Origin: Desulfobulbaceae bacterium
GTDB taxonomy: Bacteria; Desulfobacterota; Desulfobulbia; Desulfobulbales; Desulfocapsaceae
Assembly (NCBI GenBank): GCA_019163335.1
Contig: JAFLKM010000025.1
Location: 1 to 64,000 of the forward strand
Direction: 5' to 3'
Length of the DNA: 64,000 bases
Shown in pieces: positions 1-64,000 of this stretch. The translations under genes and the position numbers were made by a program. Each line of letters starts with the position of its first letter. Positions within the stretch are counted from its first letter, which is position 1. The notes beneath the pieces are model-generated. The model saw only the letters and a program-made list of their open reading frames with translations. It made no database searches and was not told where the DNA came from.

Positions 1-179
1 CAGAAAAAAGCAACACCAGACAACCCTTACCCACTCAATATAGCGAGGAGCCATAAATAGTTTCCTGATGTCTACACAATGACCGAAACATTGCCAACGA
101 TATTAAAGCCATGCAGGTGCGTTTCTAACCTGATATCATTGCTTAACTGCCAGGGTTACGAGAACTGTGATAATCTTCC

Positions 180-401
180 ATGATCCAGATTCCTGCCCAC
201 TTCATCAGTCAGTATATCAAATTTATTGCTGAGAGAGGTGTGCAGCCTGTAGGGCAGCAGTACTGTGAAAAATTGCTGCCTTTATCGAGAAGCTGCAAGA
301 AAAGAAACAGTCTGATAAGCAAAGGGCGCAGGAGCATCACCCCCATCTCCCTGTATTGCGATATGCTGCCATCTGCAGGGAGGTGAGGCTTCAAGTTAAA
401 A
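180..401 (+). pseudogene. Remnant of an integron-type tyrosine recombinase, N-terminal part
   Basis: The first half of the 68-aa ORF reads IPAHFISQYIKFIAERGVQP and then VGQQYCEK, which resembles the SAM-like N-terminal domain of integron integrases found in delta-proteobacteria. Downstream the match moves to another frame, where the DNA encodes AAFIEKLQEKKQSDKQRAQ, the end of the same domain. The stretch that should lie between (typically WLRYYLDFC...) is missing, so an internal deletion plus frameshift is inferred. No catalytic domain (R...HxxR...Y) follows. The family match is from memory of typical sequences, not a search. It suggests the left edge of the window was once part of an integron or similar mobile region. 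Confidence 0.45.
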
Positions 402-577
402 GGAGTCAGAATGAAATAATTTTAAATTTATCCAGAATTGAGGCGTCTACTGACTGGATGTTGCAGTAAGTTTATTGAATTTCTATGTATTTCAGTTTGG
501 GCATCTTGTCCTTAACCTCTCCCGCCCCTGCGCGTTTCTACATCGTCATATCTTGGCTCTGCCGTTGGCGGCAAGAG

Positions 578-1858
578 TTACAACGCCCCCAGCAGATACC
601 AGTCCGGCACCCCCCAGACGTTCCGGCGCAATTCTACGACCTCGTCCCCTGGATAGACCACCAACCCTACTTTGGCCGCATCCGGATGTTCTGCCATGAA
701 CGTCTCCACACTTCTGCCGTCCGCTGCGGTCACACGTTCCGATGACTTGGCCTCGATGGGGATGATGCCGTGCTCACTCGCCAGCAGAAAATCCACTTCC
801 AGCCCGGCGGCGGTACGGTAGAAATACAGCTCCGGCTCCACCGGCTGGAGCTGTTTCCACTTCAAAAGTTCAGCACAAAGCCAGGTTTCGTAGGCGGCGC
901 CGCGACCGATGGATAGCTCACCAACTATAGCCCTGTTCAACCCCACGTCCGGGAAGAAGAGTTTAGGACTTTTGACCAGCCGTTTGCTGACGTTTTCATG
1001 CCAGGGGGGGAGCAGAACGCACTGAAACGACATGGTCAGCAGTTCCAGATAGCGCTTGATGGTATTTACCGCCACTCCCAGATCCCGCGACACCTCGCTG
1101 ATTGAAAACAGATTGGCGGTGCGACTGCATAAAAGCTTCTGCGCCAGGGCAAAGGTATCGATGTTCGCCACCTGCCCCACATCGGCAATATCCCGTTCCA
1201 GGTAAGTCTTGCGATAATCCTTGAGCCAGTTCAGCCGCTCCGTTTCTCCCGTGCGCTGCCACACCGGCGGATAACCACCCCATCGTTGATGTTCGTCCCG
1301 CACCCCGCGCAGGGTACGCAATTGCCCAGGCGAAACCAGGGGGAGCCGCCCGGCGTCCTGTGGAGAAAGCGCCTGGTCACGCCATATTCGGGAGAGAAGC
1401 GGCGGTTCACCGCCACCGGTCAGTTCAAAGAGGGAAAACGGGTACATCTGGCAGAGCGCCACCCGCCCGGCCAGGGTCTCGCGGATGTTCTTCATCATCA
1501 GCAATTGTGACGATCCGGTCAAAACGAAGCGTTTCCGCTCCTTGGCAGGTTTTTTCCGTTCCCGGTCCACCACAAGCTTCAGCGGGTCGAACAACTGCGG
1601 AATTTTCTGCACCTCGTCAAGGACCACCAGCGGTGTCGTTATGTTTTCCAGGATCTGCACGGCCGAGCGTTGAAAACGATGCCGTTCGTCGGGATCATCG
1701 AAGGAGATGTAGGTAAACGAAAGGTCAAGCCGTTCGGGGAGCTGCATTTCGCAGAGCGTGGTCTTGCCGGTCTGGCGCGCACCGGTCAGGGCCACAACCT
1801 GTTCATGGTTCAGGCGGGTGACTATGGTATCGGTTATTGAGCGTTTGATTCTGTCCAT
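578..1858 (-). CDS. AAA+ ATPase with C-terminal DUF4143 domain
   Basis: A 426-aa protein with an AAA+ domain followed by DUF4143. The Walker A motif is GARQTGKTT near residues 26-34 and the Walker B-like motif is VVLDEVQKIP near residue 100. The C-terminal region contains EVDFLL and, after a short spacer, PIEAKSS, the pattern seen in the nuclease-like fold of DUF4143 proteins. A winged-helix-like segment (FSISEVSRDLGVAVNTIKRYLELL) lies in between, as is usual in this family. The family is common in bacteria and archaea, often many copies per genome, and its biochemical role is unsettled. It stands alone here. A perfect 23-bp inverted repeat ends only a few bases before the start codon. Length is normal for the family. 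Confidence 0.88.
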   Translation of the reverse strand: MDRIKRSITDTIVTRLNHEQVVALTGARQTGKTTLCEMQLPERLDLSFTYISFDDPDERHRFQRSAVQILENITTPLVVLDEVQKIPQLFDPLKLVVDRERKKPAKERKRFVLTGSSQLLMMKNIRETLAGRVALCQMYPFSLFELTGGGEPPLLSRIWRDQALSPQDAGRLPLVSPGQLRTLRGVRDEHQRWGGYPPVWQRTGETERLNWLKDYRKTYLERDIADVGQVANIDTFALAQKLLCSRTANLFSISEVSRDLGVAVNTIKRYLELLTMSFQCVLLPPWHENVSKRLVKSPKLFFPDVGLNRAIVGELSIGRGAAYETWLCAELLKWKQLQPVEPELYFYRTAAGLEVDFLLASEHGIIPIEAKSSERVTAADGRSVETFMAEHPDAAKVGLVVYPGDEVVELRRNVWGVPDWYLLGAL

Positions 1859-1863
1859 GCCTC

Positions 1864-1922
1864 ATTACTATCAACTGCATTGCAAATATTCAAGGTATTT
1901 TTGCAATGCAGTTGATAGTAAT
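1864..1922. repeat. Perfect 23-bp inverted repeat upstream of the DUF4143 ATPase
   Basis: The arms ATTACTATCAACTGCATTGC + AAA (1864-1886) and its exact reverse complement (1900-1922) are separated by 13 bases. On the minus strand the hairpin ends six bases before the ATPase ATG and overlaps any ribosome-binding site. It could be an operator, a translational control hairpin or the trace of a mobile element. The sequence alone does not decide. Confidence 0.85.
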
Positions 1923-1950
1923 GGGGACATACCACGTTTTCTGGCTTGTT

Positions 1951-1977
1951 GGCGCTTATCCCGTTCATCGGGGTTAG
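1951..1977 (+). repeat. Partial family A repeat (terminal module)
   Basis: The stretch contains GCTTATCCCGTTCATCGG followed by GGTTAG. This matches the last third of the family A repeat at 26804-26886, while the palindromic part is absent. It is read as a truncated copy. Confidence 0.5.
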
Positions 1978-2265
1978 ATTTCCACTTGGCAACTTGAAAA
2001 CACCAAAATTTTTAAAAATTAAGATGTCTGCTGTGAATATTTGATGCCGGGAGCCAAGATACCTCATATCAACCGGTTCAGTTCTCCTATAAAACATTAC
2101 AGTCTAAGATGACTGACAGTGTCAGATTTGCTTAGATCTGATTTGGTGAATTGTCAGATCAAATTTGAGTTACTACAAATGAGTAGACTTAAGCAGCAAG
2201 AGCCGAAAATGTTATCCGGGGTCAGGTCCCCTAGATGTATGAATAAGGGGTGTGATAAATGACGG

Positions 2266-2311
2266 GATCAGCCCACGTACCCAGCAATATGTACGTGGGC
2301 TGATCTTTTTT
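2266..2311 (+). terminator. Strong hairpin with T-run (intrinsic terminator shape, plus orientation)
   Basis: A perfect 15-bp stem (GATCAGCCCACGTAC and its complement) with a 10-base loop is followed by six T residues on the plus strand. It lies just past the 3' end of the minus-strand lipoprotein gene, but the T-run faces the other way and no plus-strand gene ends here. It may act on antisense transcription or be a mobile-element remnant. Confidence 0.6.
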
Positions 2312-2346
2312 AACAACCCGATAATGCAGGCTGTTCTCATGCCCCA

Positions 2347-2772
2347 TTAACTGTCGTGAGAGCCATTGTGGAATTTTACACTCACAAGACTGCCTTGCGG
2401 AGCTATCATTGGAATTCTGGTTGAGAAGGATGATTTCATGCCGCTGGATTTTGGAATGATTTTTGGAGAACAATCGGTGACAACTTGACGAAGAGCTTTT
2501 CCCTCCTCGTTAAGTATTTCTATGTCAATATGACCTGTTACGAAATCTCTCGCACTTGTTCTCTTGCGCTTCACCTGCCCCTCAACGATCACATTCTCCC
2601 CTTCTTGTCGGGCAGAGGTCTGGACAATATCCACTTTGAATGTCGACATTATTTTTAAAGTCAATGCGTCAGGAGGTGGAGGCGGCTCTGGTTTGCTGAC
2701 GGCACACGCTGGTAAAATTAACGCACTGGCAAGAAGCAAGGTTATGGTGGATATTATTTTTACGAATTTCAT
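2347..2772 (-). CDS. Small lipoprotein of unknown function, next to czcA
   Basis: About 141 aa with a signal peptide ending in the lipobox LPAC, followed by a proline-rich linker (PEPPPPP) and one small beta-rich domain. Membrane anchoring through the lipidated cysteine is expected. The start at the second methionine (MKFVKI) is preferred because GGAG lies eight bases upstream; the ORF track start is four codons earlier. The domain is not recognised. It is the last gene in the minus-strand czcCBA run, about 100 bases after czcA, so a role linked to metal efflux is possible but is inferred from position only. Confidence 0.7.
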   Translation of the reverse strand: MKFVKIISTITLLLASALILPACAVSKPEPPPPPDALTLKIMSTFKVDIVQTSARQEGENVIVEGQVKRKRTSARDFVTGHIDIEILNEEGKALRQVVTDCSPKIIPKSSGMKSSFSTRIPMIAPQGSLVSVKFHNGSHDS

Positions 2773-2876
2773 TAAAATCTCCATTAGATAGTTGGGCAGG
2801 ATTCTTTGGCTAAGGTTTCGTCTTCATTCGAGACGGTTTTCATGGCGATTTGTTGCAGCGTGGATAGTCTGTCATC

Positions 2877-5800
2877 TCATCGCTTAGGGTCATATCGTTT
2901 TTCCAGCCGCTCGAAACAGACCGGAACAACAACCAGGGTCAGGATGGTTGAGGTGATGAGACCACCCATGACTACGACCGCCAGGGGTTTCTGGATATCG
3001 GCTCCGGAACCGGTGACGTAGAGCATGGGGAGATGGCCGATAAAGCTGGTGAGTGCCGTCATCAGCAGTGGCCGGAAGCGCAGACGGCAGCCTTCGTGGA
3101 TGGTATCGTCAATGGTATGACCCATGTTACGCAGTTGCCGGAAAAAGGAAATGAGCACTACGCCGTTTTGTACCGCGATTCCCAGCAGGCAGATAAAGGC
3201 TACCGCTGCCGATACTGAAAGTGGCATACCCCAAATTTGGATAGCTATAATGCCGCCTACCAAAGCAAAAGGCAGGTTTAGGACGACGAGCAGCGAGTCT
3301 CGAATATTGCCCAACGCCATGTAGAGCAGGCAAACAATCAGAAAGAGTGCTGTCGGCACAACGATGGAAAGACGTTGCATCGCTCGTTGCTGGTTTTCAA
3401 ATTGGCCGCCGTATTCAAGGAAATAACCGGTTGGCAGTTCTTGTTCGATGCTGTGCAACTTCTTTTGTGCCTCAGCCACAAAACCACCGAGATCTCGGCC
3501 CCTGATGTTGACCTCGGCGGCCACCCTGCGCATGCCCTTCTCCCGGCCGATCTGGGCCGGTCCTTCCACAGTGGTGATCCGCGCAACCTGGCTCAGTCGG
3601 AGGGATTCACTCGAAGCGCCACGAATCAGTAAGTTCTCCAGAGCGTCGAGGTCCACTCGATCATCTTCGGCAAGACGCACAATAGTGGCGATTCGCAAGG
3701 GGTCTTCAACCACCTTGGTCGCCTCACGGCCTGCCATGGCGATTTCAATTACCTCATTGACATCGCCGGTGTTCAACCCATAACGAGCAAGCATTTTTCG
3801 GTCATAGGTTATCTCTATCTGTTCCATACCCGAGACCTGCTCAACCTTAACGTCCCGTGCACCCTCAAGTCCGCCAAGGGTTGCCGCGATCCGGTCGGCA
3901 TATCCCTTCAATTTCTCCAAATCCTTTCCGTAGACCTTCACTGCCAAGTCACTCTTGACTCCAGAGATCAGTTCATTAACGCGGAGAGCGATAGGCTGCG
4001 AAAAGGACAGCCGAATGCCGGGAATGGATGAGAGCTCACTGTTCATCGCCTCGATCAATTCCGGCTTGGTGCGGCCAGACGGCCATTCTTTTTTTGGTTT
4101 CAACATAATAAAGAAGTCTGTCTGTTCCGGGCCCATGGGATCCTCGGAGATCTCGGCCCGCCCTGTTTTGCTGACCACAGTCAAGACCTCGGGGAAGGAG
4201 GCGAGTAGCCGTTTTTCGACGAAACTGCTGACTGCTACCGATCCCTCCAACGAGGCGTTAGGCAAACGCACTGCGTTGACGGCAATAGCCCCTTCGTCCA
4301 GGTTGGGCATGAATTCCGTGCCGATACGGGTGACAGATAAGCTGGTAGCAATAAGCAACACAACAGCCAGGGTCATGGTCACGACCCAGTGACGTCGAGA
4401 GAGGGAGAGAAGTGCCAGATAGCCTCGATTTAATGTGCCTACGAACCAGAATTCTTTCTCCGGCGCTTGGCTGAGAAAGAGAGCGGAGAGGACCGGCATT
4501 GCCGTCAGCGCCACGACCAAGGACACCAGGATGGCAATAATCATGGTGGCGGCAAGCGGCAGAAACATCTTTCCCTCGATACCTTGAAGCGAAAAAAGCG
4601 GAACCAGAACGATGGCGATGATCAGGACAGAAAAAGCCACCGGTCGAGCCACTTCGACCACGGCCTGGCTGGCTATGGTAAATTTCATGGTTTTGTCCGG
4701 GTTTTCCGCGAAATGGCGCCGCATATTTTCGACAATGACAATGGCCGCATCCACGACCATGCCTACCGAAAAGGCCAGTCCACCCAGGCTCATCAGGTTA
4801 GAGCTGATGCCAACCCACCCCATGATCAGAAAAGTGATCATAAAGGTAATGGGCAAGGAGAGCACGACGATCAAAGCGGTCCTGAACTCGGCAAGGAAAA
4901 GGAAGAGCACCAGGATGACAAAAAGTCCACCCTCCATCAAGGCGTCGACCACGGTCTTGATGCAGGCCTCGATTAATTCAGTCCGGTCATAGAACACATT
5001 GATGCGAGCTCCGTCGGGCAGGCTTTCCTGGATGCCGGGGATAGCGTTTTTAACCCGTGTGACCACATCCTTCGAATTCTCGCCCCGGAGCATGATGACC
5101 ATGCCTGCCACCGTCTCGCCCATGCCGTCTCGGGTCACAGCCCCCTGTCTGGGCTGTGGGCCAATAACGATTTCCGCCACATCTTGGACACGAACGGGGA
5201 TACCGTTGTGGGATTTCAACACCACCTCGCCGATGTCCTCAGGCCCGGTAAGCTGGCCTATGCCTCGAATATAGGTCTGCTCCCAACCCCGGACGATAAA
5301 ACCTCCTGCAGAATTGGTATTGTTCTTCTCCAGTGCTTCCACAATCTCTCGTAAGCTGATTTCATACTTGAGCAACGACTCCTGGTTGACGAGGACTTGA
5401 TACTGGCGAACAAAACCACCAAAGCTGTTCACTTCATTGACACCTTGTATGGGTCGAAGTTGGGGGGCAACAATAGCGTCCTGGAGGTGGCGGAGTTCCA
5501 TCGCGGTCATGTTCTCGCCTTCGAGGGTATACTGGAAAATTTCTCCCAGGCCCGTGCTGATGGGGCCGAGTTCCGGTTCGGCAAAGGTGGGCAGATGCTG
5601 GCGGGCAATGGTTAGTCGTTCAAAAATTTGTTGGCGGGCAAAATAAATATCGGTGTTGTCTTCAAAGACCACGATAACCTGAGACAATCCGGCCTTGGAC
5701 AGGGAGCGTACCTGGGTGACTTTAGGTACGCCGCCCATTTGCTGTTCGATGGGATAGGTGATCTGTTGCTCGACATCGACGGATGAGAGACCAGGCGCCT

Positions 5801-5951
5801 CGGTGAGAATCATGACCTGGACATTGGTCACGTCCGGGAATGCGTCTATGGGCAGTCGGTTCCAGGCCAGCCAGCCGGCGGCGACCAAAAAAACCGTCAG
5901 GGTGAGGACTACCCAGCGGCGGGCAAGGATGATGTTAACGAATCGTTTCAT
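2877..5951 (-). CDS. czcA: Heavy-metal efflux RND pump, CzcA/CusA family
   Basis: A 1024-aa inner-membrane proton/metal antiporter of the heavy-metal RND class. It has the standard layout: TM1 at residues 10-30, a large periplasmic loop starting DAFPDVTNVQV, a second transmembrane bundle near residues 340-540, a second periplasmic half and a C-terminal bundle. The TM4 signature VVDAAIVIVENMRR near residue 400 carries the acidic residue used for proton relay in this family. It works with the adaptor and outer-membrane genes encoded just upstream; 14 bases separate it from czcB. Substrate (Zn/Co/Cd or Cu/Ag) cannot be fixed from the sequence. Length is typical. Confidence 0.93.
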   Translation of the reverse strand: MKRFVNIILARRWVVLTLTVFLVAAGWLAWNRLPIDAFPDVTNVQVMILTEAPGLSSVDVEQQITYPIEQQMGGVPKVTQVRSLSKAGLSQVIVVFEDNTDIYFARQQIFERLTIARQHLPTFAEPELGPISTGLGEIFQYTLEGENMTAMELRHLQDAIVAPQLRPIQGVNEVNSFGGFVRQYQVLVNQESLLKYEISLREIVEALEKNNTNSAGGFIVRGWEQTYIRGIGQLTGPEDIGEVVLKSHNGIPVRVQDVAEIVIGPQPRQGAVTRDGMGETVAGMVIMLRGENSKDVVTRVKNAIPGIQESLPDGARINVFYDRTELIEACIKTVVDALMEGGLFVILVLFLFLAEFRTALIVVLSLPITFMITFLIMGWVGISSNLMSLGGLAFSVGMVVDAAIVIVENMRRHFAENPDKTMKFTIASQAVVEVARPVAFSVLIIAIVLVPLFSLQGIEGKMFLPLAATMIIAILVSLVVALTAMPVLSALFLSQAPEKEFWFVGTLNRGYLALLSLSRRHWVVTMTLAVVLLIATSLSVTRIGTEFMPNLDEGAIAVNAVRLPNASLEGSVAVSSFVEKRLLASFPEVLTVVSKTGRAEISEDPMGPEQTDFFIMLKPKKEWPSGRTKPELIEAMNSELSSIPGIRLSFSQPIALRVNELISGVKSDLAVKVYGKDLEKLKGYADRIAATLGGLEGARDVKVEQVSGMEQIEITYDRKMLARYGLNTGDVNEVIEIAMAGREATKVVEDPLRIATIVRLAEDDRVDLDALENLLIRGASSESLRLSQVARITTVEGPAQIGREKGMRRVAAEVNIRGRDLGGFVAEAQKKLHSIEQELPTGYFLEYGGQFENQQRAMQRLSIVVPTALFLIVCLLYMALGNIRDSLLVVLNLPFALVGGIIAIQIWGMPLSVSAAVAFICLLGIAVQNGVVLISFFRQLRNMGHTIDDTIHEGCRLRFRPLLMTALTSFIGHLPMLYVTGSGADIQKPLAVVVMGGLITSTILTLVVVPVCFERLEKRYDPKR

Positions 5952-5965
5952 AGCAATGTTCTCCT

Positions 5966-7318
5966 TTAATCAGCACAGCCGGCGCCCATCTTGCTGCGCA
6001 GAACATCGCTCTTCAGCAGGAAGGACCCATCTGTGATAATCTTTTGCTCTGATGTAATGCCGGAGGTGATCTCCACCATGCCCTCGAAACTCGCCCCGAG
6101 AGTGACGGGCCGTCGGATCCAGTAATCTCCCTCTTTGTGAATGAAAATAAACGTCCGGCCTACGTCGGAGAGCACCGCTACTTTGGGCACGACGAGAGCT
6201 TCGCCTTTTGCGGGCAGGAAAAGTCGTACTGAGACGAACATGCCGGGCTTAAGGAGACCATCGGTATTGTTGATGCTGAAACGGGCTTTACCGGTGCGGG
6301 TTATTTCGTTGATACGACCGGCCAATGTGTCAAGTCGGCCGCTAAAACTGCGGCCCATGGCGTCAATTTTGGCCTCTGTTCCGGATGCGCTGGAGATAAC
6401 AGCGAGATCTGCTTCCTTTATGTCAGCCATGACCCATACCGTGTCAAGATCAGAAATAGTGAGCAGCTCCTTGCCGGCCTCAACATGTTCACCCGGAGCG
6501 GTATTTCCCTCAAGAATGGTTCCCGCCCTTGAGGCACGGATAACCACAAGCCCGTTGAGGGAGGCAGTCCCATTCTTCACCGTGAGTTTCTCAATCTCTT
6601 TCCTAGAGAGCCCCAGGCGGAGGAGTCGGCCACGGGCTGCGGCAATCTCCGTCTCAGCCTCGGTCCGTTTTGCATTGGCTTCCTGGACCTCCATTTCGGC
6701 CGCGACCTTTTGGGTAAACAAGCGGGCTTCCCGCTCAGCCGTTTTGACGGCTATTTCAAGTCCGACCACGGCCTTGAGATAGCTGCCCTTGGATTCTGCC
6801 ACCTCGGGACTGTCGACCTCAAAGAGTGGAGCCCCAGCCTCGACTTTAGCACCTGGTGCGGTGAATCTGCGGGTAATCAGACCGGTCAGGGGACTGGCCA
6901 TGCGTACGGTCCGGGTATCATCTAGCTGCACCTCGCCAGGCAAACTGCGCTCCATCTGCCGCCCTTGTCTTTTTTCCGGATAACCGGCATGCACCAGTTC
7001 GCTGTCACCGATTATGGCAGGGTCGAGTTTGACCATGCCGATTTCGTAGCGGCATTCGTCGCATTGGTGTTGAAGCATGTCATGTTCGCAGCGAGCGGCC
7101 CACATTTCCTCCACCGGTCGGTCCAGGTCTGAAACTTCGGCTCCGTGATCATGGCCGGCTTCTTCATGCACGGCTTCGGGGGCCGCTTTGGATGGTTCGG
7201 TGTGCACTGGTGGGTCTGTCTGGTAACTGCGTTTGGCGACAAAGAATCCCCCGGTTCCTGCCAGGATGGCAATTCCGATAATAACAATGATGAGGGACGT
7301 TGTTTTCTTCTGGCTCAT
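5966..7318 (-). CDS. czcB: RND efflux periplasmic adaptor, CzcB family, with Cys/His metal-binding insert
   Basis: A 450-aa membrane-fusion protein. An N-terminal membrane anchor (residues 8-28) is followed by a His/Glu-rich linker (EAGHDHGAE), a Cys motif CEHDMLQHQCDECRYEIG at residues 77-94, then the lipoyl-like and alpha-hairpin parts (coiled coil around residues 190-240) and the beta-barrel. It links the CzcA pump to the outer-membrane channel. The Cys/His motif is a putative metal-capture site and is absent from many adaptors of the family. Its stop and the upstream start of this gene are tightly packed: it overlaps czcC by four bases (ATGA), indicating translational coupling. Confidence 0.9.
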   Translation of the reverse strand: MSQKKTTSLIIVIIGIAILAGTGGFFVAKRSYQTDPPVHTEPSKAAPEAVHEEAGHDHGAEVSDLDRPVEEMWAARCEHDMLQHQCDECRYEIGMVKLDPAIIGDSELVHAGYPEKRQGRQMERSLPGEVQLDDTRTVRMASPLTGLITRRFTAPGAKVEAGAPLFEVDSPEVAESKGSYLKAVVGLEIAVKTAEREARLFTQKVAAEMEVQEANAKRTEAETEIAAARGRLLRLGLSRKEIEKLTVKNGTASLNGLVVIRASRAGTILEGNTAPGEHVEAGKELLTISDLDTVWVMADIKEADLAVISSASGTEAKIDAMGRSFSGRLDTLAGRINEITRTGKARFSINNTDGLLKPGMFVSVRLFLPAKGEALVVPKVAVLSDVGRTFIFIHKEGDYWIRRPVTLGASFEGMVEITSGITSEQKIITDGSFLLKSDVLRSKMGAGCAD

Positions 7319-8637
7319 GGGTTGCTCCTGGGGGAAGAAGATGATGATAATTTGTTTGAAGCCGCTGGAAACTCCGGCTTGCCGAGGAGTCGGTCGAGAG
7401 CGATGGCGGCGTGGTTCATGTCGAGGATGGCGTCCAGATAGCGACCCTTCATCGTTATCAGAAATTGGGATGCCTCGAGAACGTCGCTGTAGCGATATTT
7501 CCCGACCCGGAATCCTTCCTGGACAGCTTCAGCGGCCTCTTTGGCCCTACTCAGACCATCGGTTTGCAGCATGCGGGCTTCTTGATCAGCAGCGACCAAT
7601 ATCGTGTGCGCCTTGATCAATTCCGTTTGCAGGCTTCGGGCAGCCGCTTGTTCCTTTTTTGCGGCTTTGTGCGCAGTCGCTTCAGCCTCGGCAAGAGCCG
7701 TCTGGTTGCGCTGGAAAAGTGGCAGAGGAATGGAGAAGCCGATGGCAACAGCGCGGGCATCCTCATCTGGAACCTCACGAACTGCAAGGGAAACGGTAGG
7801 GTCTGACCAGACGTTGGCCTGCTCCAGTGAGAGATTTGTTGCAGCGAGCTGCGTCTCGCTTCGGCGCAAGGTCAGTAAAGGAGAATCCTTTATTCCTGCC
7901 AGTAGTGTCTGTCGATCTGGAATAGCGACCTCGTAGGCAAGGCGTCCTTCTACGGTCATGGTGACACCGTTTGGCTCTGCAATGACTGTAGCGAGATTAA
8001 GCTCGGCCTCAGCCAGAAGGCGGTTGAGCTTTTGGAGCTCCGCCATGGTTTCGGCTTTTCTGGCCTCGGCTCTGGTCTCTTCAGTAGCAGCGAGTTTACC
8101 GGCTACGACTTGTTCGTGGGTAATCTTGACCAATTCATCGGCGATTTTCCCTGCTTCGTGTTGCAAGGCCAGTCGCTCGCGGGCACTGAGCACTTCCAAA
8201 AAGGTTTTTTTAACCTCAGTGGCAATATCGAGCCGAGCCAAGACTTGTTCGCGCTGTAATCGTAGAATTTCGGCCTGACTTTTGTTCTTCCTGGCCGAAG
8301 GTTTGCCTCCAATTTCCAAGGATTGTGTCAGGGAGATAATAGTTTCTTTTGTGTCACCATCGGGCAGATCATTCCCTAAATTGTTCCATTCGACGCCAAT
8401 CTCTGGGTTGGGGGGGAGACCGGCATACTTTAATCTGATTTCGGCGGCGTCAACGTCAGTCTGAAAAGAGGTGAGTTCCAGTCGATTCCGAGAGGCCATG
8501 TCAAGGGCTTCCTCAAGAGTAACTTTGTCAGGAATGGAAGAGGGCAGAACCTCAGTGGCTTGTGCTGGTGGTAATGCTGAGCACCCGATCAATAGAAAAA
8601 AAACAATGGTGCACTCAGCGAATCGTTGGATACGCAT
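7315..8637 (-). CDS. czcC: Outer-membrane efflux protein, TolC/CzcC family
   Basis: A 440-aa TolC-type outer-membrane channel. The N terminus has a signal sequence with a lipobox-like LIGC near residue 19. The two long helical repeats typical of OEP domains follow, with the characteristic GNDLPDG and QSLEIGGKPSARK stretch of CzcC proteins near residues 87-115. It is the first gene of the czcCBA run and overlaps czcB by four bases. Together the three form a tripartite exporter moving metal ions out of the cell. Confidence 0.9.
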   Translation of the reverse strand: MRIQRFAECTIVFFLLIGCSALPPAQATEVLPSSIPDKVTLEEALDMASRNRLELTSFQTDVDAAEIRLKYAGLPPNPEIGVEWNNLGNDLPDGDTKETIISLTQSLEIGGKPSARKNKSQAEILRLQREQVLARLDIATEVKKTFLEVLSARERLALQHEAGKIADELVKITHEQVVAGKLAATEETRAEARKAETMAELQKLNRLLAEAELNLATVIAEPNGVTMTVEGRLAYEVAIPDRQTLLAGIKDSPLLTLRRSETQLAATNLSLEQANVWSDPTVSLAVREVPDEDARAVAIGFSIPLPLFQRNQTALAEAEATAHKAAKKEQAAARSLQTELIKAHTILVAADQEARMLQTDGLSRAKEAAEAVQEGFRVGKYRYSDVLEASQFLITMKGRYLDAILDMNHAAIALDRLLGKPEFPAASNKLSSSSSPRSNP

Positions 8638-8733
8638 GGATATTCCTTCAAAAAAAAAATGAGATGATGTGGCTCCGCCGATTGATACGGACGGACCACG
8701 TGAGTCAATGGATTTTTTTTGGGTGAGTTCCGG

Positions 8734-8756
8734 CGGTGATTACAGAGTGATCACCG
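8734..8756. promoter_or_regulatory. Inverted repeat upstream of czcC (possible operator)
   Basis: CGGTGAT and ATCACCG flank a 9-base spacer in the gap before czcC. No T-run follows on either strand, so an operator for metal-responsive control is more likely than a terminator. The binding protein is unknown. Confidence 0.35.
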
Positions 8757-8780
8757 TTGAGAGCGCTCAGAAGGAAGGAA

Positions 8781-9191
8781 TTAAATCAGGAGTATGACAC
8801 TTTGCTGAAGCGCAAGTTGAGTCAATTGAACGGCAGGGGTGGGGTGGAAAGGAATTTTTACAGTTCGTGCCAGGATGATTGGCGACTCCCCAAGAGGCAT
8901 TAGGGCAGGAGGTGGAGGTAGGATTGTGTTTTTATTGGGAGGAGATAGGCTGTCCACGCCTATTGCTATATCGTGACAATGAGATTGGCAGCTCACCCGG
9001 TGATGGCTCGAGGTTAACGCGTCAGCAGGTTCTGGACATTTCTTAACAAGTTCACAAGAAGAATGAGGAAGGTTGAGCTCCATGTGCACATCCCCGTGAG
9101 GAGAAAAACACAGGAGGACCTTCTCCCCAGCGCCGAACGAAAGAGCAATGAGGGTCAATATGATGATGTAGTGCCGAAGGGTGTTCAGCAT
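8781..9191 (-). CDS. Cys/His-containing small exported protein, unknown function
   Basis: About 136 aa, starting at MLNTLRHYIIIL, which gives a clean N-terminal hydrophobic segment (signal or anchor). The ORF track start is 27 codons further upstream and adds a polar leader without support. The mature part holds LLCFSPHGDVH, SSCELVKKC and SCQSHCHD, so six cysteines and several histidines could bind metal. It lies just upstream of czcC on the same strand, and similar short proteins often accompany Czc/Cus genes. No named family is recognised. Confidence 0.6.
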   Translation of the reverse strand: MLNTLRHYIIILTLIALSFGAGEKVLLCFSPHGDVHMELNLPHSSCELVKKCPEPADALTSSHHRVSCQSHCHDIAIGVDSLSPPNKNTILPPPPALMPLGESPIILARTVKIPFHPTPAVQLTQLALQQSVILLI

Positions 9192-9345
9192 GATGCAATG
9201 GAGTTCCTTGTAGAATAAACAAAATGAACGACCATAATAAGTGTCCTTCGTTAAAACATCAATGAGAAACAAAACTATCTGTTGTCGGATTGTAGAAAAA
9301 GAAACTCAGGTAGGCGCATCGTAGATTTCTGGTTGAAAGTAAAAG

Positions 9346-10050
9346 TTAAATAAAGGGCCGTGAAATAAAATAAAGGCCCAGGATGCTGATCAGAACCCCG
9401 GCCCCCCGCCTGAACCACTGCCCTCCTTGAGAAAGCGTTTGGTTATCCAGAATTTTCTTGATGGCTGCGGTGGAGCACCCCGCGATGGCAATGGGCAGGC
9501 AATGACCTGTGGCAAACAGGGTGATCAGCAGCAGGCCGGTGAGAATTTTTTCCTGGACCGTGATAATGGCGAGGAGCGGGGCGATGAAGCCAAAGGTGCA
9601 GGATCCGGAGAGAATGCCGTAGGCAAGACCAAGGACAAAAGCACCACTTGCCCCGGTAATCCGCAGTCGTGCAAGGAGCCCATTGCCGGGCAGTGAGCAT
9701 TTACTTATTCCCATCATGTCAAAGGCAACCCAGATCAGCAGCAGTCCCACGGGAATGGTCCAGTAAGGCCCGATATCCCCCAGCATCCGGCCAAGCAGGG
9801 CGCAGAGTGTGCCAACCAGAGCGATGGTGAGAAAAAGGCCCATGCTGAAAAGGATGGCGTAGAGCGCCGCCTTCCTGCCCTCAAGGATTTTTTTCTGGCC
9901 GCCCACATAGGCTATAATAAGTGGAATCGATGCCAGATGGCAGGGGCTGAACAGGACGCTCACCATCCCCCAGAGAAAACTCCCCAGCAGGGCGAGGCCA
10001 AGGGAGCCGGTCATCCAGTGATTGATGGTGAGAAAGGCCTGCTCAAACAT
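9346..10050 (-). CDS. CcdA/DsbD-type membrane electron carrier of the arsenic operon
   Basis: About 234 aa with six predicted membrane segments. It carries the two half-sites of CcdA proteins: SPC in FSPCHLASIP in the first segment and SC in ILSGSCTFGF in the fourth. Family members pass reducing equivalents from cytoplasmic thioredoxin to periplasmic thiol proteins. The start MFEQAF was chosen because AAGGAG lies seven bases before it. It begins one base after the stop of the thioredoxin gene, so the two are very likely partners. It closes the arsR-acr3-arsC cluster. A weak GGGCC hairpin with a T-rich tail overlaps its 3' end and may terminate the operon. Confidence 0.82.
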   Translation of the reverse strand: MFEQAFLTINHWMTGSLGLALLGSFLWGMVSVLFSPCHLASIPLIIAYVGGQKKILEGRKAALYAILFSMGLFLTIALVGTLCALLGRMLGDIGPYWTIPVGLLLIWVAFDMMGISKCSLPGNGLLARLRITGASGAFVLGLAYGILSGSCTFGFIAPLLAIITVQEKILTGLLLITLFATGHCLPIAIAGCSTAAIKKILDNQTLSQGGQWFRRGAGVLISILGLYFISRPFI

Positions 10051-10051
10051 G

Positions 10052-10420
10052 TTATTGCTCCTTGAGCATACGTTCAAGTTGGTCGATTATGGCCTGTTTC
10101 TCCATGAAACCGACATGCCGAAAGACCTCTTTGCCTTCTTTGTCAAAAAAGATCTGGGTCGGGATGGCCCTTACGCCAAAGCGTTTGCCTTCAGTTGCAT
10201 TCAGCCCGACATCAACGAAAGTCACCACTGCCTTGTCTTTGTATTCAACTTCCAGTTCTTTGAGAATCGGGGCCATCATTTTACAAGGGATACAGGATGT
10301 GGCTCCCAAATCCACCATGGTGATCCGGCCGGGAGTCGGTATCGTGGCGGCGGTTATGTCGGAGGTCCATATCACACTCACAGCAGTGACCAGGAAGAGG
10401 AGTCGGGCAATTGTTTTCAT
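10052..10420 (-). CDS. Exported thioredoxin-fold protein (CIPC active site)
   Basis: 122 aa from the internal start MKTIARLL, which has AAGGA upstream and opens a clean signal peptide (residues 1-25). The thioredoxin fold follows, with active site CIPC at residues 43-46 and the cis-proline stretch AIPTQ further on. It is probably periplasmic and fed by the CcdA-like protein encoded immediately downstream. The ORF track start is 37 codons too long. The arsenic-operon position suggests it keeps a metal-detoxification component reduced; this is inference. Confidence 0.82.
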   Translation of the reverse strand: MKTIARLLFLVTAVSVIWTSDITAATIPTPGRITMVDLGATSCIPCKMMAPILKELEVEYKDKAVVTFVDVGLNATEGKRFGVRAIPTQIFFDKEGKEVFRHVGFMEKQAIIDQLERMLKEQ

Positions 10421-10530
10421 GGGGTTTCCTTGGAAGAGGGTTCTTTTTGGCGAATGTAGGACGTGCCGGCATATTTTATTGCGTGCTGCATTTTTGTTTG
10501 TTCCACAACCTTGTGGACATCGGCCATGCA

Positions 10531-10689
10531 TCAGCGGCCTTTAGGGTTGGTCTCCTTGCATCGGCAGTTTCCGGCCTTCTTTTCAGCCATTATTTTTTCC
10601 ATGATGAGGGAGCGCCCGTTATGCGCTATGACATCATCCGTAATATCTTCAGATGTGTATGAAAAACAATGACAAATTGTGTCCTGCAC
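10531..10689 (-). CDS. Small BFD-type [2Fe-2S] protein of the arsenic operon
   Basis: A 52-aa protein missed by a simple ATG reading. The likely start is GTG, with AAGGAG eight bases upstream, giving VQDTICHCFS at the N terminus. Cysteines C6, C8, C42 and C44 (CxC and CxC separated by 33 residues) and the motif NGRSLIMEKIMAEKKAG fit the bacterioferritin-associated-ferredoxin-like [2Fe-2S] family, also found as the N-terminal part of some CopZ proteins. It lies between two thioredoxin-like genes. A small electron carrier for the arsenic operon is the simplest reading. Confidence 0.7.
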   Translation of the reverse strand: MQDTICHCFSYTSEDITDDVIAHNGRSLIMEKIMAEKKAGNCRCKETNPKGR

Positions 10690-10759
10690 TTCTTTGTCTC
10701 CTTGTAGTGGTTTTTTAACAGTCTTACGGTGATGATCGCTGCTGCCTTGGGGAAGGGTT

Positions 10760-10999
10760 TTATGCTGTAAGCCAGGACAAGATCTCTTTTTTAGTCGGGA
10801 CCTTGCCGACACATTTGATCTGGCCATCGATCACCACCGCAGGCGTTGAGAAAATTCCAAGCATTGCGATTTCCCTGAAATCCGAAACCTTGCTGACGAC
10901 AGCCTCTTTTCCGCTCTCGGTCAGGGTCTCCTTGACCAGACGTTCCACTTCGTGACATTTTGCACAGCCTGGGCCGCACACCTTGATTTCCATTCTCAT
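10760..10999 (-). CDS. Small thioredoxin-like redox-active disulfide protein
   Basis: 79 aa, one minimal thioredoxin fold of the TM0996/MTH895 type. The start shows CGPGCAKC, giving an active-site CAKC at C12-C15 plus C8. The cis-proline region is FSTPAVVIDG. This small family is often encoded with arsenic or mercury resistance genes and with membrane permeases. Here it follows arsC by about 28 bases. A cytoplasmic reductant for ArsC or for the downstream CcdA-like protein is possible, by inference. Confidence 0.85.
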   Translation of the reverse strand: MRMEIKVCGPGCAKCHEVERLVKETLTESGKEAVVSKVSDFREIAMLGIFSTPAVVIDGQIKCVGKVPTKKEILSWLTA

Positions 11000-11027
11000 G
11001 TTCTCCTGTTTTGTGATTGAAAGTAAG

Positions 11028-11462
11028 TTAACTTAAATCCTCGCGGAGCGTTTTGATGAAATCCCTGATTTCATCCCGGACCCGACGATAATGCACCAGC
11101 GCCTCTTCTTCACTGCCCGCACCTTCAGCCAGTTTCGGTGGATCGTCAAAGCCGCGATGAATTACTCTGGTCCTTGCTGGAAAGAAAGGGCAGTTTTCAT
11201 CGGCATTGCCGCAAACGGTGATGACAAAATCAAATTCCAGATCGCCCATCTCGGCAGTGGTTTTAGAAAAGTGGGAGGCGATATCAATCCCGATCTCGGC
11301 CATGACCTTGACGGCCAGGGGGTTGAGCCCGTGTTTTTCAATCCCTGCTGAGGCGCAGTCAAAGCGGTTGGACAGGAGGTGACGGCACCAGCCTTCCGCC
11401 ATCTGGCTGCGGCAGGAGTTGCCGGTGCAGAGAAAAAGAATTGTGGCCTTGCTGGTTTCCAT
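11028..11462 (-). CDS. arsC: Arsenate reductase, low-molecular-weight phosphatase type
   Basis: 144 aa. The N-terminal P-loop FLCTGNSCRSQMAEG contains the CX5R catalytic motif of LMW phosphatase-like, thioredoxin-coupled arsenate reductases. The enzyme reduces arsenate to arsenite, which Acr3 then exports. Downstream cysteines (for example ITVCGNADENCPFFP) supply the redox relay. The start at METSKATIL is supported by AAGGAG upstream; the longer track ORF reads into acr3. The start lies four bases after the acr3 stop, so the genes are co-transcribed. Confidence 0.92.
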   Translation of the reverse strand: METSKATILFLCTGNSCRSQMAEGWCRHLLSNRFDCASAGIEKHGLNPLAVKVMAEIGIDIASHFSKTTAEMGDLEFDFVITVCGNADENCPFFPARTRVIHRGFDDPPKLAEGAGSEEEALVHYRRVRDEIRDFIKTLREDLS

Positions 11463-11466
11463 TTTG

Positions 11467-12555
11467 TTACTCCTTGCAGGTGACATGACAGACGCCGGTG
11501 AGTGTTTCCTTGGCAAAGGGGAAATACTTTTTCTTGAAATAGAGGGCTGCATGCACCAGGGCCAGGAGCACCGGTACTTCGACCAGCGGGCCGATGACCG
11601 CAGCAAAGGCCTGGCCGGAATCGATACCGAACACGGCGATGGCCACGGCGATGGCAAGCTCAAAGTTGTTGGAGGCGGCGGTAAAGGAAAGGGTGGCCGA
11701 CTGTTCGTAGGTGGCTCCGGCCTTCATGGAGAGGAAAAAAGAGGCCAGGAACATCACCAGGAAGTAGATGGTGAGTGGAATGGCGATGCGAATGACATCC
11801 AGGGGGAGTTGGACAATGTATTCGCCCTTGAGGGAAAACATGACCAGAATGGTGAGGAGCAGAAAAATCAAAGTGAGGGGGCTGATTCTTGGGATCAGCT
11901 TTTCCTGATACCAGGTCTCGCCCTTGAGTCTGATGCCCACAAACCGGGTCAGCATGCCGGCGATGAATGGGATGCCGAGATAGATGAAAACCGACTGGGC
12001 GATCTGTCCCATGGAGATGGCAACCACTGAGCTTTCAATATTCAGCCAGCCGGGAATGATGGTGATGAAGAGCCAGGCATACAAAGAGAAGAATAGTACC
12101 TGGAAGATGGAGTTGAAGGCGACAAGCCCAGCGCAGTATTCCCGGTCGCCATCGGCCAGATCATTCCAGACGATGACCATGGCGATGCAGCGGGCAAGGC
12201 CGATGAGAATCAGCCCCACCATGTATTCGTGATGACCGGAAAGAAAGGTGATGGCCAGCCCGAACATCAGAATCGGCCCGATCAGCCAGTTCTGCACCAG
12301 GGAGAGCAGGAGCACCCTGGTATTCCTGAAGACCTCGTGCAGTTTTTCGTAGCGGACCTTGGCAAGCGGTGGATACATCATGACGATCAGGCCGATGGCG
12401 ATGGGAATATTAGTGGTGCCCACCTGGAAAGAGTTGATCAAATCACGAACGCCGGGGTCGAGGTAGCCCACAGCAACGCCGATAAACATTGCCAGGAAGA
12501 TCCACAGGGTGAGAAAGCGGTCAAGAAAGCCAAGCTTTTTTCCGTTGTCAGCCAT
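11467..12555 (-). CDS. acr3: Arsenite efflux permease, ACR3 family
   Basis: 362 aa with about ten membrane segments. The motif [19 protein letters not shown] contains the conserved cysteine of the fourth helix that ACR3 transporters need, and the later [13 protein letters not shown] segment is also typical. It exports arsenite by proton antiport. The start MADNGKKLG is chosen because AGGAG precedes it; the track ORF adds 66 out-of-family residues. It sits between arsR and arsC on the same strand. Confidence 0.93.
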
Positions 12556-12596
12556 GGGAATGTCTCCTGGAAGATGTTTGATGGAAGCGTGCCGGA

Positions 12597-12944
12597 TTAT
12601 GGACAGGCAGTCTTGTTTTTGAGGATCAGGAAGGCAGCAAGTTTTCCTTGGTCTTCCATGCCCTGGGGAAGGATAACAAGTTCGCGCACAAGCAGTGCCA
12701 GTGCCTGCTGTTGGAGGCTGCTGTTGACGCCGGTCAACCGATAATACATCCACAGCCCCTGCCGCCTCCCTTCCACCCAGCCGGCATTGCGCAGGGCGCC
12801 AAGGTGCCTGGAAACTGTGGACTGGGGCAGGTCAAGGACTGCCATCAAGTCGCAGACGCAACGCTCGCCGTCGGTGAGCAGGGCGAGAATACGCAGGCGG
12901 ATTGGTTCGGAAAGGGCCTTGAAGAGCTGTGCCGTTTGGTTCAT
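12597..12944 (-). CDS. arsR: ArsR-family arsenic-responsive repressor
   Basis: 115 aa winged-helix regulator. The motif ERCVCDLM at residues 27-34 is the arsenite-binding ELCVCDL-type site, with C29 and C31. The recognition helix is [16 protein letters not shown]. The start at [11 protein letters not shown] is preferred (AAGGA upstream); the track start is 12 codons earlier. ArsR releases the operator on binding As(III). A palindrome and promoter elements lie directly upstream, so it probably controls itself and the seven-gene operon that follows. Confidence 0.92.
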
Positions 12945-12956
12945 AATAATCCTTGT

Positions 12957-12980
12957 ATCCGTATAAGCGGATGCAGTCAA
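12957..12980 (-). promoter_or_regulatory. Probable ars promoter with ArsR operator
   Basis: On the minus strand TTGACT (12975-12980) is followed after 17 bases by TACAAG, a fair -35/-10 pair. Between them lies the inverted repeat ATCCGCTTATACGGAT (12957-12972). A palindrome inside the spacer is a typical operator placement for an ArsR repressor. Footprint data would be needed to prove it. Confidence 0.5.
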
Positions 12981-13165
12981 GATGTTTTTTGGTGCAAAGG
13001 GGTAAGAATTCTATTTTAGACGGAGATGCTTCATGTTGCAATGCAGAGAGGGGGGCAAGGGGAACTACGGTGACTGAAACCTTCCAAGGAGGTGACTGCT
13101 TCCGGGTTGCACAGTATCGTTAGGGTTAGGGATGAACGCCATATTTCTGCTGCTGGAGTATGAGG

Positions 13166-15889
13166 TTAGTTTGCCTGGTCCGCATTCTTGTGGATGTTTG
13201 GAATCGGGCAGGAGATTACCATTTTTTCAAGTTTATCGAGGGTATAGGTTTTGTTCTTTTCTAAATCGATATGCTCGAGTTCAACCCTGATTTCAGAGTC
13301 GGTAAGGCTTGTGAAGGTGTTGAAGGCAGATGCTTCCAAATCGAAATGACGGCGTGCAAGGATGGCAAAGTCATTGCCGTAGGCCCTGAAAAGAAGGGTT
13401 TCTGGGTACCGGGCCTGGAGCTCGAGGGCAAAGTTCTGGAAAATACAGTTGCCCTGTTGCCAGCCTAACTGTTTATTATATTCCAGAAGATGCGTCAGGT
13501 GCAGGAGGTGCAGACAGCTGTATTCATGAAGATTCTGGTTGTTCTGCAAGAAAATCCGGAGGAAATCCTCATTATACAGTCCGGTGAGCCGGTCATTGAA
13601 AAAGTAGGAAAAACGTTTTTTCTCGATATCTGAAACAGGCGCCTGGTTGACGCTTATCGGCGGTGATGTCTGCTCCAGGGCCTTGACCGCCACGGCCACG
13701 ACGTCCGGGTTAAACTGGGTGCCGGAAAGAGAGCTCAGCTCGGCCAGGGCCTCGGCGATCTGTTTACGGGGTTTGTAGATACGGTTGGTGGTCATGGCGT
13801 CGAAGGCGTCGGCAACGGTCATGATGCGGGTGAGCAGGGGGATCTCCTCTCCTTTGAGTCCGTCCGGATAGCCCTTGCCGTCGTGGCGTTCATGGTGGTA
13901 TCGAATGATCTCGGCCAGATCCTTGTACATCTCGATATTGGACAGCATCTCGTAGCCGGCAGTGGCGTGCAGCTTGATCAGGTCATAGTCGAGACTGTCC
14001 AGTTTTCCGGGTTTGAGCAGTACCGAATCCGGGGTGGCGATCTTGCCGATATCATGCAGGATGGCGGCTTTGTAGAGTTTTCCGATATCCACGTCGGGAA
14101 GGTTCATGGCCTTGGCGATCTTTTGACAATAACGGGCCACGCGCTCGGTGTGACCGGCGGTATAGGTATCCCGCTGCTCGATCATGTTGACAAAGGTATA
14201 GATGGTCTCCTCATAATTGGCAGTGCGTTCGAAGGTCAGTCGGGCGATTTCGTCCCGGTGGCGAAAGGAGCCAATGGCAAAGCCAAGATCCCCGGCCAGC
14301 TCTTCCAGCATTGCCACTTCTTCCCGTTCAAATCCTTCCTTTAGCCAGGTGTATACCGTGAGGACGCCCAACGATTTAGCCGCCTGTCTGGCCCGCAGGG
14401 GAAGGGCAATGGCAGCCTGAAATCCATCGATTTCGGCCTGGTTCAACCAGGGGGTGAAATCTTCTTCATGAGCCCGGTCGCTGATGATCGTGCCGTCTTC
14501 GCGCAGACATCTGGCGGTTGGGCTGTGGAAAAACGGAAGGGCTGGATCATCAACGGCATAGGGTGGTGGCGCCAGGTATTTGTCGAAATTGTCGGGGCAG
14601 TAGATTTTGTAAATCTTTTCCTCTTCGAAAAGTCCAATCCAGGAAAAGCCGTAGTGTCCATGATGGACGAAGAGATCGCAGGACTGTTTGAGGAGGGTCT
14701 CGAGGTTGGGCGAGGTGATCAGTAATTTGTTGATATCGGCCACGGTCTGCAGGATTCCCTTGAGATAGATCTGCTGATCAAGCAGGGTGGTGATTTTTTC
14801 GGTACGCTGGGCCACTTTGGACTCAAGTGTCACATTCAGCCGCTCCACTTCCTGTTTTTTCTTGTGCAGGATACGATTGAGAAAAAGAACGTACCAAGAG
14901 GCGAAGATGACCAGCAGGACAGCCACGCTCAGAACGGCCAGCTGGCCCCAGTAGCGCCTGAGAACATCACGCAGAGAGAACTTGCCGTAGTCTTTGTAGG
15001 GGCCGATCTTGAGATCCAGCAGGCAGTCGTGCACGGGCTGGTAGTTCAAGGGGATGGTCCAGCCGGCGGTGTGGCTGGCGATGGCGGCCGGGTCATCACT
15101 TTCCATGGTCAGCAGGGCGCCTGCGACCAGACGGGAGAGGCGGTCGGGGGTAGTCTTGAGGGCGGCCATGGGCCATTCCGGATAGAGCTCGGTACTGAGG
15201 AGAAAGGGAAAGTCGCCCTTTGCCTGGGGATTCAAGATCTTGATTTGATCCAGCTGGATTACTCCCTCTTCAGCCATCCGCTCCAGAGTGTCGGTGCGGA
15301 CGGTGCCGGCGTCAACGGTGCCGGCAAGGATTGCCTTAATCACCCCTTCATGGGTCCCGCCATACTGGAGGGATGAAAAGCCGGAGGATGGGTCAATCTT
15401 TTGTTTGAACAGCTCGCGCCAGGCCACGATCCAGCCGCCAAAGGAGAGTGAGTCCACTGCCATAAAGGATTTGTTGCGGAGGTCGGCAAGGGAGTTGATG
15501 TCGTGGCGGTCAGCCATGGTACAAATAACACCGCCAAAGGTAGTGGTCTGCCGGCCGGGAAGATCCTGGTTGATCAGGGTTGCGATGCGGCTGACCCCGT
15601 AGAGTTTTTCCATTTCGACATACATCGCAGAGTTTGTCAGGATAAAATCCACCCGGCCATCCTGTATGGCCTCATGAATCTCCTTGAACCCCAAAGGGAC
15701 GAGCGTGAAGTGGGTATCAGGGATTCTGGAGGTAAGATAGTCGGCCGTTGCCGACCATCTCTTTACGTCAACTTCATCTCCGCTTTTGGCAAGGATGCCG
15801 ATGGACAGACTCTGGGGTGTGGCCCACAGCAGAAGTGGCGCGAACAAAAGCGCGAGCAGAAGGAGGGTTGATCGGGCAATACCAGCCAT
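13166..15889 (-). CDS. Membrane receptor with PhnD-like sensor, GAF, HD-GYP and degenerate GGDEF
   Basis: 907 aa. A signal peptide (residues 1-24) leads a periplasmic PhnD/PBP2-type binding domain (about 25-300), one transmembrane segment (VLSVAVLLVIFASWYVLFL), a coiled coil, a GAF domain and an HD-GYP domain. The HD-GYP part has LHDIGK and HHERHDGKGYP, the signature of c-di-GMP phosphodiesterases. The C-terminal domain resembles GGDEF, but the active site reads YGNDF, so cyclase activity is unlikely. It should bind a small anion-like ligand outside and break down c-di-GMP inside. The next gene upstream is a close paralogue. The start has only a weak ribosome-binding site. Confidence 0.87.
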   Translation of the reverse strand: MAGIARSTLLLLALLFAPLLLWATPQSLSIGILAKSGDEVDVKRWSATADYLTSRIPDTHFTLVPLGFKEIHEAIQDGRVDFILTNSAMYVEMEKLYGVSRIATLINQDLPGRQTTTFGGVICTMADRHDINSLADLRNKSFMAVDSLSFGGWIVAWRELFKQKIDPSSGFSSLQYGGTHEGVIKAILAGTVDAGTVRTDTLERMAEEGVIQLDQIKILNPQAKGDFPFLLSTELYPEWPMAALKTTPDRLSRLVAGALLTMESDDPAAIASHTAGWTIPLNYQPVHDCLLDLKIGPYKDYGKFSLRDVLRRYWGQLAVLSVAVLLVIFASWYVLFLNRILHKKKQEVERLNVTLESKVAQRTEKITTLLDQQIYLKGILQTVADINKLLITSPNLETLLKQSCDLFVHHGHYGFSWIGLFEEEKIYKIYCPDNFDKYLAPPPYAVDDPALPFFHSPTARCLREDGTIISDRAHEEDFTPWLNQAEIDGFQAAIALPLRARQAAKSLGVLTVYTWLKEGFEREEVAMLEELAGDLGFAIGSFRHRDEIARLTFERTANYEETIYTFVNMIEQRDTYTAGHTERVARYCQKIAKAMNLPDVDIGKLYKAAILHDIGKIATPDSVLLKPGKLDSLDYDLIKLHATAGYEMLSNIEMYKDLAEIIRYHHERHDGKGYPDGLKGEEIPLLTRIMTVADAFDAMTTNRIYKPRKQIAEALAELSSLSGTQFNPDVVAVAVKALEQTSPPISVNQAPVSDIEKKRFSYFFNDRLTGLYNEDFLRIFLQNNQNLHEYSCLHLLHLTHLLEYNKQLGWQQGNCIFQNFALELQARYPETLLFRAYGNDFAILARRHFDLEASAFNTFTSLTDSEIRVELEHIDLEKNKTYTLDKLEKMVISCPIPNIHKNADQAN
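14700..15211. repeat. 512-bp identical tract, copy 1
   Basis: Every base I compared matches 17499-18010. It covers the end of the PhnD domain, the transmembrane segment, the coiled coil and the start of the GAF domain. Flanking sequence diverges sharply. Confidence 0.92.
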
Positions 15890-15949
15890 TTTTTACCGGG
15901 GAAAAGGATGGGGAATCATGGTGAAGAAAGCCTCAAGGCAACACGGTGA

Positions 15950-18709
15950 TTATACCCCTGCTGCCGCCTCAGTGTCGCGCCATTGTCGGGGTATAGCGGG
16001 TGCTTGCGAAGAGATTACCATTTTTTCAAGCTTATCAAGGGTGTAGATTTTATGTTCTTCAAAATCAATATGCTGGACGTCCACCGTGATCTCTGAGCCG
16101 GCGATGCTCGTGAAGGAATTAAAGGTCGTTGCATCCACGTCGATATGTTTTCGGGTGAGGATGGCGAAATCATTCCCGTAGGCTCTGAAAAGGAGGGCCT
16201 CGGGGTAGCGGGCCTGGAGTTCGACGGCAAAATTGAGGAAGATGCGATTGCCCTGCTCCCAGCCCCTTTGCTTATTGTACTCGAGGACGTCCACGAGATG
16301 CAGGGTGTGCAGACAGCTGTATTCCTGGAGGTTCTCGTTGTTCTGCAGGAAAATCCGCAGATAATCCTCGTTGTACAGCCCGGTGAGTCGGTCATTGAAG
16401 AAGTAGGAAAAGCGTTTTATCTCAATATCTGTACTCGGCTCCTGAGTAACACTCAAGGGCGGTGGCGTTTCGGCCAGGGCCTTCACCGCCACGGCCACGA
16501 CGTCCGGGTTAAACTGGGTGCCGGAAAGAGAGCTCAGCTCGGCCAGGGCCTCGGCGATCTGTTTACGGGGTTTGTAGATACGGTTGGTGGTCATGGCGTC
16601 GAAGGCGTCGGCGACGGTCATGATACGGGTGAGCAGGGGGATCTCCTCTCCCTTGAGTCCGGCCGGATAGCCTTTGCCGTCATGGCGTTCATGGTGGTAT
16701 CGGATGATCTCGGCCAGATCTTTGTACATCTCGATGTTGGACAGCATCTCATAGCCGGCGGTGGCGTGCAGCTTGATCAGGTCATAATCGAGACTGTTCA
16801 ATTTTCCCGGTTTGAGCAGAACCGAATCCGGGGTGGCGATCTTGCCGATATCATGGAGGATGGCTGCCCGGTAGAGTCTGTCAATGTCTTTGCTGGAAAC
16901 ACCCATGGCCGCCGCGATCTTCTGACAATAACGGGCCACGCGCTCGGTGTGGCCTGCGGTATAGGTGTCGCGTTGTTCAATCATGTAGACAAAGGAGTAG
17001 ATGGTCTCTTCATAATTGGCTGTGCGTTCGACGGTCAGTCGAGAAATTTCGCTCCGATGGCGAAAGGAGTCGATGGCAAAGCCAAGATCCCCGGCCAGCT
17101 CTTCCAGCATGGCAATCTCTTCCGATTCAAAGCCCTCCTTCAGCCAGGTGTAGACGGTGAGGGTCCCGATGGATTTGGCTGCCTGTTTGGCCCGCAGGGG
17201 AAGGGCAATGGCGGCTTGAAATCCTGCTAACCTGGTCTGATTGCGCCAGGGGGTAAAATCTTCTTCATGGCTGCAATGACTGATGACGATTCTGTCTTCG
17301 AGGAGACATCTCACCGTCGGACTGTTGTAAAAGGGAAGCTCCGGATCATTGATGGCATAGGGCGGAGGGGACAGGTATTTCTCAAAATTGCTGGGGCTGA
17401 AGATCGTGTTGATCTGGTCATTTTCCAGCAGGCCAATCCAGGAAAATCCATAGTGTCCATGCTGGACGAAGAGGTCGCAGGATTGCCTGAGGAGGGTTTC
17501 GAGGTTGGGCGAGGTGATCAGTAATTTGTTGATATCGGCCACGGTCTGCAGGATTCCCTTGAGATAGATCTGCTGATCAAGCAGGGTGGTGATTTTTTCG
17601 GTACGCTGGGCCACTTTGGACTCAAGTGTCACATTCAGCCGCTCCACTTCCTGTTTTTTCTTGTGCAGGATACGATTGAGAAAAAGAACGTACCAAGAGG
17701 CGAAGATGACCAGCAGGACAGCCACGCTCAGAACGGCCAGCTGGCCCCAGTAGCGCCTGAGAACATCACGCAGAGAGAACTTGCCGTAGTCTTTGTAGGG
17801 GCCGATCTTGAGATCCAGCAGGCAGTCGTGCACGGGCTGGTAGTTCAAGGGGATGGTCCAGCCGGCGGTGTGGCTGGCGATGGCGGCCGGGTCATCACTT
17901 TCCATGGTCAGCAGGGCGCCTGCGACCAGACGGGAGAGGCGGTCGGGGGTAGTCTTGAGGGCGGCCATGGGCCATTCCGGATAGAGCTCGGTACTGAGGA
18001 GAAAGGGAAAATCGCTTTGTGGAGGCTGATTCAGCACCTTGATCTGATCCAGCCGGATCGTTCCTTCTTCGGCCATCCGCTCCAAAGTGTCGGTGCGGAC
18101 GGAGCCGGCGTCAACGGTTCCGGCGAGCACTGCCTTGACCACCCCGTCATGGGTGCCGGCATACTGGAGAGAGGAAAAATCGGTAAAAGGATCGATATCT
18201 TGCCGGAAGAACTCGCGCCAGGCGGCAATCCATCCTCCCAAGGAAAGGGGGTCCACCGCCATGAAGGTTTTGTTTTTAAGGTCGCCAAGGGTGTTGATTT
18301 CGTGGCGATCAGCCTTGGTGAAGATAACACCACCAATGGTGGTTGTCTGCTGGCAGTCGCCGTTCAGCTGGCAGGGGAGATTTTGATTGATCAGGGTGGC
18401 GATGCGGCTGACCCCGAAGAGTTTTTCCAGCTCCACATAGGTGACCTCATTGGTCAGGATGAAATCCACCCGGCCCTGTTGGGTTGCGTAATGCACCTCG
18501 TTGAATTCCAGAGGAAGGATGGTGAAGTGGTACTCAGGAATTTTCTTCGAGAGGTAGTCTGCCGTTGGCAGCCACTTTTGAATATTAAATTCTTCTCCAC
18601 TCCTGGCGAGGACACCGATGGAAATTGTTTTGGGGGAAGCCCACAGCGAATTGGATGTGAACAGGAGAGAAAAAAGAAAAAAACAATAGATTCGGAGAAT
18701 GACAGTCAT
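15950..18709 (-). CDS. Paralogous PhnD-GAF-HD-GYP receptor
   Basis: 919 aa from the start MTVILRIYCFF, placed to match its paralogue; the track ORF begins 18 codons earlier. Domain order is the same as in the neighbour: signal peptide, PhnD-like domain, transmembrane segment, coiled coil, GAF, HD-GYP (LHDIGK, HHERHDGKGYP) and a GGDEF remnant with YGNDF. A small Cys-containing insert (LPCQLNGDCQQTT) in the binding domain is unique to this copy, so the ligands may differ. A central tract of 512 bases is identical between the two genes, pointing to recent gene conversion or duplication. It is upstream of the paralogue by about 60 bases. Confidence 0.86.
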   Translation of the reverse strand: MTVILRIYCFFLFSLLFTSNSLWASPKTISIGVLARSGEEFNIQKWLPTADYLSKKIPEYHFTILPLEFNEVHYATQQGRVDFILTNEVTYVELEKLFGVSRIATLINQNLPCQLNGDCQQTTTIGGVIFTKADRHEINTLGDLKNKTFMAVDPLSLGGWIAAWREFFRQDIDPFTDFSSLQYAGTHDGVVKAVLAGTVDAGSVRTDTLERMAEEGTIRLDQIKVLNQPPQSDFPFLLSTELYPEWPMAALKTTPDRLSRLVAGALLTMESDDPAAIASHTAGWTIPLNYQPVHDCLLDLKIGPYKDYGKFSLRDVLRRYWGQLAVLSVAVLLVIFASWYVLFLNRILHKKKQEVERLNVTLESKVAQRTEKITTLLDQQIYLKGILQTVADINKLLITSPNLETLLRQSCDLFVQHGHYGFSWIGLLENDQINTIFSPSNFEKYLSPPPYAINDPELPFYNSPTVRCLLEDRIVISHCSHEEDFTPWRNQTRLAGFQAAIALPLRAKQAAKSIGTLTVYTWLKEGFESEEIAMLEELAGDLGFAIDSFRHRSEISRLTVERTANYEETIYSFVYMIEQRDTYTAGHTERVARYCQKIAAAMGVSSKDIDRLYRAAILHDIGKIATPDSVLLKPGKLNSLDYDLIKLHATAGYEMLSNIEMYKDLAEIIRYHHERHDGKGYPAGLKGEEIPLLTRIMTVADAFDAMTTNRIYKPRKQIAEALAELSSLSGTQFNPDVVAVAVKALAETPPPLSVTQEPSTDIEIKRFSYFFNDRLTGLYNEDYLRIFLQNNENLQEYSCLHTLHLVDVLEYNKQRGWEQGNRIFLNFAVELQARYPEALLFRAYGNDFAILTRKHIDVDATTFNSFTSIAGSEITVDVQHIDFEEHKIYTLDKLEKMVISSQAPAIPRQWRDTEAAAGV
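17499..18010. repeat. 512-bp identical tract, copy 2
   Basis: Partner of 14700-15211, direct orientation, 2799 bases apart. Unequal crossing-over between the two would fuse the genes into one receptor with the upstream binding domain and the downstream output. Confidence 0.92.
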
Positions 18710-18910
18710 AATTTGCCGAGGGGAAAACGTGATTGAGAGTAAATGCAACCGGGGGTCAGGCAAGACTGAAGGGAGTCAAACAGGGTCTCAGGCTGAAAGA
18801 TGAAGGACCTCGGGAGTCGGGCTCGTCCGGTGCGAATGACCGACGTTCCTTCTGTCTCCCGTCTTCATACTGCTGTTTTCTCCCTTAAGTCTTCAAATTT
18901 AAGCATTTTC

Positions 18911-18991
18911 AACCCCGATGAAAGGGATAAGTGCCTTTCGCAGAGTATTTTCTTGCAAAAAAAAACAAGAAAATACTCTGTAAGGCTCTAA
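18911..18991 (-). repeat. Family A palindromic repeat, full copy
   Basis: On the minus strand it reads TTAGAGCCTTACAGAG, an inverted A/T-rich hairpin (arms around AGTATTTTCTTG and CAAGAAAATACT), then GGCACTTATCCC and ATCGGGGTT. It aligns along its whole length with 26804-26886 at roughly 85 percent by eye. It sits in the gap between the receptor gene and the methyltransferase gene. Confidence 0.82.
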
Positions 18992-19051
18992 TTATAGCAC
19001 AAGCGGGAAACAGATGTCCATGTGGAATCAGAAACCCGGTTTGTGCACTTC

Positions 19052-19891
19052 TCAGCTCTTTTCTGCCTGAACAAAGAGGCAGCTGTCTCTGCCTGCAACG
19101 AAGGGGGCGAGGTCGTACCCGCCATAGTGCTGACGGACAGTGAATCCTGCCCTGTTCAGCAGGAGCTGCCATTTTGGGAAGGAAAAGGCGGCAAGGTGAA
19201 GAGTATGGCTCAGGTCTTCGTTGTTCTTTCCAGGCTGCCCGGGCCGGATCCGATACCTCTCCTCGAGGAGAAGCTGCTCGTTGGAGTAACTTCGACGAAC
19301 CTCTTTAATGATCCTGCCGCCGTCCTGCTCCTCAAAAATCTGGAATTGAAAGAGCTTCTTTGTCCCTAACGTCAGGAGTGTCTGGTCAGGAATAAAAAGC
19401 TGAAGAAGAAGCTTGCCGCCCTGGACAAGGAGCGTCCTTGTCTGATCCAGGCAATGTTGAATCCGCTCATAGGTTCTAAGGAGATTCAGGGTATGATAGG
19501 GGATGAGGACGGTGTCGAATGAGCAGCGAAAGGCGGGCTCGGTCATGTCCATGCAGAGGTAGGTAACCTTAGGCCCGGCTTTCAGCCGGGCCCGGCGTAA
19601 CATCTCCAGATTGAGATCAATGCCGGTGAGCTTGGCGCCGGATGCGGCCAGGGGCCGGCACAGGCGGCCTGTGCCGCAGCCAAGCTCAAGCACCGAGCAG
19701 GAGGGCCGGATCCTTTCCAGGTAAAAGGGAAGATCCGCCTGGAACCCGGCCATCTCCAGGTCATAGAACTGGCCGTAGCGTTCATTGCTGAGGGGCAGGA
19801 AAAACTCATCCGGCTCCTTGTGGGTGTCAAAGTCGTCGGCTGGCATGTTCCTGAGGGTGGTGGTGTATGCTGTGAGTCTCCCGCCCGGCAT
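19052..19891 (-). CDS. Class I SAM-dependent methyltransferase
   Basis: 279 aa. The SAM-binding motif I is VLELGCGTGRLCRPL, followed by GAKLTGIDLN as the acidic loop. The N terminus (DEFFLPLSNERYGQFYDLE) is typical of small-molecule methyltransferases of the Methyltransf_25/11 type. The substrate is unknown. The start is uncertain: the first ATG lies seven bases after the mscL stop but has no clear ribosome-binding site, and MPADDFDTH, 15 codons in, is an alternative with AGGA nearby. It appears to be co-transcribed with mscL. Confidence 0.82.
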   Translation of the reverse strand: MPGGRLTAYTTTLRNMPADDFDTHKEPDEFFLPLSNERYGQFYDLEMAGFQADLPFYLERIRPSCSVLELGCGTGRLCRPLAASGAKLTGIDLNLEMLRRARLKAGPKVTYLCMDMTEPAFRCSFDTVLIPYHTLNLLRTYERIQHCLDQTRTLLVQGGKLLLQLFIPDQTLLTLGTKKLFQFQIFEEQDGGRIIKEVRRSYSNEQLLLEERYRIRPGQPGKNNEDLSHTLHLAAFSFPKWQLLLNRAGFTVRQHYGGYDLAPFVAGRDSCLFVQAEKS

Positions 19892-19898
19892 GGGGAGA

Positions 19899-20303
19899 TT
19901 ACTTTTTCAGTAGATCGCGGATTTCCGTCAGCAGCAGCTCTTCTTTCGTTGGCGCGGGTTCTTCTGGGGGTGCAGGCTGGGCAGCTTCCTGGCGTTTGAG
20001 GGCGTTGATCCCCTTGATCATCATAAAGATGGCAAAGGCGATAATGGTAAAATCAATGGTGGTCTGAATAAATTTGCCATACGAGAGGAGCACCGCTTCT
20101 TTGCCGTTGCCTGCGGCCTGCAGGGTGATGGCGAGCTTGCTGAAATCCACGCCGCCGATGATAAGACCAATGGGCGGCATGATGACGTCACTGACCACCG
20201 AGGAGACGACCTTGCCGAAGGCTGCTCCGATAATGATACCAACGGCCATGTCGATGACATTGCCTTTGACTGCAAATTCTTTGAATTCCTTCAGTAAGCT
20301 CAT
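19899..20303 (-). CDS. mscL: Large-conductance mechanosensitive channel
   Basis: 134 aa, the usual length. The N-terminal amphipathic helix and TM1 read [20 protein letters not shown], followed by [20 protein letters not shown], the strongly conserved pore region. TM2 ([18 protein letters not shown]) and a C-terminal helical bundle ([14 protein letters not shown]) follow. The channel opens on membrane tension to release solutes in osmotic downshock. Confidence 0.96.
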
Positions 20304-20388
20304 GGTTGAGGTCTCCTTTGGTAGAGTTGAAAAAATGCTGCTTCATTGAGAATATCAAGTTCAGTTGAAGCAGCAGGGGGTTCGTGAT

Positions 20389-20404
20389 TTATCCCGTTCA
20401 TCGG
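20389..20404 (+). repeat. Possible family A fragment at a gene end
   Basis: TTATCCCGTTCATCGG matches the terminal module of family A (compare 1955-1970). On the minus strand it supplies the last codons and the stop of the response regulator. It could be chance, but a 16-base match is unlikely in 64 kb. Confidence 0.35.
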
Positions 20405-21321
20405 CGGTCGTTTGCAGGAGCCGGCAGGCAGAGAATCCTATCCTCTATGATGGCCTTCAACACCAGGTTCGTATTATCTTCCACTCCTCCACTCATCAGG
20501 GTGATAAGGGTAAAAAGCGGCAGGGGAAACTGAGCTTGCCAGAGGTCAATCTCCGGCACATTGCTTCCCTGCTCCGGCAGTGTCAGCAGGGGGTTCTCCT
20601 GACCGGTGGTCTCTACAGCCGATTTCAAGTGGTCCACCCGGGAAGCGGTGTTCAACAGGGCCGAAAAAATAGAGGCTTCAGGTGCCGGCATCTGCTCGGG
20701 GATCTGATCGTAGTGTACCGAGAAGGATCCTTTTTCCATAAGCAGGAGTCGCAACAGGGCCTCAAGTCCGGAATGGATGCCCTGGCGGATAAGAAGGAGA
20801 TTGCCGTCAGCGGTTATGATCTTGCCACTCATCTCGGGCAGAATGATCCGGCTGGCCCGCCCTCCCTGACCAATGTTCTGGAGGAGTTCCGAAAGCCCGA
20901 TGGCCTGGACATCGCCGCTGATGACCCCGGTCTTGATGCGCGCGGGTGCCGCCCGCCTGAGAATGGCCTTGATTCGGGCGATCAGCTCGGAGCTGTTGTA
21001 GGGCTTGGTGACATAGTCGTCGGCGCCAAGCTCCAGCCCTTTTATCTTCAGGGATTGACGATCGAGGCTGGTAAGAAAGAGCACCGGGATTTCCCTGGTG
21101 GCAGGATTGGCTCGCAACCGCTCCATGGTCTGGAAGCCATCCACCTGGGGCATGTTGATATCCAGGAGAATCAGGGAAACAAGATGTGTCTGCAAAAGTT
21201 CAAAGGCCTCGGCGCAGCCCAGGGCGTGCAGGGGGGTAAAGCCGGTGAGCAGCAGGTGCTCGCCGGTAATCTCCTGCTGGGCCGGGTCGTCGTCAATGAT
21301 GAGGATACTCTTTTTCGTCAT
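20398..21321 (-). CDS. Response regulator with C-terminal DUF4388 (PATAN-like) domain
   Basis: 307 aa. The receiver domain (residues 1-120) has IIDDDP, the phosphoacceptor in LILLDINMPQVDGF and the conserved lysine in YVTKPY. The rest resembles DUF4388/PATAN: GDVQAIGLSELLQNIGQGGR, SGKIITADGNLLL, SGLEALLRLLLMEKGSFSV. Such domains are protein-interaction outputs, not DNA-binding. It overlaps the preceding kinase gene by four bases, so the two form a pair. The last codons lie in a possible repeat fragment. Confidence 0.86.
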   Translation of the reverse strand: MTKKSILIIDDDPAQQEITGEHLLLTGFTPLHALGCAEAFELLQTHLVSLILLDINMPQVDGFQTMERLRANPATREIPVLFLTSLDRQSLKIKGLELGADDYVTKPYNSSELIARIKAILRRAAPARIKTGVISGDVQAIGLSELLQNIGQGGRASRIILPEMSGKIITADGNLLLIRQGIHSGLEALLRLLLMEKGSFSVHYDQIPEQMPAPEASIFSALLNTASRVDHLKSAVETTGQENPLLTLPEQGSNVPEIDLWQAQFPLPLFTLITLMSGGVEDNTNLVLKAIIEDRILCLPAPANDRR

Positions 21322-24300
21322 GGGGTGTGTTCCTGTTTAACGGCTGATACCGGGAGCTGTATGGTAAAGCAGCTGCCACCGGGGCTGAGATTGCGGGCGG
21401 AGACCGCCCCGCCATGGAGCTCGACAATATTGCGGACGATATACAGGCCAAGCCCGGAACCCTCCGGTCGGATCTTAAAATCCTTCCTGCCCATGTAGTA
21501 CCGGTCGAAGATGTGGTGGATCTCCTCTTCATTGACACCCGGCCCCTGATCGGCGATGTGGATGGTGACGTGTTCTTTACCCTGTTCGTAGTCGACCGAA
21601 ATTTGTCCCTTTTCCGGTGAAAACTTGATCGCATTGGAGAGCAGGTTGGTAAATACCTGGGCGATGCGAAGGTGATCAATGGAGAGAGGGGATACCTCGC
21701 CGGTGATGGTGAAGCTGAAGGAGATGGCACGACTGCGGGCCACTTCGCGCAAGGAGTTGAGACAGCTGCCGAGCAGAATGTCGAGGCGGTAAGGCTCCAG
21801 GGACAATTCAATGGCTCCGGATTCGATACGGTAGAGGTCAAGCAGCTTGTTGATGAAGGTGAGCTGCTTTTGTCCTTCGTTTTGAATTCTGCGGGTGTAG
21901 TGCAAGGTTTTTTCTTTGTTCATGGAGGAAGCGTATTCTTCCAGGAGGGAGGCATAGCCGATGATGGCGGCCAGTGGCGCTTTCAGATCGTGCGAGGTGA
22001 TGGCGATCATATCGCTTTTCAACTGATTCATGCGGGTCAGTTCGCTGTTCTGTTTTTCAAGCAGGCGGTCTTTTTCGAGCAGTACCCGTTCTGTCTGGAG
22101 TCGCGCCATTTCACTGGAAAGTCTGGCCTGAAAGATTCTGGCGATGGCCTGGATGTTCTTGGAATGAAGGATCTGCTGATGGCTGTAAATGGCGAGAACC
22201 CCAATGACAATACCGTTCTGTTTTCTCAGCGGTAATCCCCAGTAACTGTTGAGTTTTTTGTCTTGAATCAGGGGATTGTCGGGGAAAAACTCCCGCAGTC
22301 GGCGGGGGAAATAGGTTTCCCCTCGCCTTGCCGTCAGTTGACAGGGGAGTCCGTGAACGGAAAACTTCTCAGGCGGTAACTCGAATTTATGGCCTTCCCG
22401 GTACACATGGGGCAACAGGGCCTGATTGTCATCCGTCAGTTCCGCAACCATCCCGATTCCGGCCTTGGTCAACATCATAAACTGGTAGAGCAGGGCCTTG
22501 AAAAATCCCTCTCCGGTCATGCCTGTGGTGTTATGGACAATGGCCTGGAGCTCGTTGTCCCGCTCAATGATCTCCTGCTCAAATTTCTTTCTTGCCGAAA
22601 TGTTTATGATTCTACAGAGATAGGTGGTCTGTTCGCATTCCTGTCCACCAATACGATAGAGAGTGGCTTCTATGACCTGGTGGTTTTTGGTCCCCGTGGT
22701 GAAGGTGAATTCATCTGACCAGATCTCCGCTTCCCGGGTGTGGAAAAAGAGCTGGAGCTCCATAAATTTGCGGGGAGAGAGAAACGGTTCAAACAATGCG
22801 GTGATGGTGGACTGGAGAAGGATCTCTTTGGGAATTTGAAAGCAATCGAGAAAGGCCCTGTTCACCTCTTTGATCAGAGAGTGATTATCGAGGAGCAGTT
22901 CAGCTTCCGGGTGGTTAAGAAAGTTTCGATAGTAGACGGAAGCGGTCTGCTGAAATATTGGCGCGGTATTGATCCCTCGAGCGAGGAGGTCATAGCCGTT
23001 TTTCTGTCTGGTGAAGATCAATTCCAGGGGCTTGCCGCTGCTGCTTTGCAGGCTCAGGGTCAAGGTGGTTTCCGGGCCAAGCAGCAAAAGCTTCTGCTGG
23101 AGTTCCGCGTAGCTGCTGTCACTCAGGACCTGATCGAGATGGTGACAGCTTCCGATTCCCGAGAGGGTGGAGAGGTCGGTTGCGCCGGAGAGAATCTTGA
23201 GGTTGTTGGAGAGTCGAATCAGGTGCCATTGTCGGGGGAAAAGGGAGAGAGTGTCGGCACTGGCATTCTTTGTTCCGGCCTCTTCCTGGCTGGCTGCGAG
23301 GTTTTCCGGCAGCTGCGTATTGAAGAAGGCATGGATATTGGTCAGGTTCTGCAGCCAGTTGCTGTCCCGTTGTCCGTAGATCTCGAGAACGGAGAGTGCT
23401 GCGTCGGCAAGGTCGGGGGCAAAAAGCGTGCCCTTCCCCTTTTCGATAAACGCCAGGCCTTGAAGATGCTGCTCATTGCGCTGCATGGAGTTGCCGGCCA
23501 GCCACTGATAGGCATCGGCCATGGAAATGATCTGGGAGGCAAGGGGGATCTCCTTGCCTTGGAGACCCTGAGGAAACCCGGAACCGTTGTAATGCTCATG
23601 ATGGGCAGCGATGATCGGAGTCAAAGGGGAAAGCTCGGGGATCTCCTCGATGAGCTGGGCGCTGATTTTGGGGTGGAACCGGTAGATGGGCGAAATCTCC
23701 GGACGGATATCAAAATCCAGCTGCAGATCTTCAATGGGAACAGCAGTCAGCCCAATATTGTGAAGCAGGGCTGCCCAGAGCACGTCCATGGGGTCAAGCT
23801 CAGGGCGATGGAGAGCTTTGGCGATATGATGGCTGTAAAAGGCAACCTGAATCGAATGATTTTGCTGGCGTCCCTGGTGCTTGGCGTCGGCGACATGAGC
23901 GATGAGCCAGAGCAGCTGACAGGCAAGTTCAGGGCTGCTGAGGTCCTCGATACCTGGGAAATGAGCCAGAAAGTCTGTTTCGGGGATGGCTGCAGGATCG
24001 GGTTGGGCCAGCAGCAGCAGGTTGGCCTTGTCGGTTGTAAAGAGACGTTTTCCAGCCGTAGCCACCGCCGGGGAAACGGTGCGGCCGGATTGTTTTTCAA
24101 TATAGGGCAGAACATTTTCCAGGGCAGGGGCGTGCCTGCTGGGAAAATAGATGGAAAGCAGGTTGGCCAGATGAAGAATGCCCGCTTCGGTACTGATTTC
24201 CTGCCTTGATTTGGCTGCCGGGAATCCAGACCCATCGTGCCGTTCATGGTGATCACGAACCCATTCCGTAAGGGGAGCGAAGGGCCGAAAGTTGGCAAGG

Positions 24301-24587
24301 ATGGCGCTGCCGCGACTGGCATGTTCCCGAACCGCGACATCATGAAAGCCCTGCAGGGGAAGATGCAGGGCATCACTCTTTATCCCGATGCCGCCGATGT
24401 CATGAAATAATCCGGCAAGATAGACGCCGGCAGGATTTGCCAGGTTCATCTGGGTTGCCAGGGCATGGGAGAGAAGCGCGACCTGCCGACCGTGGTCCAG
24501 TTTACCTTTCTCGTCAAGATCAAGTGCCGTGGAGAGTAGGGCGATGATCTGCTGGAAGAATTCCTGTTTGTTGTCTGGGCTGTTCAT
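21318..24587 (-). CDS. Sensor histidine kinase fused to two HD-GYP-like domains
   Basis: 1089 aa, soluble (no membrane segment seen). Domain 1 (about 20-190) is HD-GYP-like with FHDIG at 61-65 and HHERHDGSGFP at 113-123. Domain 2 (about 240-430) keeps the fold, but the metal motif reads LLHNIG and the later motif HHEHYNGSGFP, so two aspartates are replaced by asparagine. PAS (about 540-690), GAF (about 700-850), HisKA (ITSHDLKAPLAA) and HATPase (NLLSNAIKFS, GSGLGLYIV) follow. The active HD may hydrolyse c-di-GMP and the inactive one may sense it. It is paired with the PATAN response regulator. Confidence 0.85.
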   Translation of the reverse strand: MNSPDNKQEFFQQIIALLSTALDLDEKGKLDHGRQVALLSHALATQMNLANPAGVYLAGLFHDIGGIGIKSDALHLPLQGFHDVAVREHASRGSAILANFRPFAPLTEWVRDHHERHDGSGFPAAKSRQEISTEAGILHLANLLSIYFPSRHAPALENVLPYIEKQSGRTVSPAVATAGKRLFTTDKANLLLLAQPDPAAIPETDFLAHFPGIEDLSSPELACQLLWLIAHVADAKHQGRQQNHSIQVAFYSHHIAKALHRPELDPMDVLWAALLHNIGLTAVPIEDLQLDFDIRPEISPIYRFHPKISAQLIEEIPELSPLTPIIAAHHEHYNGSGFPQGLQGKEIPLASQIISMADAYQWLAGNSMQRNEQHLQGLAFIEKGKGTLFAPDLADAALSVLEIYGQRDSNWLQNLTNIHAFFNTQLPENLAASQEEAGTKNASADTLSLFPRQWHLIRLSNNLKILSGATDLSTLSGIGSCHHLDQVLSDSSYAELQQKLLLLGPETTLTLSLQSSSGKPLELIFTRQKNGYDLLARGINTAPIFQQTASVYYRNFLNHPEAELLLDNHSLIKEVNRAFLDCFQIPKEILLQSTITALFEPFLSPRKFMELQLFFHTREAEIWSDEFTFTTGTKNHQVIEATLYRIGGQECEQTTYLCRIINISARKKFEQEIIERDNELQAIVHNTTGMTGEGFFKALLYQFMMLTKAGIGMVAELTDDNQALLPHVYREGHKFELPPEKFSVHGLPCQLTARRGETYFPRRLREFFPDNPLIQDKKLNSYWGLPLRKQNGIVIGVLAIYSHQQILHSKNIQAIARIFQARLSSEMARLQTERVLLEKDRLLEKQNSELTRMNQLKSDMIAITSHDLKAPLAAIIGYASLLEEYASSMNKEKTLHYTRRIQNEGQKQLTFINKLLDLYRIESGAIELSLEPYRLDILLGSCLNSLREVARSRAISFSFTITGEVSPLSIDHLRIAQVFTNLLSNAIKFSPEKGQISVDYEQGKEHVTIHIADQGPGVNEEEIHHIFDRYYMGRKDFKIRPEGSGLGLYIVRNIVELHGGAVSARNLSPGGSCFTIQLPVSAVKQEHTP

Positions 24588-25136
24588 GTCAGCACTGGCA
24601 ATGGATGGTATTCCGGAAAGGGGTTAAAGTCTGGGGTATAGACGCTTTGTCGTTGGCGCTGAAGAATGGAGCCTTGAGAGAGTAACTATCAAATATTTCA
24701 GACCTAAATGCTATAACTTATATTTATACTCAAGAATTAACAAAAAAGGCAAGGAGGATTTTTGGTGAGGAATTTCTTCGTTGAGCCTTGCAGGGACAGG
24801 TGAACCAAACGCAGGCGGGGGCCTTCTCCGTGGTTCGTAGAAAATGTGTTATCACAATGTTGGTGTTATAAATGTTATATTTTTAAGTATGTTATCATGG
24901 ACAGTGTGGGATTCTTCCTGGTGTCGTGCACACGCAATTGAAATTGACCCCTGACCCTGCGTCGGGTATTCTTTTCTCTCACTTGGGGGATAATTTTTTC
25001 TGCCATGATCCTCCTCTTGTAGAGAGTCTGTTTGGTGTTTTGTTGAAGTCCTGATCTCTCTGCCCTCCGATGGATGGAGGGCAACCAATTCTCGGATTGT
25101 TTGAGGCAATCCCTTTTTCTTTTGTTCATTTCTCGT
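24588..25136. other. Non-coding stretch before the lytic transglycosylase
   Basis: The stretch is AT-rich in its first half (24690-24770). No RNA gene or convincing coding sequence is seen. The minus-strand ORF at 24852-25145 has no family resemblance. The divergent kinase and transglycosylase genes probably have their promoters here, but no clear -35/-10 pair stands out. Confidence 0.4.
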
Positions 25137-26219
25137 ATGGCCCAATCACCGCAAACTCCGCCCCCGGTTAAACGGCGAGCTGCTCCGAAGCGTCCTAAAG
25201 CCCCTGGTTCTGGACGGAAAAAGTCCATCCCTGTCAAGAGTCCGCCCCAGATCTCGTTATTCCATGGTTCGATATTAATCGGTTTGGAGTACCTCGGGCT
25301 GCTGGGTATCGGGATGGTGGCAGTCATTGTTGTGCTGGGATATTCTGCCAACCGCTTCTCCGGTACTGGATTTTTTAACAGTTATCTGCCCTTTACCGCT
25401 GGAATTATCGGGGTGGTTATTGTGGGGATTGTCCTGATCGCCTTCTGGCAGAAAGCGCGGAGGTGGTTGCGGCGGTACTCTCAACTGTTCCCACCGGCCA
25501 TTGTTCTCGGTCTGGCGCTGTTGATTGTCGGGGTCGCTCCGCCGGAGATGTTCAGTCGGGCCTTCCTCTATTATCGGATTCTGGTGGGCGGAAAAGAGGA
25601 GGCGAGCCGCGCCGCCCTGACCCATCAGGTCTATGCCGCCTATCGCCGACTGGATACGGCGCAGATGACCAAGATGGTCAGTCAGGCCGCGCCCTATGTG
25701 ACGGCCATCGAAGAGGCGGCGGCCGTCTATGGTATTGACGGCGATCTCCTCAAGGGCCTTGCCGCCAGTGAATCTTCTTTCCTGCCGCGGACGAGCAGCG
25801 ATGGCGGGCATGGGCTCTTTCAAATCACCCAGGCCCCGGCAGTAGCAACGACGGCGGTAAACCGGCTATTCCCACCAGAGCAGCGGCTGTTCACCGATGT
25901 CCGGTATAACGCCCATCTCGGGGCGGCGACCCTTCGCCACTATCTCAGTGAAATGAAGGGAGACCTTTTCCTTGGCCTGCTTGCCTATAATATCGGGCCG
26001 GCCAATGGCGGGCTGCGTTTTATTATGGAGCAGTATGGGGCCACCGACTTTATTACCATCCAGCCCTATCTGATGCAGCTGCCCCGGGACTATCCCATTC
26101 GGGTCCTTTCCTATTCCCTTGCCTTTCGCATAGGCCGGCAGGAAGGTCGCCTGCTTGCCTACGAAGAGGGGAAAAACGCCGTGCGAATCCAGTCCATTGG
26201 GATCCCCGGACTGAAGTGA
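25137..26219 (+). CDS. Membrane-anchored lytic transglycosylase (SLT domain)
   Basis: About 360 aa. A basic, proline-rich cytoplasmic head (PPPVKRRAAPKRPKAPGSGR) is followed by three membrane segments (near YLGLLGIGMVAVIVVLGY, FTAGIIGVVIVGIVLIAF and AIVLGLALLIVGV). The SLT catalytic core follows, with glutamate in AASESSFLPRTSSDGGHGLFQI and the later AYNIGPANGG. It cleaves peptidoglycan glycan chains on the periplasmic side. Start choice: MAQSPQTPP is given, but the track start 21 codons upstream remains possible, since neither has a clear ribosome-binding site. Confidence 0.82.
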   Translation: MAQSPQTPPPVKRRAAPKRPKAPGSGRKKSIPVKSPPQISLFHGSILIGLEYLGLLGIGMVAVIVVLGYSANRFSGTGFFNSYLPFTAGIIGVVIVGIVLIAFWQKARRWLRRYSQLFPPAIVLGLALLIVGVAPPEMFSRAFLYYRILVGGKEEASRAALTHQVYAAYRRLDTAQMTKMVSQAAPYVTAIEEAAAVYGIDGDLLKGLAASESSFLPRTSSDGGHGLFQITQAPAVATTAVNRLFPPEQRLFTDVRYNAHLGAATLRHYLSEMKGDLFLGLLAYNIGPANGGLRFIMEQYGATDFITIQPYLMQLPRDYPIRVLSYSLAFRIGRQEGRLLAYEEGKNAVRIQSIGIPGLK

Positions 26220-26299
26220 TGCTTTGTCATAACCGCTTTAAGGAGGCCTGTCGATGCATTGGTGTCTGAAGCAGAGGCGTTGAAATCGTCAAAAAAATA

Positions 26300-26328
26300 T
26301 TGACGTGCCCCTGCTTTTTCATTAGAAA
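26300..26328 (+). promoter_or_regulatory. Likely promoter of the B12 riboswitch transcript
   Basis: TTGACG and TAGAAA are separated by 17 bases, about ten bases before the riboswitch begins. Spacing and position fit a sigma-70 promoter. Confidence 0.6.
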
Positions 26329-26334
26329 ACGAAC

Positions 26335-26540
26335 TAATAATTTCAGATGCTCGTAACAGAGCTTAAAAGGGAACCCGGTGGCAATCCGGGACGGGCCCGC
26401 CGCTGTGACCGGGGACGACCGTTGCACTTAGCCACTGACCTGTATCATAAAAGGGTTGGGAAGGCGCAACAGGAAGGACGATCCGGAAGTCAGAAGACCT
26501 GTCTGAATGAAGAACAGCTGTTCCCGTGGACAAGGGACAG
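26335..26540 (+). ncRNA. Cobalamin riboswitch
   Basis: The leader contains the ordered AdoCbl riboswitch elements: GGGAACCCGGTGGCAATCCG, GGACGGGCCCGCCGCTGTGA, the GCCACTG element, GGGAAGGCGC and GGAAGTCAGAAGACCTG (B12 box region). A strong terminator follows directly, then a TonB receptor and a BtuF-like protein. Binding of a cobalamin should favour termination and shut off uptake when B12 is plentiful. Confidence 0.93.
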
Positions 26541-26568
26541 GTCTGAATCGTCTGTGGATAAATAAGGG

Positions 26569-26611
26569 AATCCCCGGATCAATTTTATCATTGGTCCGGG
26601 GATTTTTTTTT
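26569..26611 (+). terminator. Riboswitch expression-platform terminator
   Basis: AATCCCCGGA and TCCGGGGATT form a 10-bp stem with a 16-base loop, followed by a run of eight or nine T residues. It lies just 3' of the cobalamin aptamer. Confidence 0.88.
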
Positions 26612-26716
26612 AGGTGCCGTTGCAAAAAGAGCAAGGCTCTTTTTGCTCATTTTGCTTACGGCACCTTATGCCGCGTCAGAGAAACAGCAATCTTTTCTGC
26701 TGTTTCTCTGCGCGGC
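26611..26716 (+). repeat. Family B double-hairpin repeat, copy 1
   Basis: Hairpin 1 runs from TAGGTGCCGT to ACGGCACC, with inner arms GCAAAAAGAGCAA and TTGCTCATTTTGC. Hairpin 2 runs from GCCGCGTCAGAGAAACAGCA to TGCTGTTTCTCTG and GCGGC. It starts at the last T of the riboswitch terminator and lies in the leader of the B12 receptor transcript. The second copy is at 62620. Confidence 0.85.
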
Positions 26717-26782
26717 GTCTCGCAAGTTCCATTCATCCTGCCAGACACCCCCCCGGACCGACAACTTTTTCAGGGAGAAAAA

Positions 26783-28876
26783 ATGAAAAAGCAGGTTTCC
26801 GTTTTAGTGCCTTACAGAGGAGTATCTTGTTCTTTTTACAAGAAAATACTCTGCAAAAGGCACTTATCCCGTTTGTCGGGGTTAGCGTTGTGTACCATGT
26901 TCAGTCTTAATGTAAGCAGCACGCTGGCCGCAGGCGATGGCCAGACCACAGACAGCGGGGCTGATGCCGTCCCCGGTGTCGAGACGATCAACGGCAAGAC
27001 CTATCTGACCATCACCGCCAGTCGGGTTCTGGAGAAGCAAAGCGGGGTCAGCTCCAATCTGACGGTGATCGATCGGGAGGAGATTGAACGCAGTAGTGCC
27101 GATTCGGTGGGTGATCTGATTGCCGAACAGGGTGTCGGGCATGTGCATAAATATCCAGGCGTTGCGACGTCCATCGGTATTCGCGGCTTTCGCACCGATA
27201 CCCATGGCAACGATCTCCAAGGACACGTGCTGGTGTTGCTCGATGGTCGCCGGGCGGGAACCGGCAATCTTGCCAAGATTATGACGAAAAACGTTGAACG
27301 CATCGAGATTATCCGTGGTCCCGGTGCGGTTCAGTATGGTTCCGGAGGGATGGGCGGGGTGGTCAATATCATCACCCGTCAGGGCAAAAGCAATTCCGCT
27401 TTTGTCGAGGGCGGGGGGGGGAGTTTTGGCGAGGCGGAAGGAAGCATCGGCGGCACAGCCAAGGAGAAGGGCTTTGATTTTGCCGGAGCCCTCAGCCATT
27501 CCACCCAGGGTGACTATAAAACCGGCAGCGGTGTGACCTTTGCCAATACCGGTTTTGATGGCCAGACCGGCGCCAGCCTCAATGGCGGGTACGAGTTTTC
27601 CCCCCATAACCGTTTCGGGGTGATCGTCACTGATTATGATGTCGATCGTGCCGGTGATCCCGGCTATCTGAGTGCCAATGATACCGACAATTATAGTGAC
27701 AAGAGCAATTACTCCGTGGACAGCTCGTACAATGGTCAAAGCAGCTCCGGCCGTTATCAGTGGATGGGGCGCTACTTCTTCGGCAAGGATGAGAATATCT
27801 GGAACGATCCTCGGCTTTCCAATGCCTCGGGCTATGATGACGGCATCGCGACAAGCAATAAAACCGACCAGCAAGGGGCCCAGGCCCAGATAAGCGGGGC
27901 GCTTGGAGCGCTGCATCTGACCACCGGCCTTGACTGGCTCCATTATGAAGTGGAAAATACCTATAGCCCGCAGCGGACCACCTATGACAACCCGGCCCTT
28001 TTCCTGCTGGCAAGAGTTGGCTTTCTCGACGAGCGGTTGACCCTCTCCGGCGGTGTCCGTCAAGATTGGTACGCCGTGGAGGTTGAGCAGCCGGCCGGCC
28101 GCGACGAGGACACTTCCCATTTTACGCCGCAAGTCGGCCTGGCATATCTGCTCACCGATGCCCTCAAACTCCGAGCCCAGGTGGCGCAGGGCTTTGTTAT
28201 GCCCTCTGCCGATCAGCTTGCCATTGATATCCTGGCCGCTGGACGCCGCACCGTTGGCAATCCAGATCTTGATCCTGAAACAAGTATGACCTGGGAGGGC
28301 GGGGTTGATTACACGAAGTCGGGGCTGAAGGGGGCTTTGACCTGGTTTACCACCGACTTTGATGATAAGATCGTCCGTAAAAGTCTGCCGGGCAATATCA
28401 CCAGCTTCACCAATCTGGGCAGCGCCAGCATCAGCGGGATTGAGGCCGCTCTTTCCTATGATGTCGGTGAACCCCTGCACTGGGCATGGGAGGTCCGGCC
28501 TTTTGTCGATATGACCTGGCTGACCCGCTACGAGGATAATGCCACGGGAGAGGATCTGACCTACATAAGCGATAGGACCCTGTCCACGGGACTGTCCTTT
28601 GCCGATGGTGCCGGAGGACTTTCCGGTCGGCTCAACGTCACCTATACCGGACCGCAGCAGGTGGATGACTGGGAAGATACCTATACCGTGGTGGAGCTTG
28701 ACAGCTTTGTTGTCACCGATCTGAGTCTCAGCTACCGGTTCCTGCGCAGTGAGCAACTGGGTGACTTCACTGTTCGTGGCGAGCTGTGCAACCTTTTTGA
28801 TCAAGACTATGCCTATGTCAAGGGCTACCCGATGCCGGGCCGCTCGATATGGGCCGGGTTGAAGTGGGAATGGTAG
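26783..28876 (+). CDS. btuB: TonB-dependent outer-membrane receptor, BtuB-like
   Basis: 697 aa from MKKQVSVLV, the ATG with GGGAG upstream; the track ORF reads back through the riboswitch. The plug domain has SSADSVGDLIAEQGVGHVHK, then RGFRTDTHGN, LLDGRRAGTG and IEIIRGPGAVQYGSGGMGG with VVNIITRQG. A 22-strand barrel follows and the chain ends in ...LKWEW, an aromatic terminus as needed for BAM insertion. The upstream cobalamin riboswitch and the downstream BtuF-like gene point to B12 uptake. The signal peptide is odd: codons 8-34 are encoded by a family A repeat, giving a long basic region before LALCTMFSLNVSSTLA. Confidence 0.88.
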   Translation: MKKQVSVLVPYRGVSCSFYKKILCKRHLSRLSGLALCTMFSLNVSSTLAAGDGQTTDSGADAVPGVETINGKTYLTITASRVLEKQSGVSSNLTVIDREEIERSSADSVGDLIAEQGVGHVHKYPGVATSIGIRGFRTDTHGNDLQGHVLVLLDGRRAGTGNLAKIMTKNVERIEIIRGPGAVQYGSGGMGGVVNIITRQGKSNSAFVEGGGGSFGEAEGSIGGTAKEKGFDFAGALSHSTQGDYKTGSGVTFANTGFDGQTGASLNGGYEFSPHNRFGVIVTDYDVDRAGDPGYLSANDTDNYSDKSNYSVDSSYNGQSSSGRYQWMGRYFFGKDENIWNDPRLSNASGYDDGIATSNKTDQQGAQAQISGALGALHLTTGLDWLHYEVENTYSPQRTTYDNPALFLLARVGFLDERLTLSGGVRQDWYAVEVEQPAGRDEDTSHFTPQVGLAYLLTDALKLRAQVAQGFVMPSADQLAIDILAAGRRTVGNPDLDPETSMTWEGGVDYTKSGLKGALTWFTTDFDDKIVRKSLPGNITSFTNLGSASISGIEAALSYDVGEPLHWAWEVRPFVDMTWLTRYEDNATGEDLTYISDRTLSTGLSFADGAGGLSGRLNVTYTGPQQVDDWEDTYTVVELDSFVVTDLSLSYRFLRSEQLGDFTVRGELCNLFDQDYAYVKGYPMPGRSIWAGLKWEW
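26804..26886 (+). repeat. Family A palindromic repeat inside the btuB signal-peptide region
   Basis: It runs from TTAGTGCCTTACAGAGGAGT through a hairpin (ACAAGAAAATACTCTGC pairs with the left arm) to GGCACTTATCCCGTTTGTCG and GGGTTAG. It aligns along its length with the complement of 18911-18991. The reading frame runs through it without a stop. Confidence 0.85.
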
Positions 28877-28944
28877 ATCCTGTTTTGGAATAAGCGGAGA
28901 TTTTTTGCTCCATGGGGTGGTCTGTTGCTGTATGTAAATAACAG

Positions 28945-28985
28945 CACCACCCCCAACCCCCTCCTTGAACAAAGGAGGGGGCTTT
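28945..28985. repeat. Family C GC-rich palindrome, copy 1
   Basis: CACCACCCCCAACCCCCTCC followed by TTGAACAAAGGAGGGGGC. The 10-bp stem CCCCCTCCTT/AAGGAGGGGG is flanked by a conserved ACCACCCCCAA arm. It lies 3' of btuB and could also act as a terminator or mRNA stabiliser. Confidence 0.8.
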
Positions 28986-29059
28986 AGGGTGCTTTTAAAG
29001 ATTCCCTGTTGATCTTATTTGAGCCTCCAAGGGCTTGATTTGAGAAATAAAACAAAAAA

Positions 29060-29920
29060 ATGAATAAATTCAAAGTGCTCACTCTCTTTCTGCTTCTGTT
29101 TATGGGCCTTGCCTTCTCGCCGGCAGATGCCTTCAGTCAGGAGGAACGGGTTCCCCAGCGGATTGTCTCGCTGGGGCCGATCAATACCGAAAATGTTTAT
29201 CTTCTCGGGGCCCAGGATCGACTGGTGGCCAATACCAGTTATTGCGTTCATCCGCCGGCGGCGAAGGAAAAAGTGAAGATCGGTTCGGTGATGCATTTTA
29301 ATATCGAGCAGATTCTCAGTCTCGAGCCGGATCTGATTCTGGCCACCGGTCTGACCAGTCCCCAGCAGGTCGCCCAGCTTTCGGCCTCCGGGGTGCGGGT
29401 GGTGCATTTTCATCAGCCATCGAGTTTTGCTTCCATTTGTGACCATTTTCTGGAGCTTGGAAAACTGCTGGGGCTTGAAGCAAAGGCCAGAGACATCATT
29501 GCCGAGGCGCAGGCAGAGGTTCGTGAAATTCAAGAGCGGGTGAAGGGGTTGCCGCCCAAAAAAGTGTTTTTGCAGGTGGGAGCCACCCCCCTTTTTTCTT
29601 CGGTGGACAGTTCCTTTACCAATGACTTTATTGTCCTCGCCGGTGGAATCAATATCGCTGCCGGCAAGCGGGAAGGCCGCTATAACTATGAGATGGTCAC
29701 CGCCCAGAATCCCGATGTGATTATCGTCGCGATCATGGGCAGTGAAGGGGGCATGGGCAGCAGGGAAAAAGAGGAGTGGCAGCGTTTTACCCCCATTTCA
29801 GCGGTGCGGAATGGACAGGTCTTCGTGGTTGATCCCGATCTTATCTGCAGCCCCTCACCCCTGACCTTTGTCAAGGGATTGGAAACGATTGCGAACCTGA
29901 TTCATCCGCTGGAAGAATGA
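29060..29920 (+). CDS. btuF: Periplasmic cobalamin-binding protein, BtuF-like
   Basis: 286 aa with a signal peptide (residues 1-25). The helical-backbone binding protein fold is indicated by QRIVSLGPINTENVYLLGAQ, then MHFNIEQILSLEPDLILATG and the C-terminal half with AAGKREGRYNYEMVTAQNPD. Family members bind vitamin B12 or iron chelates in the periplasm and pass them to an ABC importer. It follows the riboswitch-controlled receptor on the same strand, so B12 or a corrinoid is the likely ligand. No permease or ATPase gene follows here, so the importer must be encoded elsewhere. Confidence 0.82.
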   Translation: MNKFKVLTLFLLLFMGLAFSPADAFSQEERVPQRIVSLGPINTENVYLLGAQDRLVANTSYCVHPPAAKEKVKIGSVMHFNIEQILSLEPDLILATGLTSPQQVAQLSASGVRVVHFHQPSSFASICDHFLELGKLLGLEAKARDIIAEAQAEVREIQERVKGLPPKKVFLQVGATPLFSSVDSSFTNDFIVLAGGINIAAGKREGRYNYEMVTAQNPDVIIVAIMGSEGGMGSREKEEWQRFTPISAVRNGQVFVVDPDLICSPSPLTFVKGLETIANLIHPLEE

Positions 29921-29980
29921 GGGCGATTGGATTATCCCCCGCCCTGCTTTTATGGGGCAGAAATTTTGCCAGGTAAAAGA

Positions 29981-30014
29981 TTATCACCCCCGGCCCCTCC
30001 TAAAACAGGAGGGG
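29981..30014. repeat. Family C palindrome, copy 2
   Basis: TTATCACCCCCGGCCCCTCC, then TAAAACAGGAGGGG. It faces copy 3 at 30082, and the pair bounds 67 bases of unique DNA. Confidence 0.72.
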
Positions 30015-30081
30015 AGCAGAGCTGCTCTTTCCTGACAGCGGAAGGGTGTGGATAATGCCACAGAAGCCAAGGTCTTAAAAG

Positions 30082-30119
30082 TCCCCTCCTGATTTAGGAG
30101 GGGGTTGGGGGTGGTTATC
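30082..30119. repeat. Family C palindrome, copy 3, inverted relative to copy 2
   Basis: TCCCCTCCTGATTTAGGAGG, then GGGTTGGGGGTGGTTATC. Together with copy 2 it forms a composite bounded by outward-facing GATAAC/TTATC-type ends, the shape of a small non-autonomous element. Confidence 0.75.
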
Positions 30120-30173
30120 CTTCCCTTTTCAGCAATTCAAAATCATCAATCTATCCATCTTCTCAGATAAAAT

Positions 30174-31451
30174 ATGTCATTTACAAGCCTTGGACTCTCT
30201 GCTGCCCTGCTTCAAGCCATTGAAGATGCTGGTTATATCACTCCCACGCCGGTTCAGCGTAAGGCGATCCCGGCGGTTCTTTCCGGCAGGGATGTTATGG
30301 CGGCGGCCCAGACCGGTACCGGCAAGACCGCTGCTTTTGTCCTGCCTCTGCTGCAGCGTCTGGCCGGAGGTTGCGGGGTGCAGGCCAATCATATCCGCGC
30401 CCTGGTGCTGGTGCCGACCCGGGAACTGGCGGAACAGGTGGCAGGAACCGTTGCCATTTATGGCAGGCATCTGTCACTGAAGTCGGGTGTGGTGTATGGC
30501 GGGGTGAAGATCAATCCGCAGATGATGAAATTGAGGGGCGGGGTCGATGTGCTGGTGGCAACGCCTGGTCGTCTGCTGGATCTTTTCAACCAGAACGCCG
30601 TGCGGTTTGCCCTGGTGGAGACCCTGGTCCTCGATGAGGCTGACCGGATGCTTGATCTGGGGTTTATTGCCGATATCCGCAAGATCCTGGCCCTGCTCCC
30701 GGTCAGACGGCAGAACCTCCTTTTCTCGGCCACTTTTTCCGGTGAGATTCGTACCCTCACCCAGGGGTTGCTTAGAAATCCGGTGCAGATAGAGGTCAGC
30801 CCCCGCAACTCGGCGGCCAAAGGGGTGAAACAGTGGGTGTATGAGGCGGATAAAGGCAGGAAGCCGGCCCTGCTCAGTTATCTGGTGCGCAATAGAGGCT
30901 GGGTACAGGTGCTGGTGTTTGTTCGGACCCGCAGTGGGGCCGACAGTCTGGCCCGGAAACTGGTAAGCGATGGCATTGTTTCGGCGGTGATCCACGGGGA
31001 AAAGACCCAGGCAGAGCGTTCCCGCGTCCTTGCTGATTTTAAGGCGGGTCAGATCCGGGTTCTCGTTGCAACCGACATTGCCTCCCGCGGCCTTGACATC
31101 AGCGAACTGCCGCAGGTGATCAACTTTGACTTGCCGAAGGTGGCGGAGGACTACATTCACCGCATCGGCCGCACTGGCCGTGCCGGTTTACAAGGGGAAG
31201 GGATCTCACTGGTCAGCGCCGATGAGGTGCAGCAGCTTGCCGCCATTGAGACCCTGATCGGCCAGACCCTGGAGCGAGAGGTTGTCACTGGTTTTATCCC
31301 GACCCATAGTGTTCCCTTGACCCGGCAACTCAAAGTCCGTCCCAAAAAACCAAAGAAATCAAAACCACTGGAAGCAAAAGGGGACCATCGACCGTCGGCC
31401 GGAGACAAGAAAAACAGCAGCCCAAAAGTGCGCCGCCGGGGCAAACCTTAG
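30174..31451 (+). CDS. DEAD-box ATP-dependent RNA helicase, RhlE-like
   Basis: 425 aa. All core motifs are visible: the Q motif ([19 protein letters not shown] ... TPVQ), [12 protein letters not shown] (Walker A), [20 protein letters not shown] (DEAD), [20 protein letters not shown] and [10 protein letters not shown]. The C-terminal tail is lysine- and proline-rich ([15 protein letters not shown]), as in RhlE-type helicases. It unwinds structured RNA in ribosome assembly or mRNA turnover. Subfamily assignment is by similarity of the N terminus and tail. Confidence 0.93.
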
Positions 31452-31600
31452 GAAGTCAAAACCATATCTGGCGTCCTCGCCTCGCCCTTCCCCCACAATT
31501 TCTTTGCCGTAAGAGAGGTTGCTCCTTGCTCCTCACAAGCCTTCCATACTCGTCAACAGAGTCCAAAGGGCTTGTTTCGTTGGCATATCAACCCCATTCA

Positions 31601-34324
31601 TCATGAAAGCAGGGCCTCTTCAATGACTGTTTGCAATCTCGTCAGCTCAAAGGGTTTGCTGATGGCAGCACGAAATCCGTAGGCACGAAAGTTGGCCATG
31701 ACCGGATCGTTGGAGTAGCCGCTGGAGACAATGAGCCGGGCATTGGGATACTTCTGTAGGAGGATGGATGCCGCCTCTCTTCCACCCATGCCGCCGGGGA
31801 TGGTCAGATCCATGATCGCCAGGTCCACCGGAGTGCCGGCAGCTTGTAATGTCTCATACATTCTGACGGCCTCGGTCCCGTTGTCAACCAGCACGGCTTG
31901 ATGCCCAAGGGTGGTAAGTTGGTGCCTGATAACCTCGCGGATAATCATCTCGTCATCAAGAACCATAACCCGTGCCGATTTGACGGGTTTAACTGGAGAT
32001 GGCAGTCGTGCCAGCATGGTGCCGGATGGCCCATCCTGCATGGAATGCACCGGTAGGTAGATGGTAAAGGTCGTGCCCTGATCGGGCTCGGATTGCACCA
32101 GCAGATAGCCGTTATGTTTGCGGATAATGGAATGGCAGATGGCCAGGCCTAGTCCGTTGCCCGTCTCCTTGGTGGTAAAGTAAGGATCAAAGATCCGGTC
32201 GATGATGTGCTGCGGAATGCCGCATCCGCTATCCTGGATCGTAATGCGGACATAGGAGCCTTCGTCGCTTTTGAGTAGGGGTTCGGACGCAGGGTCACTG
32301 ATGTTGGAGCCGGCGATGATGATTCTGCCGCCCTCGGGCATGGCATGTTTGGCATTGATGATGATATTCTGGATGACCTGGCTGATCTGGCCGACGTCCA
32401 CCTCCGCCTTCCATAGATCTTCGGGAAAGTGGTACTCACAGCCGACCCGGCTGCCATGCAATACGAAATCAGCGGAATCCTGGATAATTGCAGGCAGCGA
32501 GGCGCTGTCCTTCACGGGATTGCCTCCCTTGGAGAAGGTGAGCAGCTGCTTGGTCAGATAGCTTGCCCGCATCACCGCTTTCTGGGCATCAGCCAGGAGA
32601 ACAGAGGTGCCTTCGTCTTTTCCGGCGATGCGGAAGGCCGCAACTTCGATATTGCCCAGGATGGCTGCCAGAATATTGTTGAAATCATGGGCGATTCCCC
32701 CGGCAAGCACGCCTACGGACTCGAGTTTCATGACCTTGAACAGTTCATTTTCAATTCTCTTCTCATGGGTAATGTCGCGGAAGACGATCACCACCCCGAT
32801 CATATTGCTGTCCCAGTCGAGGATGGGTGAACAGCTGTCGGCGATACTGCGGATGGCCCCGTTTCTGGCAACTAATGCCGTGTCGCCAACAAGCGTTATG
32901 GGGCGGCCCGTTTTCAGGACAGTGTGAACCGGACTTGGAATGGGGGAATCGGTTTTTTCATCAATAAGGGCAAAGATGGCGGTGACTTCCTGTCCCTGAG
33001 CCTCTTCATTGGTCCAGCCGGTCAGTTCCTGCGCCGCGCTGTTGATAAGGACAACTTTGCCCTCCGTGTCGGTTGTGATCACGGCATCTCCAATGGAATG
33101 GAGGGTTACCGCCAGTCGTTCCTTTTCATCTGCCAGAGCCTTCTGGGCGTTTAATCTGACCGTGACTTCTGTCTCCAGTCCATGGGTGAAGGTCTGGATT
33201 CGTTTGATCATGGTGTTGAACCCCTTAACCAATTTACCAATCTCGTCGTTGCGGGTAACCGGCAGTGCTGTTTGATCGAAGGTTCCGTCTTCCATGCCCT
33301 GCATTGCCTTGGACAGAGCATTGACCGGTGAGGCAATGGAGCGGGCGACAAAAAAGGTGATGACTGCAGCTAGCAGCATCGCCGTAAGAAAAATGACGAT
33401 GATCTGCAGGATGGCTTCTTGGATCAGGGTCCAGGCGCGTTCATAATCAAGGATTGTGACCAGGGTGGTGGCCGGTTTCCCATCCGGGCCGGCAATTTCT
33501 GCTGAATTGAAGATTTTGCGCTTCCCATCCACTGAACAAAATAAGATTGGCAATGAATCCGCAGAACTTGAAGTTTTCGATTCAGCAAGGGCTTTCAGGA
33601 GTTTATTGGGGTTCGAAGCATGAAGGACATAGGAGGATGCGAAATATTTATCCATTGTTACCAGGGCGGTATAATCGGCCCCGGAGGCCTTCTGCATGGC
33701 CTGCATCATTGGAGTGTTGTCAGAAAGTCGGACGGCGGAAAGAAGTGTGCCGATGTGGGTGTCTCGAATCTTGATCGGAACGGCCGATTCAAGCAGAAGT
33801 TCTGTCTGCGCCTGCCATTTGTCAGGTAAGCCGACAGCCGCCCGGGCGAGAAGGGGATGGTCTTCCTGGATCGTGATGGTGATGCTGTTCCCTTGTAAAG
33901 CCTGGCGAACCAGTGGGTGCTGGGAAATATTAGCGGTGTCATCAGTCATCGACGGATACATGGCCACGATGTTGCCGGAGATGTCGGTGGCCAGAAGAAA
34001 ATCCATCTTGTATTCTCGAGCCAGAATTTCCAGCTGTTTTTCCAGCTGGGGCAGAACGCCCAGGCGGAGGGTGGTCTTGCAGGTGTTATCGTTGGCCGTG
34101 GCAATGGTTGTCAGTGCCAGTCGATCTTCGATATTTTGATAGAAGAGCTTGCAGGCACCAAGGCTTGCTTGCAGTTCCCGGTTTAGACTGCGGTTGACTT
34201 GTTCCCTGTAGGAGAAAAAAGCGAACACTGTGGCGAGAAGCATGGGAAGGAGAACGACGCCCATTGCCATAAAGGTGAGCTTGGAGCGAAGGGAATAAAA
34301 TGCATTTTGTCGGATTGGGAGCAT
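31601..34324 (-). CDS. Membrane hybrid histidine kinase (Cache-HAMP-PAS-HK-REC)
   Basis: About 907 aa from MLPIRQNAFYS. TM1 (FMAMGVVLLPMLLATVFAFF) and TM2 (IIVIFLTAMLLAAVITFFV) bracket an extracytoplasmic Cache-type sensor (about 45-310). HAMP, PAS (LHSIGDAVITTDTEGKVVLI), HisKA (LAGGIAHDFNNILAAILGN), HATPase (GNGLGLAICHSII) and a C-terminal receiver (VLDDEM, AIMDLTIPGG, ISKPF) follow. The track start is 16 codons earlier and overlaps the preceding gene; the site is uncertain because neither has a strong ribosome-binding site. It is the last gene of a four-gene sensory operon. Confidence 0.86.
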   Translation of the reverse strand: MLPIRQNAFYSLRSKLTFMAMGVVLLPMLLATVFAFFSYREQVNRSLNRELQASLGACKLFYQNIEDRLALTTIATANDNTCKTTLRLGVLPQLEKQLEILAREYKMDFLLATDISGNIVAMYPSMTDDTANISQHPLVRQALQGNSITITIQEDHPLLARAAVGLPDKWQAQTELLLESAVPIKIRDTHIGTLLSAVRLSDNTPMMQAMQKASGADYTALVTMDKYFASSYVLHASNPNKLLKALAESKTSSSADSLPILFCSVDGKRKIFNSAEIAGPDGKPATTLVTILDYERAWTLIQEAILQIIVIFLTAMLLAAVITFFVARSIASPVNALSKAMQGMEDGTFDQTALPVTRNDEIGKLVKGFNTMIKRIQTFTHGLETEVTVRLNAQKALADEKERLAVTLHSIGDAVITTDTEGKVVLINSAAQELTGWTNEEAQGQEVTAIFALIDEKTDSPIPSPVHTVLKTGRPITLVGDTALVARNGAIRSIADSCSPILDWDSNMIGVVIVFRDITHEKRIENELFKVMKLESVGVLAGGIAHDFNNILAAILGNIEVAAFRIAGKDEGTSVLLADAQKAVMRASYLTKQLLTFSKGGNPVKDSASLPAIIQDSADFVLHGSRVGCEYHFPEDLWKAEVDVGQISQVIQNIIINAKHAMPEGGRIIIAGSNISDPASEPLLKSDEGSYVRITIQDSGCGIPQHIIDRIFDPYFTTKETGNGLGLAICHSIIRKHNGYLLVQSEPDQGTTFTIYLPVHSMQDGPSGTMLARLPSPVKPVKSARVMVLDDEMIIREVIRHQLTTLGHQAVLVDNGTEAVRMYETLQAAGTPVDLAIMDLTIPGGMGGREAASILLQKYPNARLIVSSGYSNDPVMANFRAYGFRAAISKPFELTRLQTVIEEALLS

Positions 34325-34346
34325 GTATTTTATCTTTGATAATGGA

Positions 34347-36485
34347 TTAAGGGTGGATGCTTTTTTTTGCATAGATAATATCGGCTGCTTCCAAAATGTC
34401 CACTGGAATTTCGAGGTTCAGTTTTTTTGCCCGGTCAAGGTTCAAAGTTATGGCGTATTTGCCGGGGTTTTCAATGGGAATGTCGCCCGGTTTTGCGCCC
34501 GCCAGCACCTTGACGATCTTGTCGGCAAGTCTTTGTCCGGTCTCCTTGATATCGATGCCGGCGGAGGCAAGAACACCGGCCTCCACCCAGCTACTCATCC
34601 AGGTGAAATCGGGTTTTTTCTGATTGTCCGCCATCCATCTGATCGTCTCCTTTGCCGGGTTGATGGTGCCGTCCTCCTTGATCAGGCTGACCGGGTTAAA
34701 GGTGTAGATGATATCGACGGAGGGGTCGCTGTCATATTTTTTGATCAGGGCCTGGTACTCAGAGAGCCTGGTGACCTTGGCAGCTGGCAGGAAGCGCAGG
34801 GGAAGGGACTCTCGGTGCAGGGCGATATGGGCCTCGTTAGCCTCCGCCATTCGCTTGGCGAAGGGCGTCGAATCGGAGTAGATGGTGACCACGGTCTTGG
34901 CCGTCGGGATAATGTTTGTGATCAGGTTCAGATTCTGGCTTAATGCATGTTCTTCAGTGACACCGGTGACGTTTTTCCCTGGGTGCTCTCTGCTTTCCAT
35001 AAAGGTATGGATGCGGTTGTAATATTCCAGCGGCACATTGGTGCCGGCAAAGAAAACCGGGGTACTGTTGTCGGTCAGGGCCGGCAGGACATGTTCAAAG
35101 GCGTTGTCATCGAGGAGGACAATAATTCGGGGCTTGAGCCGATCCACCTCGGCCAAGGCGAGTTGTGCCTGCTTGTGGATGGCTTCTTCGGTGATATGGG
35201 TTTCCTGGCCATTCATATAATAGTAGTGCAGCTCCAGTTGTTTGCCGTTCTGGTAGCCGGCCTGGGCCAACCCTTCCAGCAGTCCCACTTCGATGGTCGC
35301 CCCGCAGCCGGTTCCCTTCTCATAGCTCTGTATGATGAGCAGAGAAATGAGCCCGGGGTTTACTGATTCACTCGGTTTCAGTTCTACAATGTCATAGAGG
35401 ATATCGGCGGCGCTGAGAATATCCATGGGGATCGTGATCCCCAGTTGCCGGCCCCGCTCCAGGTTGAAGACAATGGCCTGCTCGTCGGCATCGGCAATGG
35501 GGATGCTGCCTGCTGGTTTGCCTTTTAGGATAGAAGCGGCCTGACGACCGGCCTGTTTTCCCATGGCATCAAAATTAACAACCGCCCCGCCAAACATGCC
35601 AAGTTGTGAGTAGAAATTATTGTTAGCCATCTCCGGTTTAGTTGAGTTGGCAAAGACCCAGGTCAGAATCTCCCGAGTCGCGACATTTGTGTTGTTGGCA
35701 GTTTTCAAGGTCGTCAGCACCGGATAGATTGCGCCAACATCCGGGTCTTGATTGATGGTCTTGATTTTTTCTTTCAACTCCTCGAAGGTCTTGACCTGAT
35801 GGTACTCAAGGGTACTGGCCGGAGAAGAGACCCCTGCCATCTCTTTGTCGATCTGTACCCTGAATGCATCACCAGTGGGGGAGCTATCATAGATAAAGGC
35901 GACCTTGCCCATGCCGATGATGCCATGCATGACTTCCAGGGCTTTAGCGATGTGAAGTTTTTCGTAGACACCGGTGACGTTGCCGCCTGGTTCTTCCCGT
36001 GTTGCCATAAATTTTTTGGTCTGGTTATAGTATTCCGGCTGCCGGTTCATGCCGGTAAAAACCACAGGGATGGCACTGCCGGCGAGGGGCAGCATCACCG
36101 TTCTTGCGGCATTGTCATCGATGGTGATTACCAGATCCGGGGCGAATTCTTGGATCTTTTCCAGCGCCAGCCGGCCTCTTTCTTCAATTTGTTCGCGATC
36201 GGTGTACGTCCGCAGGGTATCCATAAAAAAATGTTGCACCTGCAGGTTCCTGCTGTCTTGAAACCCTTCTTTATCCAGAGCATGAATAATGCCGTCCAGT
36301 TGCGGCTTCCCGGTGACCTGGCCTGGTTCGTAGCTGCTGACAATCAGTATCTTTTTGGGTTTCTGTCCTTCCGTGCACAAGCCAGTGCCTTGCAGGATTA
36401 AGATGATGGACAGAAAGAGCAATAGGATAAAAGGGAAAGAACAGTCTGAGGGAAACAGCCCATTTTTGGCGCTTGCATGTGTCAT
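34347..36485 (-). CDS. Double ABC-type substrate-binding protein (two PF04392-like domains)
   Basis: 712 aa with an N-terminal hydrophobic signal or anchor (residues 17-37). Two consecutive copies of a DUF534/ABC_sub_bind-like domain follow. Copy 1 begins KKILIVSSYEPGQVTGKPQL and copy 2 begins SLLIIQSYEKGTGCGATIEV. Each has a DDNA motif (VITIDDNAA, IVLLDDNAFE), PVVFTGMN or PVFFAGTN, and a matching end (GITIPMDILSAADI, LEIPVDILEAADI). No transporter permease is nearby. It lies between a response regulator and a hybrid kinase, overlapping the former by four bases, so a ligand-sensing role is more likely than transport. Confidence 0.83.
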   Translation of the reverse strand: MTHASAKNGLFPSDCSFPFILLLFLSIILILQGTGLCTEGQKPKKILIVSSYEPGQVTGKPQLDGIIHALDKEGFQDSRNLQVQHFFMDTLRTYTDREQIEERGRLALEKIQEFAPDLVITIDDNAARTVMLPLAGSAIPVVFTGMNRQPEYYNQTKKFMATREEPGGNVTGVYEKLHIAKALEVMHGIIGMGKVAFIYDSSPTGDAFRVQIDKEMAGVSSPASTLEYHQVKTFEELKEKIKTINQDPDVGAIYPVLTTLKTANNTNVATREILTWVFANSTKPEMANNNFYSQLGMFGGAVVNFDAMGKQAGRQAASILKGKPAGSIPIADADEQAIVFNLERGRQLGITIPMDILSAADILYDIVELKPSESVNPGLISLLIIQSYEKGTGCGATIEVGLLEGLAQAGYQNGKQLELHYYYMNGQETHITEEAIHKQAQLALAEVDRLKPRIIVLLDDNAFEHVLPALTDNSTPVFFAGTNVPLEYYNRIHTFMESREHPGKNVTGVTEEHALSQNLNLITNIIPTAKTVVTIYSDSTPFAKRMAEANEAHIALHRESLPLRFLPAAKVTRLSEYQALIKKYDSDPSVDIIYTFNPVSLIKEDGTINPAKETIRWMADNQKKPDFTWMSSWVEAGVLASAGIDIKETGQRLADKIVKVLAGAKPGDIPIENPGKYAITLNLDRAKKLNLEIPVDILEAADIIYAKKSIHP

Positions 36486-37162
36486 GATGGTAAATCTCCT
36501 TTCTTATCTTTTTTCAGTGCGTCCATGACCGATTCGTAATGTTCCGGGTAGTGCTCCTTCAGGCAGGTAGGGCAGATGGAATGACTGAAGTCAACGGAGG
36601 AGTGGCGCGAAATATAGCTCTCGACCTGTTCCCAGTAGCCTTCATCACAGCGGATGCACTTGCAGAAGCTGCAGATCGGCAGGATTCCCTGCAGGGTTTT
36701 TATCTCACCAAGAGCGGTGCGCAGCTCGGCGATCAGATGTTCCCGTTCCTGATGGTACTGTTTCAATCCCTTGTGGGCGTCAATATCGCGGCTGCACTTT
36801 TCAATGGCGGTGATAAACTTGCCAAGATCAATGGGCTTGAGGACATAATGGTCGATGCCGATTTCGATGGCCTCCAGGAGAAAGGCTGTGTCGCTATGGG
36901 CGGTGGTGGCGATAATCCTGATGTCCGGGTTGATCTTGCGGATCATATCCGCCATCTGCAATCCGTCCATAACCGGCATGCGGATATCTGTGATCACAAG
37001 ATCAGGATTGAAACGGTGGAAGAGTTCGAGGCCGATGGCGCCGTTTTCAGCGGTCAGAACCGTCTCGGCCCGCCGATTTAAAAGTTGTTCCATCTCTAAT
37101 CTTGTGGCAGCGTCGTCTTCGACATAGAGAATGGTCAGGTCATGGCGTTTGTTCTCCGACAT
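36482..37162 (-). CDS. Response regulator with Cys-rich C-terminal motif
   Basis: 226 aa. The receiver domain has ILYVEDDAA, the phosphoacceptor in DLVITDIRMPVMDG, and YVLKPIDLG. After a coiled coil, the C-terminal part reads GILPICSFCKCIRCDEGYWE with VDFSHSICPTC, a conserved add-on often found on kinases and regulators in this group of bacteria. The CxxC pairs could hold zinc or act as a redox switch. No DNA-binding domain is seen. It lies four bases from the end of the MASE1 kinase gene and overlaps the next gene. Confidence 0.86.
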   Translation of the reverse strand: MSENKRHDLTILYVEDDAATRLEMEQLLNRRAETVLTAENGAIGLELFHRFNPDLVITDIRMPVMDGLQMADMIRKINPDIRIIATTAHSDTAFLLEAIEIGIDHYVLKPIDLGKFITAIEKCSRDIDAHKGLKQYHQEREHLIAELRTALGEIKTLQGILPICSFCKCIRCDEGYWEQVESYISRHSSVDFSHSICPTCLKEHYPEHYESVMDALKKDKKGDLPS

Positions 37163-37165
37163 GTT

Positions 37166-40100
37166 TTACTCCTTTGATACGCTGGATTCTAGGTGAGATT
37201 GTGATTCAAGAAAGCAGCTGCTCGGCACTTCATCTGCATTCTTCAGCCCCGGCAGTTCAATGGTGAACACCGCCCCTTGCGCGGTGTTGTGGACGGACAG
37301 CCCGCCGTCCATGTGTTCAATGATCAGCTTTGACATGTAGAGCCCTGTACCAGTGCCCTTGTCCGGGGCCTTTGTGGTGAAATATGGCTCAAAAATATGG
37401 TCTATGCTCTCGGCGCTTATCCCGCCGCCGTTATCGGCGATCTTGATGGTGATCGTGCCATCTGCGTGAACAAAATCGATGTCAATACGGCTTGGGACTG
37501 CATTCTGAGTGTTGGCTGCAGCCCTGTGGGCAAGTATGGCATCCTGGGCGTTGCTCAGAAGATTAATGATAACATGACGAAATTCATTACGATATCCAGC
37601 TATGACCATGGCCTCGCAGGAGGGCAGGGTGGTCATGACGTCGTAGCTTTTGTCATGGGTGTGGCAGGTAAGATAATAACTGATGTGGTTGGAGGAGAGC
37701 TGTTCAGAGACGAGCTGAAGCACTTCGCCTACGACCCGCATTGCGTCGAAGGTGGATTTTTGCTTGTCCGGTTTAAAGAAATTGCGGAAATCTTCAATGG
37801 TCCTCGACATGTGATGGATCAGATTCATGGATTTCTGTACAGTTCTGTCAAGCACTGCCTGATTCATCTCTCCGAAGGTACTGGCCTCCTGGAGATTTTG
37901 AATAATCAGACCAAGGGCATTGAGTGGTTGTCGCCATTGATGGGCGATGGCGCCAAGCATCTCACCCATGGCCGCAAGTTTGGACTGATGAATCAGTATC
38001 TGCTCGCTTTGGAGTCTGAGCGCGACCTCTTCCTCCACCTGCTGCGCAAGGTTTTTGGTCAGGGATTCCAGTTGCCGGGTTTTCTCCTGCAGTCGCAGGC
38101 CCGTCAGTTTGGTTGTGCTGATATCACTGTGCATGATGACAGCACAATTTTCGTTGCCCCTTTTAAAGCGGCTGATCTTGGCTTCAAACCAACGGCTTTT
38201 GGTGGGCCCATCACAAGGGTAGACCATGGAAAATTCGTTGTCACATCCGCTTAGAATGGCACGAATGGCTGTGGCAATGGTCGCGGCCTCCGGGGCGTTC
38301 GGGCCTGCGCTTTTGTCGCAGACCGTCAGGTAATTTACGCCCAACCATGTGTTCGTGCCGACAAATCCGTTTTCTTGAGCAAACGATTGCCAGGATTTGT
38401 TGACCGACAGGATATCTCCTTGACTATTGACCACGCAGAGGTGGGCAGGAAGTGCGTCGATGGTTGCCCTGGCGAATTTTTCCGCGTCAAGAAGTCGTGC
38501 CTGGCTTTCCTGCAGCTCCATCTCCGCCTGTTTGCGACTGCTGATATCCGTATGGGTGCCTGACATTAGCAGCGGCTTTCCATCCACAGTGTGTGACATG
38601 ACCTTGCCACGGTCATGCAACCATACCCAGTGGCCGTCTTTATGGCGCATCCGGCATTCGCATTCATAATAATCGAGAATTCCTGCAAAATGCTGCTCCA
38701 ACAGAGACTCAGAAAGCTTGAGATCCTCCGGGTGGGTTCGTTCAAGCCAGGTCTGGATGTTGAGCGGCTGCAGTTCCGTCAGGTGGTAGCCGAGAATGGA
38801 CGCCCATCGCTCGTTGTAGAGCGTCTCTCCACTTTGCACGTTCCATTCCCAGGTTCCGACATTGGTGCCCTCGATGATGGAATCCAACCGTTGCCGTTCT
38901 TGCTCCAGGTCAGCGGTACGGGCCAGAACGGTTTTCTCCAGCTCCGCATTGTAGGCATTGATGGTTGCCAGGTTGTGGTCGATGGTCGCGGCTGAATGTT
39001 GAAAATTTTCAATCAATTCGCGTAATTCAAAAAAGTTTGACTGCGGCCAGCTGATCTTTTCCTGACCCGCAATTTTTGCCGGCAGGTTTTGGGAGATACG
39101 GGCCAGGGCCAGGACGGGAGTGGTAAGATAACGGCTGATGAAGGAGGCGAGGGCGAGCATGACCATCAGGAAGGCTGTGACGATGGAGAGTCCCCAAATG
39201 GTGGAGTCGTAGAAATAGCTTTGCATGGGGGCCAGGGAAGATTCCATCAGCAAAGTCCAGGGGGTGTCCGGTATCGGCAGCCTTGAAAAATAATATGCCC
39301 CCTTCCAGGAGTCCATGATGCTGATATTTTTTTGGGAGCCGGGGATAAAGAGGTCGGTCGTCTCAGAGACGGGAATGATCTGCCCGGTAGTCTGCTGTAT
39401 TGCTTCGAGTGGCTGTCTTGATCTGTCGGTGCTGACAATGACCTTGTCGTGCCGGTCTAGAATAGTAAAGGCCATTTTCTGATAATGGCTGGTCTGCTCG
39501 AGTAATTGCTCCAACTGGTTCAAATTGATGGTGCCCACTCCATAATGGGAAAGCTGCCCGTTGTTGATAATGGGGGTGCTGATGGTAATGATGGGGGCGA
39601 AGATGGTTGCCTGTCCGGTGAAAACATCAGAGATGGTGGGTTGCAGGGTGCTTTTCATCTCTTTGAACCAGGCCCGGTCGCTTAAATTGATGCCGATGGT
39701 GGATTCCCTTTTTGCATTCACCGGCGGGTCGCAGGCAACGATGGTGGCCATGCCGTCGGAGAGAAAGACGGCGTGAAAGAGAGGGAAAAGCTGGTGAATA
39801 GACTTCAACTCCTCTTGCAGTATATTTGAGGGTTGGAGTGGATGGCTGGTTCCCAGTTCCGCGATGATGCTGGTCGCGTTTTGATAGTCAGTTATCCATT
39901 TGCCTATGGAATGAGCAGTTAATTGTGACTCGACCTGGATGTCATGCAGTGTGCGCGTCTGGGTTGCCGATACCTCTCGGCGGGTGAGAAAGAGGAGGAT
40001 GCCAAGGGCCGGAATCATCAAAAAAGCCGCAGCCATCTGGAAGATGACCTGATTGTAAGGAATGGGGCGGTGATACAGGGGAGGTGAATTCCAGGAGAGG

Positions 40101-40561
40101 CGGGGCAGCAGGGACATGCCGATCCATGCAACCAGGGTGTTGAGCATCCCGTTTAATGCCTGTTTTAGAACAATAATAACGGTATGCTGAAACCCCAGCT
40201 CCATGATGCCGCCATAGAACAGGGCAACCAGGGGGCAGCCCAAGAGCAGCCAGTAAAGGCTGTCGATGAGCAGCAGATTGGATCTGCCCCGCTGGAGAGC
40301 GAACCCCATCCACAGGATTTCGGCGGTAAAGATGATAATGGCATAGGGATGGTGCCAGAGGAAAAACGTGTAGCTGGAGGCGATCAGCGCAACTGTCACT
40401 CCAAGCCATGTTCCCAGTCGGCTGACGGCGATAACCGAGAAGATGCTGCCGAAGATGAACATCACCCCGAAGGCGATGGGTAGGGCAAGGGTGTTGCCGG
40501 CAATGCCTGATAATGACAGGAGTGCGGCAATCAGCAATGATTTGATCAGGGGCTTACGCAT
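37166..40561 (-). CDS. MASE1-type membrane sensor histidine kinase
   Basis: 1131 aa. An N-terminal bundle of about seven to eight membrane helices resembling MASE1 (residues 1-150) is followed by a further helix and an extracytoplasmic Cache domain (about 190-440), then a transmembrane segment, a HAMP-like region, two PAS domains ([16 protein letters not shown] with a PAC segment; [20 protein letters not shown]), HisKA ([20 protein letters not shown]) and HATPase ([25 protein letters not shown]). It is the first gene of the operon; the phosphorylation target is probably the regulator encoded next to it. Confidence 0.86.
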
Positions 40562-41051
40562 TCAATCTCACGGATGGTTCTTGGGTGCCATGTCTGGTCA
40601 CGAACCAGACCGGTCTTTTAAGGCAAGGAACCTTCAGGAAGGAATATCATTTCCTGATAATTACCTGATAATGAGTATAAAAGAGAGAAGAAATTGCTGT
40701 CAGATGAAGTTTTTTGCCTTGCCCTGGCCATTGGCGTATCGGCCGGAAATCTTGATCCAGGAAAGCAAAAGGAAGAGCTGGCCCGGTCACCCCTGTCTTG
40801 GGCTGAAATTTGGCCCGCCAAGTGAAGAAGGGGAGACGCAGATTTCTCTCCATGAAAAATGGTCTGGAGCTCCGTTGGACTCTTGGGGTATTTCTGCCGG
40901 GCTGCTACTACAAAAGTATGGTTTCTATGCATATATCTTGAATTTTTCCAAAATTTTCGATACTAAGGGGGGAAGATTCTATACGTTTTCGGAAGGTGAA
41001 AAAACTCTGTCTTCTGCTTTTTCCCCTTCTTCATTTTTTCGGGGTATTTAA
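40562..41051. other. Non-coding divergent intergenic stretch
   Basis: The stretch separates two divergent sensory operons. The 202-aa ORF at 40443-41051 overlaps the kinase gene and has no recognisable family, so it is not called. A direct repeat CCTGATAAT occurs twice at about 40651-40671. The first 60 bases hold the inverted repeat described above. Confidence 0.45.
40592..40610. promoter_or_regulatory. Inverted repeat upstream of the MASE1 kinase gene
   Basis: GTCTGGT and ACCAGAC flank five bases, about 30 bases before the start codon of the minus-strand operon. It could be an operator or a 5' leader hairpin. Confidence 0.35.
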
Positions 41052-42314
41052 ATGGTCACAAACAAGTTGTTCTGTTGCCGGTCGGGAGTGCTCGCCCTGC
41101 TGCTGCTCTCTAGCTGGGGATGCAGCCGGGAGCCTGCACCCTTTGTCTGTACCGACCCCATTGGTTGTGTGGATGTGGCTCCGCAAGACCCGTTGCAGTT
41201 TGGCGTTCTCCAGGCCCTGAGCGGTCAAGTTGCCCCCTTGGGTCTGGAACAGTTGCGCGGGATTGAACTTGCCCTGACCAAATGTCAGAAAGAACTTCTC
41301 GGGCATCCCGTCATCCTCCAGATAGAGGACGATGGCTGCACCGCAGAAGGAGGTGCCAATGCCGCCCTGAAGATTATTGCCGATCCCCAGGCCGTGGCGA
41401 TCCTCGGAAGCACCTGTTCGGGAGCAGCTGTTACCGCCTCGGCGGCCATGGCCAGTGCGGGGTTGACCATGATCTCCGGCAATAACAGCGCTCCCTTTCT
41501 CACAGCCATTGGAGGGGAGCGTGCTCCCCGCTGGCAGCCCGGTTATTTTCGCACTGCCTCCAATGAAGAGGTGGCGGGGAAGGTGGCGGCGCAATATGTC
41601 CATGCAAACCTTGGGGTCCGGAAGGCAGCCACGATTAATGATGGCGATATTTATTCGCGTGGACTGGTTGAGGGGTTTGAGCAGGAGTTTCGCCAATTAG
41701 GTGGGGACATTGTGCTGTCCGCCGCCGTTGATAAGGGTGATGCGCAGATGCAGCCGGTCTTGACGGCCGTAGTTGAAGCCGGGGCGCAGCTGCTCTTTTT
41801 CCCCTTGTTTCAGCCAGAAGGCAATCGTATTCTGCTCCAGAGTAAGGGGATGGCCGGCTTTGGACAGGTTGTTCTGATGAGTGACGGGGCGCTGATTGAG
41901 AAGTCGTTCCTTGATGCGGTCGGGGGGGAGGCCAAAGGGATGTATTTTGTCGGCCCGGCCAAGGCCAACGGAGTGCTGGTCAAGGCCCTGGTGCAAGACT
42001 ATGTCGCAACTTTTAAGGCCCCTCCATCGACTAACTATTATCTGGGCGCCTATGATTCGGTGAATCTGCTCTTTGCCGCCATTGAAAAGGTGGCGGTGAA
42101 AGAGAAGGACGGGACGCTGCATATCGGTCGCCAGGCGCTTCGGGATGCCCTGTATATGACAAAGATGTTTGACGGGGTTTCAGGCAGACTGACCTGTGAC
42201 CAGTTCGGTGATTGTGCCCGTCCGATCTTCAACGTCCTGCGCCTTGATGATCCGGCGGCAGGGGTTGAAGGGCTGCAGACCAACGTGCAGTTCACCAATG
42301 CGGTGCAGCCATGA
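41052..42314 (+). CDS. Substrate-binding lipoprotein, Leu/Ile/Val-binding (PBP1) type
   Basis: 420 aa. The signal sequence ends in the lipobox-like SSWGC. The fold is type I periplasmic binding protein: FGVLQALSGQVAPLGLEQLR, VAILGSTCSGAAVTASAAMA, GYFRTASNEEVAGKVAAQYV and the C-terminal YLGAYDSVNLLFAAIEKV. Several cysteines (CTDPIGC, CDQFGDC) may form disulfides. Family members usually feed amino-acid ABC importers, but no permease is adjacent. The next genes are a hybrid kinase and a diguanylate cyclase, so it may be the periplasmic ligand receptor of that system. Confidence 0.84.
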   Translation: MVTNKLFCCRSGVLALLLLSSWGCSREPAPFVCTDPIGCVDVAPQDPLQFGVLQALSGQVAPLGLEQLRGIELALTKCQKELLGHPVILQIEDDGCTAEGGANAALKIIADPQAVAILGSTCSGAAVTASAAMASAGLTMISGNNSAPFLTAIGGERAPRWQPGYFRTASNEEVAGKVAAQYVHANLGVRKAATINDGDIYSRGLVEGFEQEFRQLGGDIVLSAAVDKGDAQMQPVLTAVVEAGAQLLFFPLFQPEGNRILLQSKGMAGFGQVVLMSDGALIEKSFLDAVGGEAKGMYFVGPAKANGVLVKALVQDYVATFKAPPSTNYYLGAYDSVNLLFAAIEKVAVKEKDGTLHIGRQALRDALYMTKMFDGVSGRLTCDQFGDCARPIFNVLRLDDPAAGVEGLQTNVQFTNAVQP

Positions 42315-42333
42315 ACGGCGGTTTCCGGTTCAT

Positions 42334-45078
42334 ATGAAAGCTTTCGAATTCGTTATGGCCCTTTGGCAACGCCTGGGAAATTTTGTGAAAAACGGTCTAA
42401 GTATCAAGGCCCGTCTTGCAGTGGGGATTGCTGTGCTGCTTATGCTGACCCTGACGAACGCCGTCACCGTGCTGGTCGGCAGGTCTTTGCTGAACCATGC
42501 AGCTGAGGTCATGGCTGATAATCAGGAGATTGAGCGGCTGGTGCTGGAGATGAATTACGGAATGCAGCGGGCGCGTCGGCTGCATAGTGATTTCTTCCTT
42601 CATGCCCAGGAGATCGGCTTTGCCGAGGCGCACGAGAAGTATGCCCAACCCTCGGTTCGCCAGATTTCCCAAGTGATCAGCTTGAGCAAGACCCTGCAGA
42701 AGTTGGTCGAACAGTCGGTTGTGGGTGAGGGGCTGCACCTGAACCATGTGGATGTGAACCTCTATCTTTCTTTTGCCAAACGCTTTGCCGACACCTCCAT
42801 TGAGGCGGTGGAGGTGTTTACCGGATTGCATGCCCCGATAAGGGGCATGGAGCCCCAACTGGAAGGCATCCTGGATGAAATTTCCGCAGAATTAAACCGG
42901 GGAAGTGAGTCTTTCTGGTTGTTTATGGACATGAAATCCCATATTCAGGAATACCGCATTTCCCGTCAGCGCCCTGAGATGCAGAGTGCCTTTAACGTCG
43001 AGAACATCCTTGTTAAATCAGTCCACAATGACCCCCATGTGGATGAGAGCAGGCGTCAAAAGCTTCTCAGTCTTCTGGACCAGGGGAGAAATCTTGCCGT
43101 CAAGATCCTTGTAGCCGAGACGTCCATCAAATCCCAGTTGAATGATTTTTCCATCCAGGCCTTGGCCGTGCGGGAAGTTTCCACGACGCTTGCAAAAATG
43201 GCCAAAAAAGAGGTGGAGCATTCTCAGCAAAAAATTCACAGCATCCGAAGTCTGGTCGTCAATATTATTCTAATGGTGACCCTGACGGGGGTGGTGGCAG
43301 CCTTTTGGCTCGCCCGAATGTTCAATCATTCCGTGATCCGGCGAGTGGATCGCCTGACCCGGTTTGCCGGAGAACTGAGAGAGGGCAATCTCGAAGTGCT
43401 TATCCCCGAGGATTCGGGAGATGAATTGGGGCAGCTGGCGCGGACATTTAACCTCATGAGTGCCCGCATAAGAGGGCTTGTAAACAATCTGGAGCAGAAG
43501 GTTGCACAGCGAACGGATGAACTTGTGGTCAGTGAAGGCCGATATCGCCAGTTGTTTGAGAATTCCAGCAGCGGAGTGATCATCTGTGAGGCCTGTGATG
43601 AGGGCAACGATTTTATTGTCAGGGATTGCAACAGGGCTGTCGAAACCATTGAGCATATCTCCCGGGAGGAGTTGATAGGCCGCAGAGTCACCGCTGTATT
43701 TCCAGGGATTCAGGAGTTTGGTCTCTTTGCCGTGATCCAGAGTGTTTGGAAGAACGGGCAGCCAAGGACAATGGCGCTGGGGTATTATGCCGATGAAAGG
43801 GTGAGTGGGTGGCGTGAAAATGCGGTCTATAAAATTGCCTCTGGAGAAATTGTTTGCGTCTACAATGATCGCACCGCTGAAAAACAGGCCGAGATAGAAA
43901 AACTGGCCATGGAGGTCAAGCTTCAGAGGTCCCGGAAGATGGAGGCCCTGGGCTTGCTTGCGGGAGGGGTGGCACACGATCTGAACAATATCCTGTCTGG
44001 CATTGTCGGTTTTCCCGACATTCTCCTGATGAATCTGCCGCAGGACAGCGAGTTGCGAAAGCCCATTGGAATCATTAAAGATTCAGGACAACGCGCCGCA
44101 GCAGTGGTTGCTGACCTGCTCACAGTGGCCCGCGGTGCCACCGGGCGGCGGGAGCAAGCCGGGCTCAATGCCCTGGTGCTTGAGTATCTTGCCTCTCCTG
44201 AGCATCTTTCCTTTGTGGCACGACATCCGCAGGTGGAGTGTGTCACTCGGCTTGATCCGGATCTGCCCTCCATCCTCTGCTCGCCAGTTCATATTAAAAA
44301 ATGCATCATGAATCTTGTGAGTAACGCGATGGAATCCATTGACGGAGCCGGTCGGGTGGTGCTTTCCACAAGCCTGGAGCATGTTGCAGGTCAGATGGCC
44401 CGGGAGAATAACGTCAATCCCGGAGAATACGCGGTTCTCCATGTCTCCGACAACGGTAAGGGGATTCAGGAGAAGGATCTGGAACACATCTTTGAACCCT
44501 TTTATTCCAAAAAAATTATGGGGATCAGCGGGACCGGGCTGGGACTTGCCGTGGTCTGGAACAGCGTTGTCGATCATGGTGGAATGATTCAGGTGAAAAG
44601 CAGCCCGGCAGGAACTGTTTTTTCCCTGTATTTTCCCTTGGCAGTGCAGGGAGAGGGAGACGTCGAGAGGAGTGTTGAGCCGGGTGATTTCCGCAGCCGG
44701 GGTGAAAAAATATTGATTGTCGACGATGAGATCATGCTTCGCGACCTTGCAGCTGCCATGCTCAGCAGTCTTGGCTATGAAGTCGAGGTTGCAGCATCGG
44801 GTGAACAGGCCGTTGCGTATTGTCAGACACAACCCGTTGATCTGGTGTTGCTGGATATGATGATGGAGCCGGGGATCAATGGACTGGAAACCTATCGGCA
44901 GCTCCTTGCTCGTTCGCCCAATCAGAAGGCTATTGTGGTCAGCGGCTATGCCGAGACGGACGAAGTGACTGCGGTTCAGGCCCTGGGAGCAAAAAGGTTC
45001 CTCAAAAAACCCTATTCCATAGAGCAGTTAGGCCGTGTGGTACGGTATGAACTGGACGGTAATCTTACGGAAATATGA
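42334..45078 (+). CDS. Membrane hybrid histidine kinase (HAMP-PAS-HK-REC)
   Basis: 914 aa from MKAFEFVMAL; the track ORF reads back into the previous gene. TM1 (LAVGIAVLLMLTLTNAVTVL) and TM2 (VNIILMVTLTGVVAAFWLA) flank a helical sensor of about 270 residues with no recognised fold. HAMP, PAS (YRQLFENSSSGVIICEACD), HisKA (LAGGVAHDLNNILSGIVGF), HATPase (NLVSNAMESI, GTGLGLAVVWN) and a receiver (LIVDDE, LVLLDMMMEPGING, FLKKPY) follow. The alternative start MALWQRLG lies seven codons downstream. It is 19 bases from the binding lipoprotein gene and is likely to receive its signal. Confidence 0.86.
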   Translation: MKAFEFVMALWQRLGNFVKNGLSIKARLAVGIAVLLMLTLTNAVTVLVGRSLLNHAAEVMADNQEIERLVLEMNYGMQRARRLHSDFFLHAQEIGFAEAHEKYAQPSVRQISQVISLSKTLQKLVEQSVVGEGLHLNHVDVNLYLSFAKRFADTSIEAVEVFTGLHAPIRGMEPQLEGILDEISAELNRGSESFWLFMDMKSHIQEYRISRQRPEMQSAFNVENILVKSVHNDPHVDESRRQKLLSLLDQGRNLAVKILVAETSIKSQLNDFSIQALAVREVSTTLAKMAKKEVEHSQQKIHSIRSLVVNIILMVTLTGVVAAFWLARMFNHSVIRRVDRLTRFAGELREGNLEVLIPEDSGDELGQLARTFNLMSARIRGLVNNLEQKVAQRTDELVVSEGRYRQLFENSSSGVIICEACDEGNDFIVRDCNRAVETIEHISREELIGRRVTAVFPGIQEFGLFAVIQSVWKNGQPRTMALGYYADERVSGWRENAVYKIASGEIVCVYNDRTAEKQAEIEKLAMEVKLQRSRKMEALGLLAGGVAHDLNNILSGIVGFPDILLMNLPQDSELRKPIGIIKDSGQRAAAVVADLLTVARGATGRREQAGLNALVLEYLASPEHLSFVARHPQVECVTRLDPDLPSILCSPVHIKKCIMNLVSNAMESIDGAGRVVLSTSLEHVAGQMARENNVNPGEYAVLHVSDNGKGIQEKDLEHIFEPFYSKKIMGISGTGLGLAVVWNSVVDHGGMIQVKSSPAGTVFSLYFPLAVQGEGDVERSVEPGDFRSRGEKILIVDDEIMLRDLAAAMLSSLGYEVEVAASGEQAVAYCQTQPVDLVLLDMMMEPGINGLETYRQLLARSPNQKAIVVSGYAETDEVTAVQALGAKRFLKKPYSIEQLGRVVRYELDGNLTEI

Positions 45079-45110
45079 TGGCCATTTAATGATACTCTGG
45101 CGGTAATCCA

Positions 45111-46817
45111 ATGACTCTGCGGCTTCGTTTGTTTCTCATCAATTTATCCATCCTCTCGTTTGTTTTTCTCGTGATCCTTGCCATTTTTTTCTTCATTGCC
45201 GAAAAATCGGTAAAAAAGTGGGGGTTTGACCTTGCTGAAAGGCAGCTTCTCTACGACAAAACAAAGGTTGTGCAGTTTCTTACCCGCGAGATCACCCTTT
45301 CCCAGCAGATTGCCCAATCCGAAAATATTCTCGACTGGGCTGCCAGCCAGAACGATGAACAGGCCAAAAAAGCAGGTCTTGCAGAGCTCGAGAGCTATCG
45401 GGCCCTGTTTGTCGATGGCAACTATTTCATCGCCTTTCGAAACAGCGGGAGATATTTCTATAACAATGCCACGGGTAAATATAATAATGATCAGTACCGT
45501 TATACCCTTTCTGCAGTGAAGGAATCTGATCGATGGTTCTATGATATCATCACTGAGAATAAAGATTTTCACATCAATGTGAACCCTGATGTCTATCTCG
45601 GGGTCACCATGTTGTGGGTGGATGTCTTGATCAGAGACAAGGGAGATATCCTCGGGGTCATTGGAACCGGGATTGATCTGAACAGGTTTATCGAAAAATT
45701 TGCCGAATCCCCCGATGCTGGTGTCGCCAGCGTGTTCGTCGATCATAATGGCGCAGTACAGGTCTATTTTGACAATAAATACATAGACTTCGGCAGCATC
45801 AGCAAGGCCCGTGGCGAGCATAAGCTGATCCAGGATCTGTTCGCCGACGATGCTGCCCGTCTTTTTGTCCGGAATTCCATGAATCAACTGGCTTCGTCCA
45901 CCGGGGAGAAGGTACTGAGCAGGTTTGTCAAATTTGAAGATAAAGTCTATCTTGCCGGGATCACCTACATTCCGGAGTTGGACTGGTACGAGATAGCCCT
46001 GTTTGATCCGGACAAATTGATCAACGGAAGCGATCTCTACGGTATTCTCTTTGCCTTTGCTGTTGCCCTCGTTCTCAGTCTGTTCACGTATCATTTGTGC
46101 ATGCAAAGATTTGTGCTGAAACCCTTGGGACGGCTGGAAAAGGCCATTGACAAAGGTCTGGAGGGTGATTTTCGTGGGATTGAAAAGCTGGAATCCCAGG
46201 AGGGGGATGTGGGCCGGATTTTGACCCATTTCCAGGAGATGGTGCGGATTGTGCGGGGAACAACGGAAGATCTGGAGAGAAAAGTTATTGAGCGAACCCA
46301 GGATTTAGACCGGCTGGTCAAGATTGATCCCATGACCGAGCTGCTCAATCGCCGGGGGATGAAAGAGATGCAGGAAAAAGAACTGAGCCGGTCGGTACGC
46401 ACGGGCAACAAAATGGGTGTCCTGTGGATTGATATTGATGATTTTAAAAACATCAATGACCTTCATGGCCACGGGAGAGGGGATGCTGTGATTATTGCAG
46501 TGGGCAGGGCGATCCAGCAATCGATTCGTCAGTATGATTCTGTTTCCCGATGGGGCGGGGATGAGTTTATCGTGCTGCTTCCTGAATGCACGGACGAGAC
46601 ACTGGCGCGCAGCGGGGAAAGGATTCGGACCGTTATCCTGGAGGCAAAAATACCCGCTAATGGCAATGAGTTGCGGGTTACGGTCAGTGTTGGCGGATAT
46701 CTTGCCGGATCAGGGGAGGATATGGAATTGATTCTGAACAAGGCCGACAAGGCGCTCTACCAGGCGAAAGCAAATGGCAGAAACGGGCTGAAGATATACC
46801 AAGAGACTGGCCCCTGA
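45111..46817 (+). CDS. Membrane diguanylate cyclase (Cache-HAMP-GGDEF)
   Basis: 568 aa. TM1 is at residues 5-28 and TM2 (LYGILFAFAVALVLSLFTYH) near 310-330. Between them lies a double-Cache-type sensor (RYFYNNATGKYNNDQYRYTL, then WFYDII...FHINVNPD). A HAMP region and coiled coil lead to the GGDEF domain with the intact site WGGDEFIVLLPE. RQYD, the correct distance upstream, matches the RxxD inhibitory site, so product inhibition is expected. It makes c-di-GMP from GTP. It follows the hybrid kinase by about 30 bases and opposes the HD-GYP proteins encoded elsewhere in the window. Confidence 0.92.
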   Translation: MTLRLRLFLINLSILSFVFLVILAIFFFIAEKSVKKWGFDLAERQLLYDKTKVVQFLTREITLSQQIAQSENILDWAASQNDEQAKKAGLAELESYRALFVDGNYFIAFRNSGRYFYNNATGKYNNDQYRYTLSAVKESDRWFYDIITENKDFHINVNPDVYLGVTMLWVDVLIRDKGDILGVIGTGIDLNRFIEKFAESPDAGVASVFVDHNGAVQVYFDNKYIDFGSISKARGEHKLIQDLFADDAARLFVRNSMNQLASSTGEKVLSRFVKFEDKVYLAGITYIPELDWYEIALFDPDKLINGSDLYGILFAFAVALVLSLFTYHLCMQRFVLKPLGRLEKAIDKGLEGDFRGIEKLESQEGDVGRILTHFQEMVRIVRGTTEDLERKVIERTQDLDRLVKIDPMTELLNRRGMKEMQEKELSRSVRTGNKMGVLWIDIDDFKNINDLHGHGRGDAVIIAVGRAIQQSIRQYDSVSRWGGDEFIVLLPECTDETLARSGERIRTVILEAKIPANGNELRVTVSVGGYLAGSGEDMELILNKADKALYQAKANGRNGLKIYQETGP

Positions 46818-46885
46818 GGAGGTGTTTTGATTCCACCTATTGTGAGCTGCAGCCAGACAGCCTGCTTACGAATTCGCCAGCCGGG

Positions 46886-48193
46886 TTATTGTTTTGGCCC
46901 CTTTTCATCCGTCTCCGGAACAATTTTAACGTACTGGTGTTTCACATTCCGCAGTTTAATTTCTTTTCGGCCAAGGCCCACACAGAGTTGCCGGTTTAAA
47001 ATCTGGAAGGGGCCGACGATAAAGTTTGCGCCAAGGACTGTGTAGCATCCCGGAGCCAGGGCATGGGTGCGGATGGTCAGGACATTGTTGTTGAATGTGC
47101 TCTGGCTGCCGCCGTATGGGTTGGCCAATGGCTCACCGATAAAGATGCCCTGACCGGGCATGGCAACGCTTTTCCAGTAGGACTCGATCAAGGTCTGGCC
47201 GCTCGTGTAGTGGGCTATCAAGACGCCGGGGTGTGGGAATTTCGCGGGATAGTTGCAAGGTTCAACCACCGCCCCATAACTGCCGGTAGCGCCCGCCTCC
47301 AGCCAGCGCAGGCTGCTCATCTGGGAACTGTCGGTGAGCTGGCCGCCGGTGGATGTCAAATGGTCGGCAATGGCACCGGGAACGAAGGTGTTGGTGGAAA
47401 TCTTGTCAACCCTGGTTCGACCGGTGAAATAGAAGAGGACATCGGTTTTATTTTCGATGGCGTCGGCCTTGATATGTTCCAGCTTGACGATGCCTCCCAG
47501 AACTTTCTGCAAGTGTTCAAACTCTGCTGCCCGTACGTTGCGATGCTGGTCGCTGGTATCCACCAGATATCCGGTGCCGGCGGGATAGGTGCTATCGGAC
47601 TGCACCCCCCGGTCGATCAGCTTTTTCACCTCTTCAAAGCTCTCGCCAGCCAAGCTCATGGCCGGGCGCAGGCCAAAGTCGGTGAATGGCGCAACGCTGG
47701 TGGAGTTAAAGTAGAGGCTTTGCTGCGTGGGAATGCAGCCCTGGGCGCAGAACTTCTGGTCAAAGCCGAATGCGAAGGCCGTGGTGATGGACAAGCAGTC
47801 CACCCGGTATGGTTTGGCCCAGGTCAAGGCGAAGGCCTGGATCTGATGGGGGGTTGCGGCATCGACCTCGGCCTTGATGCGGGTGAAATCCTCCCGGTTC
47901 ATGACGGTTGAGCCCGGCGTGAAGCGGACATGGATCATGTTGGCCTGGGGAATGCCGCGCCTGGTCTGGTAGTAATTGCCGATCTTGACGCTGAGAGGAT
48001 CGGCATCATTGATGATGACCGCTAGATCCTGGGCGCCGAGGTTGTTCTTGGGCAGGATAACACTTGGCCTCGACGCATTGAGATCAAGGGCTGAGCTGGA
48101 GTTTGCCGCACGCCCGAGTTCTGGCCGGTATGGGGTCAGGAGAAGGAAGAGGGCGACGATGAGACAATAAAGCAGCGGATTTTTTTCTTGCAT
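46886..48193 (-). CDS. TIGR03790 family exported protein
   Basis: 435 aa with an N-terminal signal (residues 1-29). The family features are visible: LAVIINDADPLSVKIGNYYQ, TRRGIPQANMIHVRF, VLFYFTGRTRVD and the C-terminal GIFIGEPLANPYGG. The function of TIGR03790 proteins is unknown; the alternating conserved blocks suggest an enzyme-like fold. It has no obvious partner: the diguanylate cyclase gene converges on it, and the upstream gene is beyond a terminator and a repeat. Confidence 0.8.
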   Translation of the reverse strand: MQEKNPLLYCLIVALFLLLTPYRPELGRAANSSSALDLNASRPSVILPKNNLGAQDLAVIINDADPLSVKIGNYYQTRRGIPQANMIHVRFTPGSTVMNREDFTRIKAEVDAATPHQIQAFALTWAKPYRVDCLSITTAFAFGFDQKFCAQGCIPTQQSLYFNSTSVAPFTDFGLRPAMSLAGESFEEVKKLIDRGVQSDSTYPAGTGYLVDTSDQHRNVRAAEFEHLQKVLGGIVKLEHIKADAIENKTDVLFYFTGRTRVDKISTNTFVPGAIADHLTSTGGQLTDSSQMSSLRWLEAGATGSYGAVVEPCNYPAKFPHPGVLIAHYTSGQTLIESYWKSVAMPGQGIFIGEPLANPYGGSQSTFNNNVLTIRTHALAPGCYTVLGANFIVGPFQILNRQLCVGLGRKEIKLRNVKHQYVKIVPETDEKGPKQ

Positions 48194-48315
48194 GATGATG
48201 GCAGAGGAGCGGTAACAGAGGCGTCAGGCGCTGGTCAGAAGGGGAGCGTTGTTCCGGTTTTTTTTTACAGCTCGAAAAAACAATTCTACAAGTTGATGAC
48301 ACAATTTTTCATACA

Positions 48316-48362
48316 AAACGGGGGCTGTCAACCGAATCTTTGGTTGACAGCCCCCGTTTCTT
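48316..48362. terminator. Strong intrinsic terminator, probably for the reductase operon
   Basis: AAACGGGGGCTGTCAACC and its complement form an 18-bp stem with a 7- to 8-base loop. T-rich sequence follows on the plus strand and TTTTG on the minus strand, so it may work in both directions. It lies 100 bases after the end of the Fe-S subunit gene. Confidence 0.75.
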
Positions 48363-48392
48363 TTTCATCATCCATACTCGTCCCCTAACTTC

Positions 48393-48430
48393 AAGCCCCC
48401 TCCTTGTTTGAAGGAGGGGGATGGGGGTGG
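48393..48430. repeat. Family C palindrome, copy 4
   Basis: AAGCCCCCTCCTTGTTTGAAG, then GAGGGGGATGGGGGTGG. Orientation is opposite to copy 1. Confidence 0.8.
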
Positions 48431-48465
48431 TTTTTCGTTCAAGAAAAAAAGATTCGATCAACCAC

Positions 48466-49281
48466 TTATCCGTTCTTCTTTTCCTCTTCCTTGCCCAGCC
48501 CCTGCACAAGCATGGCTCCGGCCAGGCCAAGAAGGCCCAGATCCTGCGCCTTGCGCATTGCCGGTTTGATCATGGCCGTCAGCATTGTCCGCCGGTTGAC
48601 GGCATCGATGTCGGCTATCGCCGCCGGGGTATAGTCCTGGAAAAGAAGGCTGATGTCTTTCTTCTTGCCGTAATATTTGGAGTTCGGGCCAATACTGCCG
48701 CCTTTCGGCTCCAGTCCTTTTGCCCCTTTCTTGACATACTTGGCAACTTCTGAGTTTGGATCATCAAGGTCGCCGAAGATCCGGGCATTGGTGATACAGG
48801 TTTGCACGCAGGCGGGGAGAAGTCCGGCTTCCACGCGTGGCATGCAGTAGGTGCATTTGTCCGCCTTGCCGTCTCCGACATCATCAATCATTGCCGGGTT
48901 GATATAGCGGGCATTGTAAGGGCAGACCTCGACGCAGGCACCACAGCCGAGACAGCGGCTTTTGTCGATCTGGACGGTTCCGTTCACCGGATCTTTCCAG
49001 GTTGCGGCCACGGATTTGGTGATGGTCTTGCCTGTGGCATCGGTAAAGGTCATCTTCACCGGATCGGCAGGGCAGACATCCACGCAGGGTGGTTTTGTAC
49101 AGTGATTGCAGAGACCGGGATAGTAGGTGGAGGCAAGCTCGTCTCCTACCTTGCTCGGCCCCAGGCGGTAGACCCAATTACGGTGAAACTCCACCGGAAC
49201 CTCCCACTCCGACAAACAGGCAATGGTGCAGGCGTGACAGCCGACACAGCGCTCAAGATCAATGATCATTCCATATTGCAT
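48466..49281 (-). CDS. Four-cluster ferredoxin subunit of a molybdopterin reductase (PsrB-like)
   Basis: 271 aa. Four cysteine groups are visible: CVGCHACTIAC, CNHCTKPPCVDVC, CLGCGACVEVC and CTYCMPRVEAGLLPACVQTC, enough for four [4Fe-4S] clusters. The protein moves electrons between a quinol donor and the molybdenum subunit. There is no Tat signal of its own, as usual for subunits exported together with the catalytic partner. The C-terminal tail (MLTAMIKPAMRKAQDLGLLG) is hydrophobic and may touch the membrane. It lies about 180 bases after the catalytic gene. The track start is supported by a GGAGG-like site upstream. Confidence 0.88.
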   Translation of the reverse strand: MQYGMIIDLERCVGCHACTIACLSEWEVPVEFHRNWVYRLGPSKVGDELASTYYPGLCNHCTKPPCVDVCPADPVKMTFTDATGKTITKSVAATWKDPVNGTVQIDKSRCLGCGACVEVCPYNARYINPAMIDDVGDGKADKCTYCMPRVEAGLLPACVQTCITNARIFGDLDDPNSEVAKYVKKGAKGLEPKGGSIGPNSKYYGKKKDISLLFQDYTPAAIADIDAVNRRTMLTAMIKPAMRKAQDLGLLGLAGAMLVQGLGKEEEKKNG

Positions 49282-49458
49282 TATAAAAATCCTCCTAAAA
49301 AAATACTCATTCCACTAAGGTTGCAGGCCGACAGTCTCACAGGTGGCGTCTTTGCCGTCTGTGGCTCGCACTACGCTTAAGCACCCATGCTTTTTTGCTG
49401 GCGCGCGTTTGCCTATTTGGGGTGTCAACGTGCATACCTGGTGGAATCATGAGTTGGT

Positions 49459-51699
49459 TCAAGCCGGCATATCCAGGGTCTTGCCATCCTTGGTCAGTTT
49501 AACAAAATTATTGCGCATTCCATGAACGCCGGACTCCGGATCTATGGCGATCTTGGTGATCAGGCTCTGCTCATCAACACCTTTGCCGCCACAGATGCTC
49601 AGCATTGGATTGACCATTCCGTAGCCATGATACATATAGACGCAATCCTTCCTGATCCCCGGGGTTACCTTGACGATGGTGGTGGTGCGTGATTTAACCC
49701 CTTCACTGTTGATAAATCCCACCGAGTCGCCCTCTTTCAAACCAAGTTTGGCTGCCACCGTATCGTTGAGCCAGACCGGATTTACCGGCATGGCATGATG
49801 CAGCCAGATATTGTTCTGGGTGCGGCTGAAAGAATGAACCGGAGCACGGCCAAAGAGCAGACGGGCATGACCGGCGGGGACATTTTCCACCGGGATATAC
49901 GTGGGAGCACCAGGGAAGCCGGCATCGGCTATTTCATCACTGAACAACTGAACCATGAAATCCTCGGGCACGGCACCGGCTGGCTTGCCCGGCTGCAGGT
50001 GGATGCCACCCTCTGCCTTGATGGAGGCCAGGGTTGTCTTGGAAGCCTCCAGAGTCTTGTTCACCAGTTCTTCCAGGGACTGTACCGGGATATCCTTCTC
50101 ATGGCCCATGCGCTTGGCGATTTCGTTGGTGATATAGACCTGATCCTTGCGCTCAAACTGGGGTTCCACCATGGGATAGCGAGGGGCGATGTACTGGGTT
50201 GGTTCTTTATCATCGGCCTTGACATAGGTCGCGCCGACCTTGATCTCGTCGTACCGTTCCAGATACGAGGATTCGGGAAGGAGAATGTCGGCCCACATGG
50301 TGACATCGGTGGGCATGACATCGACACACATGACGAAATCCATGGCCTTGAAGACCTGCTTCATCTTCTCCTGATTGGGGATGGTCTGCATCGGATTCTG
50401 ACCCCAGACCACACAGCCTTTGATTGGATATGGCTTGCCGCTGATCGCACAGTCACGGATGAGTTCCGTTGGGGTGCCTGGAGGGGCATAGGGGTGATGC
50501 ATTTTGTTGTTGTGGTAATTGAGGTTGTGCTCATTCCCATGTTCCTCAGCGGCCCAGCTGGTCTTGCTGAGTTTTGGCTTTTTGGGAGGGAGCCAGCCGC
50601 CTTTCACATAGTAGGCGCCAAGCAGTGCGGTCAGGCAGGCCAGAGCCCGGCCGCGCTGGAAGTCATTGCCATACCAGGAGGAGAAACGGCCGGGGTGGAT
50701 GGTGACATTTGGGGCATTGGCGGCAAGCAGGTCTGCCACCTCCTTGATCTGAGCTGCAGGGATTTCACACTCCTTGGCAGCCTTGTCCAGGGTCCATTCG
50801 GCAATGGACTGGGAAAACTTGTCAAAGCCTGCGGTATGGTTGGTGACAAATTCCTGGTTGTACTTTTTATTCTGCACCAGGTAATTCATGATGGCGAGAA
50901 GATAGGCGGTATCGGTGCCCGGCTTGATCTGTACCCAGATGTCGGACTTGGCGGCCGAGGCGGAGTAGCGGGGGTCAGCGACAATCAGTTTCGCGCCGTT
51001 CTGGAGTCCTTTGATATAGTTTTTGGTGTGAGAAACATGGATGTTCTCACCAAAATGACAGCCCACAAGGAAGATGACCTTGGCGTTGGCCATGTCCACA
51101 TACTCTTCGGGAGCCTCGTTGATACTGGCCATATAAGCGGTGTCGCGGACGCCGCGGCATTGAAAAAAGGAGGCCTCACTGACATTGTGGGTGCCCACCG
51201 TGCGCTCAAAATAGTGCATGGGATATTTAGCAGAGGCACCATGGGGAAAGACACAGATCCCTTGGGGGCCATGCTGGTCAACCACGGCCTTGAGCTTGCT
51301 GCCACATTCATCCAGGGCTTCCTGCCAGGAGATCCGCTTCCATACCGGCTCACCGCGTTTGCCCACGTTTTTTAAGGGGTATTTCAGGCGATCGACATCA
51401 TAGAGCAGCTTGATTCCCGCATTGCCACGGGCACAGATGGACGTGCCGTTGTCAATGGATTTAGGGTTGCCCTCAAGTTTTATCAACTGGCCGTCACGAA
51501 CCTTACCCACCATCTGGCAGCGCCAGAAACACATTTCGCATAGTCCGCCCACCACTGTTGTGTCATTCATGGTACCCTTTGGTTCAAGGGACGCCTTGGT
51601 GACGCCTGTTTCCGCGCAGACGACCTTGGACAGCGGTATAGAAACTGCTGCCAGGGATGCCGTCTGAAGGAATTTACGCCTCGTTACATTGAAAGCCAT
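49459..51699 (-). CDS. Molybdopterin oxidoreductase catalytic subunit, Tat-exported (PsrA/PhsA-like)
   Basis: 746 aa from MAFNVTRRKFLQTAS, chosen for its GGAGG site; the track start adds 14 codons. The twin-arginine signal RRKFLQ is followed by the [4Fe-4S] motif CEMCFWRCQMVGKV and the molybdopterin domains (CARGNAGIKLLYD, GANVHVSHTKNYIKG-type region, WGQNPMQT). The cysteine in SFFQCRGVRDTAY is a candidate molybdenum ligand. The family includes polysulfide, thiosulfate and arsenate reductases; the substrate cannot be fixed by eye. It is encoded with a TorD-type chaperone and a ferredoxin subunit, but no NrfD/PsrC membrane subunit is present. Confidence 0.87.
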   Translation of the reverse strand: MAFNVTRRKFLQTASLAAVSIPLSKVVCAETGVTKASLEPKGTMNDTTVVGGLCEMCFWRCQMVGKVRDGQLIKLEGNPKSIDNGTSICARGNAGIKLLYDVDRLKYPLKNVGKRGEPVWKRISWQEALDECGSKLKAVVDQHGPQGICVFPHGASAKYPMHYFERTVGTHNVSEASFFQCRGVRDTAYMASINEAPEEYVDMANAKVIFLVGCHFGENIHVSHTKNYIKGLQNGAKLIVADPRYSASAAKSDIWVQIKPGTDTAYLLAIMNYLVQNKKYNQEFVTNHTAGFDKFSQSIAEWTLDKAAKECEIPAAQIKEVADLLAANAPNVTIHPGRFSSWYGNDFQRGRALACLTALLGAYYVKGGWLPPKKPKLSKTSWAAEEHGNEHNLNYHNNKMHHPYAPPGTPTELIRDCAISGKPYPIKGCVVWGQNPMQTIPNQEKMKQVFKAMDFVMCVDVMPTDVTMWADILLPESSYLERYDEIKVGATYVKADDKEPTQYIAPRYPMVEPQFERKDQVYITNEIAKRMGHEKDIPVQSLEELVNKTLEASKTTLASIKAEGGIHLQPGKPAGAVPEDFMVQLFSDEIADAGFPGAPTYIPVENVPAGHARLLFGRAPVHSFSRTQNNIWLHHAMPVNPVWLNDTVAAKLGLKEGDSVGFINSEGVKSRTTTIVKVTPGIRKDCVYMYHGYGMVNPMLSICGGKGVDEQSLITKIAIDPESGVHGMRNNFVKLTKDGKTLDMPA

Positions 51700-52273
51700 C
51701 TTTTTTTTCCTCCGTTGTAAAAAAATCAATAAGGTTGACAACCATCCGGTAATATGGATGGCGAGTTTCTTTGCCGACCCGGGGACAAAATTGTTTGTAC
51801 CAGGGGCGAAATAGTGTGGTTAAGAATTCTTCCTCTCCAGCAAGGTCATTTTCCTGGACCAGGAGGGACAGAAATTCAAGTTCGTGGATCAGATGATCAG
51901 GCAGGTCAGCGTCTTTTTCCATGACAAAGCCTTTCGCCCGGTAGAAGCTCAGGGTCTTCAGGGCGAAAGCACCCTGCAGGGATTTATCCATGTACACCGA
52001 AGCATAGGGGGGGGCGACCACATGGGGGGCCCCATTGATAAAAAGACGGGTGTATTCAATTTGCAACGCTTCAATGGGGTCGGGAGATTGTGTCAGGATG
52101 TTTTGGATTTCTTGGCCCTCCGAGGTGGCACCCAGGGTATCCACAAGATTGAAGAAGGCCTGAAAAAAATCCTCGTTCATCCATTGAGGATCAGGGTACT
52201 GCATGCACCGGGCAAGGAAACGGTAGAAAAATGAGAGATCCTGGGAGGTGCTTGTTTCTGACATAAGAGGCAT
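51674..52273 (-). CDS. TorD/DmsD-family molybdoenzyme chaperone
   Basis: About 199 aa, all helical. The features are FYRFLARCMQYPDPQWMNE, EYTRLFINGAPHVVAPPYAS with VYMDKSL, and the late DLPDHLIHELEFLSLLVQEN, the pattern of TorD-like proteins. The chaperone guards the Tat signal and helps load molybdopterin into the reductase encoded just downstream, which its 3' end overlaps by 26 bases. The start is uncertain: M34 of the track ORF (MPLMSETS) or M37 is likely; the track ORF itself begins with GTG. Confidence 0.82.
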   Translation of the reverse strand: MPLMSETSTSQDLSFFYRFLARCMQYPDPQWMNEDFFQAFFNLVDTLGATSEGQEIQNILTQSPDPIEALQIEYTRLFINGAPHVVAPPYASVYMDKSLQGAFALKTLSFYRAKGFVMEKDADLPDHLIHELEFLSLLVQENDLAGEEEFLTTLFRPWYKQFCPRVGKETRHPYYRMVVNLIDFFTTEEKKDGFQCNEA

Positions 52274-52598
52274 TGCCGAAAAAGACTTTTTTCCCCGGCA
52301 AAGAAGAGATGAAATGCTAGAGAAAGAGAGAAACAACACGAAAGAAGACTCTTCCTTCAGCGTGTTCTCCACTGTTTAAATCATTATCAGTGATCAAGAA
52401 AGGTCGAGCTGAGGGGGAGGTGCGAGCGAAGGATCTTGTCGCATTGAAGAGTTCTTTTCCTCAATTCTTTATGCGTGTGGAGTAAACCCCGCTAACCCGA
52501 TTTTGTCAAGGGAGTTAGCGGGCTCAGCAGGGAGAACGAAATGGAAAATGTTTGAGAAAGGAGGCCGCTGATGGAGTTGGCCATGGGAGGCCTCATAA

Positions 52599-53363
52599 TT
52601 ATTTTTTCTTGAGTAAACGAGTTGCCTCCCAGGCAGCGCCTATGGCGCCGATGAGCTGTGGCTCCTGCGGAACAATAAAATCAATATTCAGCCTCTCCTC
52701 CAGCGCTTTTCTCAGAAAGCGGTTTTTGGCACCGCCCCCGGCGAACATGGCTGGCTGGACCACCCCGGTTCTCTTCATCATGCCGGCTGCGCGTTCGGCA
52801 ATGGAATCATGCACGGCACGAGCCACGTTGGCCCGATCAGCGCCCCTGTGAAGCAGGGACACCACCTCGGACTCGGCGAATACCGTGCACATGGATGATA
52901 TCTTGATCGGTTCGCCCCGGGCGGCAAAGGGGGATTCGACAAATTCGTCAAGGGTATAGCCCAAGGCAACGGCCATCACCTCGAGGAACTTGCCGGTGCC
53001 GGCGGCACATTTCTCGTTCATATAGAATTCTTCGACAGCCCCCTTTTCGTCAAGGAGGATGGCTTTGGTGTCCTGGCCGCCTATGTCGAGAATGGAGCGG
53101 ACGCCCGGGTTCACCAGGCGTGCTCCCCGGGCGTAAGCCTTGATTTCAGTGATGACCTGACCGGCAAACTGGGCGTTGGCCGCATGACGACCGTAGCCGG
53201 TGGCCACGATAAGATCATAGTCGAATCCGGCGACATGGTTTTTTGCCCGTCCAATCGGGTCATAGCCGGAATCCATAAGCTCCTGATGGATGACCGCTCC
53301 ATCGGCATTCATGAGGACAAAACCGATGGAGCGGGAACCGATGTCAATACCTGCCGCGATCAT
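52599..53363 (-). CDS. ATP-dependent activase, BcrA/HgdC family (Fe-S ASKHA ATPase)
   Basis: 254 aa. ASKHA-fold motifs are visible: AAGIDIGSRSIGFVL (phosphate 1), DIGGQDTKAI (phosphate 2) and MFAGGGAKN (adenosine). The cysteines in NEKCAAGTGKFLEVMA and SSMCTVFAESEV are the pair that binds the shared [4Fe-4S] cluster in HgdC homodimers. The enzyme couples ATP hydrolysis to one low-potential electron transfer into its partner. It overlaps the partner gene by four bases (ATGA). Benzoyl-CoA reductase, 2-hydroxyacyl-CoA dehydratase or double-cubane systems all use this activase. Confidence 0.9.
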   Translation of the reverse strand: MIAAGIDIGSRSIGFVLMNADGAVIHQELMDSGYDPIGRAKNHVAGFDYDLIVATGYGRHAANAQFAGQVITEIKAYARGARLVNPGVRSILDIGGQDTKAILLDEKGAVEEFYMNEKCAAGTGKFLEVMAVALGYTLDEFVESPFAARGEPIKISSMCTVFAESEVVSLLHRGADRANVARAVHDSIAERAAGMMKRTGVVQPAMFAGGGAKNRFLRKALEERLNIDFIVPQEPQLIGAIGAAWEATRLLKKK

Positions 53364-54655
53364 CCGTTCAGCTCTCGACGTTCACGCAGGGTCTCAAAAA
53401 AAGCCTCAATCCTGGTTTTGAGCTGACCTGCGTCTTCCTGAGAGTAGTCCGTCTCCAGACGCATGGCGGCAATGCCTTTTTCTTTCAAACTTTTTTCCAC
53501 CCGGAATCCCTCGATGGTGAACGGGTCGCAGGACTGCAGGGCATAATGGATGACGCCGTCTACCCGGTATTCCTTTGATTTTGCAAGGATCTTGTCGATG
53601 CGTGGCTGGTTGGGGGTAAAACAGGCACAGTCGATCTCCAGGCTGCGGCGGCAGATGGCCTCGATCATACCATCCATGTCCTTGTCTGCCACATCGCCCA
53701 CAAGGTTCTGGAAGGAACGCTCACCGGTGCATAACTCATCAAAAACGATGCGGGCGCCAGAGGTCTCCACCAGATGGGGAATCTTCCAGTTGGGGATGGC
53801 CATGGGGGTGCCGGTGACCATGATTCGCAGATCGTCCTCGATGGTTGCGGGAGGCGCATCGGCGTTTCGCTGTTCGAGCTCATCGCACAGCTCGTTGACC
53901 TTGAGGGTGAAGCGTTCCACATCGTCATAAAAGGCAATCTGGTTGATGAGCAGGGCGTCTTTGCCGCTGATTGGCGAGGGACTGGCCTTGCGGGTGGCGG
54001 AGAGGCGCTGGAGCGCTTTGCGCCGGGCGTCGATTTTTCGGATGCCTTCGCGCAGGTTTGCTTCGGTAACCGTGTTGCCGGTTAGCTTTTCAACAACGGT
54101 GATGAAACGACGGATTTCCCCGGCCCACATGCGGTGGTCCGCCTCGTTCTTCATCTGCGGGGTTTCCATGACGTGGACCGGAATATAGTCGTTCAGCACC
54201 TCGAAACTTTTCTTCTTGCCATCACAGGTGGTTTCACCGACCACCAGATCGGCGACCTCAAAATAGGGGCAGACCTTGTCGAGCTTAAAGCCCATAAAGG
54301 ATTTGATCAGGGCGCAGAGGTTGCGCGGCAGGATCTTTTCCACTTCGTCGCTTGCCCAGTCAATGCCGCCACAGAGGCCCACGCAGATGCCCCCTGCTGC
54401 ATAAATCACCTCCTCGGGAACAAAGACGCACATGGCGGCGAGCACCTTGCCGCCTTTGGCCTTGTGATCCATCAGTTCCTTGACACGCAGGCCATGAATC
54501 TCGGAGACCACAAAGTCGAAATATTCCATGCCCTTAGGCCTGTTAGTCTGGGAAAGGTAGATCTCCTTGTACAAACCGGGAAGGGCGTTCAGCAAGGCAT
54601 CGTGGGCGGGCAGATTCAAGCCCAGATCAGTCCACATTTGACGGTAATCGCTCAT
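53360..54655 (-). CDS. 2-hydroxyacyl-CoA dehydratase-family protein (HgdB-like, possibly double-cubane cluster protein)
   Basis: 431 aa from MSDYRQMWTDLG, with GGAG upstream; the track ORF adds 55 codons. Family features are visible: KVLAAMCVFVPEEVIYAAGGIC, DKVCPYFEVADLVVGETTCDG and the C-terminal HYALQSCDPFTIEGFRVEK with LETDYSQEDAGQLKTR. The cysteines would carry an Fe-S cluster. Only one such subunit is encoded, and there is no CoA transferase, acyl-CoA dehydrogenase or second dehydratase subunit nearby. This is the arrangement of the YjiM/YjiL-type pairs, whose members can carry a double-cubane [8Fe-9S] cluster. The substrate is unknown. Confidence 0.85.
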   Translation of the reverse strand: MSDYRQMWTDLGLNLPAHDALLNALPGLYKEIYLSQTNRPKGMEYFDFVVSEIHGLRVKELMDHKAKGGKVLAAMCVFVPEEVIYAAGGICVGLCGGIDWASDEVEKILPRNLCALIKSFMGFKLDKVCPYFEVADLVVGETTCDGKKKSFEVLNDYIPVHVMETPQMKNEADHRMWAGEIRRFITVVEKLTGNTVTEANLREGIRKIDARRKALQRLSATRKASPSPISGKDALLINQIAFYDDVERFTLKVNELCDELEQRNADAPPATIEDDLRIMVTGTPMAIPNWKIPHLVETSGARIVFDELCTGERSFQNLVGDVADKDMDGMIEAICRRSLEIDCACFTPNQPRIDKILAKSKEYRVDGVIHYALQSCDPFTIEGFRVEKSLKEKGIAAMRLETDYSQEDAGQLKTRIEAFFETLRERRELNG

Positions 54656-55014
54656 GGTTTCTCCAATGTTAGAAAGTTGTTTGAGATGTTTGAGGACGGC
54701 AAGTTTGTTTGTCGTCCGGGGTTGTTTTTGTTCTCTTGCCTGTAGTCTGGTCAATGAAAAGCGCCAATGAGATGGCCTGGGAAAACCAGGAGTATTCAGC
54801 CGGAACATATTGCTGAACACCAGGGGGAAAGTGAGAAAGACTTACTTGTCAGGGATCTGAAAAGCAAATTGGTAATGCTGATAAGCTGGATGATCTGTAT
54901 AGGTTTTAGCTATGGGAGCACAGGGAAGGGGGGCGGAAAGAGAGTGTGCCTCTCCTGAGTTTCTCAGGCAGTTCGAGAAATCATGTGACTTGAAAGCCTG
55001 AGAAAACGAAGGAG
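54656..55014. other. Non-coding stretch between the dehydratase pair and feoB
   Basis: No RNA gene or convincing coding sequence is seen. The hairpin CCTGAG-TTT-CTCAGG at 54953-54967 may contribute to termination downstream of feoB (minus strand) but lacks a T-run. The promoter of the dehydratase/activase pair should lie near 54660-54750. Confidence 0.4.
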
Positions 55015-57219
55015 TTATCCTATACGGATGCCGATTTGATAAACGGCCGTGGCCAGCAGGAAGGCAAAAATGGTGTTGAAAGAGACGGAAAACAGCGCCC
55101 AACCCCAGTGTCCGGCCTCTTTGGCGATGCAGACCACAGTGACAAAACAGGGGGCGTAGAACATGATGAAGATCAGGGCGGAGACTGCCACCACCTTGTT
55201 CCAGCTGGGATCGGTGGTCAGTCTCTGACCCAGGGAGTCAGAGGCCTCAGCTTTAACATCTCCCATGGAATAAGCGGTTCCCAGGGTGGAAATGATGACC
55301 TCTTTCGCTGCAAATCCGCCAACCAGGGCAATGTTGGTTCGCCATTCAAATCCAGCCAACGTTGAAACAGGTTCCAGGGCCAGTCCAATTTTTCCGGCAA
55401 TGGAGTTCCGCAGGGCCTGTTCGGATTCCTGGCGGTCTATAAAGGTAATTTGTTGGCGCAGGGCCAGGGCTTCTTCTGAAACTGCTTCTGATTTTGAGGT
55501 GCTTTCTGCGAGAATGGCGGGCGTCACGGCATCACTGATCTGCCGGCGCTGCTGCTCAAAATCTGCCTGGCGTGCCGCCGGAAGTTCCGGGTAGCTCATC
55601 ATTGCCCAGAGCAGGATGGAGATGCCAAGGATGACCGTGCCCGCTTTTTTGATGTACTGCCAGGTGCGCTCCCAGGTATGGATGGCCAGCCCTTGCATGG
55701 TGGGGAAGCGGTAGGGCGGTAGTTCCATGACAAAGGGCGTGGCCGCACCTTTGAGCACGGTCAGGCGTAGGAGTTTGGCGGCCAGCAGGGCGACCACCCA
55801 GGAAATAAGGGTGAACAGAAACATATACATCGCCTTATTTTCACTGAAGAAAGCACCAATCAACAGGGCGATGACCGGCACCTTGGCCCCGCAGTTCATG
55901 AAAGGGACGGTGAGAATGGTGGCCAGTCGCTCCTTGGGAGAGCGTAGGGTGCGCGTGGCCATGACTCCGGGAACGGCGCATCCGCCCGCGATTCCTCCGG
56001 AGATAATAAAGGGCATGACCGATGAGCCGTGCAGGCCGAAGATGCGGAAGATCCGATCCATCATGAAGGCGACCCGGGCAAGATAGCCGGAGTCTTCAAG
56101 GATGGCGATGCCTAAAAACATGAACATGATCAGGGGGACAAAGCCAAGGACGCCCCCCATACCGCCAATCACCCCGGAAATGAGCATCGACTTGACCGGA
56201 CCGTCGGGCAGGAGGGTTTCTGCCTGGCTGCCTAGCCAGCCAAAAAAGGATTCCAGCCACGATACCGGGATTTCACTCCAGGAAAAGGTGAACTGGTACA
56301 GACCAAAGAGTACCAGGCACATGAATAGCGGGCCAAGGAGACGATTGGTCAGGATCTTGTCGATCTTATCCGAGGTGTAAAGGCGATCCGTGTCAAAGCT
56401 ATGGGTCTGAACCCCCTGACGGAGGATGGATTTGATAAAGCCGTAGCGATGGTCAGCGATAATCGCTTCTGGATAGGCATCCATGGTTTTCAGGAGATGG
56501 TCAGAGACCTGAGTGACTTTTTCTTCCAGGCTGGTGGCGGTGAGACTGTTTTCCTGCCGTCCTTTCTGAAGCATCTGTTCATCATGCTCAAGATACTTGA
56601 TGGCGGTGAAACGGGGTGGGTAGGTGCTGAGTAGAAAATTCTGTTCGGTAATAAGGGTAATCATCTCCATGATTACCGCATCCAGATCTTCGCCATAGGA
56701 GATGTCGCGGGGTTGCCATTGCTGGCTCGATTGATGAACGGCCTGGCTGATGAGCAAATCGGTTCCCTGTCCATTCCGGGCGATTATTGGGGCAACCGGC
56801 ACTCCCAGGAGTGCCGCCAGTTTTTCGGGATTGATTGCAATGCCTCGATCTTTGGCCACATCAATCATGTTGAGGGCGATAATCAGGGGACATCCAAGTT
56901 CAAGAAACTGGGTGGTCAGATAGAGATTCCGCTCGAGATTGGAGGCGTCTATGATGTTGATGACGACCTGAGGCTTTTCATTCACCAGATAATCCCTGGT
57001 CACCACTTCTTCCACCGAATAAGCGGTGAGGGAATAGGTTCCCGGCAGGTCGGTGAGGTTGATCTCTTGGTTGTTGTGGGTGAAGAACCCTTCCTTGTAG
57101 TCAACGGTGATCCCTGGATAATTTCCCACATGTTGTCTGGCCCCGGTCAGGGTGTTGAACAGGGTGGTTTTTCCGGCATTGGGGTTGCCGGCAAGGGCCA
57201 TGTGGATAGGCTGTGTCAT
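55015..57219 (-). CDS. feoB: Ferrous iron transporter FeoB
   Basis: 734 aa. The N-terminal G domain shows GNPNAGKTTLFNTLTG (G1), GNYPGITVDYKEG (G2), DLPGTYSL (G3) and NMID (G4). After the guanine-dissociation-inhibitor region comes the membrane domain with two Gate motifs (VMPFIISGGIAGGCAVPGVM; TLTVPFMNCGAKVPVIALL). The protein imports Fe(II). It is the last gene of the feo run, eight bases after the small Cys-rich membrane protein gene. Length and order of domains are standard. Confidence 0.95.
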   Translation of the reverse strand: MTQPIHMALAGNPNAGKTTLFNTLTGARQHVGNYPGITVDYKEGFFTHNNQEINLTDLPGTYSLTAYSVEEVVTRDYLVNEKPQVVINIIDASNLERNLYLTTQFLELGCPLIIALNMIDVAKDRGIAINPEKLAALLGVPVAPIIARNGQGTDLLISQAVHQSSQQWQPRDISYGEDLDAVIMEMITLITEQNFLLSTYPPRFTAIKYLEHDEQMLQKGRQENSLTATSLEEKVTQVSDHLLKTMDAYPEAIIADHRYGFIKSILRQGVQTHSFDTDRLYTSDKIDKILTNRLLGPLFMCLVLFGLYQFTFSWSEIPVSWLESFFGWLGSQAETLLPDGPVKSMLISGVIGGMGGVLGFVPLIMFMFLGIAILEDSGYLARVAFMMDRIFRIFGLHGSSVMPFIISGGIAGGCAVPGVMATRTLRSPKERLATILTVPFMNCGAKVPVIALLIGAFFSENKAMYMFLFTLISWVVALLAAKLLRLTVLKGAATPFVMELPPYRFPTMQGLAIHTWERTWQYIKKAGTVILGISILLWAMMSYPELPAARQADFEQQRRQISDAVTPAILAESTSKSEAVSEEALALRQQITFIDRQESEQALRNSIAGKIGLALEPVSTLAGFEWRTNIALVGGFAAKEVIISTLGTAYSMGDVKAEASDSLGQRLTTDPSWNKVVAVSALIFIMFYAPCFVTVVCIAKEAGHWGWALFSVSFNTIFAFLLATAVYQIGIRIG

Positions 57220-57226
57220 GGGCTGA

Positions 57227-57406
57227 TTATCTCTTTTTCGTATGTTTTACAGGGGGGCATGAATGCGAGGAACAACCGCTGCAACCACCACCGCATGTCA
57301 TTTTTCCATTGGGATCAGTGGCGATCTTGTACTGGCGATAGATTTTTTTGCCGATGAAAAAAAGGCAAAAGCCTATAATGGTGATAATGATTAACGATTG
57401 CCACAT
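57227..57406 (-). CDS. FeoB-associated Cys-rich membrane protein
   Basis: A 59-aa protein, too short for the ORF track. One membrane segment (SLIIITIIGFCLFFIGKKIY) is followed by a cytoplasmic or periplasmic Cys-rich tail, CGGGCSGCSSHSC. These small proteins are common next to feoB and may bind iron for the transporter. Unlike most feo operons, it precedes feoB here. The stop is seven bases before the feoB start. The ribosome-binding site is weak. Confidence 0.82.
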   Translation of the reverse strand: MWQSLIIITIIGFCLFFIGKKIYRQYKIATDPNGKMTCGGGCSGCSSHSCPPVKHTKKR

Positions 57407-57501
57407 AATAAATTGTCCGGTTCCCTTTCTCGGTTAACAGTTAGTTGCTCCTAAACATAAAGCCCCAAAAAAAACCGCAAAGAAGGCGGGGAGAGAGGCG
57501 C

Positions 57502-57813
57502 TTATATTTCGGTTACCAGTATATTCTTTGTGGTGTGGCTGTCTAAACTGAGGGTGGTTCCTTGCAGCTTCAACAGGCACTGCGCGCCATTTTCAGGGCA
57601 AAGTAACTCTGCCTCTTCCCCTGGATAAACTCCGAGGGACGCCATTCGTGCACAAAGTTTTCGGTCTCCGGTAATCTTGCAAATTTTCAGACGTCCGGAC
57701 CGGCAAGACTCGGAAAGGGGGGCGACGTGATTATGGCAGGGAGGCTGCTGCACACAGTTTCTAACCTTATTCGCCAGACAGGCACATTTGCGATGAAATT
57801 TCTTGAAGGTCAT
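57502..57813 (-). CDS. FeoA-domain protein with Cys-rich N-terminal extension
   Basis: 103 aa. The C-terminal 65 residues resemble FeoA (LCARMASLGVYPGEEAELLC, then a short beta stretch ending KNILVTEI). The first 45 residues carry extra cysteines (CACLANKVRNCVQQPPC). FeoA proteins are SH3-like partners that stimulate FeoB. The extension could bind iron or an Fe-S cluster, as a sensor of iron state; this is inference. It sits between the canonical feoA and the small membrane protein gene. Confidence 0.75.
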   Translation of the reverse strand: MTFKKFHRKCACLANKVRNCVQQPPCHNHVAPLSESCRSGRLKICKITGDRKLCARMASLGVYPGEEAELLCPENGAQCLLKLQGTTLSLDSHTTKNILVTEI

Positions 57814-58021
57814 GGCGTATTCCCTTTAGCAGACGTTAAGAAATAACTTTCCCTTATATGATCTTTTCTTTCCGGTTTCTTGAGCTGCTCTGATATCTCG
57901 TTTATGAAAATTCAATGGTTGAGGATTTAATGTATGAAAATTCAGTGAAAGAAAGTTATGTTTAGGTACAACAAACTTTAAGTCCTGTCAATAATTTTTC
58001 AAGAAAAAATCATCACTCTGA

Positions 58022-58264
58022 TCAGTCGTGCCCATCCACAAAAACGGTGATATGGTCGGCCTCGTTGTTGCGCAGGGTCAGGATACCGCCCATCACCCGC
58101 AGGGCTACAGGGTCATTGAGAGGGGCCCGACCCTGGATAGTGATTTTGGTGCCGGCAACCAGGCCCATTTCCCGCATTCGGAGGCCGAGTTCACCGCCAA
58201 CTTTTATGGCAGAAATGGTTCCCGATTGATCTTTTTTCATCTGTCGTAGGTTTATCTCGGGCAT
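58022..58264 (-). CDS. feoA: FeoA
   Basis: 80 aa SH3-like protein with LGLRMREMGLVAGTKITIQG and APLNDPVALRVMGGILTLR, the standard FeoA signature. It acts on the cytoplasmic face with FeoB. It is the first gene of the run; 208 bases of AT-rich DNA separate it from the second FeoA gene. Confidence 0.93.
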   Translation of the reverse strand: MPEINLRQMKKDQSGTISAIKVGGELGLRMREMGLVAGTKITIQGRAPLNDPVALRVMGGILTLRNNEADHITVFVDGHD

Positions 58265-58391
58265 AATATCTCCAGATATTTGTAGGGACTTGGGTTCTGT
58301 TGATTAGTCTTTCGAAGACTTTAGCCACCATTGACGAGAATGTAAAGAAATCGCAGGGAAAAGAGAGATGGAGTTGTAACGGAGAAAAATG

Positions 58392-58426
58392 AAAAAAGGC
58401 CTTCAACGAAATTCGCTGAAGGCCTT
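58392..58426 (-). terminator. Terminator after tRNA-Glu
   Basis: On the minus strand AAGGCCTTCA and TGAAGGCCTT (with further pairing in between) form a hairpin followed by six or seven T residues, eight bases past the tRNA end. Confidence 0.9.
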
Positions 58427-58433
58427 GCATAAG

Positions 58434-58508
58434 TGGTGACCCCAAGGGGAATCGAACCCCTGTTTACGGCGTGAGAGGCCGCTGTCCTAACCGCTAGACG
58501 ATGGGGCC
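58434..58508 (-). tRNA. tRNA-Glu (anticodon CTC)
   Basis: 75 bases. On the minus strand it begins GGCCCCATCGTCTAGCGGTT. The anticodon arm is GCGGC-CTCTCAC-GCCGT, giving anticodon CTC (reads GAG, Glu). The T arm has GGGGTTCGATTCCCC and the acceptor stem closes with TGGGGTC. CCA is encoded in the gene. Confidence 0.95.
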
Positions 58509-58635
58509 TAAAGATCGATGTCTTTTTACAGGAATCAATTTGTCTTGTCAAGACATTGTTTATGGCTGAATGCGGGCTGTGGGCCTTTCTTCTACTGTGT
58601 CTTGATCCTGACTTGTTTTCTTGCCAGTTCCCCTC

Positions 58636-59211
58636 TCATGCATCTTTCAAAATTTCTTTGCCAAAAGCTGTGGCCTGTTCGAGAATTTCGTTACGTTTTT
58701 TGACCGCCCCGCGTTGATCAACTCCCCTTACCAACAGGGAGTCGCCAAACTCCAGGTCAATAGCATCAAGGAAGGTCCGTGCGGTCAGCAAGGCTCCGTC
58801 AAAGACCTTTTTTCCTTCCGTGGCAGCAGTTGCGAGGAGGTATCCTTTTCGCTGTTCATCCATTCTGAATCGGATATTGGCCAGATATTTCCGTGCCCAG
58901 CGTGCCTGAAAGCGATCAATAAAGATCTTGCTCTGGGCAGAAAGTCCGTAGAAATAGATGGGGCTGACAAGAATGAGCTGATCGCAGGCATCGACCTTTT
59001 CGTACAGGGGCGTCATGTCGTCATCAATGACGCAGGTCGAGGTCTTATTGCAGCCGCCACAGCCTTGGCACGGAGAAATCTTCAAGTCGTTTAAGCGGAT
59101 GAATTCGAGGGTGGCATGGGGATGCTGCAGGATGCCGTCTGCCACGGCCTGGGCTAATGTCTCACTGTTGCCGTTTTTGCGAGGACTGCCCAGGATGATA
59201 AGAGTGTGCAT
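58636..59211 (-). CDS. Flavodoxin-fold NAD(P)H-dependent FMN reductase family protein
   Basis: 191 aa. The N-terminal LIILGSPRKNGNSETLAQAV is the FMN phosphate-binding loop, and SPIYFYGLSAQSKIFIDRF is the second family motif. The CQGCGGCNKTSTC cluster resembles the Cys motif of iron-sulfur flavoproteins, so an Fe-S cluster is possible. The donor and acceptor are unknown. It lies 12 bases after malQ on the same strand, so the two may be co-transcribed. Confidence 0.85.
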   Translation of the reverse strand: MHTLIILGSPRKNGNSETLAQAVADGILQHPHATLEFIRLNDLKISPCQGCGGCNKTSTCVIDDDMTPLYEKVDACDQLILVSPIYFYGLSAQSKIFIDRFQARWARKYLANIRFRMDEQRKGYLLATAATEGKKVFDGALLTARTFLDAIDLEFGDSLLVRGVDQRGAVKKRNEILEQATAFGKEILKDA

Positions 59212-59223
59212 AAGAGATACCGG

Positions 59224-60804
59224 TTAAGAAGTAGGAGTCTCGGGCGGCTGATATTTCGTGGGGCATCGGCCAAAGAGGATGGTTATGTCTTGCAGCCAGG
59301 AACTTAAGGAGTCAGTGAGAAAACGGGGAGCACATCTCCATGCCCAGTTCCCTTCTCTGGTTCCTGGACTGTTCATCCGGCAGTCATTGCCAAATCCCAG
59401 AATGTCCTGGAGGGGAAAGATGGCCAACCGTCCAATGGAGGCCATGGCCAGGTAGATCAGATCCTGATGGATTGACGAATGGTTGTCATCATTCTGGTTG
59501 GTCATTTTTTTGATGCGCTGTCTCTGCCTGGGGCTCAAATAATCACTGAGAAACCATCCCACCGTGGTGTCATTGTCATGGGTGCCGGTGTAAACCACGC
59601 ACTCCGAGCTGGTATAATTGTGAGGGAGAAAGGGATTGTCCGGATTGTCATCAAAGGCAAACTGAAGCACTTTCATGCCAGGGAATCCAAGAGAATCGCG
59701 AAGTTCAGAGACTTCCGGGGTGATGTCACCCAGATCTTCGGCGATGATGTTTAAGGGTCCGAGAACAGCGAAAATTTTATTGAAAAAAGCATTGCCTGGC
59801 CCTTTCACCCATTTACCGTTAATGGCTGTTTCTTCATTTTCAGGGATAGACCAGTAAGCCTCAAAGCCACGAAAATGATCGATACGGGCGATGTCAACTA
59901 TTTCGAAGACGGCACGAAATCGTGCCGTCCACCACTCTGTCAGTCTCTTTTGGATATCCGGATCCTTTGACTGCCAGCGGTACAGGGGGTTACCCCATCG
60001 TTGGCCGGTCTTGCTGAAATAATCGGGGGGAACACCGGCGACATGGGTGGGATTGAGACTTCTGGGGTCAAGTTGAAATATTTCCTGGTTGGCCCAGACA
60101 TCGGCGCTGTCCCAACCGACATAGATGGGGATGTCTCCGATGAGCTGGATGTTTTCATTTTTTGCCTTGGTCCGCATGATCTGCCATTGTCGAAAAAACT
60201 CATATTGCTCGAAGGCAAAATATTCCATGCGATCATAGTGTTCGATGCGTAGAGCCGACAGGGTCGCAGGTTCGCGAGTTGCAATCATTACCGGCCACTC
60301 ACCCCAGCCCTGGTTATGAAACTGTTCCTTCAGGACCATAAACAGGGTGTAGTCGTTGAGCCATGGGGTATTCTTTTTGAAGTTGATAAATTGGGGCAGT
60401 TGTAAAGAGAAATTTGTGAAGGCCTCCTCCATGATCTTTTTTTTGAAAAGACCAACCTGTGTAAAATCGACGCTGTATTCAGAGAAAACAGGGGCATTGC
60501 TCAGGCTGTTCGCCTCAATAAACCCTTCTTCAAGCAGGAGTTCAGGGGAGATCAGTAGCGGAGAACCGGCAAAGGCAGAGGTGCTCATGTAGGGCGAATT
60601 GTCAAAAACAGGACTCCCGGGTCCGGTGGGGAGAAACTGCCAGTATCGCTGGCCGGCACAAACCAGGAAATCAAGGAATGCGTGGCTGGAGAATCCCAAA
60701 TCGCCAATACCGTAAGGGGAAGGCAGAGAGGTAATGTGGGCCAGGATGCCACTGCCGCGATGGGAAGAGAATGTTGACTTCAAGACAGTGGAAGATCGTT
60801 TCAT
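59224..60804 (-). CDS. malQ: 4-alpha-glucanotransferase (amylomaltase)
   Basis: 526 aa GH77 enzyme. Visible motifs are SGILAHITSLPSPYGIGDLG at the N terminus, GDIPIYVGWDSADVWANQEI, the catalytic region DHFRGFEAYW, IAEDLGDITPEV and THDNDTTVGWF. The enzyme transfers alpha-1,4-glucan segments between oligosaccharides in glycogen or maltodextrin turnover. The length is that of bacterial amylomaltases. No other glycogen gene is in the window. Confidence 0.95.
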   Translation of the reverse strand: MKRSSTVLKSTFSSHRGSGILAHITSLPSPYGIGDLGFSSHAFLDFLVCAGQRYWQFLPTGPGSPVFDNSPYMSTSAFAGSPLLISPELLLEEGFIEANSLSNAPVFSEYSVDFTQVGLFKKKIMEEAFTNFSLQLPQFINFKKNTPWLNDYTLFMVLKEQFHNQGWGEWPVMIATREPATLSALRIEHYDRMEYFAFEQYEFFRQWQIMRTKAKNENIQLIGDIPIYVGWDSADVWANQEIFQLDPRSLNPTHVAGVPPDYFSKTGQRWGNPLYRWQSKDPDIQKRLTEWWTARFRAVFEIVDIARIDHFRGFEAYWSIPENEETAINGKWVKGPGNAFFNKIFAVLGPLNIIAEDLGDITPEVSELRDSLGFPGMKVLQFAFDDNPDNPFLPHNYTSSECVVYTGTHDNDTTVGWFLSDYLSPRQRQRIKKMTNQNDDNHSSIHQDLIYLAMASIGRLAIFPLQDILGFGNDCRMNSPGTREGNWAWRCAPRFLTDSLSSWLQDITILFGRCPTKYQPPETPTS

Positions 60805-61272
60805 AGGCTTTTTTATATCCAGAACCCCGGTTTTGTCAGGGCCTTTAAAAAAATGGGAGAGGTTCTCTTGCTAGCTGAATGAATCATTCTTATACTCTTT
60901 AAAATTTTTTTCTTTTGAACCAAGAACGACTCATTTGTAATTGATACTGGTTTTTTCCTCTGTTTATCTAATTAGTTTGTTTTTTGTTGGCAGTGGTTGT
61001 AATAATTTAGGTTTTGATTAGTTTCTAAACTGTGGTAACATTTTGTCACTGGTGATTGTGATGTGATTTTATCATTGTCATAATGTCAAACTTTACGACT
61101 AAACAATTTATTTTAACAATATCAAGCAATCTTGTGCAATTTTAATTTTTCTGCTCAATCTTTGCGTTAAATATAAAAATCAAATCGCAGGAATCAGGTT
61201 GTTCCTGAAGATGATTTTTATTCGCATTGATTGAGACTTAATTTTTTTGATTGTTCCGGGTTCTTATACGTA
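60805..61272. other. AT-rich regulatory stretch before the sigma factor gene
   Basis: A markedly AT-rich stretch of about 470 bases with many short A/T runs. No ORF or RNA gene is seen. Several TTGTCA/TTGTGA-like elements occur around 61045-61090 but none with a convincing -10 at the right distance. Divergent promoters for malQ and the sigma gene are expected here. Confidence 0.45.
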
Positions 61273-62622
61273 ATGGAGTATGCCCTAGTGCTCTCTGAAT
61301 TGAAAGAAAATCTCCTGAAAGCTGGCCAGACTGAAGGCTGTCTCAGTTTTAGCGATTTAAATGAATTGTTGCCCGATGATATTAAAGATCCTAATGCCAT
61401 TGAAAGCATCTTTAATTTTCTGGGAGCCAATAATATCCAGATCGTTAATGTTGAGAAAAATGGCGAAAAACGCACCTTGTCTGGCGAGGTATGGGATCAT
61501 GACAAGAATGAAATTGATGACGATGATGAGCTGATAGATGTAGCGCTCACGACTGCCAGCGATGATGGCCATGAGGCGGAAGAAACAACCACCACATATC
61601 TTCGGGAGATGGGACAGTTTGATCTGTTGACTCCTGATGAAGAGGCGAAGTACTCAAAATGCATTCGTCAGGGTTTTGATGCGATTATTCAGGCGATACG
61701 GGACAATGCCTCGGATGTTGTGGAAATGACTTTGCTTTGCACGCGTATTGATCTCTGGGAAAAACGCGATCCAACGTTAAAGCCTAAAAAACAGCAGCTT
61801 AATTTTATGCGTTACAGCGTGATTGCTGCTGCCAAAAAGTATATAGAAAAACCTGAACTCTATCAGCTGCAAATCAAGATTGAGGGCTATAGTCACTCCA
61901 TTGAGATTGCCAAAGATGCGATGATTCGCGCGAATCTGCGTTTGGTTGTCTCCATAGCCAAACGTTATATGCATCAGGGACTAACCCTTGCTGATTTGAT
62001 TCAGGAGGGAAATCTTGGTCTGATGCGGGCTGTTTTTCGATTTGACTATACCAAGGGAAACAAGTTCTCAACCTATGCCAGCTGGTGGATCAGGCAGGCA
62101 ATTACCCGAGCGATTCTTGATAAAACCAGGACCATCCGGCTGCCGGTTCATTTCCTGGAGTTGCGCAGCCAGTTTTTCAAGGCCTTTTATGCCTTGTTCA
62201 AAGAGCTGGGGCGGGAGCCGACCCCCGTTGAGATTTCCAAGAGTACCGAATTGCCGATGGATAAGATCCTGGCAATCCTCGAGGCCTCCCGCGAGCCAAT
62301 CTCCCTTGAGACTCCGGTTGGTGATGATGATTCAACCCTGGGCGATTTCCTGGAAAATGGGGACTCTCAGTCTCCATTTGATATGGTGCAGACAAGAGAG
62401 CTTGCCGGTCGGGTGACTGAAATTCTGTCCACCCTCAGTGAGCGGGAAGAAAAGATTATCCGGCTTCGTTTTGGCATCGGGGAAAAGGCCGAATACACTC
62501 TGGAAGAGATTGGCAAGCGTTTCAATGTCTCTCGTGAACGGATTCGTCAGATTGAAAAAAAGGCATTGAATCGTTTACGTCATTCCAGCAGACGTGATCA
62601 GTTGAAGTTTTTCCTTGATTAG
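61273..62622 (+). CDS. Sigma-70 family RNA polymerase sigma factor, RpoD/RpoS-like
   Basis: 449 aa from ATG; a GTG five codons downstream has GGAG nine bases before it and is an equally good start. The track start is a TTG. Regions: a 1.1-like N-terminal domain (LSFSDLNELLPDDIKDPNAI), 1.2 (TYLREMGQFDLLTPDEEAKY), 2 (NLRLVVSIAKRYMHQGLTLA, DLIQEGNLGLMRAV, FSTYASWWIRQAITRAI), 3 and 4 (TLEEIGKRFNVSRERIRQIE). Core recognition and -10/-35 regions are intact, but region 3 (RTIRLPVHFLELRSQFFKAF) differs from the usual RpoD form (VHMIETINKL), and it is shorter than most delta-proteobacterial RpoD. A group 2 factor is likely. The stop codon lies in repeat B. Confidence 0.86.
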   Translation: MEYALVLSELKENLLKAGQTEGCLSFSDLNELLPDDIKDPNAIESIFNFLGANNIQIVNVEKNGEKRTLSGEVWDHDKNEIDDDDELIDVALTTASDDGHEAEETTTTYLREMGQFDLLTPDEEAKYSKCIRQGFDAIIQAIRDNASDVVEMTLLCTRIDLWEKRDPTLKPKKQQLNFMRYSVIAAAKKYIEKPELYQLQIKIEGYSHSIEIAKDAMIRANLRLVVSIAKRYMHQGLTLADLIQEGNLGLMRAVFRFDYTKGNKFSTYASWWIRQAITRAILDKTRTIRLPVHFLELRSQFFKAFYALFKELGREPTPVEISKSTELPMDKILAILEASREPISLETPVGDDDSTLGDFLENGDSQSPFDMVQTRELAGRVTEILSTLSEREEKIIRLRFGIGEKAEYTLEEIGKRFNVSRERIRQIEKKALNRLRHSSRRDQLKFFLD

Positions 62623-62727
62623 GTGCCGTTAAGAAAAGAGCAAGGCCGTTTTTGCTCTTTTCTCTTACGGCACCTTATGCCGCTCCAAAGAAACAGCCGG
62701 TTTTTTCGGGCTGGTTCTTTGAGTGGC
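62620..62727 (+). repeat. Family B double-hairpin repeat, copy 2
   Basis: TAGGTGCCGTTAAGAAAAGA starts at the sigma factor stop codon. Hairpin 1 (AGAAAAGAGCAA with TTGCTCTTTTCT) closes at ACGGCACC; hairpin 2 (CAAAGAAACAGCC with GGCTGGTTCTTTG) follows after TTATGCCGC. Sequence differs from copy 1, mostly in paired positions. Confidence 0.85.
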
Positions 62728-62816
62728 CCTTGGTATCGACTTCTAAAGTACCGGGGTAAGTTGTTTTTTCTTTTAAAGCTCTTCAGGCAAAAAAAGACTA
62801 TTCTTCCTTGCGGATA

Positions 62817-62848
62817 AAGCCGGACTTTTGTTTCCGGCTTTTTTTTTA
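62817..62848 (+). terminator. Terminator-like hairpin 25 bases before mqnE
   Basis: AAGCCGGA and TCCGGCTT with an 8-base loop are followed by about nine T residues. It may end the sigma-factor transcript or act as an attenuator for mqnE, since almost no room is left for a promoter between it and the mqnE start. Confidence 0.75.
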
Positions 62849-62872
62849 TTTTCATTTACAGCGTGGCATATT

Positions 62873-63970
62873 ATGAAATCTTTTGTGCAACAGGCAGGAC
62901 TTGGGGATATTTTGGAAAAGGTTGAGGCCGGGGAAAGGTTGAACCTGGAAGACGGGCTGACCCTGTATAACACGAAAGAGATTCTTGCCCTTGGTTACAT
63001 GGCCAATCTGGTCAGAAACCGGATGAATGGGGATAATGCCTATTTTATTTATAATCAGCATATTAATTATTCCAATATCTGTACCAATCTCTGTAAATTC
63101 TGCGCCTTTGGCCGAGATAAAAGCTCGGAGTTGGCGTATGAGATGGATCTGGCCGAGGTGAAAGAAAAGGTGCGGGCCCGCCTTGATGAACCCATTACCG
63201 AGATCCATATGGTCGGCGGGCTCCATCCCGATCTGCCTTTTGAGTATTATCTGGAACTCTTGCGCGGAATCAAGGAAGTTCGGCCCGATGTTCATATCCA
63301 GGCCTTCACCTGTGTCGAGATTGCCCACTTGGCAGGTTTGGCTGGAAAGTCCGTGGATGAAACCCTGGAGATCCTCAAGGATGCCGGACTGGGTTCCATT
63401 CCTGGTGGCGGGGCCGAGGTCTTTGCACCGCGGATTCGTAAACTGACATGTGAGCGAAAACTGCCCGGCGACCAGTGGCTGGAGGTGGCCAAGACCGCCC
63501 ATCGGCACGGTCTTAACACAAACGCCACCATGCTTTATGGTCATATTGAGACCATGGAGGAGCGTGTTGAGCATCTTGCCGCCCTACGTGCCGCCCAGGA
63601 TGAAACCAATGGATTTCTCGCCTTTATTCCGCTCTCCTTTCATCCCCAGAACACTGAAATGAGCAACCTGTCCCGTACCACGGGGATTGATGATCTGAAG
63701 AGCATTGCCGTGGCCCGACTTTTTCTGGATAACTTCCCCCATATCAAGGCCTATTGGGTCATGATCGGCCCTAAACTGGCCCAGGTGGCCCTTTCCTTCG
63801 GGGCTGATGACATGGACGGGACAGTTAAGGAAGAGGTTATTACGCATATGGCCGGCGCCGACACCGATCAGGCCATCGGCAGTAAGACACTGGTACGCTT
63901 GATTAAAGAGGCGGGCCGGGTTCCGGTGGAGCGCGATACGCTCTATAATGTGATTCAGGTGCATGCCTGA
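62873..63970 (+). CDS. mqnE: Aminodeoxyfutalosine synthase (radical SAM), menaquinone biosynthesis
   Basis: 365 aa from MKSFVQQAGLGD; the track start is 15 codons earlier, inside the terminator hairpin. The radical-SAM motif CTNLCKFC (CX3CX2C) is followed by FGRDKSSELAYEM, HMVGGLHPDLPFEYY and GLGSIPGGGAEVFAPRIRK, typical of MqnE. The enzyme joins 3-[(1-carboxyvinyl)oxy]benzoate to SAM-derived adenosyl in the futalosine route. MqnC shares this architecture, but GGGAEVF and the HYNLTK-less middle favour MqnE. The next gene overlaps its stop (TGATG). Confidence 0.9.
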   Translation: MKSFVQQAGLGDILEKVEAGERLNLEDGLTLYNTKEILALGYMANLVRNRMNGDNAYFIYNQHINYSNICTNLCKFCAFGRDKSSELAYEMDLAEVKEKVRARLDEPITEIHMVGGLHPDLPFEYYLELLRGIKEVRPDVHIQAFTCVEIAHLAGLAGKSVDETLEILKDAGLGSIPGGGAEVFAPRIRKLTCERKLPGDQWLEVAKTAHRHGLNTNATMLYGHIETMEERVEHLAALRAAQDETNGFLAFIPLSFHPQNTEMSNLSRTTGIDDLKSIAVARLFLDNFPHIKAYWVMIGPKLAQVALSFGADDMDGTVKEEVITHMAGADTDQAIGSKTLVRLIKEAGRVPVERDTLYNVIQVHA

Positions 63971-64000
63971 TGGGTGCAGCGAAGGGGATGCCGATGCAGG
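63970..64000 (+). CDS. Start of the next gene (truncated by the window)
   Basis: ATGGGTGCAGCGAAGGGGAT overlaps the mqnE stop by one base (TGATG), giving MGAAKGMPMQ. The overlap suggests translational coupling, probably another mqn gene, but ten codons are too few to identify it. Confidence 0.4.
   Translation, partial: MGAAKGMPMQ

Follow-up and report, generated by a model that had tools for sequence, protein, structure and literature searches.

Background

In alphaproteobacteria, the Caulobacter CerM-associated intergenic repeats (CIRs) are intergenic elements of ~110 bp in which a linker joins two long hairpin arms; they possess a GANTC motif at a loop, and the mechanism of their mobility is unclear (PMC2229807). 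Most known bacterial MITEs have TA at their ends and fold into a single stem that spans the whole element (PMC2229807). REPs are shorter, measuring 20-40 bp, and carry GTAG or CGTC tags, and RAYT-like genes with long inverted repeats on either side have been reported, with Acidobacteria among their hosts (PMC3733652).

In a window of 64,000 nucleotides from a Desulfobulbaceae bacterium, by which we mean the whole stretch of DNA that was analysed, an initial annotation had pointed to two copies of a two-hairpin repeat with compensating base changes, each starting directly at a transcript feature, and had argued from this for selection on RNA or single-stranded DNA structure. Here, we combined covariance-model searches, comparison of orthologous sites in congeners and a tally of stem deviations in order to characterise this repeat. 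It belongs to a large, apparently undescribed element family, which is probably a short non-autonomous, MITE-like mobile DNA that inserts at TTA and T-rich sites and is moved in trans by a transposase reading the folded hairpins.

Results and discussion

Two copies of one element in the window

Both copies represent the same repeat with the same two-hairpin plan, as had been proposed. They scored 111.5 and 107.3 bits with covariance model R1, which has both among its building sequences, and their folds were far better than those of shuffled sequences (z -11.3 for copy 1 and -7.4 for copy 2), with 0 of 200 dinucleotide shuffles equally good. The limits needed adjustment: the repeat starts with TTAG, one base before the start originally given, and its 3' end had been drawn ~18 nt too short. 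The compensating changes between the two copies are present, with the reservation that AAAGAAAC/GGTTCTTT of copy 2 has one unpaired position and that A-C is the first pair of the inner stem in hairpin A. The features of the window that are relevant here are the following.

18911..18991, - strand: further copy of the second repeat family (86% identity)
26328..26520, + strand: cobalamin riboswitch upstream of the insertion (Rfam RF00174, 116 bits)
26570..26609, + strand: predicted intrinsic terminator of the cobalamin riboswitch, its T-run being the insertion point (from the sequence, and from orthologs with the terminator and without the element)
26610..26716, + strand: copy 1, from TTAG to the foot of hairpin B (R1 111.5 bits, E 3e-21; z -11.3; site empty in 11 congeners)
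26612..26666, + strand: hairpin A of copy 1, outer stem AGGTGCCGT/ACGGCACCT, inner stem GCAAAA.../...TTTTGC (fold, covariation)
26666..26668, + strand: TTA separating hairpins A and B (invariant columns in the aligned copies; part of the pattern by which many copies were collected)
26669..26716, + strand: hairpin B of copy 1, GCCGC..CAGAGAAACAGC / GCTGTTTCTCTG..GCGGC (fold, covariation)
26717..26735, + strand: 3' extension with consensus GTCTGGCAAATAACATC, partly retained in copy 1 (column frequencies in 80 copies; end approximate)
26804..26885, + strand: second repeat family, plan TTA-hairpin-TTA-hairpin-TTA (TTAGTGCC..GGCACTTATCCC..GGGGTTAG), stems not homologous to those of the main element
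62619..62727, + strand: copy 2 (R1 107.3 bits); 62620-62622 is the TAG stop of a putative rpoD-like gene, a stop that stands without the element in 5 genomes

Window-type and canonical forms

The element follows the plan TTA-hairpin A-TTA-hairpin B(-TTA). In hairpin A, a TTA/TTA internal loop separates the outer stem of 7-8 bp (GGNGCCG or GAGNCCG) from an inner one of 12-14 bp, and hairpin B has an inner CAGC..GCTG core; a U-tract is missing behind both hairpins. Alignment A1 shows no variation in the 5' TTAG or in the TTA between the hairpins, for which part of the copies had been collected with patterns containing them. Window-type copies continue 3' of hairpin B with ~18 further conserved bases (GTCTGGCAAATAACATC, column frequencies in 80 copies), and 48 of the 80 have GTC after this hairpin. 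The canonical form measures 100-106 nt, ends in CGGCTTA and is bounded by inward-facing inverted repeats, GCCGTTACGAAATAAC and GCCGTTGTAAAAAAATAAC; in the window-type form, as delimited so far, no such terminal repeats are visible. Tandem arrays also exist, and in several of them the units join at TTA.

Some copies are rearranged. Three loci (L139, L167 and L121) contain internal tandem units TTACGGCTCCTTATGCC..GGC with TTA at both limits, as though cutting took place at TTA. In genome G038, four canonical elements (L311, L329, L330 and L430) have an internal deletion and retain both ends. Another repeat, CCACCCCCAACCCCCTCCTT..AAGGAGGGGG, present in the window at 28946-28996 and 48393-48435, repeatedly occupies the hairpin B loop, as though the hairpin tip were its target, and was also seen within copies L010, L013, L017 and L151.

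Copy number and distribution

The source genome holds ~31 full copies and ~70 in total. Like MITEs, the element is short, non-coding and dispersed in many copies. These counts derive from a covariance-model search yielding 95 matches at E <=1, of which ~70 had E <0.001 and ~31 were full-length with more than 92 bits; BLAST found 54 similar places. Within the genus, the element is present in every one of the 17 genomes searched, with 12 to 100 core matches per genome, and a reversed control pattern gave almost no matches in the same genomes. Among 395 sampled genomes of the phylum, only 9 possess it. Outside the genus, canonical elements occur in Desulfobacterota, in Geothrix and other Holophagaceae and in one Methylomirabilota genome (G038), which holds many near-identical copies; the host genomes are mostly draft metagenome assemblies. 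No match was obtained in plasmid and phage records, and those in viral contigs were mostly chance coding matches, with one real exception. Six diagnostic strings of the element were all absent from the open-access papers searched, although it may have been described elsewhere.

Insertion at TTA and T-rich sites

Both window copies start at a transcript feature, as first noticed: copy 1 at the T-run in the terminator of the cobalamin riboswitch, copy 2 at the TAG stop of a gene that resembles rpoD sigma-70 genes in sequence. At the first site, the terminator is found in the genus and the element is present in G000, G005 and, with other stems, G009, whereas 11 congeners lack it. At the rpoD-like stop, G000, G003 and G005 have the element and G006, G008, G011, G012 and G016 have none. 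The element is thus a mobile insertion, with empty orthologous sites in congeners, that of copy 1 included. At the rpoD locus of G003 and G005 (L187 and L188), a second array unit is present that is missing from the window genome, indicating that arrays grow or shrink.

A clean insertion of a canonical element was found in G009, which reads CCTGTCAAAAGT-TTA-[element]-TTA-GCAATGC where the empty site of G008 reads CCTGTCAAAAGG-TTA-GCGATGC. Here, ~100 bp entered at a single TTA and TTA then flanks both sides, an arrangement in which target duplication and a TTA carried by the element would look alike. G014 has a window-type array at the identical TTA, which appears, from the sequence, to be the stop codon of an opposite-strand gene. 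Because both forms occupy this same TTA in different congeners, window-type and canonical elements probably use the same enzyme.

With crude ORFs as gene calls, 51 copies lie on the same strand as the upstream gene and 53 on the opposite strand, and 27 of the 51 same-strand copies start precisely where TTAG provides the stop codon of that gene. Canonical elements sit at stop codons more often (10/37) than other non-coding TTAs do (44/362; p 0.02, again on crude gene calls). Stop codons are therefore supplied by TTAG partly because TTA is targeted. Likewise, the start at transcript features is accounted for by insertion at TTA and T-rich sites, among which are stop codons and terminator ends, the orthologous sites being empty in relatives. 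In a mechanism of this kind, a transposase acting in trans would insert the element at TTA or T-rich sequence, in many cases at a stop codon or a terminator end, and would most likely recognise both hairpins, punctuated by TTA, as folded single-stranded DNA (or as a cruciform).

Pairing is probably maintained at the DNA level

Had the changes been scattered without respect to pairing, the interpretation of the repeat as a selected structure would have failed. This was not the case: an alignment of 32 window-type copies has two-sided changes at 23 of its 38 consensus pairs, and paired positions covary in dozens of copies from several genera, which bears out the earlier statement that there is more here than sequence repetition. 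The inner stem of hairpin A comprises 56 different 11-mers in 87 copies, and Watson-Crick pairs make up 98% of all those aligned (1058/1082) in 85 distinct copies, as tallied by local alignment with ragged ends uncounted; an unaligned tally per position understated the pairing through single-base bulges. Conservation across genera extends to the loops, the TTA spacers and the CAGC/GCTG core. Mismatches are also kept within the stems, namely the TTA/TTA internal loop and, in 20 of 87 copies, a fourth outer pair that reads A-A or G-A.

G-U is tolerated in the stems of RNAs much more readily than A-C. In the element, G-T and A-C deviations were nearly equally frequent (13 vs 8 in hairpin A, 8 vs 6 in hairpin B, 21 vs 14 pooled), compared to 38 vs 0 in the control, the cobalamin riboswitch from the same genus (Fisher p 6e-6, a guide only, as the copies are related). 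The exception is the foot of hairpin B, where G-T is the commonest pair of its column (18/32); this pair was excluded from the 8 vs 6, and with it hairpin B shows 44 G-T vs 4 A-C. From the near parity of G-T and A-C together with the even orientation, pairing looks to be kept at the DNA level, whether folded DNA is under selection, palindromes are corrected or both processes act. Of the initially proposed selection on RNA or single-stranded DNA structure, the second half fits (single-stranded DNA, or a cruciform), while the first finds no support in the G-T and A-C counts, the random orientation and the missing U-tract.

Alternative explanations and the search for a mobilising enzyme

A structured RNA, be it a 3' UTR element, a small RNA or a cis-regulator of which the RNA fold is selected, would explain why the folds are very stable, why covariation is massive and why many copies lie immediately 3' of genes or terminators, but we regard it as distinctly unlikely, given deviations unlike those of the riboswitch of the same genus, the absence of a strand bias relative to genes and of a U-tract behind either hairpin, and the lack of an Rfam family, with no relevant match in the window at the gathering score or, chance-level matches aside, in 8 related loci at E <=1. 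Neutral palindrome correction, in which replication switches template and so rewrites one arm from its partner, would produce pairing without structural selection and agrees with stems that stay nearly perfectly paired despite divergence and with a G-T frequency that is not above the expectation from A-C. It could contribute to the pairing; as the full explanation it is unlikely, though somewhat less so than an RNA, because mismatches persist in the stems and because correction alone cannot account for the conserved loops, the TTA spacers and the CAGC/GCTG core.

A REP/RAYT-type system, in which a Y1 (HUH) transposase from the IS200/IS605 or RAYT group moves the hairpins, is suggested by the palindromes, the tandem arrays and the extragenic location, all as in REPs, by Y1_Tnp genes in 36 of 38 relatives and by the RAYT-like genes with long inverted-repeat flanks reported, for example, from Acidobacteria (PMC3733652). 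We nevertheless consider it very unlikely, the least probable of these alternatives, since in the 38 relatives and 8 element-bearing genomes searched, none of 60 Y1_Tnp loci had the element within ~1.5 kb, Y1 counts do not track element counts, a Geothrix genome carrying the element gave no Y1_Tnp match and the GTAG tag is missing. Other candidates were rejected as well. An IS5-like parent had been conceived from TTA and the element ends, but 30 DDE_Tnp_1 loci in 11 genome records (two of the same genome) were without such ends; integron attC sites were dismissed since inspection revealed no RYYYAAC/GTTRRRY boxes, and a group II intron since the size is not that of an intron. Two apparently long elements (L231 and L158) consist in reality of separate decayed or partial elements and not of a single transposon. 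The search for an autonomous partner thus covered, in draft genomes, the Y1 and DDE_Tnp_1 loci and the end matches of G038, where ~60 of 64 were read and all proved to be non-coding elements without an autonomous copy among them; no transposase-like gene family recurred next to elements in the loci compared.

A second family with the same grammar

The second repeat family of the window (TTAGTGCC..GGCACTTATCCCGTTYATCGGGGTTAG) is abundant and genus-wide, and a tail of it lies at 1951-1977. At three congener loci (L451, L455 and L456) it is joined head to tail with the main element at TTAG, and the two may share their machinery. Beyond the MITE-like reading given above, it is conceivable, if rather doubtful, that transposable DNA of a distinct class is present here, with at least two sequence-unrelated families of one grammar (TTA-hairpin-TTA-hairpin-TTA) moved in trans by a single enzyme. 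Such an enzyme would recognise the DNA fold and the TTA spacers, not the stem sequence, such that stems drift freely and pairing stays. If one enzyme does underlie the shared grammar, transposition in this system would be guided by structure, which is unusual, and stop codons would be one kind of site at which it can land safely.

The family of the main element adds mobile repeats that span several phyla. Moreover, counting G-T against A-C deviations, with a riboswitch as control, provides a simple test to discriminate covariation at the DNA level from that at the RNA level, which is useful as covariation in such repeats is easily mistaken for a new RNA.

Comparison with known systems

Like bacterial MITEs (NEMIS/Correia, RUP, ERIC), the element is smaller than 200 bp and non-coding, has inverted-repeat ends in its canonical form and TTA on both flanks, and occurs at sites that are filled in one genome and empty in another; it differs from them by its two separate, covarying hairpins and by having no known parent transposon. 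With REP/RAYT systems it has in common that its palindromes are extragenic, often downstream of genes and in arrays, whereas it is ~100 bp long, TTA-bounded, starts with TTAG, lacks a GTAG tag and does not lie beside Y1 genes. The GTC after hairpin B recalls CGTC-REPs, yet stem and loop sizes do not match. The bcr1 repeats of the Bacillus cereus group are likewise mobile with a conserved secondary structure, a likeness by description only and in other hosts than those of the element. As in CIRs, the element is two-armed, of the ~110 bp class and intergenic, with long hairpins; unlike them, it is marked by TTA spacers and TTA insertion sites, and no GANTC was seen in its consensus loops on reading the alignment. 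The element is closest to CIRs in plan, to MITEs in behaviour and to REPs in habitat.

Follow-up and report, generated by a model that had tools for sequence, protein, structure and literature searches.

The window, that is the whole stretch of 64,000 nucleotides analysed here, carries a gene for a TonB-dependent receptor with a cobalamin riboswitch in its leader, which the sequence-only reading had already placed there and which Rfam recognizes with a strong match (Table 1). Pfam and Rfam together provide both features of the BtuB class, namely plug and barrel domains and cobalamin riboswitch control. Because a plug/barrel TonB-dependent receptor is combined with a strong cobalamin riboswitch upstream, btuB appears to be a fair name for the gene, as judged from sequence. 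Translated from its ATG, the product begins MKKQVSVLVPYRGVSCSFYKKILCKRHLSRLSGLALCTMFSLNVSSTLAAGDG... Outside the insert described below, btuB is under purifying selection: its mature part shows a dN/dS of 0.14 (dS 0.51) relative to the sister species G005, a pairwise value in which the periods before and after the insertion are mixed.

Table 1. Features of the btuB locus and family A copies discussed in the text (positions are those of the window unless prefixed)
Feature	Position	Strand	Basis
Second family A copy in the window, intergenic	18911..18991	-	86% identity to the btuB copy, E 1.6e-20
Cobalamin riboswitch aptamer RF00174, btuB leader	26328..26520	+	Rfam hit with 116.4 bits (E 1.7e-28)
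Probable riboswitch terminator hairpin (AATCCCCGGATCAA...TTGGTCCGGGGATTTTTTTT)	26560..26612	+	Sequence reading; orthologues share hairpin and T-run
Family B palindromic element, between riboswitch terminator T-run and btuB start	26610..26722	+	Direct repeat with 62619-62697, 86%
Shine-Dalgarno AGGGAGA and btuB ATG start (ATG at 26783)	26773..26785	+	Sequence; both conserved in orthologues
btuB, TonB-dependent receptor, plug and beta-barrel, 697 aa	26783..28876	+	Translation; PF00593, PF07715
Family A element inserted in btuB, 26 codons (78 nt)	26807..26884	+	G005 and 13 further homologues empty; family alignment A1
Signal-peptide hydrophobic core and c-region (LSGLALCTMFSL, then ...STLA)	26873..26929	+	Native sequence from ALCT onward
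N-terminal stretch of btuB preprotein, VPYRGVSCSFYKKILCKRHLSRLSGL			
Family A copy in mid-gene, class I glutamine amidotransferase, in frame	G000:C28:7232-7315 (L192:4338-4421)		14 relatives without insert
Family A copy in opposite orientation, in frame, signal peptide of DUF4198 protein	G000:C21:37689-37772 (L183:1701-1784)		G003, G005 without insert
Family A at N-terminus of livM, branched-chain amino acid permease	L326 (G015), L327 (G004), L328 (G008)		

The 5' end of btuB contains a repeat. The sequence-only reading had aligned positions 26804-26886 with the reverse complement of an intergenic segment at 18911-18991 and had placed them in frame within btuB codons 8-34. Our data agree on each point: the two segments match as given in Table 1 (inverted-repeat pairs I1 and I3), the distal one lies between ORFs 15950-18763(-) and 19052-19891(-), and the codon count fits the ATG at 26783, codon 8 being TTA at 26804-26806 and codon 34 TTA at 26882-26884. 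A 22-nt core from the btuB repeat has 2 matches in the window versus 0.00 expected from shuffles, and the repeat is predicted to fold well, with -32.2 kcal/mol (z = -3.5). Its parts are an outer and an inner stem and, on the 3' side, a small hairpin. We refer to this repeat as family A; the btuB copy is ~89% identical to the family consensus, and the intergenic copy shares 97% identity with copies carried by a genome from another family of the same order.

A search of the whole genome, which the sequence-only reading had proposed, took family A far beyond the pair in the window. With a covariance model trained on 33 copies, we obtained 148 matches in the 3.2-Mb host genome, corresponding to 138 distinct places, and a DNA search recovered 40 places at E < 1e-15. 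The unit is ~77-78 nt long, reads GTGCC...GGGGTTA and combines an outer stem with a long inner stem and a small hairpin on the 3' side. In the stems, compensatory changes occupy 15 cells versus 3.1 in shuffles, with slid controls also exceeded, and covariation is 0.122 versus 0.077 in shuffles, a value matched by 0 of 500. Insert lengths range from 67 to 80 nt, mostly 75-79, and show no preference for multiples of three among the 123 copies measured (35, 41 and 47 with remainders of 0, 1 and 2). The consensus 78-mer is open in three of the six frames, which is only suggestive, as 95 of 5000 shuffles reach the same. A first survey detected family A in 17 of 17 genus members, and the five other same-genus genomes in which it was counted hold from 42 to about 150 matches each. 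Elsewhere in the order its distribution is patchy (39 of 243 sampled genomes). One such genome from another family, G041 (e.g. at L292), has ~19 matches, some of them 100% identical to the consensus, which makes horizontal spread of family A likely.

We then compared the btuB N-terminus with those of relatives. Homologues are present in 13 of the 16 other genus members and yielded 14 readable N-termini, two of which (G001 and G003) belong to more distant receptors with 35-38% identity. The 26-residue insert is absent from all 14. The closest homologue, that of the sister species G005 (about 87-88% identical, 87% over the leader), reads MKKHVSVFALCT where the window has MKKQVSVL, 26 residues and then ALCT, the last being part of the hydrophobic core in the orthologues. 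At the DNA level, ATGAAAAAGCATGTTTCGGTGTTC continues directly into GCCTTGTGTACC in G005, whereas in the window ATGAAAAAGCAGGTTTCCGTTTTA and GCGTTGTGTACC are separated by 78 nt, flanked by the TTA of codon 8 and by GCG (26885). These junctions show that the net gain of btuB is exactly 78 nt and that it lies at a TTA triplet. When the window flanks were joined in silico, they gave MKKQVSVLALCTMFSLNVSSTLA, an ordinary signal peptide. Because the copy measures 78 nt and reads through in this frame without a stop, the reading frame was kept and 26 residues were added. Thus the residues encoded by the repeat are not shared by orthologues, and the empty sites establish that a repeated element was turned into coding sequence, as had been suggested. 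The host genome is a 103-contig draft, the one assembly of the species examined. Desulfocapsa-type metagenome assemblies are among the named relatives of the btuB locus, so that the host probably belongs to that group.

In the product, the change concerns the n-region of the signal peptide, which measures 4-8 residues with a charge of +2 to +4 in orthologues and 30 residues with a net charge of +8 in the window btuB; the long basic region described earlier is therefore real. The hydrophobic core is kept and is slightly less hydrophobic (1.79 versus 1.87-2.77 in orthologues), the best 12-mer being at residue 31. The Sec pathway usually copes with long basic n-regions, and on this general knowledge continued export of the btuB product is the likeliest outcome.

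The btuB event is less singular than the earlier reading implied, since family A lies in frame in other genes too. In-frame insertion with insert-free orthologues was seen in four cases: btuB, the glutamine amidotransferase (GATase), the DUF4198 protein and livM. The GATase relatives align before residue ~171 and again from ~194 with nothing between, and the empty site in G003 reads GCGTTA/GCC, the slash marking the junction. The DUF4198 protein reads MRLKHILTL, the insert and then ...LASILGLSSTGQAHF, and the corresponding G003 DNA is MRIKQILTLATVLASIPALSSTGQAHF. At livM, family A is missing from G009, G002 and G006, and the copy in G008 has been shortened by 42 nt, in frame; presence in three species, one with an in-frame deletion, indicates that the reading frame was kept across speciation. 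Four further copies appear to lie in genes (C29, C22, C14 and C4) but were not counted, since a more convincing start seems to be located downstream of the repeat, and three (C74, C36 and C7) overlap gene ends and alter the C-terminus only.

Most copies lie outside genes. A simple gene finder based on codon usage placed 120 of the 132 copies examined (~90%) between genes, a count that includes the btuB copy because the finder mis-started that gene, so that the true in-gene number is slightly higher. As 54% of the TTAG sites in the window fall within genes, a total of 13 in-gene copies would still lie far below what is expected (P ~1e-26). This deficit indicates that family A insertions in genes have mostly been removed or avoided, and that frame-keeping survivors remain.

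The flanks of the copies bear on how family A moves. Of 123 copies, 89 have TTA as the left triplet and 16 have TGA; the right triplet is TGA in only 1 of the 16 left-TGA copies, and the GATase copy has TTA on the left and CTC on the right. We rejected target-site duplication because the right triplet does not follow the left, and this mismatch identifies TTA as a target and not a duplication. TTA or TTAG is also found at the junction of empty sites at several loci. A terminal hairpin, a fixed short target and lack of duplication resemble IS200/IS605 and REP elements (PMC3733652), and family A shares with IS200/IS605-type non-autonomous elements a subterminal hairpin and duplication-free insertion 3' of a short fixed target. 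Insertion after TTA without duplication thus suggests a tyrosine-transposase (IS200/REP-like) route. The host genome has 7 matches to Y1 transposase (Y1_Tnp), among them the genes at C1:145503, C51:15194 and C3:67552. No family A copy was found within 1.5 kb of any Y1 gene detected in the host or in five other genomes, neither family A ends, full-length units nor short motifs were found at these genes, and the folded flanks of the Y1 genes of the host gave nothing matching family A. The Y1 enzymes are candidate movers of family A, none of them having matching ends.

The history that best accommodates these observations would run as follows. Family A is very probably a non-autonomous, mobile palindromic element that inserts next to TTA, and it was probably moved as single-stranded DNA, in trans, by an IS200/REP-type tyrosine transposase; most copies survive between genes. 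One copy entered btuB directly behind the Leu codon in ATG AAA AAG CAG GTT TCC GTT TTA^GCG TTG, once the sister species had split off, and its 26 residues form the long basic n-region that now precedes the former hydrophobic core. Export of the preprotein by Sec, followed by trimming, most likely continues. The insert is best regarded as selfish DNA that the host tolerates and that later co-option might draw on. Taken as a whole, we consider it highly probable that a mobile, TTA-inserting palindrome landed in frame in btuB and has been tolerated there as selfish DNA.

A very unlikely alternative is that the true btuB start lies downstream of the element and that the repeat belongs to the 5' untranslated leader. 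In-frame ATG (26897) and TTG codons do exist downstream, but the Shine-Dalgarno and ATGAAAAAG upstream of the element are the start used in orthologues, and the conservation of Shine-Dalgarno and ATG argues that the start is not below the element. Moreover, initiation at 26897 would give MFSLNVSSTLA, with no basic residues and an incomplete hydrophobic core, and the export signal would be lost, and the btuB copy is stop-free with a length divisible by three, as in only 35 of the 123 copies measured. That the repeat was spliced into btuB by faulty assembly or binning might be suspected in a 103-contig draft with a high-copy repeat. We regard such an artefact as extremely improbable, because the copy has diverged from the consensus and duplicates no other copy, it lies in an uninterrupted 697-codon frame within a 129-kb contig, 78 nt is shorter than ordinary short reads, and analogous insertions occur in separately assembled genomes.

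Co-option would mean that the receptor's export or translation is usefully tuned by the extended basic n-region, or by the hairpin that lies at the beginning of the coding region in a riboswitch-controlled mRNA; this is in our judgment unlikely, though less so than the two explanations above. In its favor, three of the four demonstrated in-frame insertions are N-terminal, two of them in signal peptides, and the livM frame has been kept in three species, including one with an in-frame deletion. However, predicted accessibility of the btuB start region is unchanged (the mean unpaired value is 0.46 with the element and 0.45 once it is removed, compared with 0.44 for the sister species), the btuB hairpin is not weakened and has an energy typical of family A, with 36% of copies stronger, and N-termini are the least constrained place for insertions. 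A broader form of the idea holds that family A is, in Desulfocapsa-like bacteria, a recurrent source of basic N-terminal extensions on exported and membrane proteins (btuB, DUF4198, livM), some of them selected for altered targeting or expression, which would amount to domestication of a selfish palindrome as the n-region of signal peptides; we hold this to be equally doubtful. The best reading of our analysis is that the insert is a selfish element tolerated in frame, much like the RPE of Rickettsia and the RU elements of enterobacteria.

As summarised in PMC2229807, RPE are palindromes that occur both in intergenic DNA and, in frame, within conserved protein genes; the repeat contains open reading frames, 19 reading frames are reported, and gmk carrying an RPE stays active, so that hosts tolerate the insert. 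Family A is likewise a many-copy palindrome lying in frame in genes that have insert-free orthologues. It differs from RPE proper, listed in PMC2229807 and PMC3733652 with 105-146 bp and a CGTC end, in its ~78 nt, its GGGGTTA end, its insertion after TTA and its Desulfocapsa-like host. The enterobacterial RU-1 (ERIC/IRU), RU-2 (YPAL) and RU-3 are small mobile repeats with open frames and in-frame fusions, some of which yield predicted signal peptides (PMC2759123; PMC2229807); their length is 103-168 bp, and for RU-1 and RU-2 a target-site duplication is given (PMC2229807). Family A is also fused in frame but lacks such duplication. The Correia element (NEMIS) of Neisseria is a MITE whose short 107-bp form is fused in frame to genes; it differs in that 24 bp are repeated in inverted orientation at its termini and its target is duplicated (PMC2229807). 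Lack of target-site duplication also separates family A from classical MITEs (TIR and TSD, DDE transposase). REP/BIME are hairpin repeats, mostly intergenic with some inside genes, that share a conserved short end tag (PMC3733652). Family A resembles them in its hairpin, its mostly intergenic location and its conserved short end. REPs, however, which are moved by RAYT (Y1) transposases, measure 20-40 nt, bear a GTAG tag and frequently have a RAYT gene linked to them, whereas family A ends in GGGGTTA(G), which is (C)TAACCCC on the other strand, has at least double the length, and shows three stems and no linked RAYT.

Our literature search returned no paper describing family A in Desulfocapsa. 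The family thus seems to be undescribed, while in-frame insertion of mobile palindromes is already known; given the earlier reports on RPE, RU-1/2/3 and Correia, family A is a new family with known behaviour. The btuB locus offers a clean comparison of filled and empty sites in sister species for a mobile palindrome becoming protein, outside Rickettsia and enterobacteria and in the export signal of a nutrient receptor. The livM copy in three species and the species-specific btuB copy together form a time series in which decay, neutral persistence or use of inserts could be followed.

Other repeats were seen in the window. The family B element (TTAGGTGCCG...CGGCACCTTATGCCGCG...) also occurs at btuB of G005, and more than 20 further matches are present in the G005 genome. 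With the family A insert and the family B element, the btuB leader has been hit twice, and because the left part of family B (TTAGGTGCC...GGCACCTTAT) resembles family A, the two may be one superfamily. A third inverted-repeat family (CCCCCTCCTT...AAGGAGGGGG) is found near btuB and elsewhere, at 28946-28984, 29987-30110 and 48393-48435. Finally, a 300-nt direct repeat (13212-13511 and 16011-16310, 74%) lies within ORFs that are probably paralogous HD-GYP-type genes.
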